A stretch of 59,413 nucleotides of DNA, from assembly GCA_030697645.1 (NCBI GenBank), contig JAUYPI010000016.1, forward strand, positions 1-59,413. Direction: 5' to 3'. A program made the position numbers and the translations under genes. The DNA comes from a bacterium. GTDB taxonomy: Bacteria; Patescibacteriota; Minisyncoccia; Phycocordibacterales; VMGT01. The first letter of the stretch is position 1; the number at the start of each line of letters is the position of its first letter. The notes beneath the pieces are model-generated. The model was not told the origin of the DNA, searched no databases, and saw nothing but the letters and a program-made list of their open reading frames with translations. Of this stretch, positions 1 through 59,413 are shown piece by piece.

Positions 1-1
1 C

Positions 2-646
2 GTTGATCTCATCCTCCGCACGTTCACCGGGCAGAACCTGAATTTTTGGACTACTGATAAGTACGATGTGTCCAAATGCGAGGCGGCGCAGGTGGGAGGG
101 ACGACACCGCCGCCACCGACCGAATCCCCGCCGCCTCCGCCACCACCACCGGCAGGAGATCCATTTCAGCAAAACAAAGAGACGCTCGCCCTGTTAAGCA
201 CCCTTCCTGCGGCACAATGGCAGGGCGCTACCAGTGGTAGTTGTTTTAACGCGGCTGGAGCGCAGGTGAGCGCTGTTACGAATCGTTCAGAATTGAGCGC
301 CGGCGTGCCTCTGACGGTCTGCAGCAGTGGCTGCAATACGAGCCCGATAGCATGCAAGTCAGGCACGGCCACGCTCAACCCGAATGCGCTCAATACCCTT
401 CTATTTCTTGCCCAGGAAGGCGTCGGTTTTACTGTTACTAGTATCTCCACCGGAAGTCATAGTCCAACATCGCAGCATTATGCCTTGAGAGCGGTGGACA
501 TAAGCGCTCCTTCGGTGAGTTATTCGGCCCTCTCTGCAAAACTTCAGACCATACCCGCGGTCAGTAAAGTGATCTGCGAGAACAGCAGCGGAGAAACGGC
601 ATGTACAGACTCGAGCGTCAATCATATTCATTTTGAGGTACGGTAA
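2..646 (+). CDS. C-terminal part of a secreted LAS-type (M15-like) peptidase
   Basis: The open frame runs in from the left edge, so the true start is missing. After ~30 visible residues comes a proline-rich linker (runs of P at about residues 36-50), then a ~130-residue domain. That domain holds S-x-H-x3-R-A-V-D (SQHYALRAVD) and ends in HIHFEVR, the pattern of the zinc ligands H, D and H in LAS peptidases (M15 D,D-carboxypeptidases and relatives). It probably trims peptidoglycan stems or acts as a cell-wall lysin. Four cysteines are spaced in the domain and could form disulfides, which fits an exported protein. The substrate is not readable from the sequence. The peptidase class is inferred from motifs only. 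Confidence 0.6.
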   Translation, partial: VDLILRTFTGQNLNFWTTDKYDVSKCEAAQVGGTTPPPPTESPPPPPPPPAGDPFQQNKETLALLSTLPAAQWQGATSGSCFNAAGAQVSAVTNRSELSAGVPLTVCSSGCNTSPIACKSGTATLNPNALNTLLFLAQEGVGFTVTSISTGSHSPTSQHYALRAVDISAPSVSYSALSAKLQTIPAVSKVICENSSGETACTDSSVNHIHFEVR

Positions 647-668
647 GGAGGTATCGCTTTTGTTTTTC

Positions 669-697
669 TTGCGGGATAATGGCACGCGTGCGATACT
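669..697 (+). promoter_or_regulatory. sigma70-like promoter for the DUF3105 gene
   Basis: TTGCGG (669-674), a 17-base spacer and GATACT (692-697), 14 bases before the ATG at 712. Confidence 0.45.
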
Positions 698-711
698 AGT
701 GGTACGGTGCC

Positions 712-1452
712 ATGAGCCAGCCCTGTATACACCCTATGCCAGAAGAAGCGCAGCAACAAAATGGAGCGTTCGAGTCGACAGTTCAACCTCCCGTTGTCGA
801 AAGTGCTAAACAAGTTTACGAGCGGCGCAGAGAGGCGAAGCGCGCTTCGCAGGCGGTAGGTGGCGGTCGCGATCTATCTGCCGCGAAACCAAAGCGCTCG
901 ATGCGCGTGTTCGTCTGGATCGTTGTGCTCATCGTCGTCGGCTACGGCCTGTATGTGCTCGTTTCGAATACTACGCCGCAGACCGAGGACATGAGCCGCA
1001 CCATACCGGATCAGGGACGCCAGCATATCAGTGCTGGGGCAGAGCACGTGCCTTACAACTCAAACCCGCCGACCTCAGGGCCACACTATGACACGCCGGC
1101 CCATCCCGGATTTCGCGAAGAGGCGATTGCCGATGAAAATTTGGTACATTCTCTTGAGCACGGGCTGGTTTGGGTCTCTTATGATCCGCGCGTCGGGGAG
1201 AGTGTGCGCGAGGGGCTCCGTAAGTTTGGGAGCGAGTGGGTCGTCGTTACCGCGCGTGAGGCAAATGAGACCGATATTGCGCTTGCCGCGTGGGGCCGAC
1301 TCGACGCGTTCAATCTCGAGCCTCGCGATGCATCGAACCTCGCGGATAGTGGGCTCGACGCAGTCACCGAGCAGCGCATCCGCGACTTTATCGCGCGGTA
1401 CCGCGGCCGCGGCCCGGAGAAAATTCCCGCCGGGCAGCATGGAGGAATCTAA
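712..1452 (+). CDS. DUF3105 membrane-anchored protein
   Basis: A 246-residue protein with a basic N-terminal region, one membrane segment (about residues 64-84, VFVWIVVLIVVGYGLYVLV) and an extracytoplasmic domain. The domain carries the DUF3105 hallmark NPPTSGPHY followed by HSLEHGLVWVSYDP, rich in histidines that could bind metal. The function of DUF3105 is not established; the family is common in Gram-positive bacteria and CPR. The start at 712 is supported by a promoter just upstream; an internal ATG at 736 is the alternative. The gene stands alone between the peptidase remnant and a heptamer array. Confidence 0.75.
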   Translation: MSQPCIHPMPEEAQQQNGAFESTVQPPVVESAKQVYERRREAKRASQAVGGGRDLSAAKPKRSMRVFVWIVVLIVVGYGLYVLVSNTTPQTEDMSRTIPDQGRQHISAGAEHVPYNSNPPTSGPHYDTPAHPGFREEAIADENLVHSLEHGLVWVSYDPRVGESVREGLRKFGSEWVVVTAREANETDIALAAWGRLDAFNLEPRDASNLADSGLDAVTEQRIRDFIARYRGRGPEKIPAGQHGGI

Positions 1453-1520
1453 CACGGCAGTGGCTGTACATGTGGAAGGTAGGCGGTATAGATTTTTGCT
1501 GTATTGACACGCGGTGCAGT

Positions 1521-1646
1521 ATTCAATTTTCAATGAGCAATTTTCAATAAATTTTCAATGTTTCAATGACGCAATGACGGACGACGTCGTGTTTGAAAAT
1601 TGAGTCATTGCAAAATTGATTGAAAATTGATAATTGAAAATTTTCG
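1521..1646. repeat. heptamer inverted array (AATTTTC type) before a start codon
   Basis: Left arm of AATTTTC-like units, core GACGACGTCGTGTTTG, right arm of GAAAATT-like units. It ends one base before the ATG at 1647. The same core recurs near 39850 and 45800 and, inverted, near 50530. Confidence 0.85.
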
Positions 1647-2594
1647 ATGGAAGACCTCACTAAGACCCAACTCATTCTCCTCGCGCTCCTGGTATCCTTC
1701 GTAACCTCGATGGCAACTGGCATTGTTGCGGTAACGCTGATGGAACAGGCGCCGGAGCCGGTGGTGCAGACGATCAACCGGATTGTGGAGCGCACGGTTG
1801 AGACCGTGCGCGAGGCGGTGCCCGTTTCCGAGAAGAGCCAACGACAAGCCACGACAAACACAATAAAAGAAACGACGGTCGTGGTGAAGGAAGAGGATTT
1901 GATCACGAGCACGATCGCAAAAAACTCAGCGACACTGGTGCGCATCAGCGCGCGCCTGGGAGTCGCACGCGAGGATGAGTTCGTCGGCCTCGGCGTCGTT
2001 GTCGGAGAGTCCGGCATCGTGGCCACCGACGCCGCCCTGCTCCCACCTGCGCCGAGTGCGCTCCGCGCAACCTTAAGCGACGGTACGTCCTACTCGCTCA
2101 TTGCTTTTCCTGGTACGGGCGATACAGGCATTGCTCTCCTCAAACTCAGCGAAACCGCGACGAGCTCGGAGAGCGTCCCGACGCCTGACCGAAAATTTGC
2201 CGCAGCCGTGTTTGCGGACGCCACAGCGCTCAAGCTTGGCCAAACCGTGATCGCCCTCGGCGGCGCGAGGCGCACCTCGGTCGCGATCGGCATTATCTCG
2301 GCATTAGTGACCGACGAAAATCAGAACGGCGTTTCGGGCGAGAATGAAACCGCTGCAGGGGGCACGACACCGGTGCGTCCCGTCGCTCCCGCGGTCGAGC
2401 GCATTGAGACCACACTCACCACGGGCGATATGCTCCCGGGCACGCCGGTCTTTAATATCTTCGGCGAGTTCGTCGCGCTCGCGGTTACCTCCCCGTCCGG
2501 CCCCGACACACGGGAATATATTGCGGGAGAGGGGCTTGCACGTTTGCTTGCCGCCGTCTCACCGGCCGTCCCGCGTTCGCTTGACAGGCGATAG
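1647..2594 (+). CDS. HtrA/trypsin-like pseudoprotease, membrane anchored
   Basis: A 315-residue protein with an N-terminal membrane helix (about residues 8-32), a charged spacer, then a chymotrypsin-fold domain resembling S1C/HtrA proteases. The usual V-T-N-x-H-V histidine region reads GIVATDAALL, so the catalytic His is absent. DTGIALLKL matches the D-x-A-(L/V)-L-K-(V/L) strand and keeps the Asp. The GNSGGP serine loop reads MLPGTPVFN, so the nucleophile is absent. The fold appears kept while the catalytic triad is lost, which suggests binding or scaffolding outside the membrane. There is no PDZ domain. A heptamer array directly precedes the ATG. Confidence 0.65.
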   Translation: MEDLTKTQLILLALLVSFVTSMATGIVAVTLMEQAPEPVVQTINRIVERTVETVREAVPVSEKSQRQATTNTIKETTVVVKEEDLITSTIAKNSATLVRISARLGVAREDEFVGLGVVVGESGIVATDAALLPPAPSALRATLSDGTSYSLIAFPGTGDTGIALLKLSETATSSESVPTPDRKFAAAVFADATALKLGQTVIALGGARRTSVAIGIISALVTDENQNGVSGENETAAGGTTPVRPVAPAVERIETTLTTGDMLPGTPVFNIFGEFVALAVTSPSGPDTREYIAGEGLARLLAAVSPAVPRSLDRR

Positions 2595-2610
2595 TTCATG
2601 TTGCTACAAT
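2581..2610 (+). promoter_or_regulatory. sigma70-like promoter for a small membrane gene
   Basis: TTGACA (2581-2586), an 18-base spacer and TACAAT (2605-2610), lying across the 3' end of the pseudoprotease gene. The ATG follows 17 bases later. Confidence 0.6.
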
Positions 2611-2627
2611 AAAGAGCGATAGACGTC

Positions 2628-2924
2628 ATGAGTCCTAAATATTTAAAATTTATTCTGATAGTAATTTCTGGACTGATTATAGTACCTGCGGTTTGGGTAC
2701 TAATAAACGGTTCGACTTCAACCAATTTGCAATCAAGTATAGCGTTACTTATTGCGCAAACACTTCTTGCGGTTATGCTTTTAATAAATGGGGCGATATT
2801 TCTAGAGAAGGGAAGAAATAAAAATCTCGGTTGGTTTTTATTTTTCGCGGCCGTGTTTTCTATAGCAGGTATTATCGCATCGTTCTTCAGCATAAGCGCA
2901 AGGGTCGATTCAATGCTCCCATGA
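2628..2924 (+). CDS. Small three-helix membrane protein of unknown function
   Basis: A 98-residue protein with three hydrophobic stretches (about residues 7-27, 37-57 and 68-88) and few charged residues apart from a K-rich loop (EKGRNKN). No family is recognised. Its base composition is clearly more AT-rich than clpC and the pseudoprotease around it, and it has its own good promoter overlapping the upstream gene. Both points fit an acquired single-gene cassette. No strong SD is visible before the ATG. Confidence 0.6.
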   Translation: MSPKYLKFILIVISGLIIVPAVWVLINGSTSTNLQSSIALLIAQTLLAVMLLINGAIFLEKGRNKNLGWFLFFAAVFSIAGIIASFFSISARVDSMLP

Positions 2925-2951
2925 AAAAGTTGCTCATTAAATATCCGCATT

Positions 2952-3063
2952 TCCAAACACGACTGTTGCTGCGCAGGCCAGGTCGTCGTGTTTGAAATTT
3001 TAAACTTTGGAAATTGGAATTTCATTGGGAATTGGTTATTGGTAATTAGAAATTGTGTACACC
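2952..3063. repeat. heptamer inverted array (AATTTCC type) before clpC
   Basis: Short left arm (ATTTCCAAACACGAC), core with GGTCGTCGTGTTTG, then a long right arm of GGAAATT/GGTAATT units. It ends in GAAATTGTGTACACC immediately before the clpC GTG. The same 15-base end precedes priA and mreC. Confidence 0.8.
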
Positions 3064-5763
<2,700 letters not shown>

Positions 5764-5764
5764 A

Positions 5765-5828
5765 GGGTGGAAAGTAGAGGGTAGAACTTTGCGTACCACT
5801 TTCCACTCTCTACTTTCCACCTTCTACT
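5765..5828. repeat. heptamer inverted array (CTACTTT type) before greA
   Basis: GTGGAAAGTAGAGGGTAGA, a short core GCGTACC, then the inverse arm of CTACTTT/CCACCTT units, ending ten bases before the greA ATG. Related arms occur at 38403, 46620 and 49258. Confidence 0.8.
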
Positions 5829-5837
5829 CTTCAACAA

Positions 5838-6299
5838 ATGGACAAACAACAACTCACCAAAGAAAAATACGCGGAGCTCGAGCGTGAGCTCACGGAACTT
5901 AAAACCGCTCGGCGACGTGAAGTCGCCGAGCAGCTTGAGTATGCGAAGTCGCTCGGCGATCTCTCGGAGAATGCCGAGTATCAGCAAGCGCGCGAGGAGC
6001 AAGCGCGCCTCGAGGAGCGCATTACGCGCCTCGAGACGATCCTCAAGCACGCGGTCATCATCGGCGACCGCCAGTCGAGTACGATTGATGTCGGCTCGAC
6101 CGTCGTGATCCGAAAGAAAGGCGATACGGAGTCGCGTACGTTTCGCATCGTCGGCTCCGAGGAGGCGAACATGGCCGAGGGCAAGCTCTCGGACAGCTCG
6201 CCGATCGGTGCGGCGCTTATCGGCAAGAGCAAAGGCGAGCGTATCCGCGTCAGCACCCCGGGCGGCGAGGCGGAGTATGAGGTGATCGAGGTGAAGTAG
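5838..6299 (+). CDS. greA: Transcription elongation factor GreA
   Basis: A 153-residue protein of normal GreA length. The N-terminal antiparallel coiled coil (residues ~5-75) carries the GDLSENAEYQ tip region that enters the RNA polymerase secondary channel and promotes cleavage of backtracked RNA. The C-terminal FKBP-like domain (~80-153) ends in GGEAEYEVIEV. It rescues stalled polymerase in the cytoplasm. No SD is seen. The start is set by the array that ends just upstream and by the conserved first residues (LTKEKYAELERELTELK). Confidence 0.95.
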   Translation: MDKQQLTKEKYAELERELTELKTARRREVAEQLEYAKSLGDLSENAEYQQAREEQARLEERITRLETILKHAVIIGDRQSSTIDVGSTVVIRKKGDTESRTFRIVGSEEANMAEGKLSDSSPIGAALIGKSKGERIRVSTPGGEAEYEVIEVK

Positions 6300-6356
6300 C
6301 GCTCGTGCGAGCAGCATGCAACAAGCGGCAAGCATTGCGGACGACAAAGACGGCGC

Positions 6357-6380
6357 TCCGAGAATATGATTCTCGGGGCG
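6357..6380. terminator. Hairpin between convergent genes
   Basis: CTCCGAGAAT and ATTCTCGGGG face each other around ATG, between greA (+) and the PLP lyase gene (-). A T-run is lacking, so terminator function is uncertain. Confidence 0.35.
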
Positions 6381-6392
6381 AAGGGCGAATCC

Positions 6393-7682
6393 CTAGACAG
6401 CATCAAGTGCGGTTTCGATGTCCCACCACAGGTCCTCTGGATCTTCTATGCCGACCGAGAGGCGTATGAGATCATCTGGGATGCCGAGCCGCCTGCGCTC
6501 CTCGATCGGCATGCCGCGGTGGGTCGTATCTGCCGGTATGCACGCGATGGAGCCCGTGCAGCCGAGGCTCACCATCTGGGCAACAATGCGCAAGTTGTCT
6601 AAAAAGAGCCGTGCTGCCTTAACACCCCCGTGTACCGTAAATGAGATCATGGCGCCTGAAGAGCTGCACCGATTGTGCTCCATGACCTTGGCAGCGAGTT
6701 CGTTGGTTGCGGCATCAAATTCTGGATACCACATGTAGCGCACTTTCCTGTGTGTGCGTAGACGAGGCGCGAGGAAGCGGGCATTTTCTGTATGCTGTCG
6801 CATGCGCAGATAGAGCGTTTTGAGATTCTCCATGAGCTCTGATGCGTCCCGCGGGCTCATGATGGGCCCGTAGTGGGACCGTTTGGTCCGAATGAGCGCC
6901 ATATCATTGCTCGAGCCTGCGGCAGCGCCCGCCGTCACCGTGCCGCTTCCATTCAGATACTTTGTGGCAGAGTAGACGCTGATATCAGCGCCAAGCTCGA
7001 GCGGCTGCTGGTAGATCGGGCCCAGAAATGTGTCGTCGACGACAACAAGAACTCTTCTACCGTATACGCCTGCACAATCTTTCGCGAGTGTGACGCAGAG
7101 CGGTATATCAGTGTGGGTGAGGAGCGGATTCCCGGGAGATTCGACCCAAATCATGCGGAGTTTTTCCGCTCCCCCGATGCGCGAGCAGACTCTTAGTAGA
7201 TCTGCTTGGGTAGCATAGGAAGGGAACGGAGCGCTTTTGATGTCCCACTCTCGATAATCTCCCGTGAAGAGTCCGTACGTTCCGCCATAGAGTGGAGCGC
7301 TGAAGATCAGTCCATCGCCCGGGCGGAGAAAGGCGCGGCACACCGTATCTATGGCTGCCATGCCGCTTGAAAAAAGCACCGCTTTTTCAGCACCTGCGAT
7401 GACGACCGATAGGCGGTCTTCCAGAACCTCGAAATTCGGGTTATTGTACCTGGTGTAGAATAAGTCGCCGGGACCATCGCGCGCTGGCAGCGCTCCAGCA
7501 AGGCGATCGAACATTTCTTTGCTCGCAGCAGCAGACGGCGAGCCAAATGACGTGGTCTGGTAGATCGGCAAAACGTGTGCGTATTCCGACCATCCTGCTT
7601 CAAAACCGCCGTTTTGTATATAGGTCTCTGGATGGACTTCTCGCTCTGCCCCATTGGGCTTCTTTATTTTTCTGCCAAGCAT
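6393..7682 (-). CDS. Cys/Met-metabolism PLP enzyme (methionine gamma-lyase / cystathionine gamma-synthase family)
   Basis: A 429-residue fold-type I PLP enzyme. Family features: YNNPNFEVLEDRL near residue 90, the SSGMAAI phosphate-binding turn (~115), VESPGNP, the PLP-aspartate region VVVDDTF, and the Schiff-base lysine in SATKYLNGSG (~235). It would cleave or replace at the gamma carbon of sulfur amino acids: lyase, gamma-synthase or O-acylhomoserine sulfhydrylase. No Met or Cys pathway partners are nearby, so a catabolic lyase is as likely as biosynthesis. A clear SD (AAGGAG, 8 bases from the ATG) sets the start. Its codon use is less GC-rich than the core genes, and it diverges from the 2-hydroxyacid dehydrogenase gene. 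Confidence 0.85.
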   Translation of the reverse strand: MLGRKIKKPNGAEREVHPETYIQNGGFEAGWSEYAHVLPIYQTTSFGSPSAAASKEMFDRLAGALPARDGPGDLFYTRYNNPNFEVLEDRLSVVIAGAEKAVLFSSGMAAIDTVCRAFLRPGDGLIFSAPLYGGTYGLFTGDYREWDIKSAPFPSYATQADLLRVCSRIGGAEKLRMIWVESPGNPLLTHTDIPLCVTLAKDCAGVYGRRVLVVVDDTFLGPIYQQPLELGADISVYSATKYLNGSGTVTAGAAAGSSNDMALIRTKRSHYGPIMSPRDASELMENLKTLYLRMRQHTENARFLAPRLRTHRKVRYMWYPEFDAATNELAAKVMEHNRCSSSGAMISFTVHGGVKAARLFLDNLRIVAQMVSLGCTGSIACIPADTTHRGMPIEERRRLGIPDDLIRLSVGIEDPEDLWWDIETALDAV

Positions 7683-7788
7683 CGGTATACTCCTTGTTCA
7701 GCCGTTGTTGTGTTTTGAAGGTTACTGAACAGTATCTCATCCGCCCTCAGTATAGACGAAAGAGGGGTAATTGTATAGACCAAGACAT

Positions 7789-8772
7789 ATGAAAATTCTC
7801 ATCATTCCTTACGCCACTGAATCACCGGGCGTGCCGCTCGGGCCGCATACTTTTCGCGAGGTACATCTGCGGCAGATCGAGGAAGCGGCAGCGGGGAGAG
7901 CGGAGGTTGTCGTAGCGCTCCCCGAGGACGCGACAGTAAACCTCGCCGATGTTGACGTAATCGCCGGGTTTCCGAGCGCGATGCCTGACTTTGCAAATGC
8001 TCCGAACCTCCGGTGGGTACACTCGTTCTCGGCCGGCGTCGACCGCGTGCTCACGCCCGACATTCGAGAGCGCGATATTCTCCTCAGCAACTCCTCCGGC
8101 ATCCACGCGACGCCGATCGCCGAGCACATCCTCGGCTTCCTGCTCCTCTTCACTCGCGGCTTCTATCGAACATTCAAAAACCAGGCCGCGCATGTCTGGC
8201 AGAAGGACGAGACGCTCGGTGAGCTGCGCGACGCACACGTGCTCATTGTCGGCTTAGGCGCGATAGGCGCGGAGACCGCGCGCCTCGCGGCGGCCTTCAG
8301 CGCGCACGTGAGCGCGGTGGCTCGAGGGGCGCGGGAGAAATCGGCTTTTGTGGAGCGCATAGGCGTCACTGCCGATATGGACGCGATGCTGCCGGAGGCG
8401 GATTTTGTCGTTATCACGCTCCCGTACACGCCGGAGACGCACCATTTTTTTAGCGCGGAGCGGTTTGCGCTAATGAAGCCGAGCTCCGTCATTATAAACA
8501 TCGGCCGGGGTGGCATTATCGACCAGGCGGCGCTGATCGATGCGCTCAACGCGAAGAAAATTTTTGGCGCGGCGCTCGACGTGACTGATCCGGAGCCCCT
8601 GCCGAGCGATAGCCCGCTCTGGGGTATGGAGAACGTGATCATTACCCCGCATCACTCGGGCCTTTCCGGAGAGTACATGAATCGAGCGGTCTCGCTTTTT
8701 TGCGACAACCTCCGGGCGTTTCTCGATGGCTCTCCGCTCCCGACTGAAGTCGATAAAATAGTGGGGTATTGA
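7789..8772 (+). CDS. D-isomer specific 2-hydroxyacid dehydrogenase
   Basis: A 327-residue NAD(P)-dependent dehydrogenase. The N-terminal catalytic half begins KILIIPYATESPG. The Rossmann motif GLGAIG (~residue 155) has no acidic residue at the expected end of the second beta strand (SAVARG), which may favour NADPH. The catalytic set is Arg in NIGRGG (~240), Glu in DPEPLP (~265) and His in TPHHSG (~285). It reduces a 2-keto acid to a D-2-hydroxy acid; the substrate is unknown (glyoxylate, hydroxypyruvate or a D-lactate type). The ATG at 7789 is preferred over a frame extension to 7771. Its stop codon overlaps the first bases of a large palindrome. Confidence 0.88.
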   Translation: MKILIIPYATESPGVPLGPHTFREVHLRQIEEAAAGRAEVVVALPEDATVNLADVDVIAGFPSAMPDFANAPNLRWVHSFSAGVDRVLTPDIRERDILLSNSSGIHATPIAEHILGFLLLFTRGFYRTFKNQAAHVWQKDETLGELRDAHVLIVGLGAIGAETARLAAAFSAHVSAVARGAREKSAFVERIGVTADMDAMLPEADFVVITLPYTPETHHFFSAERFALMKPSSVIINIGRGGIIDQAALIDALNAKKIFGAALDVTDPEPLPSDSPLWGMENVIITPHHSGLSGEYMNRAVSLFCDNLRAFLDGSPLPTEVDKIVGY

Positions 8773-8957
8773 ACCGCTCACGCCTTTTATTTTTGTGCTC
8801 GTGCTTCGGTCTTTTCGAAATGGTGTCGCCTCGCTTGACGCAAAATGCAGAACTCGGCCTCCCTTTTGGGAGGCCTCAGACAGCTGCATTTTTCTACTCG
8901 GCTCGCCATTTCCTAAACACCTCTCGCAATGCACAAAAATAAAAGGTGCGAGCGGTT
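8772..8957. repeat. 186-bp imperfect palindrome (cruciform element)
   Basis: Two ~92-base arms are inverted copies of each other: AACCGCTC at both ends, CCTTTTATTTTTGTGC inside, GAAATGG further in, AATGCAG next, and GGCCTCCC/GGGAGGCC at the centre with loop TTTT. Transcribed RNA would form one long hairpin, so it could serve as a strong terminator for the dehydrogenase gene. No ORF lies inside. It resembles a non-autonomous element with terminal inverted repeats. Confidence 0.85.
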
Positions 8958-9050
8958 ACTTGCAGGTAGTTTACAAAAGTGGTTTTTTTGTTATCTTCTA
9001 TATCAGAGGTATCGGACTGGCAGCTATAGGGCCATAAAGGAGACGACGTC

Positions 9051-9401
9051 ATGAGTGTTTGGCGGATTGAACTCGACGAGATGATGAGTGCGCGGATTGA
9101 AGGCCTTGCTCGTGCGCTGGGTACGTCGGTGACGCCGTTGGTGCATGAGCTTTTACAATCCGCGCTCCGTGCCCGCAATCAAACCGAGGCGATTTGGCTC
9201 AAGGGCATTGACGAACACACACTTGGGACGGGGTTATTCATTATTCCCGACGTCATGAAAGGCGAGATCGGCGCAGTGCAAAAGATTATAGTGCCTGACC
9301 TCACCTATGAAGATTGTGTACGTCGGGGACAAGCCGCGATTGCCTTCAAGTGGGTGCCGCATACGGTGCAAAGTTACGAGGACATTATGAAGAGCACCTG
9401 A
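9051..9401 (+). CDS. Small protein with a ribbon-helix-helix-like N-terminus, unknown function
   Basis: A 116-residue protein. The first ~40 residues (WRIELDEMM then ARIEGLARALGTSVTPLVHELL) follow the strand-helix-helix pattern of ribbon-helix-helix DNA binders, but the match is weak. The C-terminal half is unrecognised. A strong SD (TAAAGGAG, ~10 bases before the ATG) and a following terminator at 9466-9497 make it a self-contained single-gene unit. A TTTACA/TTATCT pair at 8970-8996 may be its promoter. It follows directly on the 186-bp palindrome. Confidence 0.6.
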   Translation: MSVWRIELDEMMSARIEGLARALGTSVTPLVHELLQSALRARNQTEAIWLKGIDEHTLGTGLFIIPDVMKGEIGAVQKIIVPDLTYEDCVRRGQAAIAFKWVPHTVQSYEDIMKST

Positions 9402-9465
9402 CGCGGGTCTGCCTGCCAGTAGGCAGGTCTGCTTTTTGGCCCATAGAGACAATGTGCGAGAAAGA

Positions 9466-9497
9466 AAAAGGCGTATCGGGACACCGATACGCCTTTT
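9466..9497 (+). terminator. Rho-independent terminator
   Basis: A 14-bp perfect stem (AAAAGGCGTATCGG with its complement) and a GACA loop, ending in TTTT. The A-run on the 5' side makes it bidirectional. It closes the 9051 unit ahead of the lysS promoter. Confidence 0.85.
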
Positions 9498-9502
9498 GTG
9501 GA

Positions 9503-9533
9503 TTGGGTCAGGTGAGTGAGAGCGTGGTACAAT
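9503..9533 (+). promoter_or_regulatory. lysS promoter, near-leaderless
   Basis: TTGGGT (9503-9508) or GGGTCA (9505-9510), then TACAAT (9528-9533), only 9 bases before the ATG at 9543. The mRNA would start at or a few bases before the start codon. Confidence 0.5.
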
Positions 9534-9542
9534 ATATCGCGT

Positions 9543-11183
9543 ATGTTTTGGCCTGATCGAATGAGTGATGAGATTTTGCATGACGCCCGCTCTCGGGAGA
9601 AGCTTGCGGCGGGTAGCGTTCTTGTCGTGCGCGACGAGAAGACGATGTCCGGCAGAGTTCACGTAGGGTCGCTCCGGGGCGTTGTGATTCATGGGATTAT
9701 TGCGGAGGTTCTTGCCGAGCGTGGGGTGAGCGCGCGCTTTTTCTACGAGATCAATGACTTTGATCCAATGGATGACATCCCCGCATCGCTCGAGCGCGCG
9801 CGCTTTGAGCCGTACCTTGGTAAACCACTCGTCGATATTCCGGCGCCGGACGGCACATCGAAAAATTTTGCCGAGCAGTTTGCGGATGACTTTATCGGAG
9901 TGATTACGGAACTGGGGTTCGCTCCGGAGTATGTACGATCAAGCGAGGCATATCGCTCCGGCCGCTACAACGACGCGATCCGCGCTGTGCTCAAGAACGC
10001 TGAGGCAGTCCGCGAGATTTACAGGCGGGTCTCCGGCTCCGAGCGGCCGCTAGGTTGGCTACCGCTCCATGTGCTCTGCGAGCGCTGCGGCAAAATTAGC
10101 ACGACCGAAGCGAGCGATTTTGACGGCGAGACTGTTGCGTACCACTGCTCTCCGACGCACGTCGAGTGGACCCGAGGGTGTGACGTGCGAGGGCGGATCT
10201 CCCCCTTTGACGGCAGGGCTAAGCTCCCGTGGAAAGTCGAGTGGGCGGCGAAGTTCTCTGTCTTTGACGTCGCGGTTGAGGGGGCAGGGAAGGACCACGC
10301 GACCAAGGGCGGCGCGCGCGATGTCGCGGACAGCATCTCGCACGAGGTATTCCGCCGCGAGCCGCCCTTTGACATCCCCTACGAACACCTGATTATCGGC
10401 GGCCGGAAAATGTCCTCGTCAAAGGGCGTTGGTGCCTCAGCGCGGGCGGTCGCGGACCTTCTGCCGCCGGAGCTCCTCAGATTTCTCATGCTCGCGAAAG
10501 AGCCCCGCGAGGCGATCGAGTTTAACCCCGAGGGCGACACCATTCCCGCACTCTTTGACCTCTTCGACCGCTACGCCGGGCACTATTTTGGCACAAAAGA
10601 CGATGATTATGCGCGCGCGTTCCTCCTCTCGCACGCTCCGGCGCTGCACGCCGAGCTTCGCGACGTTTTCCGCCCGCGCTTTTCGCATGTGGCGTTCGTG
10701 GTGCAGATGCCGCACATGGATCTCGCACGCGAGACGGAGCATCTCAAAGGCACCGCGCTCTCGGAAGAAGACCAGGAGGAGCTTCGATCCCGCGCTAAGT
10801 ATGCAAGACACTGGCTTGCGCAGTACGCAAGCGAGCAGTACCGCTTTGCACTTACTGAGACGCTCCCTGAGGAAGCGCGGGGGTTCTCACGTGAGGTGCG
10901 CGCAGCGCTCCAAGATGTGCTCGAATATATCGAGACACACGCGGCGCTTGATGGCGATGCCCTGCACACGGCACTCCACGACATCCGTTCGCACCACGAG
11001 CTCGCACCCAAGGAATTCTTCGGCGCGCTCTACACGATTTTTCTCGGCAAAAATTACGGCCCGAAAGCCGGCTGGTTCCTCAGCGCGCTTGATCGTGAAC
11101 TCCTCCTCTCGCGCCTCGCGGAGAGCGCACTTGACAACTCCGCCGGTGTTAGTAGTATAGGGTTACTTATTAGCTTAATTTAA
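9543..11183 (+). CDS. lysS: Class I lysyl-tRNA synthetase
   Basis: A class I (archaeal-type) LysRS of 546 residues that charges tRNA-Lys. The Rossmann catalytic domain has the HIGH-like motif HVGSLRG (~residue 38), a zinc-knuckle-like C-x2-C (LCERCGK, ~180) and KMSSSKG (~289). An all-helical anticodon-binding C-terminus follows, ending with the LGKNYGPKAGWFLS signature region. The GTG/ATG choices upstream (from 9516) are rejected because the -10 box at 9528 lies inside them. The gene is monocistronic, with terminators before it and none obvious after. Confidence 0.93.
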   Translation: MFWPDRMSDEILHDARSREKLAAGSVLVVRDEKTMSGRVHVGSLRGVVIHGIIAEVLAERGVSARFFYEINDFDPMDDIPASLERARFEPYLGKPLVDIPAPDGTSKNFAEQFADDFIGVITELGFAPEYVRSSEAYRSGRYNDAIRAVLKNAEAVREIYRRVSGSERPLGWLPLHVLCERCGKISTTEASDFDGETVAYHCSPTHVEWTRGCDVRGRISPFDGRAKLPWKVEWAAKFSVFDVAVEGAGKDHATKGGARDVADSISHEVFRREPPFDIPYEHLIIGGRKMSSSKGVGASARAVADLLPPELLRFLMLAKEPREAIEFNPEGDTIPALFDLFDRYAGHYFGTKDDDYARAFLLSHAPALHAELRDVFRPRFSHVAFVVQMPHMDLARETEHLKGTALSEEDQEELRSRAKYARHWLAQYASEQYRFALTETLPEEARGFSREVRAALQDVLEYIETHAALDGDALHTALHDIRSHHELAPKEFFGALYTIFLGKNYGPKAGWFLSALDRELLLSRLAESALDNSAGVSSIGLLISLI

Positions 11184-11214
11184 TACGACGGTGGTCTGCC
11201 ACTGCTCCTCTGTT

Positions 11215-12591
11215 ATGAGTATTTTTATTCGTTCTTCTTCCGCTGTCCGTGTCGGGGGTACGTTCGTTTTGGTCGGCCTCCTCGCCCTCGCGCCGGTAGC
11301 CGATGCAGCAACGTTTTTTATCAGCAGCACCATTACGCGCACGCTGGAGCACCTTGAGGGCGTGCGTGAGGACATTCGCGTTGTGGCGGCGGAAATGTTC
11401 GACAACGTTGCGGCGCAGACTGTTTCGGTCGGCGATTTCGTGCAGGACGAGGTGGTGGTGAAGTACAAGAATGACTCTGAGCCATTTCGAGTCCTGAAGG
11501 TTCCGACAGGACAGGCCCAGAGACATGCTCGTGCACTCTCATCGCGTGCAGACATTGCGTATGCTGAGCCAAACTATGTCGCGCATGCATTCTGGGCGCC
11601 GAACGATACCTATTACGGTCTCCAGTGGCACCTCGATAATCCGACCTATGGCGGCGTGGAGGCAGAAGATGCATGGCAGGCGCTTGGCGCGCCGGGTACT
11701 CCCGGGGCTGGTGCAGTCGTCGCGGTGGTGGACACCGGCATTGCGTATGAAAACTTCAAGAAAGGCGTCAAGCGTTACTACCAGGCCCCCGATCTTGCCG
11801 CAACGTGTTTCGTTCCGGGTAAGGATTTTATAGAAAATGACTTACACCCGAATGACGACAACTCGCACGGCACACACGTCGCTGGTACAATCGCGCAGAG
11901 CAGCAATAATGGAAGCGGCGTTGCCGGGCTCGCATTTAAGACCTGCCTCATGCCGGTGAAAGTGCTTGATAAAAATGGTTCTGGTAGTTACACGGCCGTT
12001 GCAAACGGCATTCGCTATGCTGCGGACCAGGGCGTAGACGTGATCAACCTCTCACTCGGCGGGCCTGCTTCAAATGTGTTGCGTGACGCGGTTGCCTATG
12101 CACACGGGAAGGGCGTGACCATCGTCGCTGCGAGCGGAAATGACAATGGAGCCGTTGGTTATCCCGCTGCCTACGATGACTACGTGATCGCGGTCGGCGC
12201 GACGCGCTACGACGAGACGCGCGCCCCCTACTCAAACTATGGCGCCTCGCTCGATATCGTGGCGCCGGGCGGCGACCTCGGCCTTGATCAAAACGGCGAC
12301 GGGTACAGCGACGGCGTGCTGCAACAGACGTTCAATCCGAACACGAAGCGCACGAATGCCTTCGGTTACTGGTTTTTTAATGGCACCTCGATGGCCTCGC
12401 CGCACGTCGCGGCAGTGGCGGCCTTGGTGATTGCGAACGGGAACGCGAGGACTCCGGCCGATGTCCGCGCGGCGCTCGAGAGCACTGCGGACGACCTCGG
12501 CACTGCAGGTCGCGATGACCAGTTCGGCTACGGCATTGTGGATGCTGTGCGAGCACTTGGGTGGAGTACGACTACACCGCCAGCGCCGTAA
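11215..12591 (+). CDS. Secreted subtilisin-like serine protease (S8)
   Basis: A 458-residue exported subtilase. It has a signal peptide (residues ~1-30, ending APVADA), a ~100-residue propeptide ending in an AEPNYVAHA-type pro-domain tail, then the S8 catalytic domain. The triad is visible: Asp in AVVDTG (~171), His in SHGTHVAGT (~217) and Ser in GTSMASPH (~390), with the oxyanion Asn region AASGNDN (~305). The C-terminus is a short TTPPAP tail with no sorting motif. It likely degrades extracellular protein for a cell with little amino-acid biosynthesis. The ATG at 11215 is chosen so that the signal peptide starts with MSIFIRSSS; an in-frame GTG at 11191 is less likely. Confidence 0.92.
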   Translation: MSIFIRSSSAVRVGGTFVLVGLLALAPVADAATFFISSTITRTLEHLEGVREDIRVVAAEMFDNVAAQTVSVGDFVQDEVVVKYKNDSEPFRVLKVPTGQAQRHARALSSRADIAYAEPNYVAHAFWAPNDTYYGLQWHLDNPTYGGVEAEDAWQALGAPGTPGAGAVVAVVDTGIAYENFKKGVKRYYQAPDLAATCFVPGKDFIENDLHPNDDNSHGTHVAGTIAQSSNNGSGVAGLAFKTCLMPVKVLDKNGSGSYTAVANGIRYAADQGVDVINLSLGGPASNVLRDAVAYAHGKGVTIVAASGNDNGAVGYPAAYDDYVIAVGATRYDETRAPYSNYGASLDIVAPGGDLGLDQNGDGYSDGVLQQTFNPNTKRTNAFGYWFFNGTSMASPHVAAVAALVIANGNARTPADVRAALESTADDLGTAGRDDQFGYGIVDAVRALGWSTTTPPAP

Positions 12592-12622
12592 GACTGGGCA
12601 TAGTTTTTAGAAATGATATTAC

Positions 12623-12654
12623 ACTTCCGCAGGGCCGAAAGGCCCTGCGGAAGT
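12623..12654 (+). terminator. Strong GC-rich hairpin after the subtilase gene
   Basis: A 14-bp perfect stem (ACTTCCGCAGGGCC and its complement) with a GAAA tetraloop. The T-run after it is weak (TGACATTTT). The -35 box of the next gene starts on its last base. Confidence 0.7.
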
Positions 12655-12682
12655 TGACATTTTGACATACTTATGGTAGTTT
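12654..12682 (+). promoter_or_regulatory. Promoter of the 12738 gene
   Basis: TTGACA (12654-12659), a 17-base spacer and TAGTTT (12677-12682). It leaves a ~50-base leader that contains an SD. Confidence 0.5.
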
Positions 12683-12737
12683 CTGTTTGGACATGTTCGT
12701 AGTTCAGAACCCGCTGTCTTAGAGAAGGAGCAGTCAA

Positions 12738-13091
12738 ATGGAGCAATTCAGGCAACAGGAATTTCTGATTGCGGATCTCGCGGAGAATGGTAGCAAGATC
12801 ATACGCGAGAGCCACGGTGATTACTTGGAGAAAACGAGCGGAGGGAAATGGTGTGGTTGTTTTTGGGGCATGGTCGTCGTTGGCTATTACGGCCAGGCGG
12901 CGAAGGCTTACAAAAAAATCATCGAGTTCGAACAACAAACCGACAACTTTCGGTCGGGAGCCGTCATCGCCGAAGAGCTTCAAATTCCTCTGGGGCTTAT
13001 TGAAAAAACCGAGCTTCTGCATCTGAATCTTCTGCCGGCTATAGATATTATCGCCAAACTTCGGGCCGGAGAGCTTGAGTACACGCCCTAG
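12738..13091 (+). CDS. Small protein of unknown function, cassette-like
   Basis: A 117-residue protein that I do not recognise. It has a short hydrophobic and Cys/Trp-rich stretch (KWCGCFWGMVVVGYYG, residues ~36-51), then a mostly helical charged C-terminus. A strong SD (AGAAGGAG, 7 bases before the ATG), its own promoter and a hairpin after the stop make a self-contained unit. Its GC content is lower than that of its neighbours. A role in stress or membrane association cannot be read from the sequence. Confidence 0.6.
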   Translation: MEQFRQQEFLIADLAENGSKIIRESHGDYLEKTSGGKWCGCFWGMVVVGYYGQAAKAYKKIIEFEQQTDNFRSGAVIAEELQIPLGLIEKTELLHLNLLPAIDIIAKLRAGELEYTP

Positions 13092-13119
13092 CGTGTCGCG
13101 TTGCTTCGTCCTTTTTTTT

Positions 13120-13168
13120 AGCCGCCTCACCTGCTATACGATATGCAGGCGGGGCGGTTTGTTTTTGA
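13120..13168 (+). terminator. Terminator after the 12738 gene
   Basis: GCCGCC, CCTGC and their inverse GCAGG, GGGCGGT form a broken stem around TATACGATAT, followed by TTGTTTTTG. On the other strand it lies downstream of tsaD, so it may serve both genes. Confidence 0.6.
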
Positions 13169-13292
13169 ATACAATCATAATCGCGGATGCGTATCGCGTT
13201 GGATCTACAATAATTCACGATCGTAAATTATCGTAAATTTTATGCGGTGCACTTGTGCTATCGCTTATATCGGTGAGCACTTACGTTGTCCC

Positions 13293-14585
13293 TTATGAGC
13301 TCAGCCGAAGGTTGCCTTGCGCGCGAAGTTTTGGATTGACACGGAACGAGTCGAGGCCGAGCTTCGCAAGGCGAATGTGCGCCCCGGCCGCGATCATGAT
13401 GGCGTTGTCGCCGGTTAGGGAAGGGTTCGGGAGGAGGAGCCGAGTTTTCGGGCACTCGAGCATGAGGGAGCGTTCAAGTTCTCGGCGCAGGTGCATGTTT
13501 GCCGCGACCCCGCCGCCGAGGAGCACCGTGTGTGCACCGAAGTGTTGTGCGGCGCGAAGTGTTTTTGCGACCAAGACCTCGACTACCGCATTCTCAAACT
13601 CGAGCGCCATCATTTTTGTTAATAACGTGTCCGATGCCGTATGTTGAACTTTTTTATGTAACACGCGGTGTTGGACAGGTGCCTTGAGTAGGTAGAGGAC
13701 GGCGGTTTTGAGGCCGGAGAAAGAAAAGTCGAAATCGGGGGAGTGAAGCATTGGACGTGGTAACCCGATTTCTGATTTCTGATTTCTGATTTCTGATCGA
13801 CGTTTCCTGGCTTTTTCGGCGAGACGGGAGATTTCGGGGCCGCCGGGATAGGGGAGGCCGAGCATACGGGCGACCTTATCGAACGCCTCACCAGCCGCGT
13901 CGTCGCGCGTTTCGCCGACCACTCGGTAGTCGAGCCAATCGCGCATGAGCACGAGCTCGGTGTGCCCGCCGGAGACGAGGAGAGCGAGGGCGGGGAATTT
14001 AGGGACTAGTAACTGGTAACTGGTAATTGGGGACGGCACGTCGTTTCGGTGCAGAAGCGCCGAAACGACGTGCCCCTCCATATGGTTGATTGGTATTACC
14101 GGCACGTCCCAGAGGACCGAGAGCGCGCGGGCAAAGTTGATCCCGACCCAAAGCGCAGGTTCGAGTCCGGGGCCGTAGGTAACCGCGATGGCGTTAACCG
14201 GTGGTTTTCTCGACACAATTTTTGGCAATGCGCTCAGTAGTTGTTGCAGTAGTTCCCCCTCACGTTCAAGTATCGTACGAAGTTTCCGTATCTTGTTGTC
14301 ATAATTTTGAATTTTGCATTGTAATTTTTTATTTTGCTTTTTTATTTTTTCATTTTCAGGAATGGTTGCCTCACTGAGCACCGCTTCAAGCAGCGGCACC
14401 AGATTCTTCGCGTGCTCCCTCTTTGCCAATGACGGAAACACTCCCCCGAACGGCGCGTGAAGCGCGACCTGCGAATAGAGGCTGTTTCCGAGTAGCGAGA
14501 GTCGCGCGCGAGTCAAACCGCCGCGTGTCCCGATGAGGCAGACGGCGGTTTCATCGCAGCTTGTCTCTACAGCGAGAACGCGCAT
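13293..14585 (-). CDS. tsaD: tRNA threonylcarbamoyladenosine transferase TsaD, with three repeat-derived inserts
   Basis: A 430-residue member of the Kae1/TsaD ASKHA family, which makes t6A37 in ANN-decoding tRNAs. Conserved parts: VETSCDET at the N-terminus, the metal-binding HMEGH (~residue 165), LVSGGHTEL (~205), FSFSGLK (~288) and the LGGGVAAN ATP site (~370). The usual length is ~340. The excess is explained by three low-complexity inserts: residues ~77-105 (KIKKQNKK, KIQNYDNKI), ~183-196 (PITSYQLLV) and ~262-275 (SEIRNQKSEIG), each encoded by heptamer arrays in the DNA. The frame is kept throughout. The ATG at 14585 is preferred over the GTG at 14594. No tsaB or tsaE is nearby. Confidence 0.93.
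   Translation of the reverse strand: MRVLAVETSCDETAVCLIGTRGGLTRARLSLLGNSLYSQVALHAPFGGVFPSLAKREHAKNLVPLLEAVLSEATIPENEKIKKQNKKLQCKIQNYDNKIRKLRTILEREGELLQQLLSALPKIVSRKPPVNAIAVTYGPGLEPALWVGINFARALSVLWDVPVIPINHMEGHVVSALLHRNDVPSPITSYQLLVPKFPALALLVSGGHTELVLMRDWLDYRVVGETRDDAAGEAFDKVARMLGLPYPGGPEISRLAEKARKRRSEIRNQKSEIGLPRPMLHSPDFDFSFSGLKTAVLYLLKAPVQHRVLHKKVQHTASDTLLTKMMALEFENAVVEVLVAKTLRAAQHFGAHTVLLGGGVAANMHLRRELERSLMLECPKTRLLLPNPSLTGDNAIMIAAGAHIRLAKLGLDSFRVNPKLRAQGNLRLSS
13766..13799. repeat. heptamer array inside tsaD (GATTTCT)
   Basis: Four to five tandem GATTTCT units; in the sense direction AGAAATC codes the cyclic peptide S-E-I-R-N-Q-K. Confidence 0.9.
13999..14085. repeat. heptamer array plus palindrome inside tsaD (GGTAACT)
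   Basis: AGTAACTGGTAACTGGTAAT units, then two 15-base inverted arms (GGCACGTCGTTTCGG and complement) around TGCAGAAGCG. The sense strand reads PITSYQLLV. Confidence 0.85.
14287..14362. repeat. heptamer array inside tsaD (AATTTTG)
   Basis: Degenerate AATTTTG/ATTTTGC/ATTTTTC units in 7-base steps. The sense strand gives a Lys/Gln/Asn-rich stretch. Confidence 0.7.
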
Positions 14586-14863
14586 GTGCCTCACGCTAAC
14601 ACGCCCTCAGCGCGATGGTCAAAAAGGAGGACTATGCAAGTAGCGCGTCCACGACATCCTTCACGGCCGCGTCATCGGTGCGGCCCCTGATTCAGTTATA
14701 CCGTCGCAGTCTTCGCTCTCGCGGGCACCACGCGGTTTATCTATACCCACCATGTCACCAAAACGAATGGCACAAACAGTAAAAAGCATTACAGCCAGAG
14801 CATTGATCTTGTTTCTTGACTTTAGTTAACCACGCGCATACCGCGCAGCTTGCTCGGCGGTTC
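14586..14863. other. Gene-free stretch upstream of tsaD
   Basis: No convincing gene. An AAAAGGAGG followed by an ATG at 14634 opens only an 18-codon frame. On the minus strand a short frame ending DVVDALLA before a stop at about 14633 looks like the tail of a lost gene, but nothing upstream of it is readable. Confidence 0.4.
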
Positions 14864-14907
14864 GTGATTTGCAATAACCATGCGACCGCATGGTTATTGC
14901 AAATCAC
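14864..14907. repeat. Perfect 21-bp inverted repeat with 2-base loop
   Basis: The arm GTGATTTGCAATAACCATGC(G) is followed by AC and its exact complement. There is no T-run; it could be a protein-binding site, a cruciform or a small element. Confidence 0.85.
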
Positions 14908-14966
14908 CAAACACCACACAAATTGAGCACAGCGCCAGAAACAAACATGCGTGTGCTATACTTTTC

Positions 14967-15012
14967 TTGAAGCAGTAAGCAGTAAGCAGTACGCACGAAG
15001 CAGTACGTGCGC
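14967..15012. repeat. heptamer array (AGCAGTA)
   Basis: AGCAGTA three times, then AGCAGTACG around CACGA, with a local inverted repeat (ACGCAC/GTGCG). Confidence 0.8.
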
Positions 15013-15019
15013 CATTCGT

Positions 15020-15272
15020 AACCGTGAATTACTAAATTGCCGACGGAGACATCCGATGTCACACCACGACGACGCTCCAATTTCCAACCAACAATTTCCA
15101 AACAAATTCCAATGATTCAAATCTCAAATCTCAAACACATCGCAGTCCGTGTTTGGAAATTGGAATTTGTATATTGAGATTTGTTTGGAGCTTGTTTTTT
15201 GGAATTTGGAAATTCAGACTGGAACGGGGGACATCGGAGTCTCGGACCTCGTAATTCACAGTTCGTACGACT
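15020..15272. repeat. ~250-bp palindromic element, long form, before the P-type ATPase gene
   Basis: Outer arms share GTGAATTAC and CCGATGTC. Inner arms are heptamers AATTTCC/CAAACAAATCTC and inverse, around the core CACATCGCAGTCCGTG. It is the same layout as 41270-41491 and 46385-46618, and ends at the ATG of 15273. Confidence 0.85.
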
Positions 15273-17987
15273 ATGCCATCTTTTTCTGATCGCACTCCCG
15301 AAGACATCGCGCGAGAGCTTGACGCGGACCTTGCGCGCGGGCTCTCCATGGACGAGGCCGCGCGGCGGCTTCGCTCTCACGGCGCGAATGTCTTTGAAGC
15401 GCGGCCGCGCGCGACGTTTGGGAGCGTTGTTCTCGGGCAGCTCAAGAGTCCGCTTGTCGCAGTATTGCTCCTTGGCGGCGTTGCGACGATTATTCTCGGC
15501 GAGTTTCTCGACGCGCTCGTCATCTCTATCGCGCTTGCGATCAATGTGTTTATCGGGACGCTCCAAGAGAATCGCGCGTCCCGCGCGTTCGATCGCTTGA
15601 CGGCCTCGCAAGTACAATACGCGACAGTGATCCGAGATGGCAGGCACGGGGTCGTCCGTGCGGCGGACCTGGTGACGGGCGACATCGTAGAGCTTGCCTC
15701 GGGGGCTGCTGTGCCCGCTGACGTGCGACTCACGAGCGCGAGCAATCTTCTCACCAACGAGGCGGCGCTCACCGGCGAGTGGGCACCGGTTGTTAAGGAC
15801 ACGGAGCTTCGAGCGGAGGGCGTGCCGCTCATTGAGCGGAGCAATATTGCGTGGATGGGGACGCTCGTTGTCAGCGGTCGGGGTGCAGGGATTGTCGTCG
15901 CGACGGGCGCTGAGACCGAGCTCGGCAAAATTGCAGCGGAGCTCATCTTGCCCGAAGAGCGTCCGACCCCGATGCAGGTGAACCTCCGCCACCTCGCGCA
16001 CTTCATGCTCATGGCGGTCGTTTGCTCTCTTGTTTTTATTGTCGCGCTTTCACTCGTGCGGGGGAGGGCGTTCGTTGATGTCATACTGTTATCAGTCGCG
16101 GTTGCCGTTGCAACGATGCCTGCCGGGCTTCCGGCAGCGGTCACGGTTGTGCTTGCCATTGGCATGGAGCGAATTTTACAACGCGGCGGTCTCGTGCGGA
16201 ACTTGATTGCCGCGGAGACCCTGGGGAGTACGACAGTGATCCTTACTGATAAGACGGGGACATTGACTGAAGGCACGGTTGCGCTCGAGGCACTCTACCC
16301 CGCAGAGCTCCTTGAAGAGAGTGACCGAGCCGGGCTTCAAGCGGCTGAGAAGACGGCGCAGCCGCTCCTCCGCACTGCGATCCTTGCTGCCGAATCGTTT
16401 ATTACCGAGTCCGAACGTGAGCCGGAGAAATTTATCGTACACGGCCGGCCGCTTGAGAAGGCAATCGTCGCCGCAGGCCTTGCCGAGGGGGTGAGTCGCG
16501 TTGACCTTGAACGCCTGACTCCACGACTCGATGTGCTTGCGTTTGACTCGACACTCCGTTTCAGTGGCTCACTACACGCGTTTGGGCGCGCGGGGGGTAC
16601 TCGCGGCAAGGAAGCGAGCCGATTTTCGGTGGTTGGCGCGCCGGAGCTCATCCTCGAACACGCCCAGTTTCTCGAGCGAGGTTCTCGGAGAGTGCGCATG
16701 AGTGCGGCGTATCGAGCGCGCGCTCTCGGAGAACTCGAGCGTCTCGCGCGAGGCGGCCTTCGGGTTGTCGGCATCGGCTACCGCAGCGTCTCGTGGATAG
16801 AGATCCCGGACGGGAATCGTGCTGTGAGGGGCGTTGGGGATGGGGCAGAGCCGCATCTCCTTCAGAGTCTCGTGTTTCTTGGCCTTATTGCGCTCCGCGA
16901 TCCGCTCCGGAGCGATGCCGCCGCGGCGGTCGAGACGGCGCACAGCGCAGGTGCGCGCGTCATTATGGTGACGGGGGATAATATCGAGACGGCGCGCCGC
17001 GTTGCGTATGAAGCCTCTGTTGCACCTCGGGGTGCGATCGCTCTTACAGGCGCGGACGTGGAGAAGCTCACGGACCTTGCGCTCGGCGAGGCGCTGGAGC
17101 GGACAGAAATTTTTGCGCGGATGCTCCCGGAACACAAACTGCGCCTCGTGCGCGTGCTCAAGAATCGCGGGGAGGTCGTCGCGATGACCGGTGATGGCGT
17201 CAACGACGCCCCGGCGCTCATCTCCTCGGATATCGGCATCGCGCTCGGCAGTGGCACGGATGTGGCGAAGGAGGCGGCCGATATCGTGCTGGTCAATAAC
17301 AGTTTCTCGGTGATCATCGCGGCGATTGAGGAGGGCAGACGAATCATTGACAATCTGAAGAAAATCGTGGCGTACCTCCTCTCGACGTCGTTCAGCGAAG
17401 TGATTGTGATCGGCGGCTCGCTCATCGCAGGAGGGCCCTTGCCGCTTCTCCCTGCGCAGATCCTCTGGACGAATATAATCGAGGAAGGGTTTATGAACTT
17501 CGCCTTTGCCTTTGAGCCGAAAGAACCTGACTTGATGCGCCGCAGCCCCCGCGAGAGCACCGCGCGCATCGTGGTGACGAGAGAGATGCGCTGGCTCATT
17601 GCTATGATTGCTGCGGTGACGGGGGCGCTTCTCCTTGCGCTCTACTTTCTCTTTCTCCGGCTCGATCTTCCGGAAGCGAGATTGCGTACGCTGATGTTCG
17701 TCGCCCTCTCGATTGACTCCATCTTTTTCTCATTTTCTTTGAAGAACCTCCGCGAGCCGGTCTGGAAGCTCAATCTATTTTCAAATCGTTACCTGCTCAT
17801 GGCGCTCACGAGTTCAATCACGCTCCTTTTCACCGCGCTCTTTTTTCCGCCGGTACGCACGCTCCTCTCGCTCGTGCCTCTCGGGGCCCCCGAGCTCCTC
17901 TTCCTCCTCGGCGTCGGTCTCGTGAACCTTGCGACAATTGAGGTTGGCAAGTGGTTTGTCTTTCGGCGCAGGCGAAGACAGAAATGA
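15273..17987 (+). CDS. Cation-transporting P-type ATPase (P2-like)
   Basis: A 904-residue P-type pump. N-terminal cation-ATPase domain (residues ~5-70), M1-M2, actuator domain with LTGEWAPV in place of TGES (~170), M3-M4, phosphorylation motif DKTGTLTEG (Asp ~326), N domain, TGDGVNDAP (~640) and M5-M10. The M4 ion-site motif reads PAGLPA rather than PEGLPA, and M6 reads WTNIIEEG where Ca pumps have NxxTDG, so the transported ion is unclear; an alkali or divalent cation is possible. Basic residues end the protein (FRRRRRQK). It is a single-gene unit; the start follows a long palindrome and has no SD. Confidence 0.85.
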   Translation: MPSFSDRTPEDIARELDADLARGLSMDEAARRLRSHGANVFEARPRATFGSVVLGQLKSPLVAVLLLGGVATIILGEFLDALVISIALAINVFIGTLQENRASRAFDRLTASQVQYATVIRDGRHGVVRAADLVTGDIVELASGAAVPADVRLTSASNLLTNEAALTGEWAPVVKDTELRAEGVPLIERSNIAWMGTLVVSGRGAGIVVATGAETELGKIAAELILPEERPTPMQVNLRHLAHFMLMAVVCSLVFIVALSLVRGRAFVDVILLSVAVAVATMPAGLPAAVTVVLAIGMERILQRGGLVRNLIAAETLGSTTVILTDKTGTLTEGTVALEALYPAELLEESDRAGLQAAEKTAQPLLRTAILAAESFITESEREPEKFIVHGRPLEKAIVAAGLAEGVSRVDLERLTPRLDVLAFDSTLRFSGSLHAFGRAGGTRGKEASRFSVVGAPELILEHAQFLERGSRRVRMSAAYRARALGELERLARGGLRVVGIGYRSVSWIEIPDGNRAVRGVGDGAEPHLLQSLVFLGLIALRDPLRSDAAAAVETAHSAGARVIMVTGDNIETARRVAYEASVAPRGAIALTGADVEKLTDLALGEALERTEIFARMLPEHKLRLVRVLKNRGEVVAMTGDGVNDAPALISSDIGIALGSGTDVAKEAADIVLVNNSFSVIIAAIEEGRRIIDNLKKIVAYLLSTSFSEVIVIGGSLIAGGPLPLLPAQILWTNIIEEGFMNFAFAFEPKEPDLMRRSPRESTARIVVTREMRWLIAMIAAVTGALLLALYFLFLRLDLPEARLRTLMFVALSIDSIFFSFSLKNLREPVWKLNLFSNRYLLMALTSSITLLFTALFFPPVRTLLSLVPLGAPELLFLLGVGLVNLATIEVGKWFVFRRRRRQK

Positions 17988-17992
17988 AAAAT

Positions 17993-18020
17993 TTGACAAA
18001 GGAGTATCCCCGGCTATTCT
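17993..18020 (+). promoter_or_regulatory. HIT gene promoter
   Basis: TTGACA (17993-17998), a 16-base spacer and TATTCT (18015-18020). An AAAGGAGG SD follows at ~18053. Confidence 0.7.
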
Positions 18021-18065
18021 AGTGGAAGCATACTGCGCCCTGATGAGGGCAATAAAGGAGGAGTT

Positions 18066-18497
18066 ATGGCTTGCCCGTTTTGTCTCGTAGACCCGGAGCG
18101 GACAGTAGTACTTGAAAGGCGAGCGTTTGCTTTTGTCGCACTGAGTAATCCTCGCCTCATGCCGGGCCACCTTCTGGTTATTCCGAAGAGGCATGTCGAG
18201 CAAATCATTTGGCTTAGCCCTCTCGAGATGCTCGATTGTTTCTCTCTTATGCAGGCATATGAGGCACAGATTATCGCCTACCTTGGGGCAGCCGGTTGCG
18301 ATATGAGGCAGCACTTTCGTCCTTTTCTTTCGGAGAGTGAGTACAAAGTAGACCACGTCCACTTTCATTTGCTGCCGAGAAATCTCGACGACGAGCTCTA
18401 TCAAAAAAGTCTTCGCTACGAGAGCGAGGTGTTTCAGTCCCTTGGGGAAGCAGAACGAGCGCTCATGGCGCACTTATTCCGTCCCCGTCCAGGGTAA
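18066..18497 (+). CDS. HIT-family nucleotide hydrolase/transferase
   Basis: A 143-residue HIT-domain protein. It opens with the C-x2-C pair CPFC (residues 3-6), has GHLLVIPKRHVEQI (~39-53) and the histidine triad DHVHFHLLPR (~97-106), whose middle His is the nucleophile. Such proteins hydrolyse AMP-linked or dinucleoside polyphosphates; the exact substrate is unknown. Its own promoter, a perfect AAAGGAGG SD 6 bases before the ATG and a terminator right after form a single-gene unit. Confidence 0.9.
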   Translation: MACPFCLVDPERTVVLERRAFAFVALSNPRLMPGHLLVIPKRHVEQIIWLSPLEMLDCFSLMQAYEAQIIAYLGAAGCDMRQHFRPFLSESEYKVDHVHFHLLPRNLDDELYQKSLRYESEVFQSLGEAERALMAHLFRPRPG

Positions 18498-18511
18498 TAG
18501 CACTAGATGCC

Positions 18512-18546
18512 ACACCGGCAGGATTTGTCCTGCCGGTGTCTATTTT
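18512..18546 (+). terminator. Terminator after the HIT gene
   Basis: A 12-bp perfect stem (ACACCGGCAGGA and complement) with loop TTTG, then CTATTTTT. It also faces the convergent priA 3' end. Confidence 0.9.
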
Positions 18547-18557
18547 TAGGATGCTTA

Positions 18558-20681
18558 TTACAGAATGCTCTCTGGATTGACATCGATCGCAAAGGTAGGT
18601 GAGAGAGTGCTGAGGAGCCCGAGGAGTGCCTCGTCCGGCCAGAGAGCGCGGGGGATTTTGAGGAGAGCGTGCATCTGCGTGTTGCCGCGCGGTGTGTTTG
18701 TCGGCGCGGGGTAGATGACCGGCGTATACGCGGCGAGCATCGTTTTGATGTGCTCCATGTCTTTTATGAGCGCCTCGCGCGCTCCGGCGCGCGAGATTTT
18801 CACCAGCGTCGTGAACGGCGGATAGCCGAAGCGTTTGCGCTCCGCAAGCTCTTCGCGGATAAAGTCGCTCGTGTGGCCGGAGAGCGCTTGAGAAAAAAGG
18901 CGGTGTCCGGGGCTTCGGGTTTGAATAAGAAATGTTTTGAGCGCGCGCGAGCGGAGGGTGAGGAGGAGGTGAAAGACGCGCTCATTCATGCGGAAGTCGG
19001 GAAGGGCAAGGAGCGAATCGAGCGAGGCGACGACGATATGCTCGATATCGTCGGTGAGGTAAGGGAGCGTCATTTCGGTTGAGATGAGAATGCCAGCTCG
19101 CGAGTCGAGAAAGGTGCGCACCGCTTTTTCGGCCTTCGGAGCGCTCGGCGTGCTGTCCCCGTCTACTCGCGTGATGGGTACTTCCGGCACACGAGCGCGG
19201 ACCGCATTTGCAACGATCTCCGTGCCGACGCCGAGCGCAACGAGCTTCCAACCGCCGCAATTCACGCATGTCTCGTGCGCGTCGCGCTCAAGAGAGCAGC
19301 GGTGGCAGCGGAACAGAGGCCTCGCTTCGCTCGGCTCTCTGTTCTCTGGAAACCCTCGGTTTCCAGCCCCACCAGCAAAGTTTCTTTCTGAAACTTTGCT
19401 GGTGGGTGCTTTCCTCCACGGGGAATACTCGGGTTTCCCCGGACCCCCTTCCTCTGCCTCGGAATTGAAATTCCGAGGCAAGAAGACATTGCGCCGCGGC
19501 GCGCTGTGGAGTACTACCGCGGCGGAGCAGCGGCGGCAGAGCACGACGCGCTCGCAGTCGCCGCAGACTATCGTCGGCGCGAGCCCGCGCCGCGCGGTGA
19601 AAATAAGCACGCGCTCCTCTGCCTCGGTACTCCGGTGGATCAGCGCCTCTGCTTCCTCGGAGAGCATCGCGCGGCGGGAGGCACTCGCCCTGCCTTGTGG
19701 CGGCGCGTTCTTTTTTTTCGCCATGTCAACAAGTACCATCCGCGCGGCGGTGAGCGGTCGGAGCGTGGGCGGGACCAGAGCGTGCGCCTCTCCCGACTCG
19801 GCGCGGTAGAGCGTCTCAGCACGGAGCAGTGCAGAGCCGAGCACGAAACGCGCACGGGCGGCGCGGCACACCTCCTCTGTCGCGCTGCGTATGTCGAGGA
19901 AAGGCCGCGCGAGGTGCTTGTAACTGCGTGACCCTTCCTCCTCGAGTATATAGACAGCACAGTCTCGCCTCGGGAGGCTGAGTGCACTACCCGTCCCGAC
20001 GATGAGTAGTGGGTGGGGCTCCTCGAGTGCTCGGCGCCAGAGCGAGACAAAAGATGAGCGCGGCTTGATCTCGCCGTGGATCAAGATGGAGTATTGCTCG
20101 ATCCCTTTTGAGAGCGTGCGCGCGAGACGACGCGCGAGATAGACGGTCGGCGCGAGCACCATGACCGACTCCTCTTTTACGAGAGCCTCGCGTATGAGGC
20201 GCCGATACACTGCCATTCGCTCGTCCTCCGGCGCTTGCACGATTTCTGGTTCAGGCGGGGCGAGCATCGTTCCCGTGACTGTTGCAGAAGACGCAAAGGG
20301 AAAGAGAACGTTTGCGTTTTTGGTCGGCGCGCCCGAGATCTCCCGCGCATGTTCGAGAACCGGCTTGGGGATAAGGTCAAAAATGACGCTCCCCGTCGTT
20401 GTGGCGGCGAGGCGCGCAGTCTTTGTTGCCGCGGCGATGAAGGAAGGGAGGAGGAAACGCGCTGCCTCAAGGCTCTCAATGCGACGGAGCTCGTGCTCGA
20501 GCGAGCGGATGCGCGATTTTGCGCCGCGCACGTCTTCGACTGCGGTTACAATTGCCGGGATCTTTCGCGCTCTGAGCGGCACCGACACGAGCATGCCAGA
20601 CGATACTCGCTCGGAGGTAAAGTAGGTGAGGGTTTCTCTGCCGACCGCCTTTGCGATGGGGATGACGTCGAGGACATACAT
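18558..20681 (-). CDS. priA: PriA-like primosomal protein N' with lost helicase motifs
   Basis: A ~707-residue PriA homologue. The N-terminal 3' DNA-binding domain (DVIPIAKAVGRETLTYF) and zinc module (CGDC, CRRC, CHRC, CVNC) are clear, as is the C-terminal AERKRFGYPPFT. The ATPase motifs are missing: the Walker A GxTGSGKT position reads QAPEDERMA, DEEH reads LEEEGSRSYK, and the arginine-finger motif GRAGR reads LRSRA. It may load the replisome by binding alone, without unwinding. A ~60-residue insert (residues ~395-455) between the two zinc C-x2-C pairs is coded by a palindromic element. The ATG at 20681 is chosen; GTGTACACC directly precedes it, as at clpC and mreC. Confidence 0.85.
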   Translation of the reverse strand: MYVLDVIPIAKAVGRETLTYFTSERVSSGMLVSVPLRARKIPAIVTAVEDVRGAKSRIRSLEHELRRIESLEAARFLLPSFIAAATKTARLAATTTGSVIFDLIPKPVLEHAREISGAPTKNANVLFPFASSATVTGTMLAPPEPEIVQAPEDERMAVYRRLIREALVKEESVMVLAPTVYLARRLARTLSKGIEQYSILIHGEIKPRSSFVSLWRRALEEPHPLLIVGTGSALSLPRRDCAVYILEEEGSRSYKHLARPFLDIRSATEEVCRAARARFVLGSALLRAETLYRAESGEAHALVPPTLRPLTAARMVLVDMAKKKNAPPQGRASASRRAMLSEEAEALIHRSTEAEERVLIFTARRGLAPTIVCGDCERVVLCRRCSAAVVLHSAPRRNVFLPRNFNSEAEEGGPGKPEYSPWRKAPTSKVSERNFAGGAGNRGFPENREPSEARPLFRCHRCSLERDAHETCVNCGGWKLVALGVGTEIVANAVRARVPEVPITRVDGDSTPSAPKAEKAVRTFLDSRAGILISTEMTLPYLTDDIEHIVVASLDSLLALPDFRMNERVFHLLLTLRSRALKTFLIQTRSPGHRLFSQALSGHTSDFIREELAERKRFGYPPFTTLVKISRAGAREALIKDMEHIKTMLAAYTPVIYPAPTNTPRGNTQMHALLKIPRALWPDEALLGLLSTLSPTFAIDVNPESIL
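19318..19490. repeat. GC-rich palindromic element inside priA
   Basis: Four hairpins in a row, among them GGAAACC/GGTTTCC, CCACCAGCAAAGTTTC and inverse, and CCTCGGAATT/AATTCCGAGG. Its minus strand shares GGGGGTC(C)GGGGAA, CCGTGGAGGAA and TGGAAACCG-GGGTTTCCA with the element at 31256-31436. It has no stop codons in the priA frame. Confidence 0.75.
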
Positions 20682-20722
20682 GGTGTACACAATTTCTAAT
20701 TTTCAATAACCAATTTCCAAAT
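20682..20722. repeat. heptamer array between the 20723 gene and priA
   Basis: On the minus strand, GGAAATT/GGTTATT/GAAAATT units end in GAAATTGTGTACACC at the priA ATG. It also links the two genes of a likely minus-strand operon. Confidence 0.7.
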
Positions 20723-21556
20723 TTACAACCCCGCGTTGTGTAATGTGATTGAGAAAATTTTTGGTCCGTCGCCGATGTAGAGCGTCGCAGTGTCAGTGTT
20801 GGAGCGCACAAACCGAGGCGATTCACCGAAATAGATCGACTGGAAGTTACGCTCTGGTGCTGCGGTGATTTCAAGCGCATAGACGCCCTTGCCTATGGCG
20901 ATGAGGAGAACGTCGTCGCGCCCAGGCGCAAACGCCAAAGCGCGTGGTGGCTTGGTGACGTTTGAGAGAAGCGTAATCGTGCTTGCGCACGCACCTCCTT
21001 CACAGAATCCGACGGGGAGCGCTGTCTCATCGCCACGCCACTCCGAAACGAGCTCACGAGTGGTAGGATCGTACCACACCGCGAGAGCCCCATCTGCGGA
21101 GCGCAGCGGAGCAGCCTGTGTCGGCACGAGGAATGTAACGAGCGCGTTTTGGGCTACGATATATTTTTCTGTTCCTGGATCGAGCGTGACGTGTGGAAAA
21201 TCCTGCGCGATCGTAAACGCGTGGTAGGAGCGCGTTTGCGTCGTGCCGTCAATGACGACCTTCTTGAACCAGGGCGAGGTCCCCGGTGCTCCAAGGAGGA
21301 GCATGTGCTCACCTTCCGCCAGGCTCTCACAGAGCTTTTGCTCGTTCGCGCGGCTTGTCTTTGCTTGTGTATCGTCTACATAGAGTACGGAGGCCGCCAG
21401 CGGCGCGGTCACGCAGGCTTTTCCGCGCGTTATGCGCGCGAGGCCGCCGCGCCCAACCCGCCAGCCGCTCTGAAAAAGCGCGGCGAGACCAAGGATAATC
21501 CCGAGCGCAAGCGCGATTGCGCTTATGAGAACCGTAGGGTTTTTCGGTATCCGCAT
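20723..21556 (-). CDS. Membrane-anchored protein with PEGA-like domain, unknown function
   Basis: A 277-residue protein with one N-terminal membrane helix (TVLISAIALALGIILGLAAL) and an extracytoplasmic part. Residues ~45-95 (VLYVDDTQ, LAEGEHMLLLGAPG, WFKKVVI) resemble a PEGA-type beta domain. The remainder has repeated strand-turn patterns that could form part of a propeller. No enzyme motif is seen. The ATG at 21556 is chosen so that the protein begins MRIPKNPTVL; an extension to 21718 would overlap the divergent gene's start. It is upstream of priA with ~40 bases between, so co-transcription is likely. Confidence 0.6.
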   Translation of the reverse strand: MRIPKNPTVLISAIALALGIILGLAALFQSGWRVGRGGLARITRGKACVTAPLAASVLYVDDTQAKTSRANEQKLCESLAEGEHMLLLGAPGTSPWFKKVVIDGTTQTRSYHAFTIAQDFPHVTLDPGTEKYIVAQNALVTFLVPTQAAPLRSADGALAVWYDPTTRELVSEWRGDETALPVGFCEGGACASTITLLSNVTKPPRALAFAPGRDDVLLIAIGKGVYALEITAAPERNFQSIYFGESPRFVRSNTDTATLYIGDGPKIFSITLHNAGL

Positions 21557-21616
21557 GATGCACCCATGATGGCATATTTTTGGGCTTTTGCGAAGCGCGA
21601 TAAATTCGACGGGCGT

Positions 21617-21645
21617 TTGACGTGTGAACCCTGGTGTGTTACCAT
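21617..21645 (+). promoter_or_regulatory. Promoter of the 21705 gene
   Basis: TTGACG, a 17-base spacer and TACCAT, within the region between divergent genes. An AAAGGAAGAG SD follows. Confidence 0.4.
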
Positions 21646-21704
21646 AATTTAGGCTTGAAAACGTCCCTGTTTTTTGTTCACAATGAAATCTAAAGGAAGA
21701 GAGA

Positions 21705-22478
21705 ATGGCAGTGCCCACAGCACCCTATCGCTTTCGCATGAGTGAGCGGGCCATCTACGCGGAGATTTTCTTTCCAAAGAAGGTCGTGTACATGAGCCGA
21801 ATTTATCTCGCGCTGGAGGCAAGTCTCAAAGAAAGTGTAGTGAAGCGTGACTTGACAACGAATGCAGCGAGCCTGTTGGTCGAATTGCAGGACTACACCA
21901 ATCTCTTCGATCCCAATCAATACAGAAGGACCCATCCCCGTACTACAGCGATCACGGTCGCGGAAGCGCATCAACGCATCGCACGATATCGAAGTGTGAT
22001 CGCTGGTTGGTCAATCTATGAAGTTGATGGCGTCTACAGGAACCCGCGTCGTGACCAACCGGACGATGAGTTGACACAGGTGGTGCGGCTTGTCTTTCGT
22101 CCGGAGAATCATATCAGGAGGAGCGTACGACGGCTCATCGCAGAGCGGTCTATGGGTGACGTCCTGCAAGCCATGATTGCGTGGGCGATTAGCGACTCAT
22201 ACCTGCTCGCAGAGCAGTTTTACTGGCATGAGTCGGAAGAGCAAAAGTTCATGACGCGACACGAACCATGGCCCCAAGCGAAGCGTGCTTTCGCCCTTCA
22301 GTACTACAAACCTATCATGCGCCAGCTCGCCAAGTGGATAGACGACTGTGCTCTCTTGGTGTTTGGATTTCTCGTGCGCAGATTCTGGCGTGAAGTTGTA
22401 CGGCGCGGAACGCGGGAGGATGAAATTTGGGTGACCAGCTTCTTTAACCTCGGGGTAAACAGGGTTGTGCGGCAGTGA
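21705..22478 (+). CDS. Unknown protein, 257 residues
   Basis: I do not recognise this protein. It is soluble and rich in Arg, Tyr and Trp, with a probable helical C-terminal half (MRQLAKWIDDCALLVFGFLVR may include a short hydrophobic helix). A good SD (AAAGGAAGAG) precedes the ATG. It is AT-richer than core genes and followed by a second small SD-led gene with its own promoter, so the pair looks like an acquired accessory block. No catalytic motif is evident. Confidence 0.6.
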   Translation: MAVPTAPYRFRMSERAIYAEIFFPKKVVYMSRIYLALEASLKESVVKRDLTTNAASLLVELQDYTNLFDPNQYRRTHPRTTAITVAEAHQRIARYRSVIAGWSIYEVDGVYRNPRRDQPDDELTQVVRLVFRPENHIRRSVRRLIAERSMGDVLQAMIAWAISDSYLLAEQFYWHESEEQKFMTRHEPWPQAKRAFALQYYKPIMRQLAKWIDDCALLVFGFLVRRFWREVVRRGTREDEIWVTSFFNLGVNRVVRQ

Positions 22479-22493
22479 TGTATTCGGTATAGT
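22465..22493 (+). promoter_or_regulatory. Promoter of the 22535 gene
   Basis: TTGTGC (22465-22470), a 17-base spacer and TATAGT (22488-22493), overlapping the end of the previous gene. The leader contains GAGGAGG. Confidence 0.55.
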
Positions 22494-22534
22494 GCTAGAG
22501 GAAATGATGAACACTACATTCATGAGGAGGTTCT

Positions 22535-22852
22535 ATGGCATTACCAAGCGTGATCGAGATTCTAGTGAAAGACATAGCACTGGAGTTTGACCATCCAGAA
22601 ACAAGGGAAGAGCCGCCGGAGGTTTACCTGACGTCGCTGCTCATGGCGATTATCGAAGACCTTGGTGGTTCTTCGGCTAGTACGCATTATACTGTTGAAA
22701 AAGCAGACTACCTCGATATCATCGCTGAAGCAAAATCTGCTCTAGAGAGTTCGCAGCTCCCACAAACTTTTCTCAAGAGGGTAGAAAAGGAACGAAAGAT
22801 TAATGGCCGCAGACAGTACTACGCAGCGTACAAACGGCGTCAGCGCGCGTAG
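22535..22852 (+). CDS. Small unknown protein, cassette-like
   Basis: A 105-residue protein with an acidic N-terminal half and a very basic C-terminus (KRVEKERKINGRRQ, KRRQRA), which could contact nucleic acid. No family is recognised. It has an SD (GAGGAGG, 5-6 bases before the ATG), its own promoter and a terminator at 22879. It ends ~140 bases before the CtpA-type protease start. Confidence 0.6.
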   Translation: MALPSVIEILVKDIALEFDHPETREEPPEVYLTSLLMAIIEDLGGSSASTHYTVEKADYLDIIAEAKSALESSQLPQTFLKRVEKERKINGRRQYYAAYKRRQRA

Positions 22853-22878
22853 AGTGACACAGCGTCGCATCATTATGG

Positions 22879-22916
22879 AGCCGGCTTCCTTTGAGGAGCC
22901 GGCTTTGTTTTTTCTT
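22879..22916 (+). terminator. Terminator after the 22535 gene
   Basis: AGCCGGCTTCCT and AGGAGCCGGCT form an 11-bp stem with one bulge, followed by TTGTTTTTTCTTTT. Confidence 0.85.
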
Positions 22917-22958
22917 TTGAGTGAAGATAATCGGGAGAATTCAATAGAAGACTGTAGT

Positions 22959-22987
22959 TTGCCGTACCAGAAGTTTGTGCGTATACT
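22959..22987 (+). promoter_or_regulatory. Leaderless promoter of the S41 protease gene
   Basis: TTGCCG (22959-22964), a 17-base spacer and TATACT (22982-22987), 7 bases before the ATG. The mRNA would begin at the start codon. Confidence 0.65.
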
Positions 22988-22994
22988 ATTTATC

Positions 22995-24290
22995 ATGCGA
23001 CTTTATGAGAATGGGACAAAAGGAGCCCTGTTTCTCCCCGCGCTTGCCGGCATCCTGATGCTTGCCGGCGCGTTTGTTGCGGGTACCTATGTCGGCGTGA
23101 CGAACCGCCCCGCGATAGAGGCGGCGGTTGGAGTTAAAAACAAAGAAGAATTAAAGCCGGAGACGGTTGATTTCGAGCCCTTCTGGCGTTCGTGGAATAC
23201 TATCAACGAAAAGTACGTCTCGGGCAATGGGGCAGACGACCAGAAAAAAGTCTACGGTGCGATCAAGGGATTGACCGATTCGCTCGATGATCCCTACTCG
23301 GTCTTTTTAGATCCCGAGGAGTACAAGCTCTTTCAGGAGACGCTCACCGGGAACTTCGGCGGCGTCGGCATGGAGATCGGGATGCGCAACGACACACTCA
23401 CCGTGATCGCGCCTCTCAAGGGTACCCCTGCCGAGCGCGCTGGCATCCGCACCGGAGACAAGGTGGTTGAGATAGACGGCACGCCGACCTCCGGCATGTC
23501 GCTTGAGAGGGCTGTCTCGCTCATTCGGGGGGAGAAAGGTACTGCGGTGAAGCTCACCGTGGTGCGCGAGGGTGAGAAAAAGCCGCTCGAGTTTACAATA
23601 GTGCGCGACGTGATCGAGATTCCGACGATCGAGACCGAGAGCAAGTCTGGGAGCGCTGCTCTCACTCCGGGCGAGGGAGGGGAGCGTGTCGGAGAGCAAA
23701 CGCGCGGCGTTTTTATTGTCCGCCTTTTTAACTTTACCGCGACGTCTCCCGACTTATTCCGCCGCGCGCTCCGCGAGTTTATCGCGCTCGGCACGACGAA
23801 CAAGCTCATCCTCGATCTTCGGGGGAATCCGGGCGGTTTTCTCGACGCCGCCGTGGAGGTCGCGAGCTACTTTCTGCCTGCGGGAAAAGTGGTCGTGAAA
23901 GAGGAGCTCTCAGGAGGAGTCGAGGGCAGGGTACACCGCTCGCAGGGTTACGACGTGTTTAATGATAATCTGCAAATGGTGATTCTCGTCAACAACGGGA
24001 GTGCCTCAGCCTCCGAGATCGTCGCCGGCGCACTCCAGGAGCACGGCATCGCGACGCTTGTTGGAGAGAAGACATTTGGCAAAGGCTCCGTGCAGGAGCT
24101 GATTGGCATCACCGATGACACGGCGCTCAAGCTCACGATTGCCCGCTGGCTCACGCCAAACGGCGTGTCAATCTCTGAGTCAGGGATCACGCCGGATGTC
24201 GTTGTCGAGATAACGGAGGAAGACATCGAGGCCGAGCGCGATCCACAACTTGATAAGGCGATTGAAATTTTAGGGACGAGTAATCAGTAA
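22995..24290 (+). CDS. C-terminal processing protease, S41 family (CtpA/Prc-like)
   Basis: A 431-residue membrane-anchored protease. N-terminal helix (ALFLPALAGILMLAGAFVAG), a helical region with DDPYSVFLDPEEY, a PDZ domain (~residues 120-195, with GMEIG and GIRTGDKVVEIDG), then the S41 core: LDLRGNPGGFLDAAV, nucleophile Ser in NGSASASEI (~335) and catalytic Lys in GEKTFGKGSVQ (~360). It cleaves C-terminal tails of extracytoplasmic proteins. The ATG at 22995 fits the -10 box 7 bases upstream; in-frame extensions to 22803 cross the previous terminator and are rejected. Confidence 0.93.
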   Translation: MRLYENGTKGALFLPALAGILMLAGAFVAGTYVGVTNRPAIEAAVGVKNKEELKPETVDFEPFWRSWNTINEKYVSGNGADDQKKVYGAIKGLTDSLDDPYSVFLDPEEYKLFQETLTGNFGGVGMEIGMRNDTLTVIAPLKGTPAERAGIRTGDKVVEIDGTPTSGMSLERAVSLIRGEKGTAVKLTVVREGEKKPLEFTIVRDVIEIPTIETESKSGSAALTPGEGGERVGEQTRGVFIVRLFNFTATSPDLFRRALREFIALGTTNKLILDLRGNPGGFLDAAVEVASYFLPAGKVVVKEELSGGVEGRVHRSQGYDVFNDNLQMVILVNNGSASASEIVAGALQEHGIATLVGEKTFGKGSVQELIGITDDTALKLTIARWLTPNGVSISESGITPDVVVEITEEDIEAERDPQLDKAIEILGTSNQ

Positions 24291-24372
24291 CTGGTAATCA
24301 GTAACTAGGGAGCGACGTGAGATCGTTTGGGCGTTGCACGTCCCCAGTTACCAGTTGCTAGTTACCAGTCCC
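24270..24372. repeat. heptamer inverted array (AGTAACT type) before rplI
   Basis: Left arm AGTAATC AGTAACT GGTAATC AGTAACT, a core with GCGACGTGAGATCG, right arm CAGTTACCAGTTGCTAGTTA. It begins inside the last codons of the S41 gene and ends 9 bases before rplI. Confidence 0.9.
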
Positions 24373-24380
24373 TCAAAATT

Positions 24381-24842
24381 ATGCGCGTCATTTTTTTACA
24401 AGACGTTTCGAAGATCGGCCGAAAGTTTGACGTCAAGGACGTTGCGGACGGCTACGCGCGCAATTTTTTGCTGCCGCGAAAGTGTGCGGTACTTGCAACA
24501 CCTGATGCCGAGAAGCGGCTCGCGGCCGAACGCGCGCGATCCGAGGCAAGTCGCGCGCTCGCGGGAGAGCTCCTCGCACAAAATATCCGCGCGCTTGAGG
24601 GCGTAAAGATCGAGCTTACGGCGAGAGTGAACGTTCGAGGTCATCTTTTTGCGTCGGTCGGGCAGGAAGAGATCGCGACGGCGATAGCCGCCGCGCGCCG
24701 CGTAGAAATTCCCCCCGAGCTCATTCAACTCGAGAAGCCGATCAAAGAGGTGGGGGAGCATGCGCTCGCCGCGCGGAGCGGCGAGACGATAGCCCACTTT
24801 GTGCTCAGTGTAAAACCACTCGAGCAAAAAAAGGGTACTTGA
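24381..24842 (+). CDS. rplI: 50S ribosomal protein L9 (bL9)
   Basis: A 153-residue bL9. The N-terminal rRNA-binding domain begins MRVIFLQDVSKIGRKFDVKD and continues with the conserved VADGYARNFLLPRKCA. It is followed by the long connecting helix and a C-terminal domain ending in HFVLSVKPLE. It binds 23S rRNA domain V at the base of the L1 stalk. bL9 is known to be absent from some CPR lineages, so its presence helps place this genome. The start is set by the family N-terminus and the array end. Confidence 0.95.
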   Translation: MRVIFLQDVSKIGRKFDVKDVADGYARNFLLPRKCAVLATPDAEKRLAAERARSEASRALAGELLAQNIRALEGVKIELTARVNVRGHLFASVGQEEIATAIAAARRVEIPPELIQLEKPIKEVGEHALAARSGETIAHFVLSVKPLEQKKGT

Positions 24843-24867
24843 TTTATTCAACGCGCCACGATACTAT
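24839..24867 (+). promoter_or_regulatory. Promoter of the 24918 gene
   Basis: TTGATT (24839-24844), a 17-base spacer and TACTAT (24862-24867). The -35 box overlaps the rplI stop codon. Confidence 0.6.
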
Positions 24868-24917
24868 TTTAGCGGATGTAGGTGGTATTTCGTCGCTTAC
24901 TCTGAAAGGAGAGGGGC

Positions 24918-25292
24918 ATGGTTGCTTTGCTCGAAGACGTGCTACGGGATGAAGAAGTACAGGTGGCAGTAGCCGAAAATGCGACGGCAGAGGGTGCACT
25001 GGAGGTCGCACAGGAAATACCGGACGAGATTTCCCTCGAGCTCACTTGGCGAGATATTCGGCGAGGTCAGCCCGTTGATCCTCTGGCGTGCGCTTTTGCT
25101 CTCGCGGCACGGCGGGCATATGGCGGGCCTATTTCGGTCAAGGCGAATGGTCTCTGGCTCAAGGGCGCATGGTTCTTGGCTTCTCCAGAAATGATGCGTT
25201 GGGTTCGCCGTTTCGATCATTGCGCATGGCTTCGTCCATTGTCTCTTTTGTGGCTCCGGCCCATCCGTGTCACCCTGAGACGGATGACATAA
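24918..25292 (+). CDS. Small unknown protein, cassette-like
   Basis: A 124-residue protein with no recognised family. The N-terminal half is acidic (EDVLRDEEVQ, EIPDEISLEL), the middle has LACAFALAARRAYGG, and the C-terminus is Trp/Arg-rich (WLRPLSLLWLRPIRV) and could touch membranes. It has its own promoter, an SD (GAAAGGAGAGG) ~5 bases before the ATG and a terminator after it, so it is a self-contained unit placed between rplI and rpmA. Confidence 0.6.
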   Translation: MVALLEDVLRDEEVQVAVAENATAEGALEVAQEIPDEISLELTWRDIRRGQPVDPLACAFALAARRAYGGPISVKANGLWLKGAWFLASPEMMRWVRRFDHCAWLRPLSLLWLRPIRVTLRRMT

Positions 25293-25300
25293 AAAACAAG

Positions 25301-25342
25301 CACCCCGTCTCACATAAAAATGGATGGGGTGCAGCTTTTTTT
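25301..25342 (+). terminator. Terminator after the 24918 gene
   Basis: GCACCCC pairs with GGGGTGC across a ~19-base loop, followed by AGCTTTTTTT. It also faces the end of rpmA on the other strand. Confidence 0.75.
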
Positions 25343-25343
25343 A

Positions 25344-25616
25344 TCAAACCACATGCGCAATCTTCTTACTGATCGTTCGTCCGTCAAACCGCTTGTGGCG
25401 TTTGTCGCGGAACTCGACATGGCCGTCCGCGAGCGCAAAGAGCGTGTGGTCGTGGCCGATGCCGACGTTCTCTCCGGCGAGAATTCTCGTGCCGCGCTGG
25501 CGCACGATGACCGCGCCGCGTCGGGCGCGCTCTCCGGCGGAGAGTTTTATGCCGAGGTATTTTGGTTGTGAGTCGCGGAGGTTTTTTGCGGAGCCGCCGG
25601 CTTTACGATGGGCCAT
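25344..25616 (-). CDS. rpmA: 50S ribosomal protein L27 (bL27)
   Basis: A 90-residue bL27 starting [20 protein letters not shown], with [22 protein letters not shown] and [12 protein letters not shown], all family hallmarks. The N-terminal tail reaches the peptidyl transferase centre. There is no Firmicutes-type cleavable extension. rplU (L21), its usual partner, is not next to it. Its start lies ~10 bases from a heptamer array that also serves the divergent gene at 25724. Confidence 0.96.
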
Positions 25617-25625
25617 GGAGTTGAG

Positions 25626-25722
25626 CTTTTAGCTGTTAACTTATAGCTTTTAGGAGACAACGAACAGTACGGACGCAATGCGGCGTCCCTCTAAAAGCTA
25701 ACAGTTATAAGCTGGTGTTGAC
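25626..25722. repeat. heptamer inverted array (AGCTTTT type) between divergent genes
   Basis: AGCTTTT AGCTGTT AACTTAT AGCTTTT, a core with GTACGGACGCAATGCGGCGT, then the inverse CTAAAAGCTAACAGTTATAAGCT. It lies between rpmA (-) and the 25724 gene (+). Confidence 0.9.
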
Positions 25723-25723
25723 T

Positions 25724-26149
25724 ATGCACGATATCATTCAAAAAATCAAGCGATGGGCGGAGACTCCTGAGATCACTACCGTGGCCATTATTATTTTCGT
25801 CGGACTTGCGAGCTTCGGCCTCGGGCGGCTCTCCGCGCTTGAGACACTCCGCGAGCCGGTGCGAATAACTGCGAGCGTAGCAGAAACGGTCGAAACTGCG
25901 GGACATCGGATGGCCCGCAGTTTCGATGGCATTGTCGGCGTATCGGAGTCGGCAGGATCGGTGCGTACTACCGTGAACTTCGATACCGGAGGAAAAGTCC
26001 TCGGCTCGAAAAACGGCACAAAATATCACTTCCCGTGGTGTTCAGGCGCGCAGCGCATCAAGGAGGAAAATAAGCGCTGGTTCGATTCTGTCGCTGCCGC
26101 TCGCGCCGCGGGCTACAGTCCAGCCGGAAACTGCAAGGGGCTGGAGTGA
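25724..26149 (+). CDS. Membrane-anchored protein with Ada-type metal-binding-like domain
   Basis: A 141-residue protein with one membrane helix (TTVAIIIFVGLASFGLGRL), a ~45-residue spacer and a C-terminal domain SKNGTKYHFPWCSGAQRI ... GYSPAGNCKGLE. The pattern K-Y-H-x3-C ... C near the end resembles the small Ada-like/'SPOR-adjacent' Zn-binding module often attached to nucleases. No nuclease domain is present, so its job is unknown. The ATG at 25724 follows the array directly. Confidence 0.6.
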   Translation: MHDIIQKIKRWAETPEITTVAIIIFVGLASFGLGRLSALETLREPVRITASVAETVETAGHRMARSFDGIVGVSESAGSVRTTVNFDTGGKVLGSKNGTKYHFPWCSGAQRIKEENKRWFDSVAAARAAGYSPAGNCKGLE

Positions 26150-26244
26150 GTTGTCAGTATGATAGTGTTGAGTGTGGCGACTCGCTTAAAAACTACGGAT
26201 AATTATACTGGACCGAGACGTTTATGTAGCGGAATCATACATGT

Positions 26245-27078
26245 ATGAAGACCCATTTCTTAAACGGAGCGTTGGTGTCCGACGAAAAACTTTTTATTTC
26301 CCCGCGAGACATAGGATTTTCTCGTGGGTTTGCGGTATTTGATTTCCTCAAAACATATCCGCACCACCGGCCGTTTAAGCTCGAGGAGCACCTTGATCGT
26401 CTATATAACTCTGCTCGCCTCATCGGTCTTGAGGTACCCTGGAGCAAAGAGGAGATGGAAGCTTGGGTGATGAAAACTCTGGCCGCGAACCAGACGAGCG
26501 AAGAAAAATTCATCAAAATAATTGTCTCCGGCGGAGTATCAGATACTATGTTTCCTCGGGCACGCCCGACGATCATTATTATGGTGGATCCCGCTGTGCA
26601 ATACCCCACGGAGTGCTATGAAAAAGGCGTGGGTGTGATCACGGTGAAGCACGAGCGATATAATCCAGCCGCAAAGTCGAACAACTACATTGAAGGGGTA
26701 AAACAAACTCAATTAGCAGCGAAGGTGGGCGCGGTGGAGCCGGTATACTATTCAGACACGCAGGTGTTTGAAGGCTCAAACAGCAATATATTCACAGTGA
26801 TCGGCAATAGTCTTTTGACGCCGCGGACAGATATTTTAGAGGGTGTGACGCGGAACGTATTGCTCCAGATACTGCGCCTACCTATCCCTGTGCAGGTAAA
26901 AGATTTTACCATGGATGAATTTTGTGGCGCTACGGAGGCATTTTTGACCGGCAGCGGAAAGGAAATTACGCCGATAACATCGGTGGATGGTAAGCCGCTC
27001 GGAGACGGCACCGTGGGCCCTATCACCAAAGACGTCATGCGCCAGTTCCGCGAGTATACGCTTTCAGATCTCTGGTAG
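26245..27078 (+). CDS. Class IV PLP aminotransferase (BCAT / D-amino-acid aminotransferase type)
   Basis: A 277-residue fold-type IV enzyme. N-terminal FLNGALVSDEKLFISPRDIGFSRG and HLDRLYNSA, then the Schiff-base lysine in AAKSNNYIEG (~150), the conserved E-G-S-N-S-N-I-F PLP ring contact (~175) and TGSGKEITPI. The family includes branched-chain and D-amino-acid aminotransferases and aminodeoxychorismate lyase; sequence alone does not decide. The neighbouring D-Ala-D-Ala dipeptidase and DapF genes make a D-amino-acid role worth testing. A TATACT at ~26203 may be its -10 box. Confidence 0.85.
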   Translation: MKTHFLNGALVSDEKLFISPRDIGFSRGFAVFDFLKTYPHHRPFKLEEHLDRLYNSARLIGLEVPWSKEEMEAWVMKTLAANQTSEEKFIKIIVSGGVSDTMFPRARPTIIIMVDPAVQYPTECYEKGVGVITVKHERYNPAAKSNNYIEGVKQTQLAAKVGAVEPVYYSDTQVFEGSNSNIFTVIGNSLLTPRTDILEGVTRNVLLQILRLPIPVQVKDFTMDEFCGATEAFLTGSGKEITPITSVDGKPLGDGTVGPITKDVMRQFREYTLSDLW

Positions 27079-27143
27079 TGCTGCAATTTTTCTCTGGCGG
27101 CCGTACGGTATGTGATATGAGAGACACCCACTACGAATCTGCG

Positions 27144-27171
27144 TGACTTTTTATTCAAAAAAGGTTATAAT
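27144..27171 (+). promoter_or_regulatory. Promoter of the 27222 gene
   Basis: TGACTT (27144-27149), a 16-base spacer and TATAAT (27166-27171), then a ~50-base leader with AAAAAAGGAGGAA. Confidence 0.65.
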
Positions 27172-27221
27172 CAATTTAGAATTTAGAGTAAAGACTCTCC
27201 CGAAAAAAGGAGGAATGTTAC

Positions 27222-27434
27222 ATGCCGTGTGAAGGTATGGAAATCCGAGACAGGGGGCGTGGCCCGGAACTTTCTCGAAACAATAAGGGGTGTACGGGGT
27301 TGGGAAATTTAAATAACAGAATCTGCATTAGTTATTATGGCTTGGGTATTCCTGGCCTGCACCTGATACTGGTTACCGAGAAAAAGGTATCGGTCCGGGT
27401 AGATTCTGCTCCTGTTGATCGTAAAATCCTATAG
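27222..27434 (+). CDS. Small unknown protein, cassette-like
   Basis: A 70-residue protein with no recognised family. It has a Gly/Arg-rich N-terminus (IRDRGRGPELSRNN) and a hydrophobic middle (ICISYYGLGIPGLHLILV). An exemplary SD (AAAGGAGG, ~9 bases before the ATG), a consensus -10 box and a terminator at 27456 support expression. It is AT-rich compared with neighbours and another member of the small SD-led cassette class. Confidence 0.6.
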   Translation: MPCEGMEIRDRGRGPELSRNNKGCTGLGNLNNRICISYYGLGIPGLHLILVTEKKVSVRVDSAPVDRKIL

Positions 27435-27455
27435 ACAAAAGGGTTGATAAAGTAG

Positions 27456-27491
27456 AACGGCGATGGTAGAGACCATCGCCGTTTGTTGCTA
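27456..27491. terminator. Bidirectional terminator between convergent genes
   Basis: AACGGCGATGG and its complement (11 bp) around TAGAGA, followed by TGTTGC. It separates the 27222 gene (+) from the 27489 gene (-). Confidence 0.8.
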
Positions 27492-29072
27492 TTCTTGCGT
27501 CACACGCGCACCAGCTCGTATTGCTTCGTACCATTTAGGTAGCGCGAAGACCCACGAGGTGAACGGACGACAGTTCCAGTATGGGAGCGATTGCGAGATG
27601 GCAAGCAATTTGCGTAGTCGCTGCGCTTTGCGCATGTCTGCCCCATTCGCAAGCGTCGCAAAGACCGCTTCGAGCATTTGAGGTTCGTACTCTGCCGCAA
27701 GGGTGCATCGTATTTTTTCTGCATCCGTGGTAGGGTACCCGTTTGCTCTCTTGAGCAGCTCATGATGACGGCTGATGAGGTTTTTGACGTGCACGGCGAG
27801 ATCTCGCCCGTGTGTGCCGATGAGGGGGTGCTGTAATAACAAAGACTCTGCGCTCTCCTCACGTAATTGTTGACATTCTGCTTCTGCGGCGGCAACGACT
27901 CCACGCCACGCTGCTGCGAATGACGTCCCGTCAATCCAGTCAGTTTTAAACGCATCGCGTAGATACTCTGGCAGTAAAAATCGATGCTGCACTGCGCTGA
28001 GCGCATCAAGTGCACCGACGTGCAATCGCAGGATCGGATGGAGCGCGAGCTTGCCGCCTGTCATTATCAATAGCAGGGACGCGAGACGGACTGACTTTGG
28101 AGCATAGGAAGATCCCAGCGCCATAAGCACCATGGGGCAGCGCATGCGCAGTTCGAGGAAGTTTACCAGCGCTTTGCCGACAATGGCTCGTACCGAGCCG
28201 TGTCGAGCCGCTTCTCGCACCAGATCCTCCGCCTTTCCCGCCTGGGGGTAGTGCAGATCGACCCGATACAACGCCTCTTCTTTTTCGACGACCGCATAGT
28301 AGGGCAACTCGCCATTCTCGAGCGGGAGAATTGTTTCTCCCGGACCTTTCACCGCCTCATTGTACGCTTCCCGAGCGTCCTTGTAGTGCCGTAGAAACAA
28401 CTCGAGGATGCGTAGGGGAATGGTACCGTTTTGAACCGAAAAGTAGTCGACGCTTGTCGTCAGAGAACACTGAGAGCCCCATTGTTCAAGGAGGGAGCGT
28501 AGAAGGCCGATTGATGCGTCTGCCCAGCTTGCGGTCTTGTATAGTCCGTAGTTGAGCAGATGGTCAAGGACGGCGATGCGCGGACTATTGTGCGGCTCCG
28601 CAATGCTCTCGAGCAGATTGCGACGTATCGGTTTTCGGAGAGCGTTCAGCTCCTTGTAGAAATCAACGACAGGGACGCCATGCGCGACGCGCTCCTTCTT
28701 CGCGTGCCAGAGGCCAAGCCAATCACCGACGGTTAAACCCGCAACTATCGCATCAACGGGACGTTTCTCGAAATGCGCGAGTCGCTCGAAGTGTATGCCG
28801 TGCTCCACAAAGAGCTGCGGATTGATCGGCATACGTCCGAGGAACAGTGCGGCTTCCATACTTGCTGTCCACCGCGTGACATTGCCGTCCTGCGTGTATG
28901 CCTCTGGAGTGACGGCGATCGGCTGTCCACTCCGAGTCGGTGGTCGAGAGAAGAAATCACTGCTGTGGATAGTGTGCAGGACTCGATAGCCGAGCTCCGT
29001 GAGGAGCCGTAGCTTAAGAGGCGCGTCCCATGCGATATTTTGATCACCCGACAAAACAGTCTGTTCGATCAC
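27489..29072 (-). CDS. Unknown 527-residue protein downstream of dapF
   Basis: I do not recognise this protein. It is soluble and largely helical by composition, with no membrane segments. Notable local motifs: PITPEAYTQDG-like PIAVTPEAYTQD near the N-terminus, GDWLGLWHAKKERV, a Pro-flanked LPLENGELPYYAVVEKE, and CRPFTSWVFALPKWYEAI at the C-terminus. The start is probably GTG 29072, preceded by GGGAGGAGG; a longer TTG start at 29126 would overlap dapF by 22 bases. It is the third gene of a likely operon after the dipeptidase and DapF genes, so a link to D-amino acid or diaminopimelate chemistry is the best contextual clue. Confidence 0.65.
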   Translation of the reverse strand: MIEQTVLSGDQNIAWDAPLKLRLLTELGYRVLHTIHSSDFFSRPPTRSGQPIAVTPEAYTQDGNVTRWTASMEAALFLGRMPINPQLFVEHGIHFERLAHFEKRPVDAIVAGLTVGDWLGLWHAKKERVAHGVPVVDFYKELNALRKPIRRNLLESIAEPHNSPRIAVLDHLLNYGLYKTASWADASIGLLRSLLEQWGSQCSLTTSVDYFSVQNGTIPLRILELFLRHYKDAREAYNEAVKGPGETILPLENGELPYYAVVEKEEALYRVDLHYPQAGKAEDLVREAARHGSVRAIVGKALVNFLELRMRCPMVLMALGSSYAPKSVRLASLLLIMTGGKLALHPILRLHVGALDALSAVQHRFLLPEYLRDAFKTDWIDGTSFAAAWRGVVAAAEAECQQLREESAESLLLQHPLIGTHGRDLAVHVKNLISRHHELLKRANGYPTTDAEKIRCTLAAEYEPQMLEAVFATLANGADMRKAQRLRKLLAISQSLPYWNCRPFTSWVFALPKWYEAIRAGARVTQE

Positions 29073-29104
29073 TGCCTCCTCCCTTTCTATAGAGCGTTGC
29101 TCTC

Positions 29105-29869
29105 CTAAAGCTCTGTGGGCTGACAACTGACGGGTGCTGACCCCTTGAGGAAAATGCCCTGGCCTTCATCGATGAAGACCGTGAGCATGTGTTCGTGCAT
29201 TTTGACCTCCACTGTTTTTTTCCGCACGAGACCTCCCTTGCAGATGAGCCAGGCAGCGGCACAGGCGCCTGTGCCGCAGGAGCGCGTCTCCGCCCCTACG
29301 CCGCGTTCAAATGTTCTGGCATAGAGTATGCTGCCACCATCCCGATGGACAACAGTACAGTTTATTCGATTACTGCTAAAGAATGTGCCCCATACGGCGA
29401 GCGGTGCCTCCCAAACGTTGCGCACTATTGTGACCGCATGTGGCTCCCCGAGCACTGAATAGAGGCGAAAAAGAGGAAAGTGCGCTGGCACGTGGAGGCC
29501 ATTCTCGAATCGCGTCGGGATTTCCACAATGTCAATGGGGACCCAGAATCCCCCAGTACTCCGCTCGAGGGAGATAGTCGTACGGTGCGTCTCGATAATT
29601 GGTCGCAGACCACTTCGGCGGAGCAGCTCGCCAACGACACGCGCTCCGTTACCGCACATCGTAGAAACCGTGCCGTCTCTCTCGAGGATAGTCATCGCGA
29701 CACTCGCGTCGGTCTCCGTGGGTGTGAGGACAAGGGCGGAATCGAAATTCCATAGATTTCGCTTTCGTATTCTTTTGTCAAGGAACAGACGGGCATCAAG
29801 ATCAGAGGGCTGATCCGACCACAGGATGAGAAACGTATTGCCATTTGCTTCACCTCGCCACTGTCGCAT
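29105..29869 (-). CDS. dapF: Diaminopimelate epimerase
   Basis: A 254-residue PLP-independent epimerase interconverting LL- and meso-diaminopimelate. Both catalytic thiols are present: Cys in MCGNGARV (~residue 72) and Cys in ETRSCGTGAC (~198). The first asparagine motif is GEANGNTFLI instead of the usual HGLGNDF, a mild divergence. A strong SD (GGAGG, 4 bases before the ATG at 29869) fixes the start; the frame extends to 29950 but is not needed. It sits between the VanX-type gene and the 27489 gene, with no other lysine/DAP genes in view. Confidence 0.9.
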   Translation of the reverse strand: MRQWRGEANGNTFLILWSDQPSDLDARLFLDKRIRKRNLWNFDSALVLTPTETDASVAMTILERDGTVSTMCGNGARVVGELLRRSGLRPIIETHRTTISLERSTGGFWVPIDIVEIPTRFENGLHVPAHFPLFRLYSVLGEPHAVTIVRNVWEAPLAVWGTFFSSNRINCTVVHRDGGSILYARTFERGVGAETRSCGTGACAAAWLICKGGLVRKKTVEVKMHEHMLTVFIDEGQGIFLKGSAPVSCQPTEL

Positions 29870-29976
29870 GATTCCTCCGTTCAGTATGTTTGTAACAACC
29901 GGCTCAAGCGGTCCCTGGTCTGACTGCCGAACAGTACACCGCTCTCGCAAGTGCGAGCGATGTGCTGTATGAGAAG

Positions 29977-30705
29977 TCAGCCGGTATGTTCCATGCTGTC
30001 GTAGCGTGCGTTGTGCTCACCTAAAAAGGCAGCCCAATATTGGTCTCCATAGGAAAAATGCCACCACTCGGACGCAAGATTCACAAAACCCGCACCGGTC
30101 ATCGCATCAAAAAGAAGACGACGATTTTTTTGCGCTGCGGCAGTGATGTCGCGATGCCACGTGAACGCCCGGTCATCTATCGCGTCCACTGGCGTCCCCA
30201 TCGGCAGCTCGGTGCCGTTTTTTGACCTCACGAGCGTGAGATCAATCGCACCGCCCGTCGTGTGCGGCGGACAGAGGTCCGGGTCTGCGATAAATTGCGT
30301 TACTCTCTCCCACAGCTCTCGTCCGGCGAGGCCTTCTGTGCGCGCTACATCTTTTTTGATTTTTTCAAAATGCGCGCGCTGTAAGGAAAGCGGACGGAAT
30401 GCGTCTGTGACTTTGAGCATGATTTTCCCGTCGCTCACTCTTATAATTGCCCGCGCGGCATCTCCGAAGCGGCGCGCTGCATCTTGGCGCAACAAGAAAC
30501 GACATTCGCCAGCACCGTTTACCGCGGCTGCTGGTCTGAATTGATATGGCCACTCCGTGTCAGGCAATTGTTGCCGAACGTCAATCAGCGGCTCACCGCA
30601 CTCCTTGATGGGGAACGCTGTTGTAAGCATTTCGGGGATATACCAAAATGCCCTCTCTTCCATGGGAAGGGTCCAAAAGTTATGAAGATTTGTGACCGTT
30701 TGCAT
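29977..30705 (-). CDS. D-Ala-D-Ala dipeptidase (VanX/DdpX, M15D)
   Basis: A 242-residue zinc dipeptidase. Conserved parts: DAFRPLSLQ with the transition-state Arg, PPHTTGGAIDLTL giving zinc ligands His and Asp (S-x-H-x3-G-x-A-x-D type, first residue changed to P), and EWWHFSYGDQYWA with the catalytic Glu and third ligand His. It hydrolyses D-Ala-D-Ala. No vanHA ligase or sensor genes are near, so peptidoglycan-fragment salvage is likelier than glycopeptide resistance. No SD is seen at the ATG; a hairpin and a small ORF lie upstream. Confidence 0.9.
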   Translation of the reverse strand: MQTVTNLHNFWTLPMEERAFWYIPEMLTTAFPIKECGEPLIDVRQQLPDTEWPYQFRPAAAVNGAGECRFLLRQDAARRFGDAARAIIRVSDGKIMLKVTDAFRPLSLQRAHFEKIKKDVARTEGLAGRELWERVTQFIADPDLCPPHTTGGAIDLTLVRSKNGTELPMGTPVDAIDDRAFTWHRDITAAAQKNRRLLFDAMTGAGFVNLASEWWHFSYGDQYWAAFLGEHNARYDSMEHTG

Positions 30706-30721
30706 ACAAATGCATAAAATG

Positions 30722-30754
30722 ATCCCGGCCTTCTCTTTTGGAGAAGGCCGGGAT
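30722..30754. terminator. Hairpin in the leader of the dipeptidase operon
   Basis: A 14-bp perfect stem (ATCCCGGCCTTCTC and complement) with loop TTTTG. On the minus strand it follows the small ORF 30778-30909 and precedes the dipeptidase ATG by ~15 bases, so it could be a terminator or attenuator. Confidence 0.6.
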
Positions 30755-30777
30755 TTGAGCTTCTGAATTGACTTTGT

Positions 30778-30909
30778 TTATCGATGCCTGATTGCTCGTA
30801 CAACCCCAACTTTCTCCTTGGGAATAAGGAGAGTAAAGTAAATGCCACAAACCATCCACATCGCTGTGGCTATATACGAGGTTGCCGCTGGTGTGTCGTC
30901 TCTAGACAT
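30778..30909 (-). CDS. Leaderless 43-residue membrane peptide
   Basis: A short frame starting MSRDDTPAATSYIATAMWMV, with one probable membrane helix (SYIATAMWMVCGIYFTLLIP) and a basic C-terminal tail (EKVGVVRAIRHR). Support: a near-perfect minus-strand promoter places the -10 box 10 bases before the ATG, and a hairpin follows the stop. It could be a real small protein or a leader peptide controlling the dipeptidase-dapF operon through the hairpin. No family is recognised. Confidence 0.45.
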   Translation of the reverse strand: MSRDDTPAATSYIATAMWMVCGIYFTLLIPKEKVGVVRAIRHR

Positions 30910-30919
30910 GTTGAATTTG

Positions 30920-30947
30920 AGTATAAAGGAACGATAATTTTTGTCAA
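30920..30947 (-). promoter_or_regulatory. Minus-strand sigma70 promoter
   Basis: Read on the minus strand: TTGACA (30947-30942), a 16-base spacer and TATACT (30925-30920). It is the best consensus promoter in the window and drives the small ORF and probably the dipeptidase operon. Confidence 0.75.
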
Positions 30948-31185
30948 GTTTTTGTATGCCTGTGGATAACGTATCGATTTGTCTCGCTCTCGGCGTGGGT
31001 ATCTGGCCGCGACAGCTCTACTCGATCAGCGCGCGGATGTCGTTTTCGGTGAGACGGCAGGAGAATGCGCCGCCCTCCTCGAGGAGGCCATCGAAGCATT
31101 TGCGTGCTGTCGTGCGTAGGAGTCGTGCATTGCACGAAACAGTTTTTTTATCTACGCTAGGGAGCATAGCGCCTCGAGCGCACCA

Positions 31186-31256
31186 CGGGCCGTCGTATAG
31201 TGGCAGTACACAAGGCTGGGGGTCTTGTTGTGGGAGTTCGATTCTCCCCGGCCCGA
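31186..31256 (+). tRNA. tRNA-Pro (GGG)
   Basis: A compact cloverleaf: acceptor CGGGCCG/CGGCCCG with A73, D arm G-T-A-T...G-T-A-C with a short loop, anticodon stem CAAGG/TCTTG with loop CTGGGGG (anticodon GGG, reading CCC/CCU, and G37 as expected for Pro), a 5-base variable region, and T arm GGGAG-TTCGATT-CTCCC. CCA is not encoded. The 3' end is repeated downstream at ~31422, see the element at 31256-31436. Confidence 0.85.
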
Positions 31257-31436
31257 ACGAGGCCGAGCATCAAAAGATGCGCGGGCGAAGTGAGGGACGG
31301 GGAGAATCGAACGCGGAGGGGGTCGGGGAACCTGCTGCGGCCGTGGAGGAAGGCAACGAACGAGCGGAGCGAGTGAGTGTTGGAAAACCGTGGGTTTCCA
31401 AAGAGTGAGATAGCGCAGCGTCTCCCCGGCCCGAAA
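31256..31436. repeat. GC-rich element inserted at the tRNA-Pro 3' end
   Basis: It begins at the tRNA 3' end and closes with a second copy of TCTCCCCGGCCCGAA (31422-31436). It also holds an inverted copy of the T arm (GGGGAGAATCGAAC, ~31297-31310). Modules GGGGGTCGGGGAA, CCGTGGAGGAA and GGAAAACC...GGGTTTCC match the priA insert. Confidence 0.75.
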
Positions 31437-31439
31437 CAG

Positions 31440-31620
31440 TAAAATTCTAAAAAACAGGCTTCAAACAAGTTCCAAATCTCAAAGCTTCAATTTCCAAACC
31501 CGAACGTTTGCCGTGTTTGAGATTTAAAAATTTAGAAATTGAGATTTGCTTGGAAATTGTTTTTTTGGAAATTGGAAATTCGTTCTCTAAAAGCTACAAG
31601 CTAACAGCTAAAAGCTCGTT
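31440..31620. repeat. Two heptamer arrays before corA
   Basis: An AATTTCC/CAAATCTC-type palindrome around GAACGTTTGCCGTG (31450-31590), then an AGCTAAC AGCTAAA AGCTCG run ending just before the corA ATG. Confidence 0.85.
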
Positions 31621-31622
31621 CC

Positions 31623-32543
31623 ATGATTACCTTTTACTACCGCACGCTCAAGGAATCACGGCTCGCCGCCCTCCCCGAGTTTCGCGTCGGCGCGTGGGTC
31701 TACGTCGAGGCGCCGACCCAAGATGAGCTCGATCGCCTCTCGCGCGAGCTCGGGCTCGACCGCGGACTCCTCACCGACGCGCTCGACCCCTTCGAGGTGC
31801 CGCGCGTCGAGCACGACGAGGGCGTCGTCTACGTTTTTACTCGCGTGCCCGATAGCGACGGAGACGAGACGGTGACGGTGCCGCTTTTGATCGCGGTCGG
31901 CGAGCAGTTCGTGCTTACGGTCTCGGGTCGCACGCTCCATCTCCTCGAAAGAATACTCTCCGGGAAGATTGACGTCTTTACAACACAAAAGACGAAGGTG
32001 CTGCTCCAGATACTCTTCGAGCTTATGCATTCGTATCAGTCGTCGCTCACGGCGATCAACCGTCGCGTGCGCGCGACAAGCGTCAGTCTCGCTCGCGTTT
32101 CGAGCGATGACATCCGCCAGTTTGTGGTGTTCGAGATCACGCTCAATGATTTTCTCGATGCTCTCGTACCGACCGGCGCGCTGCTTCGGAATATCGGCAC
32201 CGGAAAGTTTTTCGGACTTTTTGAAGACGATCGCGAACTCATGGACGACCTCGTGCTCGCGACGGGACAGGGGATCGAGCTCTGCCGGGCGAGCTTGAAG
32301 ACCATTACGAACATCCGCGGCGGCTACTCAGCGATTGTTACGAATGATCTTAATCGGGTGATCAAGCTTCTCACCGCGCTCACGATTGTGCTCATGATCC
32401 CCAATTTAGTCGCGAGTCTCTACGGCATGAACGTGGCGCTGCCGCTTGGCGAAAGTCGCGGCGCTTTTTGGATTATCATGCTCGTGATCGCGTTTGTCTC
32501 CGCCGGGGCACTCGGCCTCTTTGCGCGGAATCGGTGGTTGTAA
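31623..32543 (+). CDS. corA: CorA-like divalent cation transporter
   Basis: A 306-residue CorA-family protein. A large N-terminal cytoplasmic domain (residues ~1-240), a long stalk helix, then two C-terminal membrane helices with the signature YGMNVALP (~272-279) that forms the selectivity filter. It takes up Mg2+ (or Co2+/Ni2+) as a homopentamer. The C-terminus ends in a basic RNRWL, as expected for the family's positively charged tail. The start follows the repeat arrays; no SD. Confidence 0.93.
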   Translation: MITFYYRTLKESRLAALPEFRVGAWVYVEAPTQDELDRLSRELGLDRGLLTDALDPFEVPRVEHDEGVVYVFTRVPDSDGDETVTVPLLIAVGEQFVLTVSGRTLHLLERILSGKIDVFTTQKTKVLLQILFELMHSYQSSLTAINRRVRATSVSLARVSSDDIRQFVVFEITLNDFLDALVPTGALLRNIGTGKFFGLFEDDRELMDDLVLATGQGIELCRASLKTITNIRGGYSAIVTNDLNRVIKLLTALTIVLMIPNLVASLYGMNVALPLGESRGAFWIIMLVIAFVSAGALGLFARNRWL

Positions 32544-32651
32544 CCGAATTGTCTGCGTGATAGCTTGTATATTGGAACAACGTGCGCGCATATTGTCCGT
32601 GATGTTATCTGGTATGCGTCGTTGCGGGTACACACGCGAAAGGACCTTATT

Positions 32652-33062
32652 GTGAGCCTCGCAGGAGTCAGGCAGCGGGTTCGATGTGGTGCGGCGTACA
32701 CTTTTGTAGGGAGGGTTCGCAGAAACATTCTCGAGCGTGTCAGACATGCTACCGCGCTCTGCATGCTGGCCTACGTCATCGTACTGCAGGTAACAAAGAC
32801 GAGGAGTAAGTGGATTAGACGCAGTCCACAGCTGCTTCATGCGCTCGCCATCGAAAATGGTGCTGGTGAGACACGATTTTATTATGTTCACTATGCACAC
32901 CTTGCCCTTCCTGGCACCTATTGCCTCCTCTTGTGTAAGGGGCGGGCAATAGGATTCTGGCGGGAGGCGGACGTGCGTTTTGTGGTTCTTACATGCCGCG
33001 CGATGACGGGAATATGGATACCCTATCGCTACATTCCACCACGGGAAGAGAAGACAGTATGA
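32652..33062 (+). CDS. Possible small unknown protein
   Basis: A 136-residue frame starting at GTG with an upstream GAAAGGACC SD-like site; a TATATT at ~32572 may be the -10 box, and a hairpin follows the stop at 33096. The product is Arg- and aromatic-rich (GVRQRVRCGAAYTFVGRVRR) with no known family. A long frame also exists on the other strand, but it overlaps corA. This one fits the small SD-led cassette pattern seen elsewhere in the window. Confidence 0.4.
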   Translation: MSLAGVRQRVRCGAAYTFVGRVRRNILERVRHATALCMLAYVIVLQVTKTRSKWIRRSPQLLHALAIENGAGETRFYYVHYAHLALPGTYCLLLCKGRAIGFWREADVRFVVLTCRAMTGIWIPYRYIPPREEKTV

Positions 33063-33095
33063 GATAATAGTTTGTACGATGTACCACCTTGTATC

Positions 33096-33121
33096 GCGGG
33101 CCTCCATAGAGAGGCCCGCTC
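33096..33121 (+). terminator. Hairpin before ychF
   Basis: GCGGGCCTC and GAGGCCCGC around CATAGA, without a T-run. Confidence 0.5.
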
Positions 33122-33134
33122 GTTAGTATTACTT

Positions 33135-34211
33135 ATGCTCTCCATTGGCATCGTGGGTCTTCCGAACGTCGGCAAGTCAACGCTCTTTAATGCGCTGACT
33201 AAAAAACGCGTGCCTGCGGAAAATTATCCGTTTTGCACGATTGATCCGTCGGTCGGCGTGGTTGCCGTGCCGGATCGGCGACTCGAGCGGCTCGCGGCAT
33301 TTTCAAAATCGGCGAAAGTGGTTCCTGCCGCGGTTGAGTTTGTGGACATTGCAGGGCTGGTGAAGGGGGCAGCAGAAGGCGAGGGGCTCGGCAATCAGTT
33401 CCTCGCGCATATTCGTGAGGTGGACGCGATCGCGCATGTCGTGCGTGTGTTTGAGGACGCGAATATCACGCACGTCGAGGGCAGGATTGACCCGGTGCAC
33501 GACATCGAGATCATTGAGACCGAGCTTGCGCTCGCGGACGCGGAGACGGTCCGGAAGCGTCGCGCCGGGACTCTGCGCGAGGTCAAGCGCGGGGAGAAGG
33601 CGGCGCTTGCGGAGAGCGTCGTGCTGGTGCGGCTTGCCGAGGCGCTCGACAACGGCCGACCAGCCGCATCCATTCTGGTTGCGAAAGACGAAGCGCCGCT
33701 TCTCGGCTCGCTCCATCTTCTCACGATGAAGCCCATGCTTTTCGTGCTCAACACGAAGACGGGAAGCGAGAGTGCATCGTTCAGAGTAGCGCAGGAGTTT
33801 TTAGCCTCGCGCGGGAATCACGCTGTCATAGTTGACGTCGGCGTCGAGCAGGACATGAGCGATATATTACCGGAGGAGAAAAACATAATGCGCCAGGCAT
33901 TCGCGCCGACGAGCGACGGGGTAGACGGACTTATTCGCGCCGGCTACGAGCTGCTTGGACTTATTACTTTTTTTACAACCGGCGAGGATGAGACCCGGGG
34001 CTGGACGATCCGTCGCGGTGCGAATGCTCCCGAGGCGGGTGCCGCGATCCACACTGATTTTCGCGAAAAATTTATCCGCGCGGAGGTCATCAATTGGAAA
34101 GTGTTACTCGACGCCAGCTCCTATGCCGCCGCGCGTGAGCGCGGTCTCCTGCGCACGGAAGGGAAGCTCTATATCGTCGCGGACGGGGATGTGATTGAGT
34201 TCAAGATTTGA
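33135..34211 (+). CDS. ychF: YchF/OLA1-type ATPase (Obg family)
   Basis: A 358-residue protein. Walker A GLPNVGKST (residues 8-16), G2 region NYPFCTIDP, G3 DIAGLVKGAAEGEG (~68), G4 position NTKT (~200), and a C-terminal TGS domain with FFTTGEDETRGW and GAAIHTDFREKFIRAEVI. It binds the ribosome and hydrolyses ATP; its role is in translation and stress control. The ATG at 33135 is the family start; the frame reaching 33072 crosses the hairpin and is rejected. Confidence 0.95.
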   Translation: MLSIGIVGLPNVGKSTLFNALTKKRVPAENYPFCTIDPSVGVVAVPDRRLERLAAFSKSAKVVPAAVEFVDIAGLVKGAAEGEGLGNQFLAHIREVDAIAHVVRVFEDANITHVEGRIDPVHDIEIIETELALADAETVRKRRAGTLREVKRGEKAALAESVVLVRLAEALDNGRPAASILVAKDEAPLLGSLHLLTMKPMLFVLNTKTGSESASFRVAQEFLASRGNHAVIVDVGVEQDMSDILPEEKNIMRQAFAPTSDGVDGLIRAGYELLGLITFFTTGEDETRGWTIRRGANAPEAGAAIHTDFREKFIRAEVINWKVLLDASSYAAARERGLLRTEGKLYIVADGDVIEFKI

Positions 34212-34323
34212 CGCCGATGCGAACCGGATCGTAGCGGATATTATGCGTGGATCGAAGGTAAAAAAATTTGGTTGCGCGGGCTTGTTTGTTCCCGAGCAAG
34301 CACCTTCGCAACACCTTAATGGG

Positions 34324-34355
34324 AACTCCCTACACCGTCTCTGGCGTAGGGAGTT
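34324..34355. terminator. Hairpin between convergent genes
   Basis: AACTCCCTAC and GTAGGGAGTT (10 bp) around ACCGTCTCTGGC. It overlaps the stop of the minus-strand gene at 34354. Confidence 0.6.
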
Positions 34356-34680
34356 AGTCCGTCTCGTCGTTCGGCCCCTCCATGCTTTTTGAGCCATGGG
34401 GGTCGTTTTTACCTTCGATGATCATGCGCTCTGCCTCGGCACACTGCGGGCAGAGATAGCGGCGATCGGAACTTTTGGTGAATGTGGCGCGTGTGAGCAT
34501 GCTCTCGGCGAGTGAGCGTCGTTTATACGGAGTACTGCAGCCGTCACAGAGTGCAATGCGGAATTGTTTTTGCCGCTTGTGCACGATATAGGCTACGGCA
34601 GCCCCAACGACGCCTATAAACACTAACGCTACAAGCAAAAACAGTGGCCGAAAAAAAAGTAGTTGGAGTAGCGGGTCCAT
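34354..34680 (-). CDS. Small membrane protein with zinc-ribbon-like pairs
   Basis: A 108-residue protein with one N-terminal membrane helix (LFLLVALVFIGVVGAAVAYIV), then C-x2-C (LCDGC, ~residue 45) and a second C-x2-C (LCPQC, ~77), which could form one cytoplasmic zinc ribbon. The C-terminal tail is acidic. No family name is recognised; such ribbons often mediate protein or nucleic-acid contacts. It is convergent with ychF and divergent from the DUF5671 gene. Confidence 0.6.
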   Translation of the reverse strand: MDPLLQLLFFRPLFLLVALVFIGVVGAAVAYIVHKRQKQFRIALCDGCSTPYKRRSLAESMLTRATFTKSSDRRYLCPQCAEAERMIIEGKNDPHGSKSMEGPNDETD

Positions 34681-34747
34681 CGTCTACAGCTCCTCTGTGC
34701 CATTTTTTTATCCTCTCTACGCATAATGTGTCATCTGGGCGACTTTT

Positions 34748-34776
34748 TTGCAAGTGGGATATGTACGGTGTATAAT
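34748..34776 (+). promoter_or_regulatory. Leaderless promoter of the DUF5671 gene
   Basis: TTGCAA (34748-34753), a 17-base spacer and TATAAT (34771-34776), exactly 6 bases before the ATG. Transcription would begin at the A of the start codon. Confidence 0.75.
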
Positions 34777-34782
34777 GGACGC

Positions 34783-35766
34783 ATGAAACATCGCACATCG
34801 CCCAAAGACTTTTTCCTCTATCTTGCCGCGCTCGTTGCGCTCTACACAGTGGTCGTGAGCGTGCTCAGGCTGTGGTTTGAGATTATCAACACGATATTTC
34901 CTGACCCACTCGAGTACCACTACGGATTTGCCGACGGCACGCTCCGCGCCGCGATGGCGGCGCTTATCGTCGTCTTTCCGCTCCACCTCTACCTCGCGCG
35001 CCTCTGGAATGCTCTCATGCGTCGCGAGCCAGAGAAGAGCGAGCTCTGGGTTAGGAGATGGTTCGTTTACCTCACGCTCTTTGTCGCAGGAGTCACGCTC
35101 GCCGTTGACCTCATTGTGCTTATTGATCGATTTCTCGGCGGGGAGCTTACCACGCGCTTTGTCTTCAAGGTGATTGCCGTATTCATCGCGGCAGGAGCGG
35201 TTTTCGGCTACTTTCTCTATGATCTGCGGCGCGATGTCGCGCGGCCCGATCGGCGGCTCAAGCTCTTTGCTGTCGCGGCGTCATCTGTCGTCCTTGGTTC
35301 AATTATCGGCGGATTTCTCGTAATCGGTTCGCCGAAGGAAGCGCGCGACCGGCGCTTTGATGACCAGCGGACGAGTAATCTCCAGGAGATTCAGTGGCAA
35401 GTTATTGAGCACTGGAGGCAGCGACGCTCTTTGCCCCCGGACCTTGCGGCTCTCACGGAAATTTTCGGCTATGTGCAGCCGCTTGATCCCGCAACAACCC
35501 GTCCGCCGTATGAATATCGCGTCACTGGACCGAACTCATTTGAGCTCTGCGCGATGTTTAGCTTGCCAAGCGGGAGTGCCTCGCCAAAGGGCGCCCCGTA
35601 TGCCCGCTACCCCGCTGCCCCCGAGCCGGCCTCGATCTATGTGGACCGCGTGGACGAGAAATTTTTCGTGAAAGGTTCTTCGTGGGAGCACGAGGCGGGG
35701 AGAGCATGTTTTGAGCGGGTGATTGAAATCGTAGAAAAAGCGGAGACAGACGTAAAAAAGAGGTAA
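34783..35766 (+). CDS. DUF5671 multi-pass membrane protein
   Basis: A 327-residue protein. The N-terminal ~170 residues hold four to five membrane helices in the DUF5671 pattern (SPKDFFLYLAALVALYTVVVS, FPLHLYLARLW, RRWFVYLTLFVAGVTLAVDLI). A C-terminal soluble part (~190-327) with LPPDLAAL and PPYEYRVTG resembles pilin-like or lipoprotein-type beta segments. The function is unknown. The family is frequent in CPR. The gene lies 6 bases upstream of leuS, so the two are likely co-transcribed from the leaderless promoter. Confidence 0.75.
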   Translation: MKHRTSPKDFFLYLAALVALYTVVVSVLRLWFEIINTIFPDPLEYHYGFADGTLRAAMAALIVVFPLHLYLARLWNALMRREPEKSELWVRRWFVYLTLFVAGVTLAVDLIVLIDRFLGGELTTRFVFKVIAVFIAAGAVFGYFLYDLRRDVARPDRRLKLFAVAASSVVLGSIIGGFLVIGSPKEARDRRFDDQRTSNLQEIQWQVIEHWRQRRSLPPDLAALTEIFGYVQPLDPATTRPPYEYRVTGPNSFELCAMFSLPSGSASPKGAPYARYPAAPEPASIYVDRVDEKFFVKGSSWEHEAGRACFERVIEIVEKAETDVKKR

Positions 35767-35772
35767 AGAGGA

Positions 35773-38394
35773 ATGCGTTCATATAATCACATAGCTATTG
35801 AGCCGAAGTGGCAGAAGAAATGGGGGGAAGATCGGCTGTACGAAACTCCTGGTGCTGTTTCGGGGAAAGAAAATTACTACCTCCTTACCGAATTTTCCTA
35901 CCCCTCCGGCACGCTTCACGTGGGACACTGGTACGCGTTTGCCGTGCCGGATATTTTAGCGCGAAAAAAAAGAATGGAAGGGTACAATGTGCTTTACCCG
36001 GTCGGCTTTGACGCGCTCGGGCTTCCTGCCGAGAATGCGGCGATCAAGCGCGGCATTGATCCGCGGCAGTGGACCTACGGGAACATCGCCCACATGCGCG
36101 AGCAGCTCCGCTCGATGGGTAACTCGTTCGACTGGTCGCGCGAGGTGGTGACCGCCGACCCGGAATATTACCGCTGGACACAGTGGCTTTTTCTGAAGCT
36201 ATTTGGCGCTGGGCTTGCGGAGCGAAAAAAGGCGCCAGTCAATTGGTGCCCGAGTTGCGAGACCGGTCTTGCGAATGAGCAGGTGCTCAAGCAACAGCGG
36301 ACAGCGAACGACGGACAACTAATTACGGTATCTGTATGCGAGCGATGTGAGACTCCGGTTGAACAGCGGGAGCTGGAGCAGTGGTTTTTGAAGATTACGA
36401 AATACGCGGATCGGTTGCTCGATGACCTTGCGGGGCTCGACTGGCCCGAGGAGATCAAGGAGGCGCAGCGGAATTGGATAGGGCGCTCGGAAGGAGTCGT
36501 GATTAAATTCGAAATCCGGAGCACGAAATCCGAAACAAATTCAAAATCAGAAATTCAAAATTCAAAACACGCCCCAGTTACCAGTTACCAGTTACCAGTC
36601 CCTTCCGTCGAAGTTTTTACAACGCGTCCCGACACACTCTTTGGCGCGACGTATCTCGTGCTTGCGCCGGAGCATGCATTCATATCAGAAATTAAAGATC
36701 AAAAATCAAAATTACAATTTCAAATTCAAAATGGAGAAGAAGTAGAGGCGTATATTGAACGCGCGCGAAACAAAACTGAGCTTGAACGCGTGGTGGAGCG
36801 AGGCGAAAAAACGGGCGTTGAGCTTAAGGGCATCACGGCGGTCAATCCTGCAAACGGCGAAGAAATTCCAGTGTGGATTTCTGATTATGTGCTCGCGCAC
36901 TACGGTACCGGGGCGATTATGGGCGTCCCTGGGCACGATGAGAGAGATTTTGCATTTGCACGATTACACGATCTTCCCATTAAGATGGTTGTGTGTCCGC
37001 ACTATCCGACACCGACCTGTCCGGTGCTCGACCATGCGTATACGGGAGAGGGGCACCTCGTCGGCTCTGGAGAGTTTGACGAACTGCCGAGTGGTGAGGC
37101 GCGCCGCGCGATTACCAAGCACGTCGGGGGGACCATGACCGCGACGTACCGCTTACATGATTGGCTTATTTCTCGTCAGCGGTATTGGGGCTGTCCGATA
37201 CCGATTGTCTATAATCCGGAGGGGAAGGCGCACCCGGTTCCGGAAGAACACCTGCCGTGGCTTCTGCCCGATGACGTTACAGATTTTACGCCGAAAGGGA
37301 CGTCGCCCTTGGGTACGTCGCAAGAACTTGTCGCCCGCACCGAGCGCATCTTTGGAAAAGGCTGGCGGCCGGAGATAGACACACTCGATGCGTTCGTTGA
37401 CTCATCGTGGTATTTTTTGCGCTACCTTGACCCGCATAATGATCGCGAATTTGCATCGCGGGACGAGCAGGCGCTCTGGATGCCGGTTGACCGTTACTCC
37501 GGGGGCGCGGAGCATACGACGATGCACGTTCTCTATTCGCGATTTTTTTATAAGGCAATGCACGACCTCGGGTTGGTCGCGTCGCGAGAAGCGCGAGGAG
37601 GGTCTGACCCTCCTCAACAGCCAAGGAGGGTCAGACCCTCCTTGGCTACTTCAGAACCGTACGCGGTACGGATGAACCGCGGTCTCGTGCTCGGCACCGA
37701 CGGCAGGAAGATGAGTAAGCGTTGGGGCAACGTAATAGATCCGGATGCGGAGGTCGCGCGGGTTGGAGCGGATGCGGTGCGAATGTATCTTGCGTTTATC
37801 GGCCCGTACAACGAGGCGGGGCATTACCCGTGGCAGACGGGGGGACTTATCGGAATGAGAAGGTTTCTTGAGAAGGTGTGGAAACTAAAATCAAAAATCA
37901 AAAATCAAAAATCAAAATTACAACTCAAAAGTGAAAATGTTCGTCAACTCATCCACAAAACTATTCGGAAAGTTGGCGATGATATCGAGGCGTTTAAGTT
38001 CAATACCGCGCTCAGCGCATTGATGATATTGGTCAACGCGTTTGAGAAAGAGGAGGAGGTCGGGCGAGAGCACTACGAGACGCTGCTCGTGCTCCTCGCG
38101 CCGTTTGCGCCGCACCTCGCGGAGGAGCTCTGGGAGAGCATGGACCAGAGGGGCTCGATCCATAGTGAGCCGTGGCCTACTTACGACCGCCAACTGCTTG
38201 GGGTCGAGCAGCGCATCGTGGTACAGGTTGACGGCAAAGTGCGCGCGACGTTCGAGAGCGTCGAGGATCTCGACGAGGCGGCGATTGTTGCCCGCGCGCA
38301 GGTGCTCCCAGCCCTCGAAAAGTACCTTGCGGGTAGGAAAATCCGGCGTACTATCTATATCTCCGGCCGTCTGCTTAATATCGTGCTCGAGTGA
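35773..38394 (+). CDS. leuS: Leucyl-tRNA synthetase with repeat-derived inserts
   Basis: An 873-residue class Ia synthetase charging tRNA-Leu. HIGH-type motif TLHVGHW (~residue 46), a zinc-knuckle region CPSCETGLANEQV, CP1 editing domain (~220-420, with the TRPDT-x-G motif), KMSKR (~646) and the C-terminal anticodon domain. Four unusual inserts keep the frame: residues ~247-277 (SETNSKSEIQNSK, PVTSYQLPV), ~306-321 (IKDQKSKLQFQIQN), ~608-624 (GGSDPPQQPRRVRPSLA, from a palindrome) and ~705-718 (SKIKNQKSKLQ). An SD-like AAAGAGGA precedes the ATG. Confidence 0.95.
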   Translation: MRSYNHIAIEPKWQKKWGEDRLYETPGAVSGKENYYLLTEFSYPSGTLHVGHWYAFAVPDILARKKRMEGYNVLYPVGFDALGLPAENAAIKRGIDPRQWTYGNIAHMREQLRSMGNSFDWSREVVTADPEYYRWTQWLFLKLFGAGLAERKKAPVNWCPSCETGLANEQVLKQQRTANDGQLITVSVCERCETPVEQRELEQWFLKITKYADRLLDDLAGLDWPEEIKEAQRNWIGRSEGVVIKFEIRSTKSETNSKSEIQNSKHAPVTSYQLPVPSVEVFTTRPDTLFGATYLVLAPEHAFISEIKDQKSKLQFQIQNGEEVEAYIERARNKTELERVVERGEKTGVELKGITAVNPANGEEIPVWISDYVLAHYGTGAIMGVPGHDERDFAFARLHDLPIKMVVCPHYPTPTCPVLDHAYTGEGHLVGSGEFDELPSGEARRAITKHVGGTMTATYRLHDWLISRQRYWGCPIPIVYNPEGKAHPVPEEHLPWLLPDDVTDFTPKGTSPLGTSQELVARTERIFGKGWRPEIDTLDAFVDSSWYFLRYLDPHNDREFASRDEQALWMPVDRYSGGAEHTTMHVLYSRFFYKAMHDLGLVASREARGGSDPPQQPRRVRPSLATSEPYAVRMNRGLVLGTDGRKMSKRWGNVIDPDAEVARVGADAVRMYLAFIGPYNEAGHYPWQTGGLIGMRRFLEKVWKLKSKIKNQKSKLQLKSENVRQLIHKTIRKVGDDIEAFKFNTALSALMILVNAFEKEEEVGREHYETLLVLLAPFAPHLAEELWESMDQRGSIHSEPWPTYDRQLLGVEQRIVVQVDGKVRATFESVEDLDEAAIVARAQVLPALEKYLAGRKIRRTIYISGRLLNIVLE
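36512..36602. repeat. heptamer arrays inside leuS (editing domain)
   Basis: CGAAATC CGGAGCA CGAAATC CG..., then AATTCAA units, then AGTTACC three times. All lie in the stop-free orientation. Confidence 0.9.
36688..36733. repeat. heptamer array inside leuS
   Basis: AGAAATT AAAGATC AAAAATC and further units to TCAAAAT, in 7-base steps. Confidence 0.8.
37596..37642. repeat. 19-bp perfect inverted repeat inside leuS
   Basis: AGGAGGGTCTGACCCTCCT and its exact complement, 9 bases apart. Each arm is itself almost palindromic. It lies just before the KMSKS region. Confidence 0.9.
37887..37925. repeat. heptamer array inside leuS (ATCAAAA)
   Basis: Four tandem ATCAAAA units code I-K-N-Q-K-S-K. Confidence 0.9.
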
Positions 38395-38402
38395 CGCGTC
38401 GT

Positions 38403-38448
38403 CTGTCCGGCACGTCTCTACTTTCCACTTTCTACTCTCCACCTTCTC
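38403..38448. repeat. heptamer half-array (CTACTTT)
   Basis: CTACTTT CCACTTT CTACTCT CCACCTT directly after leuS. The opposite arm is not obvious. Confidence 0.8.
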
Positions 38449-38519
38449 GCATGTTTGACTTGCAAGGACAAGAATGGTAGTGTAGGGTATATATTGTGGG
38501 CAATGGTCAAGCAAACACA

Positions 38520-38681
38520 TGCCGAATTTCCAAGCTCCAGATGCACAATTTCCAAGCAATTTCCAAATCTCAAAGCTCTAATTTCCAAACCTGAACGTTT
38601 TCCGAGTTTGAGATTTGAAAATTTGGAAATTGAGATTTGCTTGGAAATTGGTTACTTGGAAATTGGAAATTTATTCGTGGT
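38520..38681. repeat. heptamer inverted array (AATTTCC type) before the HARE-HTH gene
   Basis: Left arm CAATTTCCAAGCAATTTCC..., core CTGAACGTTTTCCGAG, right arm GGAAATT/GGTTACTT units, ending next to the ATG at 38682. Confidence 0.85.
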
Positions 38682-39728
38682 ATGCTTCAAAAACAAACTA
38701 TAAAACTTGGCTTTCGTCCCGCAGCGGTGGGCCGCCGGATGCTTGAGGTGCTTCCGGAGCGCTCGCGCGATGTTCTGGTAAGCCGTTTCGGGCTTGCGGA
38801 AAACCCCGAGCGCATGACGCTCGAGGCGATTGGCGATGTCTACGATGTCACGCGCGAGCGTATCCGCCAGATCGAGAACCACGCGATCGCTCTGGTGCGC
38901 AAGTCGGATGCGCTCCGGCGTGAGGGCGTCGTGTTTGATGAGCTCCACAAAACGATTGACGAGCTCGGCGGCCTCGTCGCCGAGCGCGAGCTCCTTCCGC
39001 TCCTCGGCCGGGACGAGAGTGCGCGCAATCACATCCATTTTCTCCTCGTGCTCGGTGATCCGTTCGTGAAGCTCAAGGAAGACGATGAATTCCACCATCG
39101 CTGGCACGTCAGCACAGCGCGGGCAGAGGCGGTCGAGACAGCGCTCCGTGCCTTGGCCGAGCGGCTAGAGAGAAGCGACCTCGTATCAGACTCAGAGCTC
39201 GTTAGTATGTTTCTCGAGGAGCTCCGTAGCGCCTCAGTGCTCGAGCCGCGGGAGGATGTCGCGCGCCGGTACCTCGGCGTCTCAAAGATGATCGGCCGCA
39301 ATCCCCTCGGCGAATGGGGCCACGCGCGCTCGAGCGGTGTGCGCGTGAAGGGCGTGCGCGACTTTGCCTATCTGGCGATCCGCCGGCATGGTTCCCCCAT
39401 GCACTTTACGGAAGTTGCGCGGGAGATCACGCGGCTCTTCGGCCGCGCGGCGCACGAGGCGACGTGCCACAATGAGCTCATCAAAGATTCGCGGTTCGTG
39501 CTTGTCGGCCGCGGGCTCTACGCACTCTCCGAGTGGGGCTACGCTGGCGGCGTCGTACGCGACGTGATTCGCGCGGTGATTGAGCGCTACGGCCCCCTGC
39601 CGCGCGCTGAGCTTGTCGAGAAGGTGCTGAAGGAACGTTACGTGAAAGAGAACACCGTCGTCGTCAACCTCGAAAACCCGAAGTACTTCAAGAAGAGTGC
39701 GGAGGGGATGTACACATTCGTTTCGTAA
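38682..39728 (+). CDS. Sigma-region-4-like plus HARE-HTH DNA-binding protein
   Basis: A 348-residue protein. The first ~75 residues resemble sigma factor region 4 (SRDVLVSRFGL, LEAIGDVYDVTRERIRQIENHAI), the helix-turn-helix that reads the -35 box. The rest is charged, and the last ~90 residues (MHFTEVAREITRLF ... NELIKDSRFVLVGRGLYAL ... ENPKYFKKSAEGMYTF) match the HARE-HTH fold of RNA polymerase delta and related proteins. It has no regions 1-3, so it is not a full sigma factor; it probably contacts polymerase or promoter DNA. With leaderless promoters common here, it is a candidate initiation regulator. Confidence 0.75.
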   Translation: MLQKQTIKLGFRPAAVGRRMLEVLPERSRDVLVSRFGLAENPERMTLEAIGDVYDVTRERIRQIENHAIALVRKSDALRREGVVFDELHKTIDELGGLVAERELLPLLGRDESARNHIHFLLVLGDPFVKLKEDDEFHHRWHVSTARAEAVETALRALAERLERSDLVSDSELVSMFLEELRSASVLEPREDVARRYLGVSKMIGRNPLGEWGHARSSGVRVKGVRDFAYLAIRRHGSPMHFTEVAREITRLFGRAAHEATCHNELIKDSRFVLVGRGLYALSEWGYAGGVVRDVIRAVIERYGPLPRAELVEKVLKERYVKENTVVVNLENPKYFKKSAEGMYTFVS

Positions 39729-39788
39729 AAGTGATGAGAAAGTGTGCGCCGCTCTTTTGGTCTTCGGTGCTGTGTAGTCGTGCGTGGT

Positions 39789-39915
39789 TCGAATTTTCAA
39801 TTTTCAATTTTCAATTTTCAGTGAATTTCCAATGATTCAATGACGGGCGGCGTCGTGTTTGAAAATTTGGTAATTGAAAATTGATTGAAAATTGAGCATT
39901 GAAAATTTGGTACGC
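39789..39915. repeat. heptamer inverted array (AATTTTC type)
   Basis: AATTTTC repeated four times, core GGGCGGCGTCGTGTTTG, inverse arm GAAAATT/GATTGAAAA, then GGTACGCTGTG. Confidence 0.9.
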
Positions 39916-39982
39916 TGTGTGAGGCTCACGGCTATGTCGCATTTTGAAAGCGCCCACGTTCAGGACATTTTTTGTTCTTTCT

Positions 39983-41248
39983 ATGCTCCAGCAACCCAAC
40001 CTCTTCGCCGTCTTCCAGAATGAGATCGTCGCGAAGATGCTCGACATCTTGTTCGTCGCGGCGCCGATCTGGCTGCCGATTCTCCTCTTTGCCATCTTCT
40101 GGCGCCTGTGGACGGTCTATACGTTCATCTGGGCCGAGCACAAGCAAGGACATACACTCCTTGAAATCAGGCTCCCCCGCGAGGTCTCACGGACCCCGCT
40201 TGCGATGGAGATCATACTCTCGACGCTCCATATAACCTCAGGGGAGAGCACGTTCATCGAGCGCTACTGGCTTGGCAAGCGGCGTCCGTGGTTTTCGCTC
40301 GAGATCGCCTCGATCAGGGGTGAGCTGCATTTCTTCATCTGGACGCGTACTTTTTTCAAGCCGATTGTCGAGAACGCAGTTTATGCGCAGTACCCGGAGG
40401 TGGAGATCTACGAGGTCGAGGATTATGCCTCCGAGCTGCGCTACGACCCCGAGACGATCTCTGCATGGGGCATTGAGTTCATGTTCACGAAGCCGGATCC
40501 GTATCCGATAAAAACATATGTTGACTATGCGCTCGACAAGCGCGGCGAGAAGGAAGAGTTCAAAAGCGACCCTATTACCGCGCTACTTGAGTACTGTGGC
40601 TCTTGCGAGCAGAGCGGGCAAATTTGGATTCAAATTTTGATTCAGTCGCACAGGAGAGACAAGCCGCAGGTAGGGACGCTCTTCGGAAAAACGACGTGGA
40701 AACAGGAGGCAGAAGCGCTTGCGGACAAAATTTTGCGGCGTGATCCGAAGACGAAGATCCCGATTACAAGGATCAAGGTTGGAGAGTTCGCGTTCCCCGG
40801 CTCGCCGATCCTCACCGATGCCGAGAAGCATGTGGCAGAGTCGATCCTGCGCAGTGTCGACAAGCTTGCGTTTAATGTCGGTATCCGCGGCATCTATATA
40901 GACAAGACGGAATCATTCAAACCAGTTTATATCCTGGGGCTTATCGGCTGCCTCAAACAGTTCAATACGGTCGAACTCAACGGTTTTGCGCCGGCGCTCC
41001 GCTGGGGCTATGGGTTCACCTACCCGTGGGAATTCGAGAAGCTTCGCTTGCCGCGTCATATGCGCAGATTGATCCGCTATTACCGCGAGCGCGCCTATTT
41101 TCATTCGCCCTATCGTCAGCGGCCGCTCGTCATGACGACCGAGGAGCTTGCGACTCTCTACCACTTCCCGGGCGGCGTTGCGATGACGCCGACTTTGGGA
41201 CGTGTGATGTCGCGTAAGGCCGAGCCGCCGGGGAACCTACCGACCTAA
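39983..41248 (+). CDS. Conserved membrane protein of unknown function
   Basis: A 421-residue protein with one N-terminal membrane helix (LDILFVAAPIWLPILLFAIFWRLW) and a large soluble domain. It has no recognised catalytic motif. Notable: ITSGESTFIERYWLGKRRPWFSLE, FAFPGSPILTDAEK and a C-terminal SRKAEPPGNLPT. Similar proteins in CPR genomes sit near conjugation or T4SS-like ATPases from memory, but no such ATPase is present here, so this is only a hint. The ATG at 39983 is preferred; a longer frame starts at 39944. Confidence 0.6.
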   Translation: MLQQPNLFAVFQNEIVAKMLDILFVAAPIWLPILLFAIFWRLWTVYTFIWAEHKQGHTLLEIRLPREVSRTPLAMEIILSTLHITSGESTFIERYWLGKRRPWFSLEIASIRGELHFFIWTRTFFKPIVENAVYAQYPEVEIYEVEDYASELRYDPETISAWGIEFMFTKPDPYPIKTYVDYALDKRGEKEEFKSDPITALLEYCGSCEQSGQIWIQILIQSHRRDKPQVGTLFGKTTWKQEAEALADKILRRDPKTKIPITRIKVGEFAFPGSPILTDAEKHVAESILRSVDKLAFNVGIRGIYIDKTESFKPVYILGLIGCLKQFNTVELNGFAPALRWGYGFTYPWEFEKLRLPRHMRRLIRYYRERAYFHSPYRQRPLVMTTEELATLYHFPGGVAMTPTLGRVMSRKAEPPGNLPT

Positions 41249-41269
41249 TGCATCTGTATCTTGTATTTG

Positions 41270-41491
41270 GCATACAGAAGATTGAAATTGAAATGAACAT
41301 AGGAATTACGCGTCTGTCATGTTTTTCTGTCCAACATCCGATGTCCCCCATCGTGCGAAAATTCCAAGCTCCAAAAAACAAGCTCCAAACAAATCACAAT
41401 ACTCAAAATCAAATTTCCAAACACGGACTGCGGCGTGTTTGTGATTTGAGATTTGAATCATTGGAATTTGTTTGGAATTCGATCTATCCGT
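41270..41491. repeat. ~220-bp palindromic element, long form, before mltG
   Basis: It contains CATCCGATGTCCCCC, AAGCTCCAAAAAACAAGCTCC, the core CACGGACTGCGGCGTG and the inverse heptamers, matching 15020-15272 and 46385-46618. The outer right arm is shortened. It ends at the ATG of 41492. Confidence 0.85.
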
Positions 41492-42502
41492 ATGTTTCGA
41501 CTTGAAATGTTTCTCCGCTTCCTAAGGCGTATAACCCCTCGCACGCTCCGCTGGCTTTGGCGTGATCCGCCGCATTTTGCTGCCACGGCAGCGGTGCTGC
41601 TCTCACTCGTCGGGTATCTTTTTTTTGTCCGGGCACCTGCACACTTTCCCGTGGGGTCGATCGTGATGATCCCGAAGGGCCTCACGCTTCATGAGGCGGG
41701 AGTGGTGCTCGAGAATGCGCAGGTCATTCGTTCGCCGCTCCTCCTGCGCCTCGTCCTCGCGCTCTCGGGGAGTGAGCGCGCGGTGATAGCAGGAGATTAC
41801 TTTTTTAGCATGCGAAGCAATATCTTCGGCATTGCACGGCGTATCAGAGGCGGCGAATACGGACTTGCTCCGGGACGCGTGCTGGTACAGGAAGGCGCGA
41901 CGCGCTCCGAGATCGCCGAGATTCTTGCCGCCAAATTTGGGCGCTTCGACCCCACGCGATTCATCGAAATTACCCTAGGCGCGGAGGGCTACTTGTTTCC
42001 GGACACGTACTTTTTTCTTCCGACCGTGAGCGCGGAGGAGGTGGCGCGAGTGATGCGCGAGCAGTTTGATGCGCGTATCGCTTCTCTTGCACCGGAGATT
42101 GAGGCGTTCGGCAGGCCGCTTGCGGACATTATCACCATGGCATCGCTCATTGAGAAAGAAGCGCACGATCTTGAAACCATGCGCCGCATCGCAAGCGTTC
42201 TGTGGAATCGGATGGAGGTGGGCATGCCGCTTCAGGTGGACGCAGCGTTTCTCTATATTAACGGCAAAAATACGTTCGAGCTTACCCACGACGACCTCGC
42301 CACCACGTCGCCCTATAACACCTACAAGCACATCGGCCTTCCCCCGGGGCCGATTGCAAGCCCGGGACTCGGGGCCATTGAGGCTGCCGTGACGCCAGTT
42401 GAGACCGACTATCTTTTTTACCTTTCAGATCGCTCGGGGCACACCTACTTCGCCCGCACCTTCGACGAGCACAAAGTGAACAGACGGTTGTACCTTGATT
42501 AA
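41492..42502 (+). CDS. mltG: Endolytic murein transglycosylase MltG
   Basis: A 336-residue protein with one N-terminal membrane helix (AATAAVLLSLVGYLFFV), a LysM-like small domain (VPKG-type VMIPKGLTLHEAG), and the YceG/MltG fold with the catalytic Glu in EGYLFPDTYFF (~165) and MASLIEKEA (~213). It cuts nascent glycan strands and sets their length. It agrees with this cell having a peptidoglycan wall (mreBCD and dapF are also in the window). A shared ~85-bp repeat follows its stop. Confidence 0.93.
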   Translation: MFRLEMFLRFLRRITPRTLRWLWRDPPHFAATAAVLLSLVGYLFFVRAPAHFPVGSIVMIPKGLTLHEAGVVLENAQVIRSPLLLRLVLALSGSERAVIAGDYFFSMRSNIFGIARRIRGGEYGLAPGRVLVQEGATRSEIAEILAAKFGRFDPTRFIEITLGAEGYLFPDTYFFLPTVSAEEVARVMREQFDARIASLAPEIEAFGRPLADIITMASLIEKEAHDLETMRRIASVLWNRMEVGMPLQVDAAFLYINGKNTFELTHDDLATTSPYNTYKHIGLPPGPIASPGLGAIEAAVTPVETDYLFYLSDRSGHTYFARTFDEHKVNRRLYLD

Positions 42503-42503
42503 A

Positions 42504-42588
42504 TTAGGCCCCGTCCATAAATAGTTCCCCTACTATCGTGCTGCATAGCATGGCCTGATGCAGCTTGGCGTGGAATGAGCGAATCCGA
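42504..42588. repeat. ~85-bp repeat, copy 1, after mltG
   Basis: It begins TTAGGCCCCGTCCATAAATA and continues with CCTGATGCAGCTTGGCG and GGAATGAGCGAATCCGA. It is close to 90% identical by eye to 59271-59356. Confidence 0.9.
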
Positions 42589-42716
42589 AACCCGATTGGG
42601 ATACAATAATGACGAGTACAGATACTTTCACACCGTAATGCATGGTTGCGTAAGGTGAGTGAGTAATTATAGAATTTATAACTGTATAGACGCGTGAGGT
42701 ATTGTGTGCACGGCGC

Positions 42717-43550
42717 ATGGGTTTTCTTTTGGTTATTTTTACGTTCGTCTTCGGCGCGATTGTGGGGAGTTTTCTCAACGTGGTCGCGCTGCGGTACAAT
42801 AGCGGCGTGACGCTCGGAGGGCGCTCGCGGTGTTTTTCTTGCTCGGCGATCCTCGCATGGTTTGATCTTGTACCTGTTGTGAGCTTCATCGCGCTCCGCG
42901 GCCGGTGCCGGAGGTGTGGGAGCGCGATCTCGTTGCAGTATCCGGTTGTAGAGCTGATAACGGGGGTTGTATTCGCGCTCGTTTTGAATCATGAATTAGG
43001 AATCATGAATTATGGAGCCGCGTTTTCGGCATACTTCATACTCCATACCGCCTACTTCATGGCGATATTCAGTCTCCTCATCGCGATTTCCGTCTACGAT
43101 CTCCGCCACAAAATTATCCCGAACGGGCTCGTATACCTTTTCTCCGCCCTCACATTTTCAAAACTTTTGATAGAACTTGCGTCGTCAAATCCCCAGCTAC
43201 TAGTTACTAGCTACCAGTTACTAGCGTCCGGTCCTCTCCTCGCCGCTCCGTTTGCGGCCCTTTGGCTCCTCTCAGGTGGCCGGTGGATGGGGCTCGGCGA
43301 CGCGAAGCTCGCCCTTGGCATCGGCTGGCTCCTCGGATTCTCCACGGGGATTGCTGCGCTTGTGCTCTCCTTCTGGATCGGCGCGGTTGTCTCCCTCGGC
43401 ATTCTTCTCGCCGAGCGCGCGCGTTTGTTTTCGTCGCGCGAAGATTTTACAATGAAGAGTGAGATTCCGTTCGGGCCGTTTCTCGTGGCGGGAACTTTTT
43501 TAGCGTGGTTTTTTGGACTTGACGTAGCAGCGTTGGTATGGTGGTTTTAA
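42717..43550 (+). CDS. pilD: Prepilin peptidase (A24, PilD-like) with repeat-derived segments
   Basis: A 277-residue membrane aspartyl protease that cleaves and methylates type IV prepilins. N-terminal GSFLNVVALRY, the zinc pairs CFSC and CRRC, catalytic Asp in YDLRHKIIP (~125) and Asp in GLGDAKLA (~198), with about seven membrane helices. Two stretches are coded by heptamer arrays: residues ~90-118 (NHELGIMNYG, HTAYFM) and ~158-170 (PQLLVTSYQLLAS). The ATG at 42717 is chosen. It opens a pilus cluster of four prepilin-like genes downstream. Confidence 0.93.
   Translation: MGFLLVIFTFVFGAIVGSFLNVVALRYNSGVTLGGRSRCFSCSAILAWFDLVPVVSFIALRGRCRRCGSAISLQYPVVELITGVVFALVLNHELGIMNYGAAFSAYFILHTAYFMAIFSLLIAISVYDLRHKIIPNGLVYLFSALTFSKLLIELASSNPQLLVTSYQLLASGPLLAAPFAALWLLSGGRWMGLGDAKLALGIGWLLGFSTGIAALVLSFWIGAVVSLGILLAERARLFSSREDFTMKSEIPFGPFLVAGTFLAWFFGLDVAALVWWF
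42987..43075. repeat. full heptamer palindrome inside pilD
   Basis: GAATCAT GAATTAG GAATCAT GAATTAT, core GGAGCCGCGTTTTCGG, then CATACTT CATACTC CATACCG CCTACTT CATGG, roughly the inverse of the first arm. Confidence 0.85.
43191..43226. repeat. heptamer array inside pilD (AGTTACT)
   Basis: AGCTACT AGTTACT AGCTACC AGTTACT codes LLVTSYQLL, as in leuS and tsaD. Confidence 0.9.
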
Positions 43551-43556
43551 GTGAAC

Positions 43557-43655
43557 GAGCTGTTAGATTTTAGAAGCTTTGAACGACTACGTCGCAACGC
43601 GCGCCGACCATAGTCTCCCTAAAAGCTAACAGCTATAAGCTAAAAGCTTGTGGTC
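43557..43655. repeat. heptamer inverted array (AGCTGTT type)
   Basis: GAGCTGTTAGATTTTAGAAGCT, a core with CTACGTCGCAACGCG, and the inverse CTAAAAGCTAACAGCTATAA. Confidence 0.85.
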
Positions 43656-43696
43656 GGAAGCCGACTTTTAACACTGTTCTTCATGGCCTCTTTATT

Positions 43697-44353
43697 ATGT
43701 GCACCAGATATAAACGAGAACATCCACGGGGCTTTACCCTCCTCGAAACCCTCATCGCGATTTCGATTTTCGTGATCATTGCCGGCACGCTGATCAGCCA
43801 GAACCGGATTTTCCAGAGCAATGTTGAAACGGGCAACCTTGCCTACGAGATCGCGCTTGCGATACGCGAGGCGCAGGTCCTCGGTCTCGGCGTGCGGCAG
43901 TTCGGCGGTGTGTTCACCACGGCATATGGCATACGTCTTGAGGAACCGAATACCAATTCCGCTTCGTTTATACTATTTTTGGATCGTACGTCGGTGAGCA
44001 ATCCTGCCTCGAATGTGCGTTATGATGGTCCTACTATTGACCCCACGGTGGAGACGTTCGAGCTTCGCGGAGGAAACCAGATTGTTGAAGTGTGCGGCAC
44101 AAGATTTAATGGATCGTCGCACTGCAGTACCCTCAGTGGTGGGCCGCTTCGGTGCCTGACTATTGTATTTCAGCGACCTGACCCTGCCGCAAAGATCGGC
44201 ACTCGTATTGGCGGCGGTGGTCCTCCGTGTGGTAACACTGGCGGATCATTTCAATTTGATGGCCTGCGCGCGAGTGTCCGCATCCGCTCGCTCGGCGACG
44301 TAGACTATACCGTCGAGGTGACGGATACGGGGCAGATTTCGGTACGGCAATGA
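43697..44353 (+). CDS. Type II/IV prepilin-like protein
   Basis: A 218-residue prepilin. A short basic leader ends in RGFTLLETLIAISIFVIIAGTL-type sequence (residues ~11-32): cleavage after Gly, Phe +1, Glu +5, then the hydrophobic helix. The C-terminal globular domain has paired cysteines (CGTR..., CSTL, CLTI) and a Gly-rich loop. It is probably a minor pilin or pseudopilin. It is the first of four such genes after the prepilin peptidase. Confidence 0.85.
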   Translation: MCTRYKREHPRGFTLLETLIAISIFVIIAGTLISQNRIFQSNVETGNLAYEIALAIREAQVLGLGVRQFGGVFTTAYGIRLEEPNTNSASFILFLDRTSVSNPASNVRYDGPTIDPTVETFELRGGNQIVEVCGTRFNGSSHCSTLSGGPLRCLTIVFQRPDPAAKIGTRIGGGGPPCGNTGGSFQFDGLRASVRIRSLGDVDYTVEVTDTGQISVRQ

Positions 44354-44399
44354 GCGTAAAATGTAACGTGCAAAGCGAAAAGCGGAAAGTGTAAAACAA

Positions 44400-44590
44400 C
44401 ACAGTAAAATTTCAATTTCTAACCCGCAAGCTCCAGATAAACTCCAAGCTCCAACCAACAATTTCCAAACAAATCTCAAATTCCAATACTCCAAATCTCA
44501 AACACGCACGTCGTGTTTGGGGATTGGATTTTGATTAGGGTGATTTGTTTGGAGACGGGTTTTTTGGAAATTGGAGATTCACTGCGTCCT
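44400..44590. repeat. heptamer inverted array (AATTTCC/AAGCTCC type)
   Basis: Left arm AAGCTCC, AACAATTTCC, CAAATCTC..., core CACGCACGTCGTG, right arm with GGAAATTGGAG. It precedes the 44610 prepilin gene. Confidence 0.85.
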
Positions 44591-44609
44591 TTAGACGAGC
44601 AGACCATCT

Positions 44610-45200
44610 ATGACATTTCTTTTCAAAAACGATAGCCGCGGTTTCTCCCTCATCGAGCTTCTCGTCGCGTCTAGCATTTTTATCGTCGCGTCGTTTATCG
44701 GCGTGTCGTCGACCTTGGTGGTCGTGGATGCGAACCGGAACGCTCGCGCGATTTCGATTGTGATGAGCAATCTCGATTTCGCGCTCGAAGAGATGGTGCG
44801 CAACGGCCGGACCGGCATCAGTTACCACTGCGGTGGGGGAGATTTTACTGTGGAGCAGGATTGCCCGGACCTGCTGGCGGGCGACAGCACGTTTGCGTTT
44901 TTCGAGACGCGCACGGACGCAACATGGGTCTATCGCCTGTGGCCGCACCCGAATGGGAACCCCGGCGACTGGGAGATGCAAAAGTCGAAGAATGCAGGCG
45001 TGAATTTTAGCGCGGTCACTTCGCCTGAAATCGTGATAAAGTTGCTCCGATTCTATATCACTGGCACCACGGTCGCTGACCTCGAGCAGCCGCAGGCCTT
45101 GATCGTGATAGATGGCTTTGTCGAGCCGACGGGGCATCCCGAGCTCCGAGCAGACTTCGCGCTCCAGTCCACGGTTGTGCAGCGTATTCCCGACATTTAA
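44610..45200 (+). CDS. Type II/IV prepilin-like protein
   Basis: A 196-residue prepilin with leader ending SRG|FSLIELLVASSIFIVASF (Gly -1, Phe +1, Glu +5), then a soluble domain with two Cys pairs (SYHCGGG, QDCPDL). A GspJ/PilW-type minor pilin is the likely class, judged from length and the long N-terminal helix. It ends two bases before the next prepilin gene, so the two are co-transcribed. Confidence 0.85.
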   Translation: MTFLFKNDSRGFSLIELLVASSIFIVASFIGVSSTLVVVDANRNARAISIVMSNLDFALEEMVRNGRTGISYHCGGGDFTVEQDCPDLLAGDSTFAFFETRTDATWVYRLWPHPNGNPGDWEMQKSKNAGVNFSAVTSPEIVIKLLRFYITGTTVADLEQPQALIVIDGFVEPTGHPELRADFALQSTVVQRIPDI

Positions 45201-45202
45201 CT

Positions 45203-45727
45203 ATGCGTTTCCACTTTCCTAAACGTGGTTTCACTTTGATTGAAACGATCGTCGCACTTGCGGTACTCCTCGCCGCGATTACCGGGACGCTGACGCTGTT
45301 CACCCAGGGGCTCGAGGTCACCGGCCTTGCCCGCGGCACGATCACGGCATTTTATCTGGCGCAGGAGCCGATCGAATACATCCGCCGCGTGCGTGACGAG
45401 AACCGCCTTGCACTTATAGTGAATGGCGAGGTACGCGACTGGCTTCTTGGTGTCCGTGCGGCGTGCGTCGACGGCGCTCCGTGCACCGTAGATGTTGCGA
45501 ACGATACGATCGTGAGCTGTGGAGGGGTCTGTTCTGTACTTCTCGCGCGTGCCGACGGTATTTATAATTATGATACCGGCGCACCGAGCGGCTTCACACG
45601 CACGACGACTGTTACGGAAACGATTATTGGCGCGCGACGGGAAGCGCTGATCGACGTTGTTGTGTCGTGGAACCGCGGGAACATAGCGCGATCATTCCGA
45701 CTAAAGGAGACGATTATGAATTGGTAG
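45203..45727 (+). CDS. Type II/IV prepilin-like protein (PilV/GspI-like)
   Basis: A 174-residue prepilin with a short leader KRG|FTLIETIVALAVLLAAITG (Glu +5). The mid region has three Cys (RAACVDGAPCTV, VSCGGVC). Spacing of two bases to the previous gene points to one transcript. The C-terminus includes SFRLKETIMNW. It is probably a minor pilin that primes assembly. Confidence 0.85.
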   Translation: MRFHFPKRGFTLIETIVALAVLLAAITGTLTLFTQGLEVTGLARGTITAFYLAQEPIEYIRRVRDENRLALIVNGEVRDWLLGVRAACVDGAPCTVDVANDTIVSCGGVCSVLLARADGIYNYDTGAPSGFTRTTTVTETIIGARREALIDVVVSWNRGNIARSFRLKETIMNW

Positions 45728-45734
45728 TGCGGTC

Positions 45735-45862
45735 AATTTTCAATTTTCAATGAGCAATTTTCAATAAATTTTCAATGTGTCAATGACTGAGTGGCGAACG
45801 ACGTCGTGTTTGAAAATTGGTTCATTGAAAATTGATTGAAAATTAGAAATTGAAAATTATCA
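45735..45862. repeat. heptamer inverted array (AATTTTC type)
   Basis: Nearly the same sequence as 1521-1646, including GCAATTTTCAATAAATTTTC and the core GAACGACGTCGTGTTTG. Confidence 0.9.
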
Positions 45863-45878
45863 TATTACAGACCTATAT

Positions 45879-46379
45879 ATGCGCATTTTTTGCAGTAAAA
45901 TTCATACGAGCGTGATACCGCGGTGTACGTCCTGCGGCTTCACCCTCCTCTTCGCGGTACTTACTTCCTCGCTTCTGATGATCATCGGTTTTTCCGTTTT
46001 TCGTCTCACCCTGAAGGAGGCGCAGCTCACGACAACGGTGAAAGATTCACAACGCGCTTTCTACGTTGCGGACGTCGGCATCGAGTGCGCGCTCTACTGG
46101 GATTTTCAGACGGTCCGGAGCGCGTTCGATCCGACCGATACCGTACCGCACGACATCGAGTGTATCGGCGTGTCGCACACGATTACCGGCAACGGCGGGC
46201 CGGCGCAGATCTTCCCCCCCTTCCCCTTCGCGACCGCAGACTATTGTCTTGAACTCTCGGTCGAGAAGCAGCCGGGTCCGCCGCCAAAAACGATTTTGCA
46301 GTCCCGGGGCTTTAGCGACTGCAACCCGTCGAACCCGCGACGGGTTGAGCGGGCGATTGACGTTACCTATACGAATTAG
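45879..46379 (+). CDS. PilX-like minor pilin
   Basis: A 166-residue protein. The N-terminus CG|FTLLFAVLTSSLLMIIGFSVF resembles PilX-type minor pilins, which lack the Glu at +5 (here Phe). The following AFYVADVGIECALYWDF matches the conserved A-x2-A-D-x-G-x-E patch of such proteins. It joins the three preceding prepilin genes and the prepilin peptidase as a type IV pilus or competence apparatus. No assembly ATPase is in this window. Confidence 0.75.
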   Translation: MRIFCSKIHTSVIPRCTSCGFTLLFAVLTSSLLMIIGFSVFRLTLKEAQLTTTVKDSQRAFYVADVGIECALYWDFQTVRSAFDPTDTVPHDIECIGVSHTITGNGGPAQIFPPFPFATADYCLELSVEKQPGPPPKTILQSRGFSDCNPSNPRRVERAIDVTYTN

Positions 46380-46384
46380 GGACC

Positions 46385-46660
46385 GTGGATTACGAAATCC
46401 GAGACTTCGATGTCCCCCGTCGTACGAAAACTCCAAGCTCCAACCCACAAGCTCCAAACAAATCTCAATACACAAATTCCAATTTCCAAACACGGACTGC
46501 GACGTGTTTGGAAATTGGAATTTGGTTGGAAATTGTTGGTTGGAAATTGGAGCTTCGTCGTGGTCTGACATCGGATGTCTCCGTCGGCAATTTCGTCGTT
46601 CACGGTTTAATGACTCATCCACCCTTTACTTTCCACCCGCTACTTTCTCGTGCTACCGTG
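46385..46660. repeat. ~230-bp palindromic element, long form, before gatC
   Basis: Outer arms carry GTGGATTACGAAATCCGAG and CCGATGTC-type sequences. Inner arms are AAGCTCC AACCCAC AAGCTCC AAACAAA and inverse. The core is CACGGACTGCGACGTG. A CTACTTT half-array follows at 46630. Confidence 0.9.
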
Positions 46661-46665
46661 TACCT

Positions 46666-46950
46666 ATGATTGATCGCATTGAAGTGGAACGTCTCGCGGC
46701 GCTTTCGCGGATCGCGATTACGCGCGAGGAGGCCGAGCGCCTCGGCAAAGATATTGAAAAAATTATTCACTACGTCTCTGAAATTCAAGAGGCAGGGATT
46801 GACGTCGAGCCGGAGCCGGAGACGGGTGTCGTGCATAACGTGCTGCGTGAGGATGGCGCGGCGCACGAGGGTGGTATGTTTTCCGAGCGGTTGCTTGGGG
46901 CGGCGCCGCGGCGGGAGGGGAGGTTTGTTAGGGTGAAGAGAATTTTATAG
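46666..46950 (+). CDS. gatC: Asp/Glu-tRNA amidotransferase subunit C
   Basis: A 94-residue GatC: MIDRIEVERLAALSRIAITREE, KDIEKIIHYVSEIQEAG and a C-terminal LREDGA...RFVRVKRIL. It tethers GatA to GatB in the GatCAB complex that converts Glu-tRNA-Gln or Asp-tRNA-Asn by transamidation. It starts right after an array that ends CCGTGTACCT. A frame open from 46066 is the pilin gene's shadow. Confidence 0.92.
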   Translation: MIDRIEVERLAALSRIAITREEAERLGKDIEKIIHYVSEIQEAGIDVEPEPETGVVHNVLREDGAAHEGGMFSERLLGAAPRREGRFVRVKRIL

Positions 46951-46954
46951 CGCG

Positions 46955-47035
46955 TGCCTTGTATTTTGTATCGTGTATCTCGTATTTTTTATACGGCGCA
47001 CAAGATACAAAATGCAAGATACAATGCGGCACTTC
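46955..47035. repeat. heptamer inverted array (TTGTATC type) between gatC and gatA
   Basis: TTGTATT TTGTATC GTGTATC TCGTATT TTTTATA, core CGGCGCAC, then AAGATAC AAAATGC AAGATAC AATGCGG. Confidence 0.9.
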
Positions 47036-47042
47036 AGTTTTT

Positions 47043-48476
47043 ATGTCAATCACCATAAACGATCTTACCGTCACCAAAGCACAGCAGCACCTTGTCAACA
47101 AGGACTTTTCCGCGCACGAGCTGGCGGAGGCATACCTTAAGGTCATAGAAGAGAAGAATGAATCGCTTAGAGCGTACATCGAGGTGTTTGATGACGTGCT
47201 TTTGCAGGCGGATGCGGCAGACGAGACGCTGGCGCGGGAGGGGGAGCGTGCGCCTGCGCTCACCGGCATTCCGATTGCGGTGAAGGATAATATTTTGATT
47301 GAAGGTCGCCGCGCGAGTGCCTGCTCTCGGATGCTCGAAGAGTATGTCGCGCCCTACGACGCCACGGTGACTCAGAAGCTGAGGGCCGCGGGCACGATTT
47401 TTCTCGGCCGCACAAATATGGACGAGTTTGCGATGGGGAGTTCAACTGAGCGATCCTGTTATGGCCCGACTCGAAACCCGCTCGATCCGACGCGCGTGCC
47501 CGGCGGCTCCTCGGGTGGCAGCGCGGCGGCGGTCGCAATGGGCGGCTGTCTTGCGGCGCTCGGATCGGACACCGGCGGCTCGATTCGCCAGCCAGCAAGT
47601 TTCTGCGGCGTCGTGGGGCTCAAGCCCACCTATGGGGCAGTCTCGCGCTCGGGCCTCATAGCGATGGGTTCTTCGCTCGATCAGATCGGGTCGATCACAA
47701 AGACCGCTCGCGATGCGGAGCTTTTTTTTGCTGTGTCGCGCGCTCGCGATCCGCTTGACAGCACGACGCTTCTCGATGATGTCGCGCCTGATCGCGCCAG
47801 CGTGGCGCCGCGTGTTATCGGGGTGCCGCGGCATTTTATGGAATTTGGGCTTGACCCTGCAGTCGCGCGTGCTTTTGAGGACGCTCTCGAGCGCTTCCGC
47901 GAGCTCGGCTACGAGGTGCGCGACATTGAACTGCCGCATGTGCGCTACGCACTTGCCTGCTACTACATCATTATGCCCGCCGAGGCGTCAACGAATCTCG
48001 CGCGTTACGATGGCGTGCGCTATGGGCTCCACGTGGACGGTGAGAATCTCCTCGACGACTATATGCGTTCGCGTTCTGCCGGTTTCGGCGAAGAGGTGCG
48101 GCGGCGCATTATCCTCGGTGCCTATGTGCTTTCCGCGGGCTACTATGATGCGTACTATAACCGCGCGGTTGCGCTGCGCCGGATGATTCGGGATGAATGC
48201 GCGCGGGTTTTCGAGAGTGGCGTCAGTGTCATTGCGACGCCGACAACGCCGACGCCCGCCTTTCGGCTGGGCGCGAAGACGAGTGACCCCGTTGCGATGT
48301 ACCTCGCTGACCTCTTCACCGTGCCAGCAAACATCGCGGGTCTTCCAGCACTCTCTATCCCGATGGGCGATGTACCATACGAGGGCGCGACGCTGCCGGT
48401 GGGACTTCAGTTGATGGCGGGGCATGGGCAGGAGAGCACACTTTTTGATGCGGGCAAGGCATTTCTCGGAGAGTAA
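47043..48476 (+). CDS. gatA: Asp/Glu-tRNA amidotransferase subunit A
   Basis: A 477-residue amidase-signature enzyme. The catalytic triad is Lys in IAVKDN (~79), cis-Ser in PGGSSGGSAA (~155) and nucleophile Ser in DTGGSIRQPA (~179). It releases ammonia from glutamine for the transamidation carried out by GatB. gatB does not follow, so the third subunit must be elsewhere. The ATG at 47043 is preferred over 46959, which would start inside the array. Confidence 0.95.
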   Translation: MSITINDLTVTKAQQHLVNKDFSAHELAEAYLKVIEEKNESLRAYIEVFDDVLLQADAADETLAREGERAPALTGIPIAVKDNILIEGRRASACSRMLEEYVAPYDATVTQKLRAAGTIFLGRTNMDEFAMGSSTERSCYGPTRNPLDPTRVPGGSSGGSAAAVAMGGCLAALGSDTGGSIRQPASFCGVVGLKPTYGAVSRSGLIAMGSSLDQIGSITKTARDAELFFAVSRARDPLDSTTLLDDVAPDRASVAPRVIGVPRHFMEFGLDPAVARAFEDALERFRELGYEVRDIELPHVRYALACYYIIMPAEASTNLARYDGVRYGLHVDGENLLDDYMRSRSAGFGEEVRRRIILGAYVLSAGYYDAYYNRAVALRRMIRDECARVFESGVSVIATPTTPTPAFRLGAKTSDPVAMYLADLFTVPANIAGLPALSIPMGDVPYEGATLPVGLQLMAGHGQESTLFDAGKAFLGE

Positions 48477-48483
48477 ATCAACG

Positions 48484-48703
48484 ATGCAAAGCGCAAACAA
48501 CAACACAAAATTTTCAAGCTCCAGTCCACGTAAACTCCAAGCTCCAACCAACAAGTTCCAAACAAATTTTAAATTCCAATGCATCAAATCCCTGCCTGCG
48601 GCAGACAGGTTAAATACGAATGCCGTGTTTGGAAATTGGATTTTGAGTATTGAAATTTGTTTGGAGACGGGTTTTTTGGAAATTAGAAATTGGAAATTGC
48701 GCA
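48484..48703. repeat. heptamer inverted array (AAGCTCC/AATTTCC type)
   Basis: Left arm with AAGCTCC, AACAAGTTCC, CAAATTTT, a core with TGCCTGCGGCAGAC and TGCCGTGTTTG, right arm GGAAATT, GAAATTTG. It ends GGAAATTGCGCACGCT before the ATG. Confidence 0.85.
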
Positions 48704-48707
48704 CGCT

Positions 48708-49262
48708 ATGCCTTCTCTCAACCCCGATTTCATCTTCTACCACCTGTACGCCGTTCTCTCCGATCCGTCGTTGCTCTCTCCTGTCAACCTGCTCCGGGCG
48801 ATTGCGCCGTATTCAATCGGGCTGTCGCTCATATTGGCAACACTCATTACGTATTCGATTATTCGAATCACGCAGATGCGCACGGAGGAGCGCGAGATCC
48901 TGCGCGTGCATCACGAGGAGGTTCACCGCGCGAGAGCCGGCGCGGTGCGCAATGAAAAATGGCAGCGCGTGCTCGCGCATATCGCCTCACCGAACCAGAG
49001 CGACTGGAGGCTCGCGATCCTTGAGGCCGACATTATGCTCGAAGAGATGATGAGCGGATTGGGTTACCACGGCGAGACGCTTGCGGATAAGCTGAAGTCG
49101 GTCGAGAAGAGCGACTTTCTCACGATTGAGAGCGCGTGGGAAGCGCATCGTATCCGCAACGAGATTGCGCATGCCGGCGGCGACTTCCTGCTCTCCGAGC
49201 GCGAGGCAAAGCGCGCGATTGATCTCTACCGGCAGGTGTTTGATGAGTTTCGGTGTATCTAG
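48708..49262 (+). CDS. Membrane protein with HEPN-like R-N-x3-H motif, unknown function
   Basis: A 184-residue protein with one membrane helix (IAPYSIGLSLILATLITYSII) and a cytoplasmic helical domain. Near the C-terminus is AWEAHRIRNEIAHAGG, the R-N-x3-H pattern found in HEPN-domain RNases and nucleotidyltransferase partners. DWRLAILEADIMLEEMM precedes it, which also fits a HEPN four-helix bundle. The resemblance is by motif only. No partner toxin-antitoxin gene is adjacent; it stands alone between gatA and NeuB. Confidence 0.6.
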   Translation: MPSLNPDFIFYHLYAVLSDPSLLSPVNLLRAIAPYSIGLSLILATLITYSIIRITQMRTEEREILRVHHEEVHRARAGAVRNEKWQRVLAHIASPNQSDWRLAILEADIMLEEMMSGLGYHGETLADKLKSVEKSDFLTIESAWEAHRIRNEIAHAGGDFLLSEREAKRAIDLYRQVFDEFRCI

Positions 49263-49300
49263 AAAGTAGAAAGTGGAGGGTAGGTGGTAAAGACTGGCAA
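49258..49300. repeat. heptamer half-array (GAAAGTA type)
   Basis: GAAAGTA GAAAGTG GAGGGTA GGTGGTA directly after the 48708 gene. Confidence 0.75.
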
Positions 49301-49365
49301 GTGGTGCGCAGTGGGCCTGTTAAGACGTGACTTCTTCATATAATGAGGGGTTTTAGAGACTAGGT

Positions 49366-50472
49366 ATGGCGGTGCCAATTTCTATTGCAGGCAGTGCCAA
49401 AACCATCGGCGGCGATGGCGTTTTTGTTATTGCGGAAATTGGGAAGAATTTTATCCAGACGGAAGAAGAGCGGCCGCGGGAGGAGTATCTCGCGAACGCA
49501 GTCGCGCTCATTGACGCGGCGGCGGAGGCGGGGGCGGATGCGGTGAAGTTTCAAACCCATGAACTTGAGGACGAGTTCATGCCCGGGCTTACGGTCGTCT
49601 CGCCGCATTTTAGCGGCTCTGACCGCTACCGCTGGATTAAGCGAAATATGGAGGCGACGCCGCCTGAGTTCTGGCATGCAGTCAAGGCGCGCGCTGAGGA
49701 GCGCGGGCTCGTGTTTTTCTCGACGCCGATGAGCCGCAGGGCCGCGGAGAGGCTCCAGAGCCTCGGCGTCCCTATTTGGAAACTGGGGAGCGGCGACGTG
49801 CAAGATTACGCGACCCTCGACTTCATAGCGAGCACCGGAAAACCGCTCATCATTTCAACCGGCATGGTGGGGCTTGCGGAGCTGAGCGAGCTTGTCGCGC
49901 ACATTCGCTCGCTCAGGGTTCCACTTGTGGTGCTTTATTGTATCAGCCAGTACCCGGCACCTGCGGAATATTTTAACCTTGCCACGATTGAGAGCTTGCG
50001 CGAGGAGTACCCCGACGTTGTTATCGGCTTTTCTGATCACTCACTCGGAGAGAGCATTGCTCTCGCCGCGGTGAAGCTCGGCGCTCGGGTCATTGAGAAA
50101 CATTTTTCGTTTTCTCGCGAGCTGTGGGGTGCGGATCATAAAGTGTCGATGACGCCTGACGAATTCGCGCTCATGGTGCGTGCGATCCGATCTGGCAGTT
50201 ACAAAAGCATCGACCCGTCCCCCTACTATGGTTCGTGCGATCGTGAGCTTGAGGGCGCGAATAATAAATTCCGGCCGTATTTTAATAAGGCGCTCGTCGC
50301 CGGTTGCGACATGCCGGCAGGTACGGTGATTACAAAAAAAATGATCTACGCGATGCGGCCGAAGATGTATATCGACGGCCTCGCGGCGAATAGGTTTTAT
50401 GAGGTGGTGGGGAAGAGGGCGGCGCGCGACATGAAGAAATATCAGCCGGTCAAGACGGACGACCTTGCGTGA
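49366..50472 (+). CDS. neuB: NeuB/SpsE-type sialic-acid-like sugar synthase
   Basis: A 368-residue protein: a TIM-barrel domain (FVIAEIGKNFIQ, EAGADAVKFQTHE, FFSTPMS, WKLGSGDVQDYATL, PLIISTGMV, GFSDHS, ARVIEKHFSFSRELWGADHKVS) and a C-terminal SAF/antifreeze-like domain (FNKALVAGCDMPAGTVITKKMIYAMRP). It condenses phosphoenolpyruvate with a 6-carbon amino sugar to a nonulosonic acid (sialic, legionaminic or pseudaminic type). It is followed by a NeuC-type epimerase gene. Confidence 0.92.
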   Translation: MAVPISIAGSAKTIGGDGVFVIAEIGKNFIQTEEERPREEYLANAVALIDAAAEAGADAVKFQTHELEDEFMPGLTVVSPHFSGSDRYRWIKRNMEATPPEFWHAVKARAEERGLVFFSTPMSRRAAERLQSLGVPIWKLGSGDVQDYATLDFIASTGKPLIISTGMVGLAELSELVAHIRSLRVPLVVLYCISQYPAPAEYFNLATIESLREEYPDVVIGFSDHSLGESIALAAVKLGARVIEKHFSFSRELWGADHKVSMTPDEFALMVRAIRSGSYKSIDPSPYYGSCDRELEGANNKFRPYFNKALVAGCDMPAGTVITKKMIYAMRPKMYIDGLAANRFYEVVGKRAARDMKKYQPVKTDDLA

Positions 50473-50612
50473 ATTTTCAATTTTCAATTTCTAATTTTCA
50501 ATCAATTTTCAATTACTCAATTTTCAAACACGACGTCGTCCGTCATTGAGCCATTGACACATTGAAAATTTATTGAAAATTGATAATTAAAATTGGAAAT
50601 TATTATAAGCAC
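50472..50612. repeat. heptamer inverted array (AATTTTC type) between neuB and neuC
   Basis: AATTTTC AATTTTC AATTTCT AATTTTC, core AAACACGACGTCGTCCG (inverted relative to 1521), inverse arm. Confidence 0.9.
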
Positions 50613-50649
50613 GGTGTCTGGCTTTTTGATACCTGGCATTGTTACGCAT

Positions 50650-51816
50650 ATGCGTAAAATCTGTTTCGTCATCACCTCCTTCATCCACTACGCCCGCAAT
50701 CTCCTCATCCTCGAGGAGCTCTCTCGTCGCGCGGACGTCGAGCTCCACGTCGTCGTCGGCGGCACGGCGCTCCTCACAAAGTACACGCCGCGCTACGCGC
50801 AGGTCAGAGCGATGCTTGAGCAGGACGGAATTGAACATATCCACGAGCTTTATTTTGCGCTCGAGGGCGACAACAGGGTGGTGAAAGCGAAGACCGCAGG
50901 CCTCGGTATCGTCGAGTTCGCAACGATGTTCAATGATTTGAAACCCGATCTGGTCGTCGTGCGGGGGGATCGCTTCGAGGTGCTCTCGGCCGCGACCGCC
51001 GCGGCGTACATGAATATCCCGCTCGCACACATCGAGGGCGGGGACATTACCGGCACGCTCGATGAGAGCGTGCGGCATGCGATTACGAAACTCGCGCACC
51101 TTCACATCGCGACGAATGAGGCGGCGCGGGAGCGACTTCTCAGGATGGGTGAGGACCCGCGCTCTGTGTTCAACTTTGGTAGTCCCGATGTCGAGGTGGC
51201 TCGGACATTCGCTCGTGCGGAGAGTGGCGCGAGTGAGCTCTCGACGACGGGGAGCGGTGCCCTATTTGACCCGGGGGAGGATTTTGTGATGGTGATGTAC
51301 CACCCGGTCTGGAGCGAGGCGCTCGAGGGCGGCACGCTCGCGCGCCGCACCGAGGAGTTGCTCGGCGTGGTGCATACGCTCGGCATCCCGACGCTCTGGT
51401 TTTGGCCAAACGCCGATGTCGGGAGCGAGGAAATTTCGCACGCCCTCCGCGTCTTTCACGACCAGACGGAGGGGCATCGTATTCGTTTTATGCGATATCT
51501 CCCGCCGCGCTCCTTCATCTCGCTCCTGGCGCGCTCACGACTTCTTGTCGGCAATTCGTCGGCTGGCATTAAAGAGTGCTCATACCTCGGCATTCCTGTG
51601 GTGAACATTGGCTCGAGGCAGCGTGGCAGGATGCGCGCGGAGAATGTGTGTGATGTCACCGAGGAGTCGGACGCGATCCGCTCTGCGATCGAGGAGCAGC
51701 TTGCGGCAGGCCGCTACGCGCCCTCCGAGCTCTACCACGCTGATGGAACGGCCCAGAACATCGCTGCCACGCTCGCGAGCGCTCCGCTCTGCACGGAGAA
51801 GCGATTTTTTGAGTGA
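50650..51816 (+). CDS. neuC: UDP-GlcNAc 2-epimerase, hydrolysing type (NeuC-like)
   Basis: A 388-residue GT-B-fold epimerase. MRKICFVITSFIHYARN, VVRGDRFEVLSAATAAAYMNIPLAHIEGGDITGT, ESVRHAITKLAHLH and LVGNSSAGIKECSYLGIPVVNIGSRQRGR are the family's conserved blocks. It makes ManNAc-type (or 6-deoxy) sugars from UDP-sugars, the substrate line for NeuB, so the pair should form a nonulosonic acid route. No CMP-transferase (NeuA) is visible nearby. Confidence 0.92.
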   Translation: MRKICFVITSFIHYARNLLILEELSRRADVELHVVVGGTALLTKYTPRYAQVRAMLEQDGIEHIHELYFALEGDNRVVKAKTAGLGIVEFATMFNDLKPDLVVVRGDRFEVLSAATAAAYMNIPLAHIEGGDITGTLDESVRHAITKLAHLHIATNEAARERLLRMGEDPRSVFNFGSPDVEVARTFARAESGASELSTTGSGALFDPGEDFVMVMYHPVWSEALEGGTLARRTEELLGVVHTLGIPTLWFWPNADVGSEEISHALRVFHDQTEGHRIRFMRYLPPRSFISLLARSRLLVGNSSAGIKECSYLGIPVVNIGSRQRGRMRAENVCDVTEESDAIRSAIEEQLAAGRYAPSELYHADGTAQNIAATLASAPLCTEKRFFE

Positions 51817-51842
51817 CTATTTTTCAAGGGCAAAAAATTGTA

Positions 51843-51868
51843 CCGCCCCCAGCGAATGCTGGGGGCGG
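51843..51868. terminator. Terminator between convergent genes
   Basis: CCGCCCCCAGC and its complement around GAAT, between neuC (+) and the 51916 gene (-). Confidence 0.8.
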
Positions 51869-51915
51869 GGTTGTGAGAGTGTCCGTCAGGGTACTGGTAC
51901 TTGGCGGGGATGTTG

Positions 51916-53115
51916 TTACACGCCCGCGATTTCGCGGATCGCGGCGACCATCTTGTCTACCGCTGCGCCTTTGTAGTCGGGCTTGAGGTAGACCGCTTCC
52001 TGTCGTGCGCGCATCGGGGCGAACCCTTCCGGCGTGAGCAGACGCACGATCGCCGCGGCGAGCGCCTCTGGCTCAGGATACAATTCTTCGTACACTGCCT
52101 CCTCGACGCCGCGAGCGACTGGCGGCCAGGCGCGAAGGTCTGGATTGCGCTTAAACGCCGAGCGGGTAAAATAGTTCAGCGCTGATTTTCGCTGATAGCC
52201 GGCTTCTTTGGCAATCGTCGAGGCACTGTGCACCACGATGTCGCAGCCGGGGATCAGGAGTGAGGCGGCGAAGAGCTCTTGCGAGATGCGCCGGTCATTC
52301 CGCAGGGCGGCATACTTTTCGTGCTGCGTGTGTTTTGGGTGGAGGAGCGCAGGTGACGCGACGAGCTGCCCGTTGTAATAGATCTCCTTAAGGAGCTCAA
52401 TATACGCTTCGGGATCATTTTGGTCGCCCGGGTGTGGGGAGAAAATAATGAGGGGGCTGAGATTGAGGACGGCTGGTTTGAGCACTGCCGTGCAGACACC
52501 CTTGATGAAGTCGCAGTTCACCTGGAGGTCCTTTCCTCCCGGGCAGAGGATGAATGGCTCTCCATCAGCAACGTTAAGCGTCGCGCGTATCCCTTCACGC
52601 GTCGTTACAGGAAACGCCGCCGCTTCCTCAAGCGGGTTGCCGGCAAGAAAGACGCGCGCTTTCGGATAGCGTTTCTGTGCCGCCGCGACCTCGTCCGCGT
52701 TCGGCGCAAAGGCGAAGCTCACTTCGTCGGCAACCTTGTCGTCAAACCAGTAGCGGTTGCCCATGTCAGTGTCGAGGTAGACACCGTACTGGACACCCGG
52801 CGGTTGTCTTTTGGCACGTGCGTCGAGAATGCGATCGCGAGCCTCGTCTGCAGCCCAAATTTCCTCAGCGGCGAGCGCTTTCGAAGACGAAACGCCGGTG
52901 ACAACGAGCGTCGCTGCCGCAGCGTCTTCCGCAGTGAGCGAGAAGGACCAGGTATCAAGATCAAGTGGCGGCGCGCCGTGGGCGCAGTGCATGGATATCT
53001 CACAGACGATCCCCTCCCGTGCAAACGCCTCCTTGAGTTTATTTCCCGCGAGTTCAAGCGCTACGCTCGGTGCCTTGTCGTGGGCTACCAAAACTAACTT
53101 TTGCTTCATTGCCAT
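51916..53115 (-). CDS. GT-B-like protein, probable sugar-related enzyme
   Basis: A 399-residue protein. The N-terminal half (KLVLVAHDKAPSVALELAGNKLKEA, VVTGVSSSKALAAEEIWA, YGVYLDTDMGNRYWF) and C-terminal half (IIFSPHPGDQNDPEAYIELL, GCDIVVHSASTIAKEA) resemble GT-B proteins such as LpxB-like or CDP-glycerol-type transferases and epimerases. No exact family is recognised. An SD (GGAGATATTGTA) sets the ATG at 53115; a longer frame reaches 53208. Position between neuC and the HAD fusion suggests a role in cell-surface glycan. Confidence 0.6.
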   Translation of the reverse strand: MAMKQKLVLVAHDKAPSVALELAGNKLKEAFAREGIVCEISMHCAHGAPPLDLDTWSFSLTAEDAAAATLVVTGVSSSKALAAEEIWAADEARDRILDARAKRQPPGVQYGVYLDTDMGNRYWFDDKVADEVSFAFAPNADEVAAAQKRYPKARVFLAGNPLEEAAAFPVTTREGIRATLNVADGEPFILCPGGKDLQVNCDFIKGVCTAVLKPAVLNLSPLIIFSPHPGDQNDPEAYIELLKEIYYNGQLVASPALLHPKHTQHEKYAALRNDRRISQELFAASLLIPGCDIVVHSASTIAKEAGYQRKSALNYFTRSAFKRNPDLRAWPPVARGVEEAVYEELYPEPEALAAAIVRLLTPEGFAPMRARQEAVYLKPDYKGAAVDKMVAAIREIAGV

Positions 53116-53333
53116 TACAATATCTCCTATTGGCGAAGAACTATCAATAGCCGCGCCGGTTTCGAGTGTTTGACGCGGCGGTTGCACGACTGGTATTAAA
53201 GTAAGCACGAAGATTGATGTATGTCAAGTTTACCGAAACCGAAATGCAGCATATCTTCATTCTAAGGCGTTTTTCAAAAATGAAGATACGCCCGTATCTT
53301 GTGAGCATCTCGCGCAGTAAAATAGAATAGAGT

Positions 53334-54479
53334 ATGTCCCACGAAGCTTATTTTTTCGATCTCGACGACACGCTGACGCGGAGCAAGACGGAGATCGCGC
53401 CGGAAATGTTCTACGAGCTCCTCGCGCTTGCTCGGAGCGTGCCGGTGATCGTCGTCTCTGGCGCGACGCGGCAGCAGATCGAGAAGCAGATACCGCATGT
53501 CAGCGTTTTGCCGCGCGGTATGATTCTTGCGCAGAACGGTAATGACGCGACGGAGAGCGGCGGTGCCGCATTCTGGCACGCTGCGCTTAGAGACACCGAG
53601 AAGCAGGAGATACTCACGCATGTTCGCTCGGCTGCCGAGCGCATGGGGACCCCGGTCAATCCCGCGACGCTCGAGGATCGTGGCTGCCAAATTTCCCTGA
53701 GTTTCGTCGGTCACAATGCGCCGCGCGAGGAGAAGGTGCGATTTGACCCGGATCGCTCGCGGCGGCGCGAGCTCCTCGCGGCTTTGCCATTTCGCTCAAT
53801 GATGTGTACCGTTTCGATCGGTGGGACGACTTGCCTTGATTATACGCGCCGTGGCGCCCAGAAAGGCGACAACGTCCGCCGGCTCATGGAACGAGAGGGC
53901 TGGCGGAGCGCACTCTATGTGGGCGACGCGCTCGTGCCGGGCGGGAACGACGAGTCCGTAATCGGCGTCTGCGATACGCGGCAGGTGAGCGGGCCGCGCG
54001 AGACGGCCTCGGTGATCCGCGAGCTTTTGGGCCGTTCCGAGCGCACGGTCGCGGTTTCTGGCTATTTTAATCCCGTGCACCGCGGGCATGTCGCGCTTCT
54101 TGAAGCTGCACGAGAGCTCGGCGACCGGCTCGTTGTCATCCTCAACAACGATCTGCAGGTGCAGGTGAAGGGGAGCGTGCCCTTTATGAGTGAGAGCGAA
54201 CGCGCGGCGATCATCTCTTCGCTTCGCGCAGTGGATGAGGTGGTCATTTCTGTAGATGAGGATCGCACCGTCCGCGAAACACTTTCGCGCGTTCGTCCGC
54301 ACATTTTTGCAAACGGCGGCGACCGCGCGAGTGCCGCAGATATTCCAGAAGCCCGGGTCTGCGAGCGGCTCGGCATCGAAATGGTATTTGATGTAGGAGG
54401 CGACAAGGTACAGAGTTCGTCGTGGCTTATTGGCACTGCTGCGAAACATATGCGTAACACCGTCATCCAAGATACATAA
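53334..54479 (+). CDS. HAD (phosphomannomutase-like) and nucleotidyltransferase fusion
   Basis: A 381-residue two-domain protein. Residues ~5-225: a HAD-IIB fold with FFDLDDTLT (D9, D11), VSGATRQQIE, and LYVGDALVPGGNDESV, close to the eukaryotic-type PMM pattern. Residues ~235-375: an HxGH nucleotidyltransferase (SGYFNPVHRGHVALLEAA, VILNNDLQ, ISVDEDRTV, FANGGDRA). It may phosphatase or mutate and then activate a sugar or polyol phosphate in one chain. The gene lies near the NeuB/NeuC genes. Its stop codon lies in a perfect palindrome. Confidence 0.8.
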   Translation: MSHEAYFFDLDDTLTRSKTEIAPEMFYELLALARSVPVIVVSGATRQQIEKQIPHVSVLPRGMILAQNGNDATESGGAAFWHAALRDTEKQEILTHVRSAAERMGTPVNPATLEDRGCQISLSFVGHNAPREEKVRFDPDRSRRRELLAALPFRSMMCTVSIGGTTCLDYTRRGAQKGDNVRRLMEREGWRSALYVGDALVPGGNDESVIGVCDTRQVSGPRETASVIRELLGRSERTVAVSGYFNPVHRGHVALLEAARELGDRLVVILNNDLQVQVKGSVPFMSESERAAIISSLRAVDEVVISVDEDRTVRETLSRVRPHIFANGGDRASAADIPEARVCERLGIEMVFDVGGDKVQSSSWLIGTAAKHMRNTVIQDT

Positions 54480-54525
54480 ATTGACACCAATTTTATGCGA
54501 TCGCATAAAATTGGTGTCAATTTAT
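54476..54525. repeat. Perfect 50-bp palindrome at a stop codon
   Basis: Two 25-base halves are exact complements with no spacer, centred on GCGATCGC, including TTGACACCAATTTTATGC. The TAA of the upstream gene is inside the left half. Confidence 0.95.
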
Positions 54526-54586
54526 CCATTTATCCATTCGGCGTTTCGCATCGTCCGCGAGTCATTGGAAATTGAACTGCGGAGCA

Positions 54587-54615
54587 TTGAACTGCGAGGG
54601 AAACTCTGGTAGTCT
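54587..54615 (+). promoter_or_regulatory. Leaderless promoter of the peroxiredoxin gene
   Basis: TTGAAC (54587-54592), a 17-base spacer and TAGTCT (54610-54615), 7 bases before the ATG. Confidence 0.65.
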
Positions 54616-54622
54616 TTTGTGC

Positions 54623-55234
54623 ATGATGCGCGATCAGTATGACACCTCCATGGGATCTTGTGTGGTGACCGTCGGCTCGTCCGTGCCTGACTTCGAGCTC
54701 GCCGCCTATCACAAAGATAAGATTGTTACCCTCAAGCGCGCTCAGTATCGCGGCAAGTGGCTTATTCTCTTTTTCTACCCAGCGGATTTTACGTTCATCT
54801 GTCCGACCGAGCTTGAGGAGCTTGCCGAGCACTACGCGGCATTCAAGAAGGAGGGTGCGGAGATTGTGTCCGTGAGCGCGGACACGGTCTACGTACACAA
54901 GGCGTGGCACGATCAATCGGCGGCGATAGGGAAGATCACGTTCCCCATGGCTGCCGATCCGAAGGGGGTACTTGCGCGCACCTTCGGCACATATATCGAA
55001 GAAGGGGAGGACGCCGGGCTCTCGCTCCGCGGCACGTTTATCATAGACCCCGACGGCGTGCTCCGCGCGATGGAAATTAACGACAATTCAATCGGCAGGA
55101 GCGCGAAAGAGCTTTTGCGTAAACTTCAGGCGGCGAAGTTCGTCCGCGAACACGGTGGGCAAGTCTGTCCCGCAAGCTGGGAACCAGGGGAGAAGACGCT
55201 GAGGCCGGGGCTCGGGTTGGTGGGAAAGATTTGA
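54623..55234 (+). CDS. Typical 2-Cys peroxiredoxin (AhpC/Prx)
   Basis: A 203-residue thiol peroxidase. Peroxidatic Cys in FTFICPTE (C60), resolving Cys in VCPASW (C182), with the catalytic Thr and Arg region (YPADFTF, LRGTFIIDPDG). It reduces H2O2, organic peroxides and possibly peroxynitrite in the cytoplasm. No ahpF-like reductase is adjacent. Its promoter sits 7 bases before the ATG. Confidence 0.95.
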   Translation: MMRDQYDTSMGSCVVTVGSSVPDFELAAYHKDKIVTLKRAQYRGKWLILFFYPADFTFICPTELEELAEHYAAFKKEGAEIVSVSADTVYVHKAWHDQSAAIGKITFPMAADPKGVLARTFGTYIEEGEDAGLSLRGTFIIDPDGVLRAMEINDNSIGRSAKELLRKLQAAKFVREHGGQVCPASWEPGEKTLRPGLGLVGKI

Positions 55235-55276
55235 GAAGGGCGTGGGAGAGTTAGAGAGTGGAGACGATTTCGCCCT

Positions 55277-55303
55277 GCCATCAAAAAGACGGCAGGGCAG
55301 TTC
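55277..55303 (+). terminator. Terminator after the peroxiredoxin gene
   Basis: GCCCTGCC and GGCAGGGC around ATCAAAAAGAC; the T-run is weak. Confidence 0.5.
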
Positions 55304-55367
55304 CAGGACGGATTTATAGTAGGGGTTATTCCTATCCCTCCCCTCGTGTGTGCCAATTCGCGCAATT

Positions 55368-55396
55368 TTGACCGCAGGGCGCATTTTTTGTACGAT
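55368..55396 (+). promoter_or_regulatory. proS promoter, near-leaderless
   Basis: TTGACC (55368-55373), a 17-base spacer and TACGAT (55391-55396), 10 bases before the ATG at 55407. Confidence 0.6.
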
Positions 55397-55406
55397 ATGT
55401 CTTATC

Positions 55407-56717
55407 ATGCGATTCTCGGAACTTTTTACGAAGACGCGGCGCGAGGCACCGAAGGACGAGCAGGCAAAGAACGCGGTGCTTCTCTCGCGCGCGGGTTTTA
55501 TCTACAAAGAGATGGCGGGTGCCTATACACTCCTGCCGCTCGGTCTTCGGGTGATCCGGAAGATCGAGGGGATCATTCGCGAGGAAATGGAGCGCGCGGG
55601 GGGCAACGAGGTGCTCTTGACCACGCTTCAGAGCCCCGCGGTCTGGGAGCGCACGGGTCGCTGGAGTGACGAGATAGTTGACAACTGGTTCAGGACCGTG
55701 CTCAAAGACGGCTCGCCTCTCGGGCTCGCGCACACGCACGAGGAGCCGCTTACTGCTCTTCTTACGCACTATATCTCTTCCTACCGTGATCTTCCTCGCC
55801 TGATTTTTCAATTTCAGACTAAGTTTCGCAATGAGCTGCGTGCGAAAAGCGGCATCCTCCGTGGCCGGGAGTTTGTAATGAAGGATTGCTATTCGTTTGC
55901 GAGGACTGAGGCAGAGCACGCGGTTCTCTACCAACGCATGAAGGATGCGTACACGCGCATTTTCGAGCGCGCGGGGATTGGCGAGCATACTTACTTTACG
56001 AGAGCGTCCGGCGGGAGCTTTTCGCGTGCGTCCGAGGAATTTCAAACTCTGACGGATGCCGGTGAGGATACAATTTATATCGAGCCCGACACGCACACGG
56101 CGATCAACGCCGAGGTACTCGACGAGACTCTCCTCGCGGAGCTCAATGTCCCACGCGAGCGGCTTGTTGAGAAAAAGGCGATCGAAGTCGGCAATATCTT
56201 TCCGCTCGGCACGAAGTTCTCGGAGCTCTTGGGGCTCGTTTTTACGGACGAGAGTGGCGAGAAGCGACCTGTGGTGATGGGATGCTACGGCATTGGGGTT
56301 GGGCGGCTCATGGGCACGGTCGCCGAGGTACTCTCGGATAATCGTGGGCTCGTCTGGCCCCGGAGTATCGCGCCGTTTGACGCACACCTTGTTAGAATTC
56401 GGAATTCTAAATTAGAAATTTCAAGCGAGTCACACATCCATAAAGCCCAAATCACAAACGATGTGGTGGCTGAGGCAGACGGACTGTATGCTGCGCTACA
56501 AGCGCATGGAGTGAGCGTACTCTATGACGATCGCCAAGATGTGAGCGTTGGTGAGCAGTTTGCCGATGCCGACCTTATCGGTCTACCGTATCGGATCGTG
56601 GCGAGCGAGAAAACGATGGCAGCAGGGAAGTATGAGATGCGGGAGAGGAGGAGCGGGGCAGTTGATCTTATTGGAGGGGATGAGTTGATAAGGCGATTGG
56701 CAGGCCATCGAGATTGA
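55407..56717 (+). CDS. proS: Prolyl-tRNA synthetase, short form without editing domain
   Basis: A 436-residue class II synthetase. Motif 1 region GAYTLLPLGLRVIRKIE, motif 2 FRNELRAKSGILRGREFVMKD, motif 3 GCYGIGVGRLMGTVAE, and a C-terminal anticodon domain. The usual bacterial YbaK-like insertion (~180 residues) between motifs 2 and 3 is reduced to ~50. Residues ~330-352 (RNSKLEISSESHIHKAQI) are low complexity and coded by a repeat-like stretch. Loss of the editing domain may allow Ala mischarging. A tRNA-Pro gene is also in this window. Confidence 0.93.
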   Translation: MRFSELFTKTRREAPKDEQAKNAVLLSRAGFIYKEMAGAYTLLPLGLRVIRKIEGIIREEMERAGGNEVLLTTLQSPAVWERTGRWSDEIVDNWFRTVLKDGSPLGLAHTHEEPLTALLTHYISSYRDLPRLIFQFQTKFRNELRAKSGILRGREFVMKDCYSFARTEAEHAVLYQRMKDAYTRIFERAGIGEHTYFTRASGGSFSRASEEFQTLTDAGEDTIYIEPDTHTAINAEVLDETLLAELNVPRERLVEKKAIEVGNIFPLGTKFSELLGLVFTDESGEKRPVVMGCYGIGVGRLMGTVAEVLSDNRGLVWPRSIAPFDAHLVRIRNSKLEISSESHIHKAQITNDVVAEADGLYAALQAHGVSVLYDDRQDVSVGEQFADADLIGLPYRIVASEKTMAAGKYEMRERRSGAVDLIGGDELIRRLAGHRD

Positions 56718-56721
56718 AGCT

Positions 56722-56850
56722 TAAATGTCAAAGCTGTAGAGCGTAAAGCTCAAAACGAAGAGCGCAAAACAACAGCGCAAAAGGCAAAGGACGTTTTTTG
56801 TTTGGGGCTGTTGTTTTGCGCTTTACACTTTGCGTTTTGCACTAAGCATA
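56722..56850. repeat. heptamer inverted array (GCGCAAA type) before mreB
   Basis: GTAAAGC..., GCGCAAA ACAACA GCGCAAA AGGCAAA, core GGACGTTTTTTG, inverse GCGCTTT ACACTTT GCGTTTT GCACT. Confidence 0.85.
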
Positions 56851-56899
56851 GGCATTAATTTGGCATTTGAACTTTTGGTTTTGTAATTCGCACTATGTT

Positions 56900-57964
56900 A
56901 TGTTCCACTCCTACTTAGAACACACCAGTCGCTTTTTATCGAATGACATCGGGATCGATCTTGGCACCGCTAACACGCTCGTGTATCTTCGCGGCAGGGG
57001 CATCATCTTGAATGAGCCGTCCGTCGTTGCGCTTAATCAAAAAACTGGCCGCGTGGTCGCTGTCGGCAACGACGCACGAGCGATGCTTGGGCGCACCCCG
57101 CCGCATATCGCGGTGGTGAAGCCTCTGGTTGACGGCGTGATCTCCGATTTTGAGGTCGCCGAGGAGCTCGTCGGTTATCTCATCAGTCGAGCGCAGCAGA
57201 ACTCGCGAAAGCCCCTTGGCCCGCGGGTCGTCGTCGGCGTGCCATCAGGCATCACGAATGTCGAGACCCGCGCGGTGCGCGATGCAGCAAGAAACGCTGG
57301 CGCGCGCTCGGTTCATATTATCGAGGAGCCGATGGCCGCGGCGCTTGGCATACGGCTGCCGGTACGTGAACCGGTGGGGAGCATGATCGTTGACATCGGC
57401 GGCGGCACGACGGACATCGCCGTGATCTCGCTTGGCGGCATTGTCGCTGCGCGCAATATCCGCGTCGCGGGCGAGAAGCTGAACGCCGATATCATCGGCT
57501 ACGTGCGCGATGAGTTCAAAATGCTCGTTGGCGAGAAAACGGCCGAGGACATTAAGATATCGATCGGCACGCTGCGTGAGGAGGAGCACGAGCGAACTGA
57601 ATCGCCGGTGCGCGGGCGCGACCTCATGACCGGTCTTCCGCGTGAGATGATGATGACGGCGTCCGACGTGCGCGAGGCGATCGCGCAGTCGATTGAGACC
57701 ATTATTGAGGCGACGAAAGAGGTGCTCGAGACGACGCCGCCGGAGGTGCTCGCGGATGTTATGCGCCGCGGGATGTATCTCTGCGGCGGCGGGGCGCTCC
57801 TTCGGGGCCTGCCGGAGCTCTTTGAAGAATGGCTGAAGATCCCGGTGCACGTCGTGGACGATCCGCTGACCGCGGTCGCGCGCGGCACCGGCGTCGTTCT
57901 TGAGGACATTGCCGCGCACGAGGACATGCTCGTGGCCGGGGATGACGCACTGCCGCCGCAGTAG
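56900..57964 (+). CDS. mreB: Rod-shape protein MreB
   Basis: A 354-residue actin homologue. DIGIDLGTANTLVY (phosphate 1, ~17-30), VGVPSGITNVE, EEPMAAALG, VDIGGGTTDIAVIS (phosphate 2), LCGGGALLRGLPE (adenosine loop). It polymerises on the inner membrane and guides wall synthesis. The N-terminal MFHSYLEHTSRFLSND may form an amphipathic anchor. The ATG at 56900 follows a TATGTT -10-like site. It is first of an mreB-mreC-mreD run. Confidence 0.95.
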   Translation: MFHSYLEHTSRFLSNDIGIDLGTANTLVYLRGRGIILNEPSVVALNQKTGRVVAVGNDARAMLGRTPPHIAVVKPLVDGVISDFEVAEELVGYLISRAQQNSRKPLGPRVVVGVPSGITNVETRAVRDAARNAGARSVHIIEEPMAAALGIRLPVREPVGSMIVDIGGGTTDIAVISLGGIVAARNIRVAGEKLNADIIGYVRDEFKMLVGEKTAEDIKISIGTLREEEHERTESPVRGRDLMTGLPREMMMTASDVREAIAQSIETIIEATKEVLETTPPEVLADVMRRGMYLCGGGALLRGLPELFEEWLKIPVHVVDDPLTAVARGTGVVLEDIAAHEDMLVAGDDALPPQ

Positions 57965-57969
57965 CAAGA

Positions 57970-58089
57970 ACGTAATTTTCAATTTACAATTTTCAATCAA
58001 TTTTCCAATGATTCAATTTCCAAACACGAACGTCATTTGTGTTTTCGCAGCAATTAGAAGTTGGAAGTTAGCAGTCGGAAATTGTGTAC
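57970..58089. repeat. heptamer inverted array before mreC
   Basis: AATTTTC/AATTTAC units, core CAAACACGAACGTCATTTGTG, right arm GAAGTTGGAAGTTAGC..., ending GGAAATTGTGTACACC. Confidence 0.85.
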
Positions 58090-58092
58090 ACC

Positions 58093-58911
58093 GTGTCTTC
58101 TTTTTCTTCTCGCAAACGGTTACCCAAACGGCGCGCGGTTTTGATCGCGGGCTCCGTGCTCGCGCTTGCCGCCTGTCTTTCTTTTTTTCATTTCGGCCTG
58201 CCATCGTTCGTTCTTTCCCCGATCTCGGCGGTAGGACGTATCGCGCACGAAGCGCGTGCGAGCGTTGCGGCCGCTCTCGAAAGTTTGTCCGGGGGAGCGT
58301 CTTCGAAAATGCGTCTCGCAGGGGAGAATCGTGTCCTCCGCGAGCGCGTGAGCGCGCTTGAAGCGACGCTTGAGAGCTTGTCGCGGCGCACTGAGGATGA
58401 CCGAGTGTTGCTCGCCTCGCTCGGCCGGGGCCGGGGTACCGGCGAGCGCGTGGTCGGGGCGGTCATCGCAAAGCCCGGAGTGCTGCCATACGACCTCCTC
58501 TTGATTGACGTCGGCCGCGATGTTGGCGTTACACCGGGGACGCTTGTGCTCGCTCTGGGTGATCAGCCGATAGGCGTCGTTGCGGAGGCGGCGTCTCGCA
58601 CTGCTAAAGTGCGGCTTTTTTCATCTTCGGGCGAAACGCACGACGTACTCATTGGCGAGAGCGCACTGCCCGTGGTGCTCCGCGGAGTCGGCGGCGGCGC
58701 GTTCATTGCCGAGTTGCCGCGTGACTCGGGCATCTCTCCGGGGGCACTCGTCCACTGGGCCGGCTCTCCTGTGCGCGCGATAGGGACGATAGAAGAAATC
58801 GAGGGTGACGAGACCGATCCATTTGTCACTGCGCATGTACGCTTCCTCACGCCGCTCTTTGAGCTCCGGTGGGTGGAGGTGGAGATTGGACCACCAGTTG
58901 CAAGTTTTTAG
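58093..58911 (+). CDS. mreC: Rod-shape protein MreC
   Basis: A 272-residue membrane-anchored protein with one N-terminal helix (AVLIAGSVLALAACLSFF), a coiled coil (~residues 75-105, LAGENRVLRERVSALEATLESL) and the double beta-barrel domain (VVGAVIAKPGVLPYDLLLIDVG, GISPGALVHWAG). It bridges MreB with wall enzymes in the periplasm-like space. The start is GTG at 58093, right after GTGTACACC. Confidence 0.92.
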   Translation: MSSFSSRKRLPKRRAVLIAGSVLALAACLSFFHFGLPSFVLSPISAVGRIAHEARASVAAALESLSGGASSKMRLAGENRVLRERVSALEATLESLSRRTEDDRVLLASLGRGRGTGERVVGAVIAKPGVLPYDLLLIDVGRDVGVTPGTLVLALGDQPIGVVAEAASRTAKVRLFSSSGETHDVLIGESALPVVLRGVGGGAFIAELPRDSGISPGALVHWAGSPVRAIGTIEEIEGDETDPFVTAHVRFLTPLFELRWVEVEIGPPVASF

Positions 58912-58914
58912 CTG

Positions 58915-59012
58915 TTAGCTTAATAAGACGAGCTTATAGCTTTTAGCTGTTAGCTTTTGAGAGGCTACGCCGTCGTGCTAAAAGCTAAAAGCTATCAGCT
59001 AAAAGCTCGTAT
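58915..59012. repeat. heptamer inverted array (TTAGCTG type) between mreC and mreD
   Basis: TTAGCTG TTAGCTT, AGCTTTT AGCTGTT AGC, core CTACGCCGTCGTG, inverse CTAAAAGCTAAAAGCTATC. Confidence 0.9.
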
Positions 59013-59291
59013 ATGTTTCCTCGCTTCCTCACCGACCTCGTCCTCTTCACTGCCGCCTTCTTCACTCCGTGGTGGCTTGTCGTGCCGGGTGCCGCTCTGC
59101 TTTTGTTCCGCTATCACAGCGCATACGAGCTTATCGTGCTTGGCGTCATCCTCGATGCGCTCTATGGTCTCCCAGTGCGGCAGCTCGGCGGTTTCCGTTT
59201 TCCGTTTACGGTTCTGTGTACACTACTTTTCCTCATGCTCGAGTTTCTGAGGCCGCGGCTGCGGGCAGCCTTAGGCCCCGTGCATAAATAA
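59013..59291 (+). CDS. MreD-like small membrane protein, ending in a repeat
   Basis: A 92-residue protein with three hydrophobic segments (LVLFTAAFFTPWWLVVPGAALLLF, ELIVLGVILDALYGL, VLCTLLFLMLEF). It is shorter than MreD (~160) but sits in its place after mreBC, so an MreD-like role is inferred. The last residues (LGPVHK) and the stop are coded by the 85-bp repeat, which may have cut or replaced the original end. Confidence 0.6.
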   Translation: MFPRFLTDLVLFTAAFFTPWWLVVPGAALLLFRYHSAYELIVLGVILDALYGLPVRQLGGFRFPFTVLCTLLFLMLEFLRPRLRAALGPVHK

Positions 59292-59413
59292 GTTCTCCTA
59301 ATATCGTGCTCAATGCATGACCTGATGCAGCTTGGCGCGGAATGAGCGAATCCGAGACGTATCGAGATACGATGAGGATTTCGCGATTGAGCACGAGCCG
59401 CATAAGGGCGTGC
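59271..59413. repeat. ~85-bp repeat, copy 2, with palindromic flank
   Basis: TTAGGCCCCGTGCATAAATA to GGAATGAGCGAATCCGA matches 42504-42588. A later GCGATTGAGCACGA is the inverse of TCGTGCTCAATGC inside the repeat, so the unit is part of a larger palindrome that runs off the window. Confidence 0.85.

Follow-up and report, generated by a model that had tools for sequence, protein, structure and literature searches.

Heptamer repeats and REP-like palindromes in surface loops of a leucyl-tRNA synthetase from a Phycocordibacterales bacterium

The leucyl-tRNA synthetase (LeuRS) gene leuS of a bacterium of the order Phycocordibacterales contains four segments, S1 to S4, that are built from repeats. 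In our judgement it is probable that four pieces of dispersed repeats from the same genome have built up in this intact, essential gene, filtered into surface loops that tolerate them. S1, S2 and S4 are made from 7-nt units, and S3 consists of two paired REP-like palindromes. Rickettsia palindromic elements (RPEs) and intragenic REPs are precedents; the new part is a hot spot for heptamers that extends across the order. Below, 'the window' is the whole stretch of DNA that was analysed (59,413 nt of contig JAUYPI010000016.1), and coordinates given without a locus name are positions in it.

The leuS gene and its product

In the window, leuS occupies 35773..38394 on the forward strand as one open frame of 873 aa; its repeats are thus stop-free and frame-keeping, as the initial annotation had it. 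The product contains the LeuRS editing domain (Pfam, E=1.6e-57), and its motifs are intact: HVGH (HxGH), TTRPDT in the editing domain and KMSK at residues 646-649. The AlphaFold model has a mean pLDDT of 87.7 and matches solved LeuRS structures in the PDB, the best match being T. thermophilus LeuRS (2bte). Gene names used here that go beyond Pfam families (TsaD, CysRS and others) combine Pfam matches with motif reading. In a draft assembly of 20 contigs, one could suspect a decaying pseudogene or an artefact of assembly or binning. This is barely credible for leuS, given the single intact frame, the conserved motifs, the high-confidence fold and the fact that this is the sole copy found in the 1.03-Mb draft genome; similar arrays in many independent genomes also argue against an artefact.

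The three heptamer arrays (36512-36602, 36688-36733 and 37887-37925) and the 19-bp perfect inverted repeat (37596-37642) that had been reported in leuS are all present. Borders were placed by alignment with LeuRS from 53 relatives in the same order (mostly related at the level of the order, the nearest having <=~59% identity over full-length LeuRS), and the gains are ~24 residues for S1, ~7 for S2, ~22 for S3 and ~5 for S4. Together the segments lengthen the protein by a net ~58 residues rather than by the ~75 first proposed, a figure that corresponds to the span coded by repeats. Full-length copies of the segments in distant LeuRS proteins had been named as evidence against insertion; none of the 53 relatives has S1-S4, and in the alignment with Thermus LeuRS most of S1 and S2 falls in gaps.

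Mapping onto the AlphaFold model places the segments in loops. The complete list of stretches with pLDDT<50 is 255-264, 267-271, 607-625 and 714-717, that is, S1, S3 and S4, where the low values are partly forced, these inserts having no aligned homologue rows. S2 falls in a loop whose block-average pLDDT is ~74. The inserts probably form exposed, tolerant surface loops that are unstructured and near-neutral.

Heptamer segments in leuS

S1 (36506..36604, forward strand) lies in the loop of the N-terminal beta-hairpin of the CP1 editing domain, at residues ~245-277, where its aligned block is 53 residues long compared with ~29 in the 53 relatives. It had been described as a heptamer array; the array is there, but the segment as a whole is composite, with a hairpin arm (S1a) followed by CCAGTTA units (S1b). 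S1a (36506..36570, forward strand) is one arm of a dispersed hairpin element of ~140 nt and consists of GAAATCC/GAAGCAC/GAAACAA heptads up to the AACAC centre. In BLAST searches, its 65 nt match both arms of three intergenic hairpins (L068:12053-12193, L068:1538-1679 and L082:15386-15526), with further matches at L087:1421-1484 (83%) and inside lepA (L087:3287-3226). S1b (36574..36599, forward strand) is a CCAGTTA x 3.7 array according to TRF and encodes PVTSYQLPV. Exact CCAGTTA x3 occurs at three distinct sites in this genome, all in sense ORFs, and at none in 296 other genomes of the order.

S2 (36684..36737, forward strand) is the heptamer composite ATCAAAA-ATCAAAA-TTACAA-TTTCAAA, with an aligned block of 33 residues compared with 26 in the 53 relatives. 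The gain is best placed at 36703-36723, where three heptamers (AAATCAA AATTACA ATTTCAA) encode KSKLQFQ and the flanking codons still align with those of the relatives. S4 (37883..37935, forward strand), an (ATCAAAA)4-TTACAACTCAAAAGTGAAAA array, lies where the anticodon-binding helical domain begins; its block of 31 residues is within the relatives' range of 22-51, and S4 may for this reason be a replacement rather than an insertion. An array in metS (L087:15500-15452) is 96% identical to S4 over 49 nt (BLAST) and has the corresponding position in its own gene, where the anticodon-binding domain begins. S2 is in turn 84% identical to S4 over 50 nt and 87.5% identical to the metS array over 48 nt, and all three have the non-periodic tail TTACAA-TCAAAAGT in common.

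Such composites can be weighed against local replication slippage alone, by which each array would have grown in place from a chance seed, with no copying between sites. In many bacterial genomes, 7 nt is the most frequent period among long simple repeats (cited in PMC4679880), relatives have different heptamers at the same loops, and the gain in S2 is exactly three units, all of which would suit slippage. However, what S4 shares with the metS array, and S2 with both, includes the non-periodic tail, and most of S1a matches both arms of the three intergenic hairpins. Independent slippage would not yield shared composites, so slippage alone is disfavoured for S1, S2 and S4 here, and we consider it unlikely. 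If leuS instead took up pieces of the genome's dispersed repeats, as we prefer, the heptamers would have been copied between sites by slippage together with ectopic template switching or copying, which is our best guess; no source element or enzyme for the heptamers was found.

Heptamer families across the genome

The genome was sampled over 418 kb (the window plus loci L068-L087, 41% of the total). Strict 7-nt periodicity, defined as at least 18 of 21 positions agreeing at a 7-nt shift, is found in 54 segments of this sample, compared with 0-2 for each lag of 4-6 and 8-13. A BLAST search of the sample with S1-S4 returns 151 matches, self-matches included, compared with 5 on reversed sequence; the period-7 excess and these match counts exclude chance as the source of the repeat segments. 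The heptamer families have the units ATCAAAA, CCAGTTA, AATTTTC, GAAATCC and others.

Period-7 segments in the sample number 82, with 24 in Pfam-supported genes and 58 elsewhere. The genes with arrays are those for TsaD, LeuRS, PolX, four glycosyltransferases, ThrRS, an Ile/Val-type RS, ArgRS, MetRS, LepA and TatD, together with a Mur ligase, a methyltransferase and a Zip transporter (also Pfam-supported), and there is an apparent enrichment in aminoacyl-tRNA synthetase (aaRS) genes. The tsaD gene (13296-14594), for example, has two arrays in frame (AGAAATC and CCAGTTA-like; 13762..14033, reverse strand). The initial annotation had assumed that essential genes rarely tolerate insertions of this kind; the assumption does not hold in this genome, where metS, cysS, thrS, argS, the Ile/Val-RS gene, tsaD, lepA and polX carry similar ones.

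An inverted partner (score at least 14, within 250 nt) accompanies 42 of the 58 non-genic arrays compared with 5 of the 24 in Pfam-confirmed genes. Under a stricter rule, by which the partner must also beat 40 random placements, the counts are 18/58 and 3/24. From these counts, non-genic arrays are mostly hairpin arms and genic ones mostly single. The intergenic hairpins of ~140 nt matched by S1a, and one at L087:1421-1556, are made of heptads around an AACACG..CGTGTT centre, and the window has intergenic inverted-pair arrays of AATTTTC/GAAAATT and AGCTTTT/AAAAGCT at 39786-39907, 50469-50602, 58930-59007 and 1524-1642. Comparing the two arms of one hairpin with arms of different elements revealed no clear difference in likeness; self-correction within hairpins, which was considered, is thus unsupported.

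Exact ATCAAAA x3 arrays are found in 6/297 genomes of the order, this one included. All of these loci are in sense-strand open frames, two of them weak (a 74-aa frame in L168 and an array at the extreme N-terminus in L172), and the Pfam-supported genes among them encode LeuRS, MetRS, an Ile/Val-type RS, PheRS beta, two RNase HI, a methyltransferase, Fpg and a glycosyltransferase. In the two RNase HI, L170 (G081) and L174 (G188), from two families, one and the same N-terminal hairpin loop holds the array. A single mobile heptamer spread across the order is ruled out by the rarity of ATCAAAA x3, by the restriction of CCAGTTA x3 to this genome and by the differing units of the relatives.

A property of the unit length itself bears on why such arrays are found in genes. 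The three frames of a 7-nt unit encode cyclic permutations of one heptapeptide (for ATCAAAA, these are IKNQKSK, SKIKNQK and QKSKIKN), and a stop-free heptamer array is therefore frame-blind and passes the selective sieve easily. The antisense of most heptamer units tested carries a stop. One peptide in every frame is a simple reason for 7-nt units to persist in genes. Selection would act as the sieve, with survivors in the stop-free sense orientation, of a net length that is a multiple of three and in a tolerant loop, and the inserts that pass it would be near-neutral.

REP-like palindromes and a RAYT gene

S3, best placed at 37579..37644 (forward strand; 66 nt, 22 codons), encodes the peptide ASREARGGSDPPQQPRRVRPSL. 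Its aligned block has 43 residues compared with 21 in each of the 53 relatives, which rules out the peptide as ancestral sequence. One segment had been said to lie just before the KMSKS loop; S3 is indeed upstream of it, but with a gap of ~20 residues before KMSK, and so not immediately. The RNA fold of S3 has z=-6.3, and the arms of the 19-bp inverted repeat are at 37596-37614 and 37624-37642. They lie within two REP copies in forward-strand coordinates, copy 1 (GAGGAGGGTCTGACCCTCCTC, 37595..37615) and copy 2 (AAGGAGGGTCAGACCCTCCTT, 37623..37643), the latter inverted relative to the former.

The REP core (GAGGAGGGTCNGACCCTCCTC; the palindrome family is also written GAGGAGGGTC) has exactly 10 copies in the genome, copy 1 among them, when <=3 mismatches are allowed. 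The 21-nt core is identical in 9/10 copies apart from a variable centre base; when that base is A, none of the three frames of the palindrome contains a stop. A search of 20 further genomes, including two from the same family, did not find the core with <=2 mismatches. The copies are linked to a Y1 transposase gene of the RAYT type (PF01797 match at G000:C4:39100-39339), in which the HFH and Tyr motifs are readable: copies at 38795 and 39605 flank the gene and one at 39032 is in frame inside it. The seven others are all in frame as well, as pairs in leuS, in cysS (where the pair adds ~13 residues compared with relatives) and in a 2-hydroxyacid dehydrogenase gene, and as a single copy in a UDP-glucose dehydrogenase gene. 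With 8/10 copies in frame in genes, close to the 85% coding share of the genome (ORFs >=100 aa), there is no hint that the family avoids genes. The flanks of the 10 copies differ, and no GTAG or CGTC tag beside them is common to all. A second Y1 match (C8:63000) is a short fragment (85-aa frame) with none of these palindromes nearby.

S3 most likely arrived by way of the RAYT transposase acting on a single-stranded hairpin, in which case the product of the linked gene would have mobilised the REP-like pair. Neither a transposition event nor a pair of strains with and without the insert was observed, and the copy number of the family (10) is low.

The same LeuRS loops in relatives

The leuS genes of the 53 relatives contain 27 lag-7 segments, compared with 1-8 at other lags. 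The loops of S1, S2 and S4 make up 10.4% of leuS and hold 21 of the 27, at residues 241-282 in 12 relatives, 300-324 in 7 and 704-727 in 2 (P=4e-16 for this concentration, with segments treated as independent). By comparison, metS and cysS of 44 relatives have one lag-7 segment in 64.6 kb. The units vary from relative to relative (ACGCAAA, ATTCGAA, GAATCAA, CCAATTA, ATTTCAA and GAATTAT, for example), so the loop arrays look like independent events. In several relatives (L036, L060 and L062) the S1 loop is heptamer-periodic at its ancestral length; plain insertion cannot account for this, which points to turnover or overwriting as well. The S1 loop of L046 (leuS of G018) holds the peptide VIPAEAGIQSENSNLDPRIREDD, of the kind VIPAEAGIQ...LDPRIREDD, which we take to be encoded by another, widespread palindromic repeat.

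The variety of these loops also matters for the idea that the insertions are adaptive, with basic peptides such as KSKIKNQKSK and ARGGSDPPQQPRRVR kept for tRNA binding or some other help. Lys/Arg-rich peptides in an RNA-binding enzyme, the occurrence of such inserts in several aaRS genes and the shared position of S4 and the metS insert, where the anticodon-binding domain begins, would speak for it. Nevertheless, the peptide is dictated by the repeat and varies among relatives at the same loop, like repeats are also present in glycosyltransferases, LepA, TatD, PolX and RNase HI, and AlphaFold predicts no structure for the inserts; we regard adaptive insertion as very unlikely.

In many relatives, LeuRS contains whole enzymes nested within it. 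Pfam finds nested Nudix domains in 15/54 LeuRS and nested serine hydrolase/alpha-beta hydrolase domains in relatives; ITPase-like sequence was recognized by eye, with no Pfam match. The nested enzymes are in the S1 (CP1) loop in L019, L044, L051, L061, L025 and L049, after residues 414-419 of the window's LeuRS in L031, L035, L038, L039, L041-L046, L048, L051-L053 and L060, and after residue 484 in L062. Extra domains are also seen in other synthetases of G042, namely a histidine phosphatase in an Ile/Val-type RS (L171) and NlpC/P60 inside PheRS beta (L178). Three relatives have short LeuRS of 620-718 aa (L055, L056 and L057, from G052, G051 and G015) in which the CP1 editing domain is missing wholly or in part; Mycoplasma mobile LeuRS is likewise without the CP1 editing domain.

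A more far-reaching idea, possible but doubtful, is that the heptamer families are self-propagating, frame-blind coding repeats that invade the same LeuRS loops (the CP1 hairpin and two others), keep these loops elastic and so prepare the capture of nested Nudix, serine hydrolase and ITPase-like enzymes. With the S1 loop holding enzyme domains in some relatives, it becomes possible to test whether a junk insert can lead on to a nested domain, and the recurrence with different heptamers allows the tolerance of an essential enzyme to insertions to be measured in hundreds of genomes. More broadly, the results suggest that small bacterial genomes can routinely draw protein loops from repetitive, probably selfish DNA, and that single-copy essential enzymes are no exception.

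Comparison with known systems

Intragenic REPs, often in pairs that encode 20-30 aa, have already been described, including in tRNA synthetase genes (PMC3733652). The S3 family resembles REP/RAYT systems (REPtrons; PMC3733652, PMC2817692) in its short, near-identical palindromes, inverted pairs, flanking RAYT gene and in-frame positions in genes. It differs in having no GTAG/CGTC tag and only 10 copies, 8/10 of them genic, whereas REPs are high-copy and mostly extragenic. Judged by its sequence, S3 works like a REP that lacks the tag and the copy number typical of the described superfamilies.

For the heptamers, the TAACTGA repeats of Beggiatoaceae, Cyanobacteria and Bacteroidetes (PMC4679880) are similar in being 7-nt tandem repeats that are stop-free in one orientation only and sometimes lie within ORFs; CCAGTTA also resembles TCAGTTA, the reverse complement of TAACTGA. 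That family, however, has a single unit, is mostly upstream of genes and, in ORFs, is mostly at protein ends (PMC4679880), whereas here there are many units, paired as hairpins outside genes and occupying internal loops of housekeeping genes. The elements of four heptanucleotides in Geobacter metallireducens are also dispersed, with 49 copies between and within genes and sometimes several per gene, but their unit is GC-rich, a regulatory role was proposed and, in the part of that report consulted, no loop hot spot is described (PMC2700814). For the aaRS of candidate phyla, a literature search found no report of heptamer arrays or of nested domains.

RPEs, which the initial annotation took as the nearest precedent, are palindromic, probably selfish DNA found in frame in many functional genes. 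By this description they are a fair precedent at least for the palindromic S3, inserted in frame in functional genes. They differ in belonging to another lineage, in the linkage of a RAYT gene here and in the non-palindromic heptamer arrays found here in genes: leuS has taken in two unrelated repeat classes, and the heptamers are not palindromic elements.
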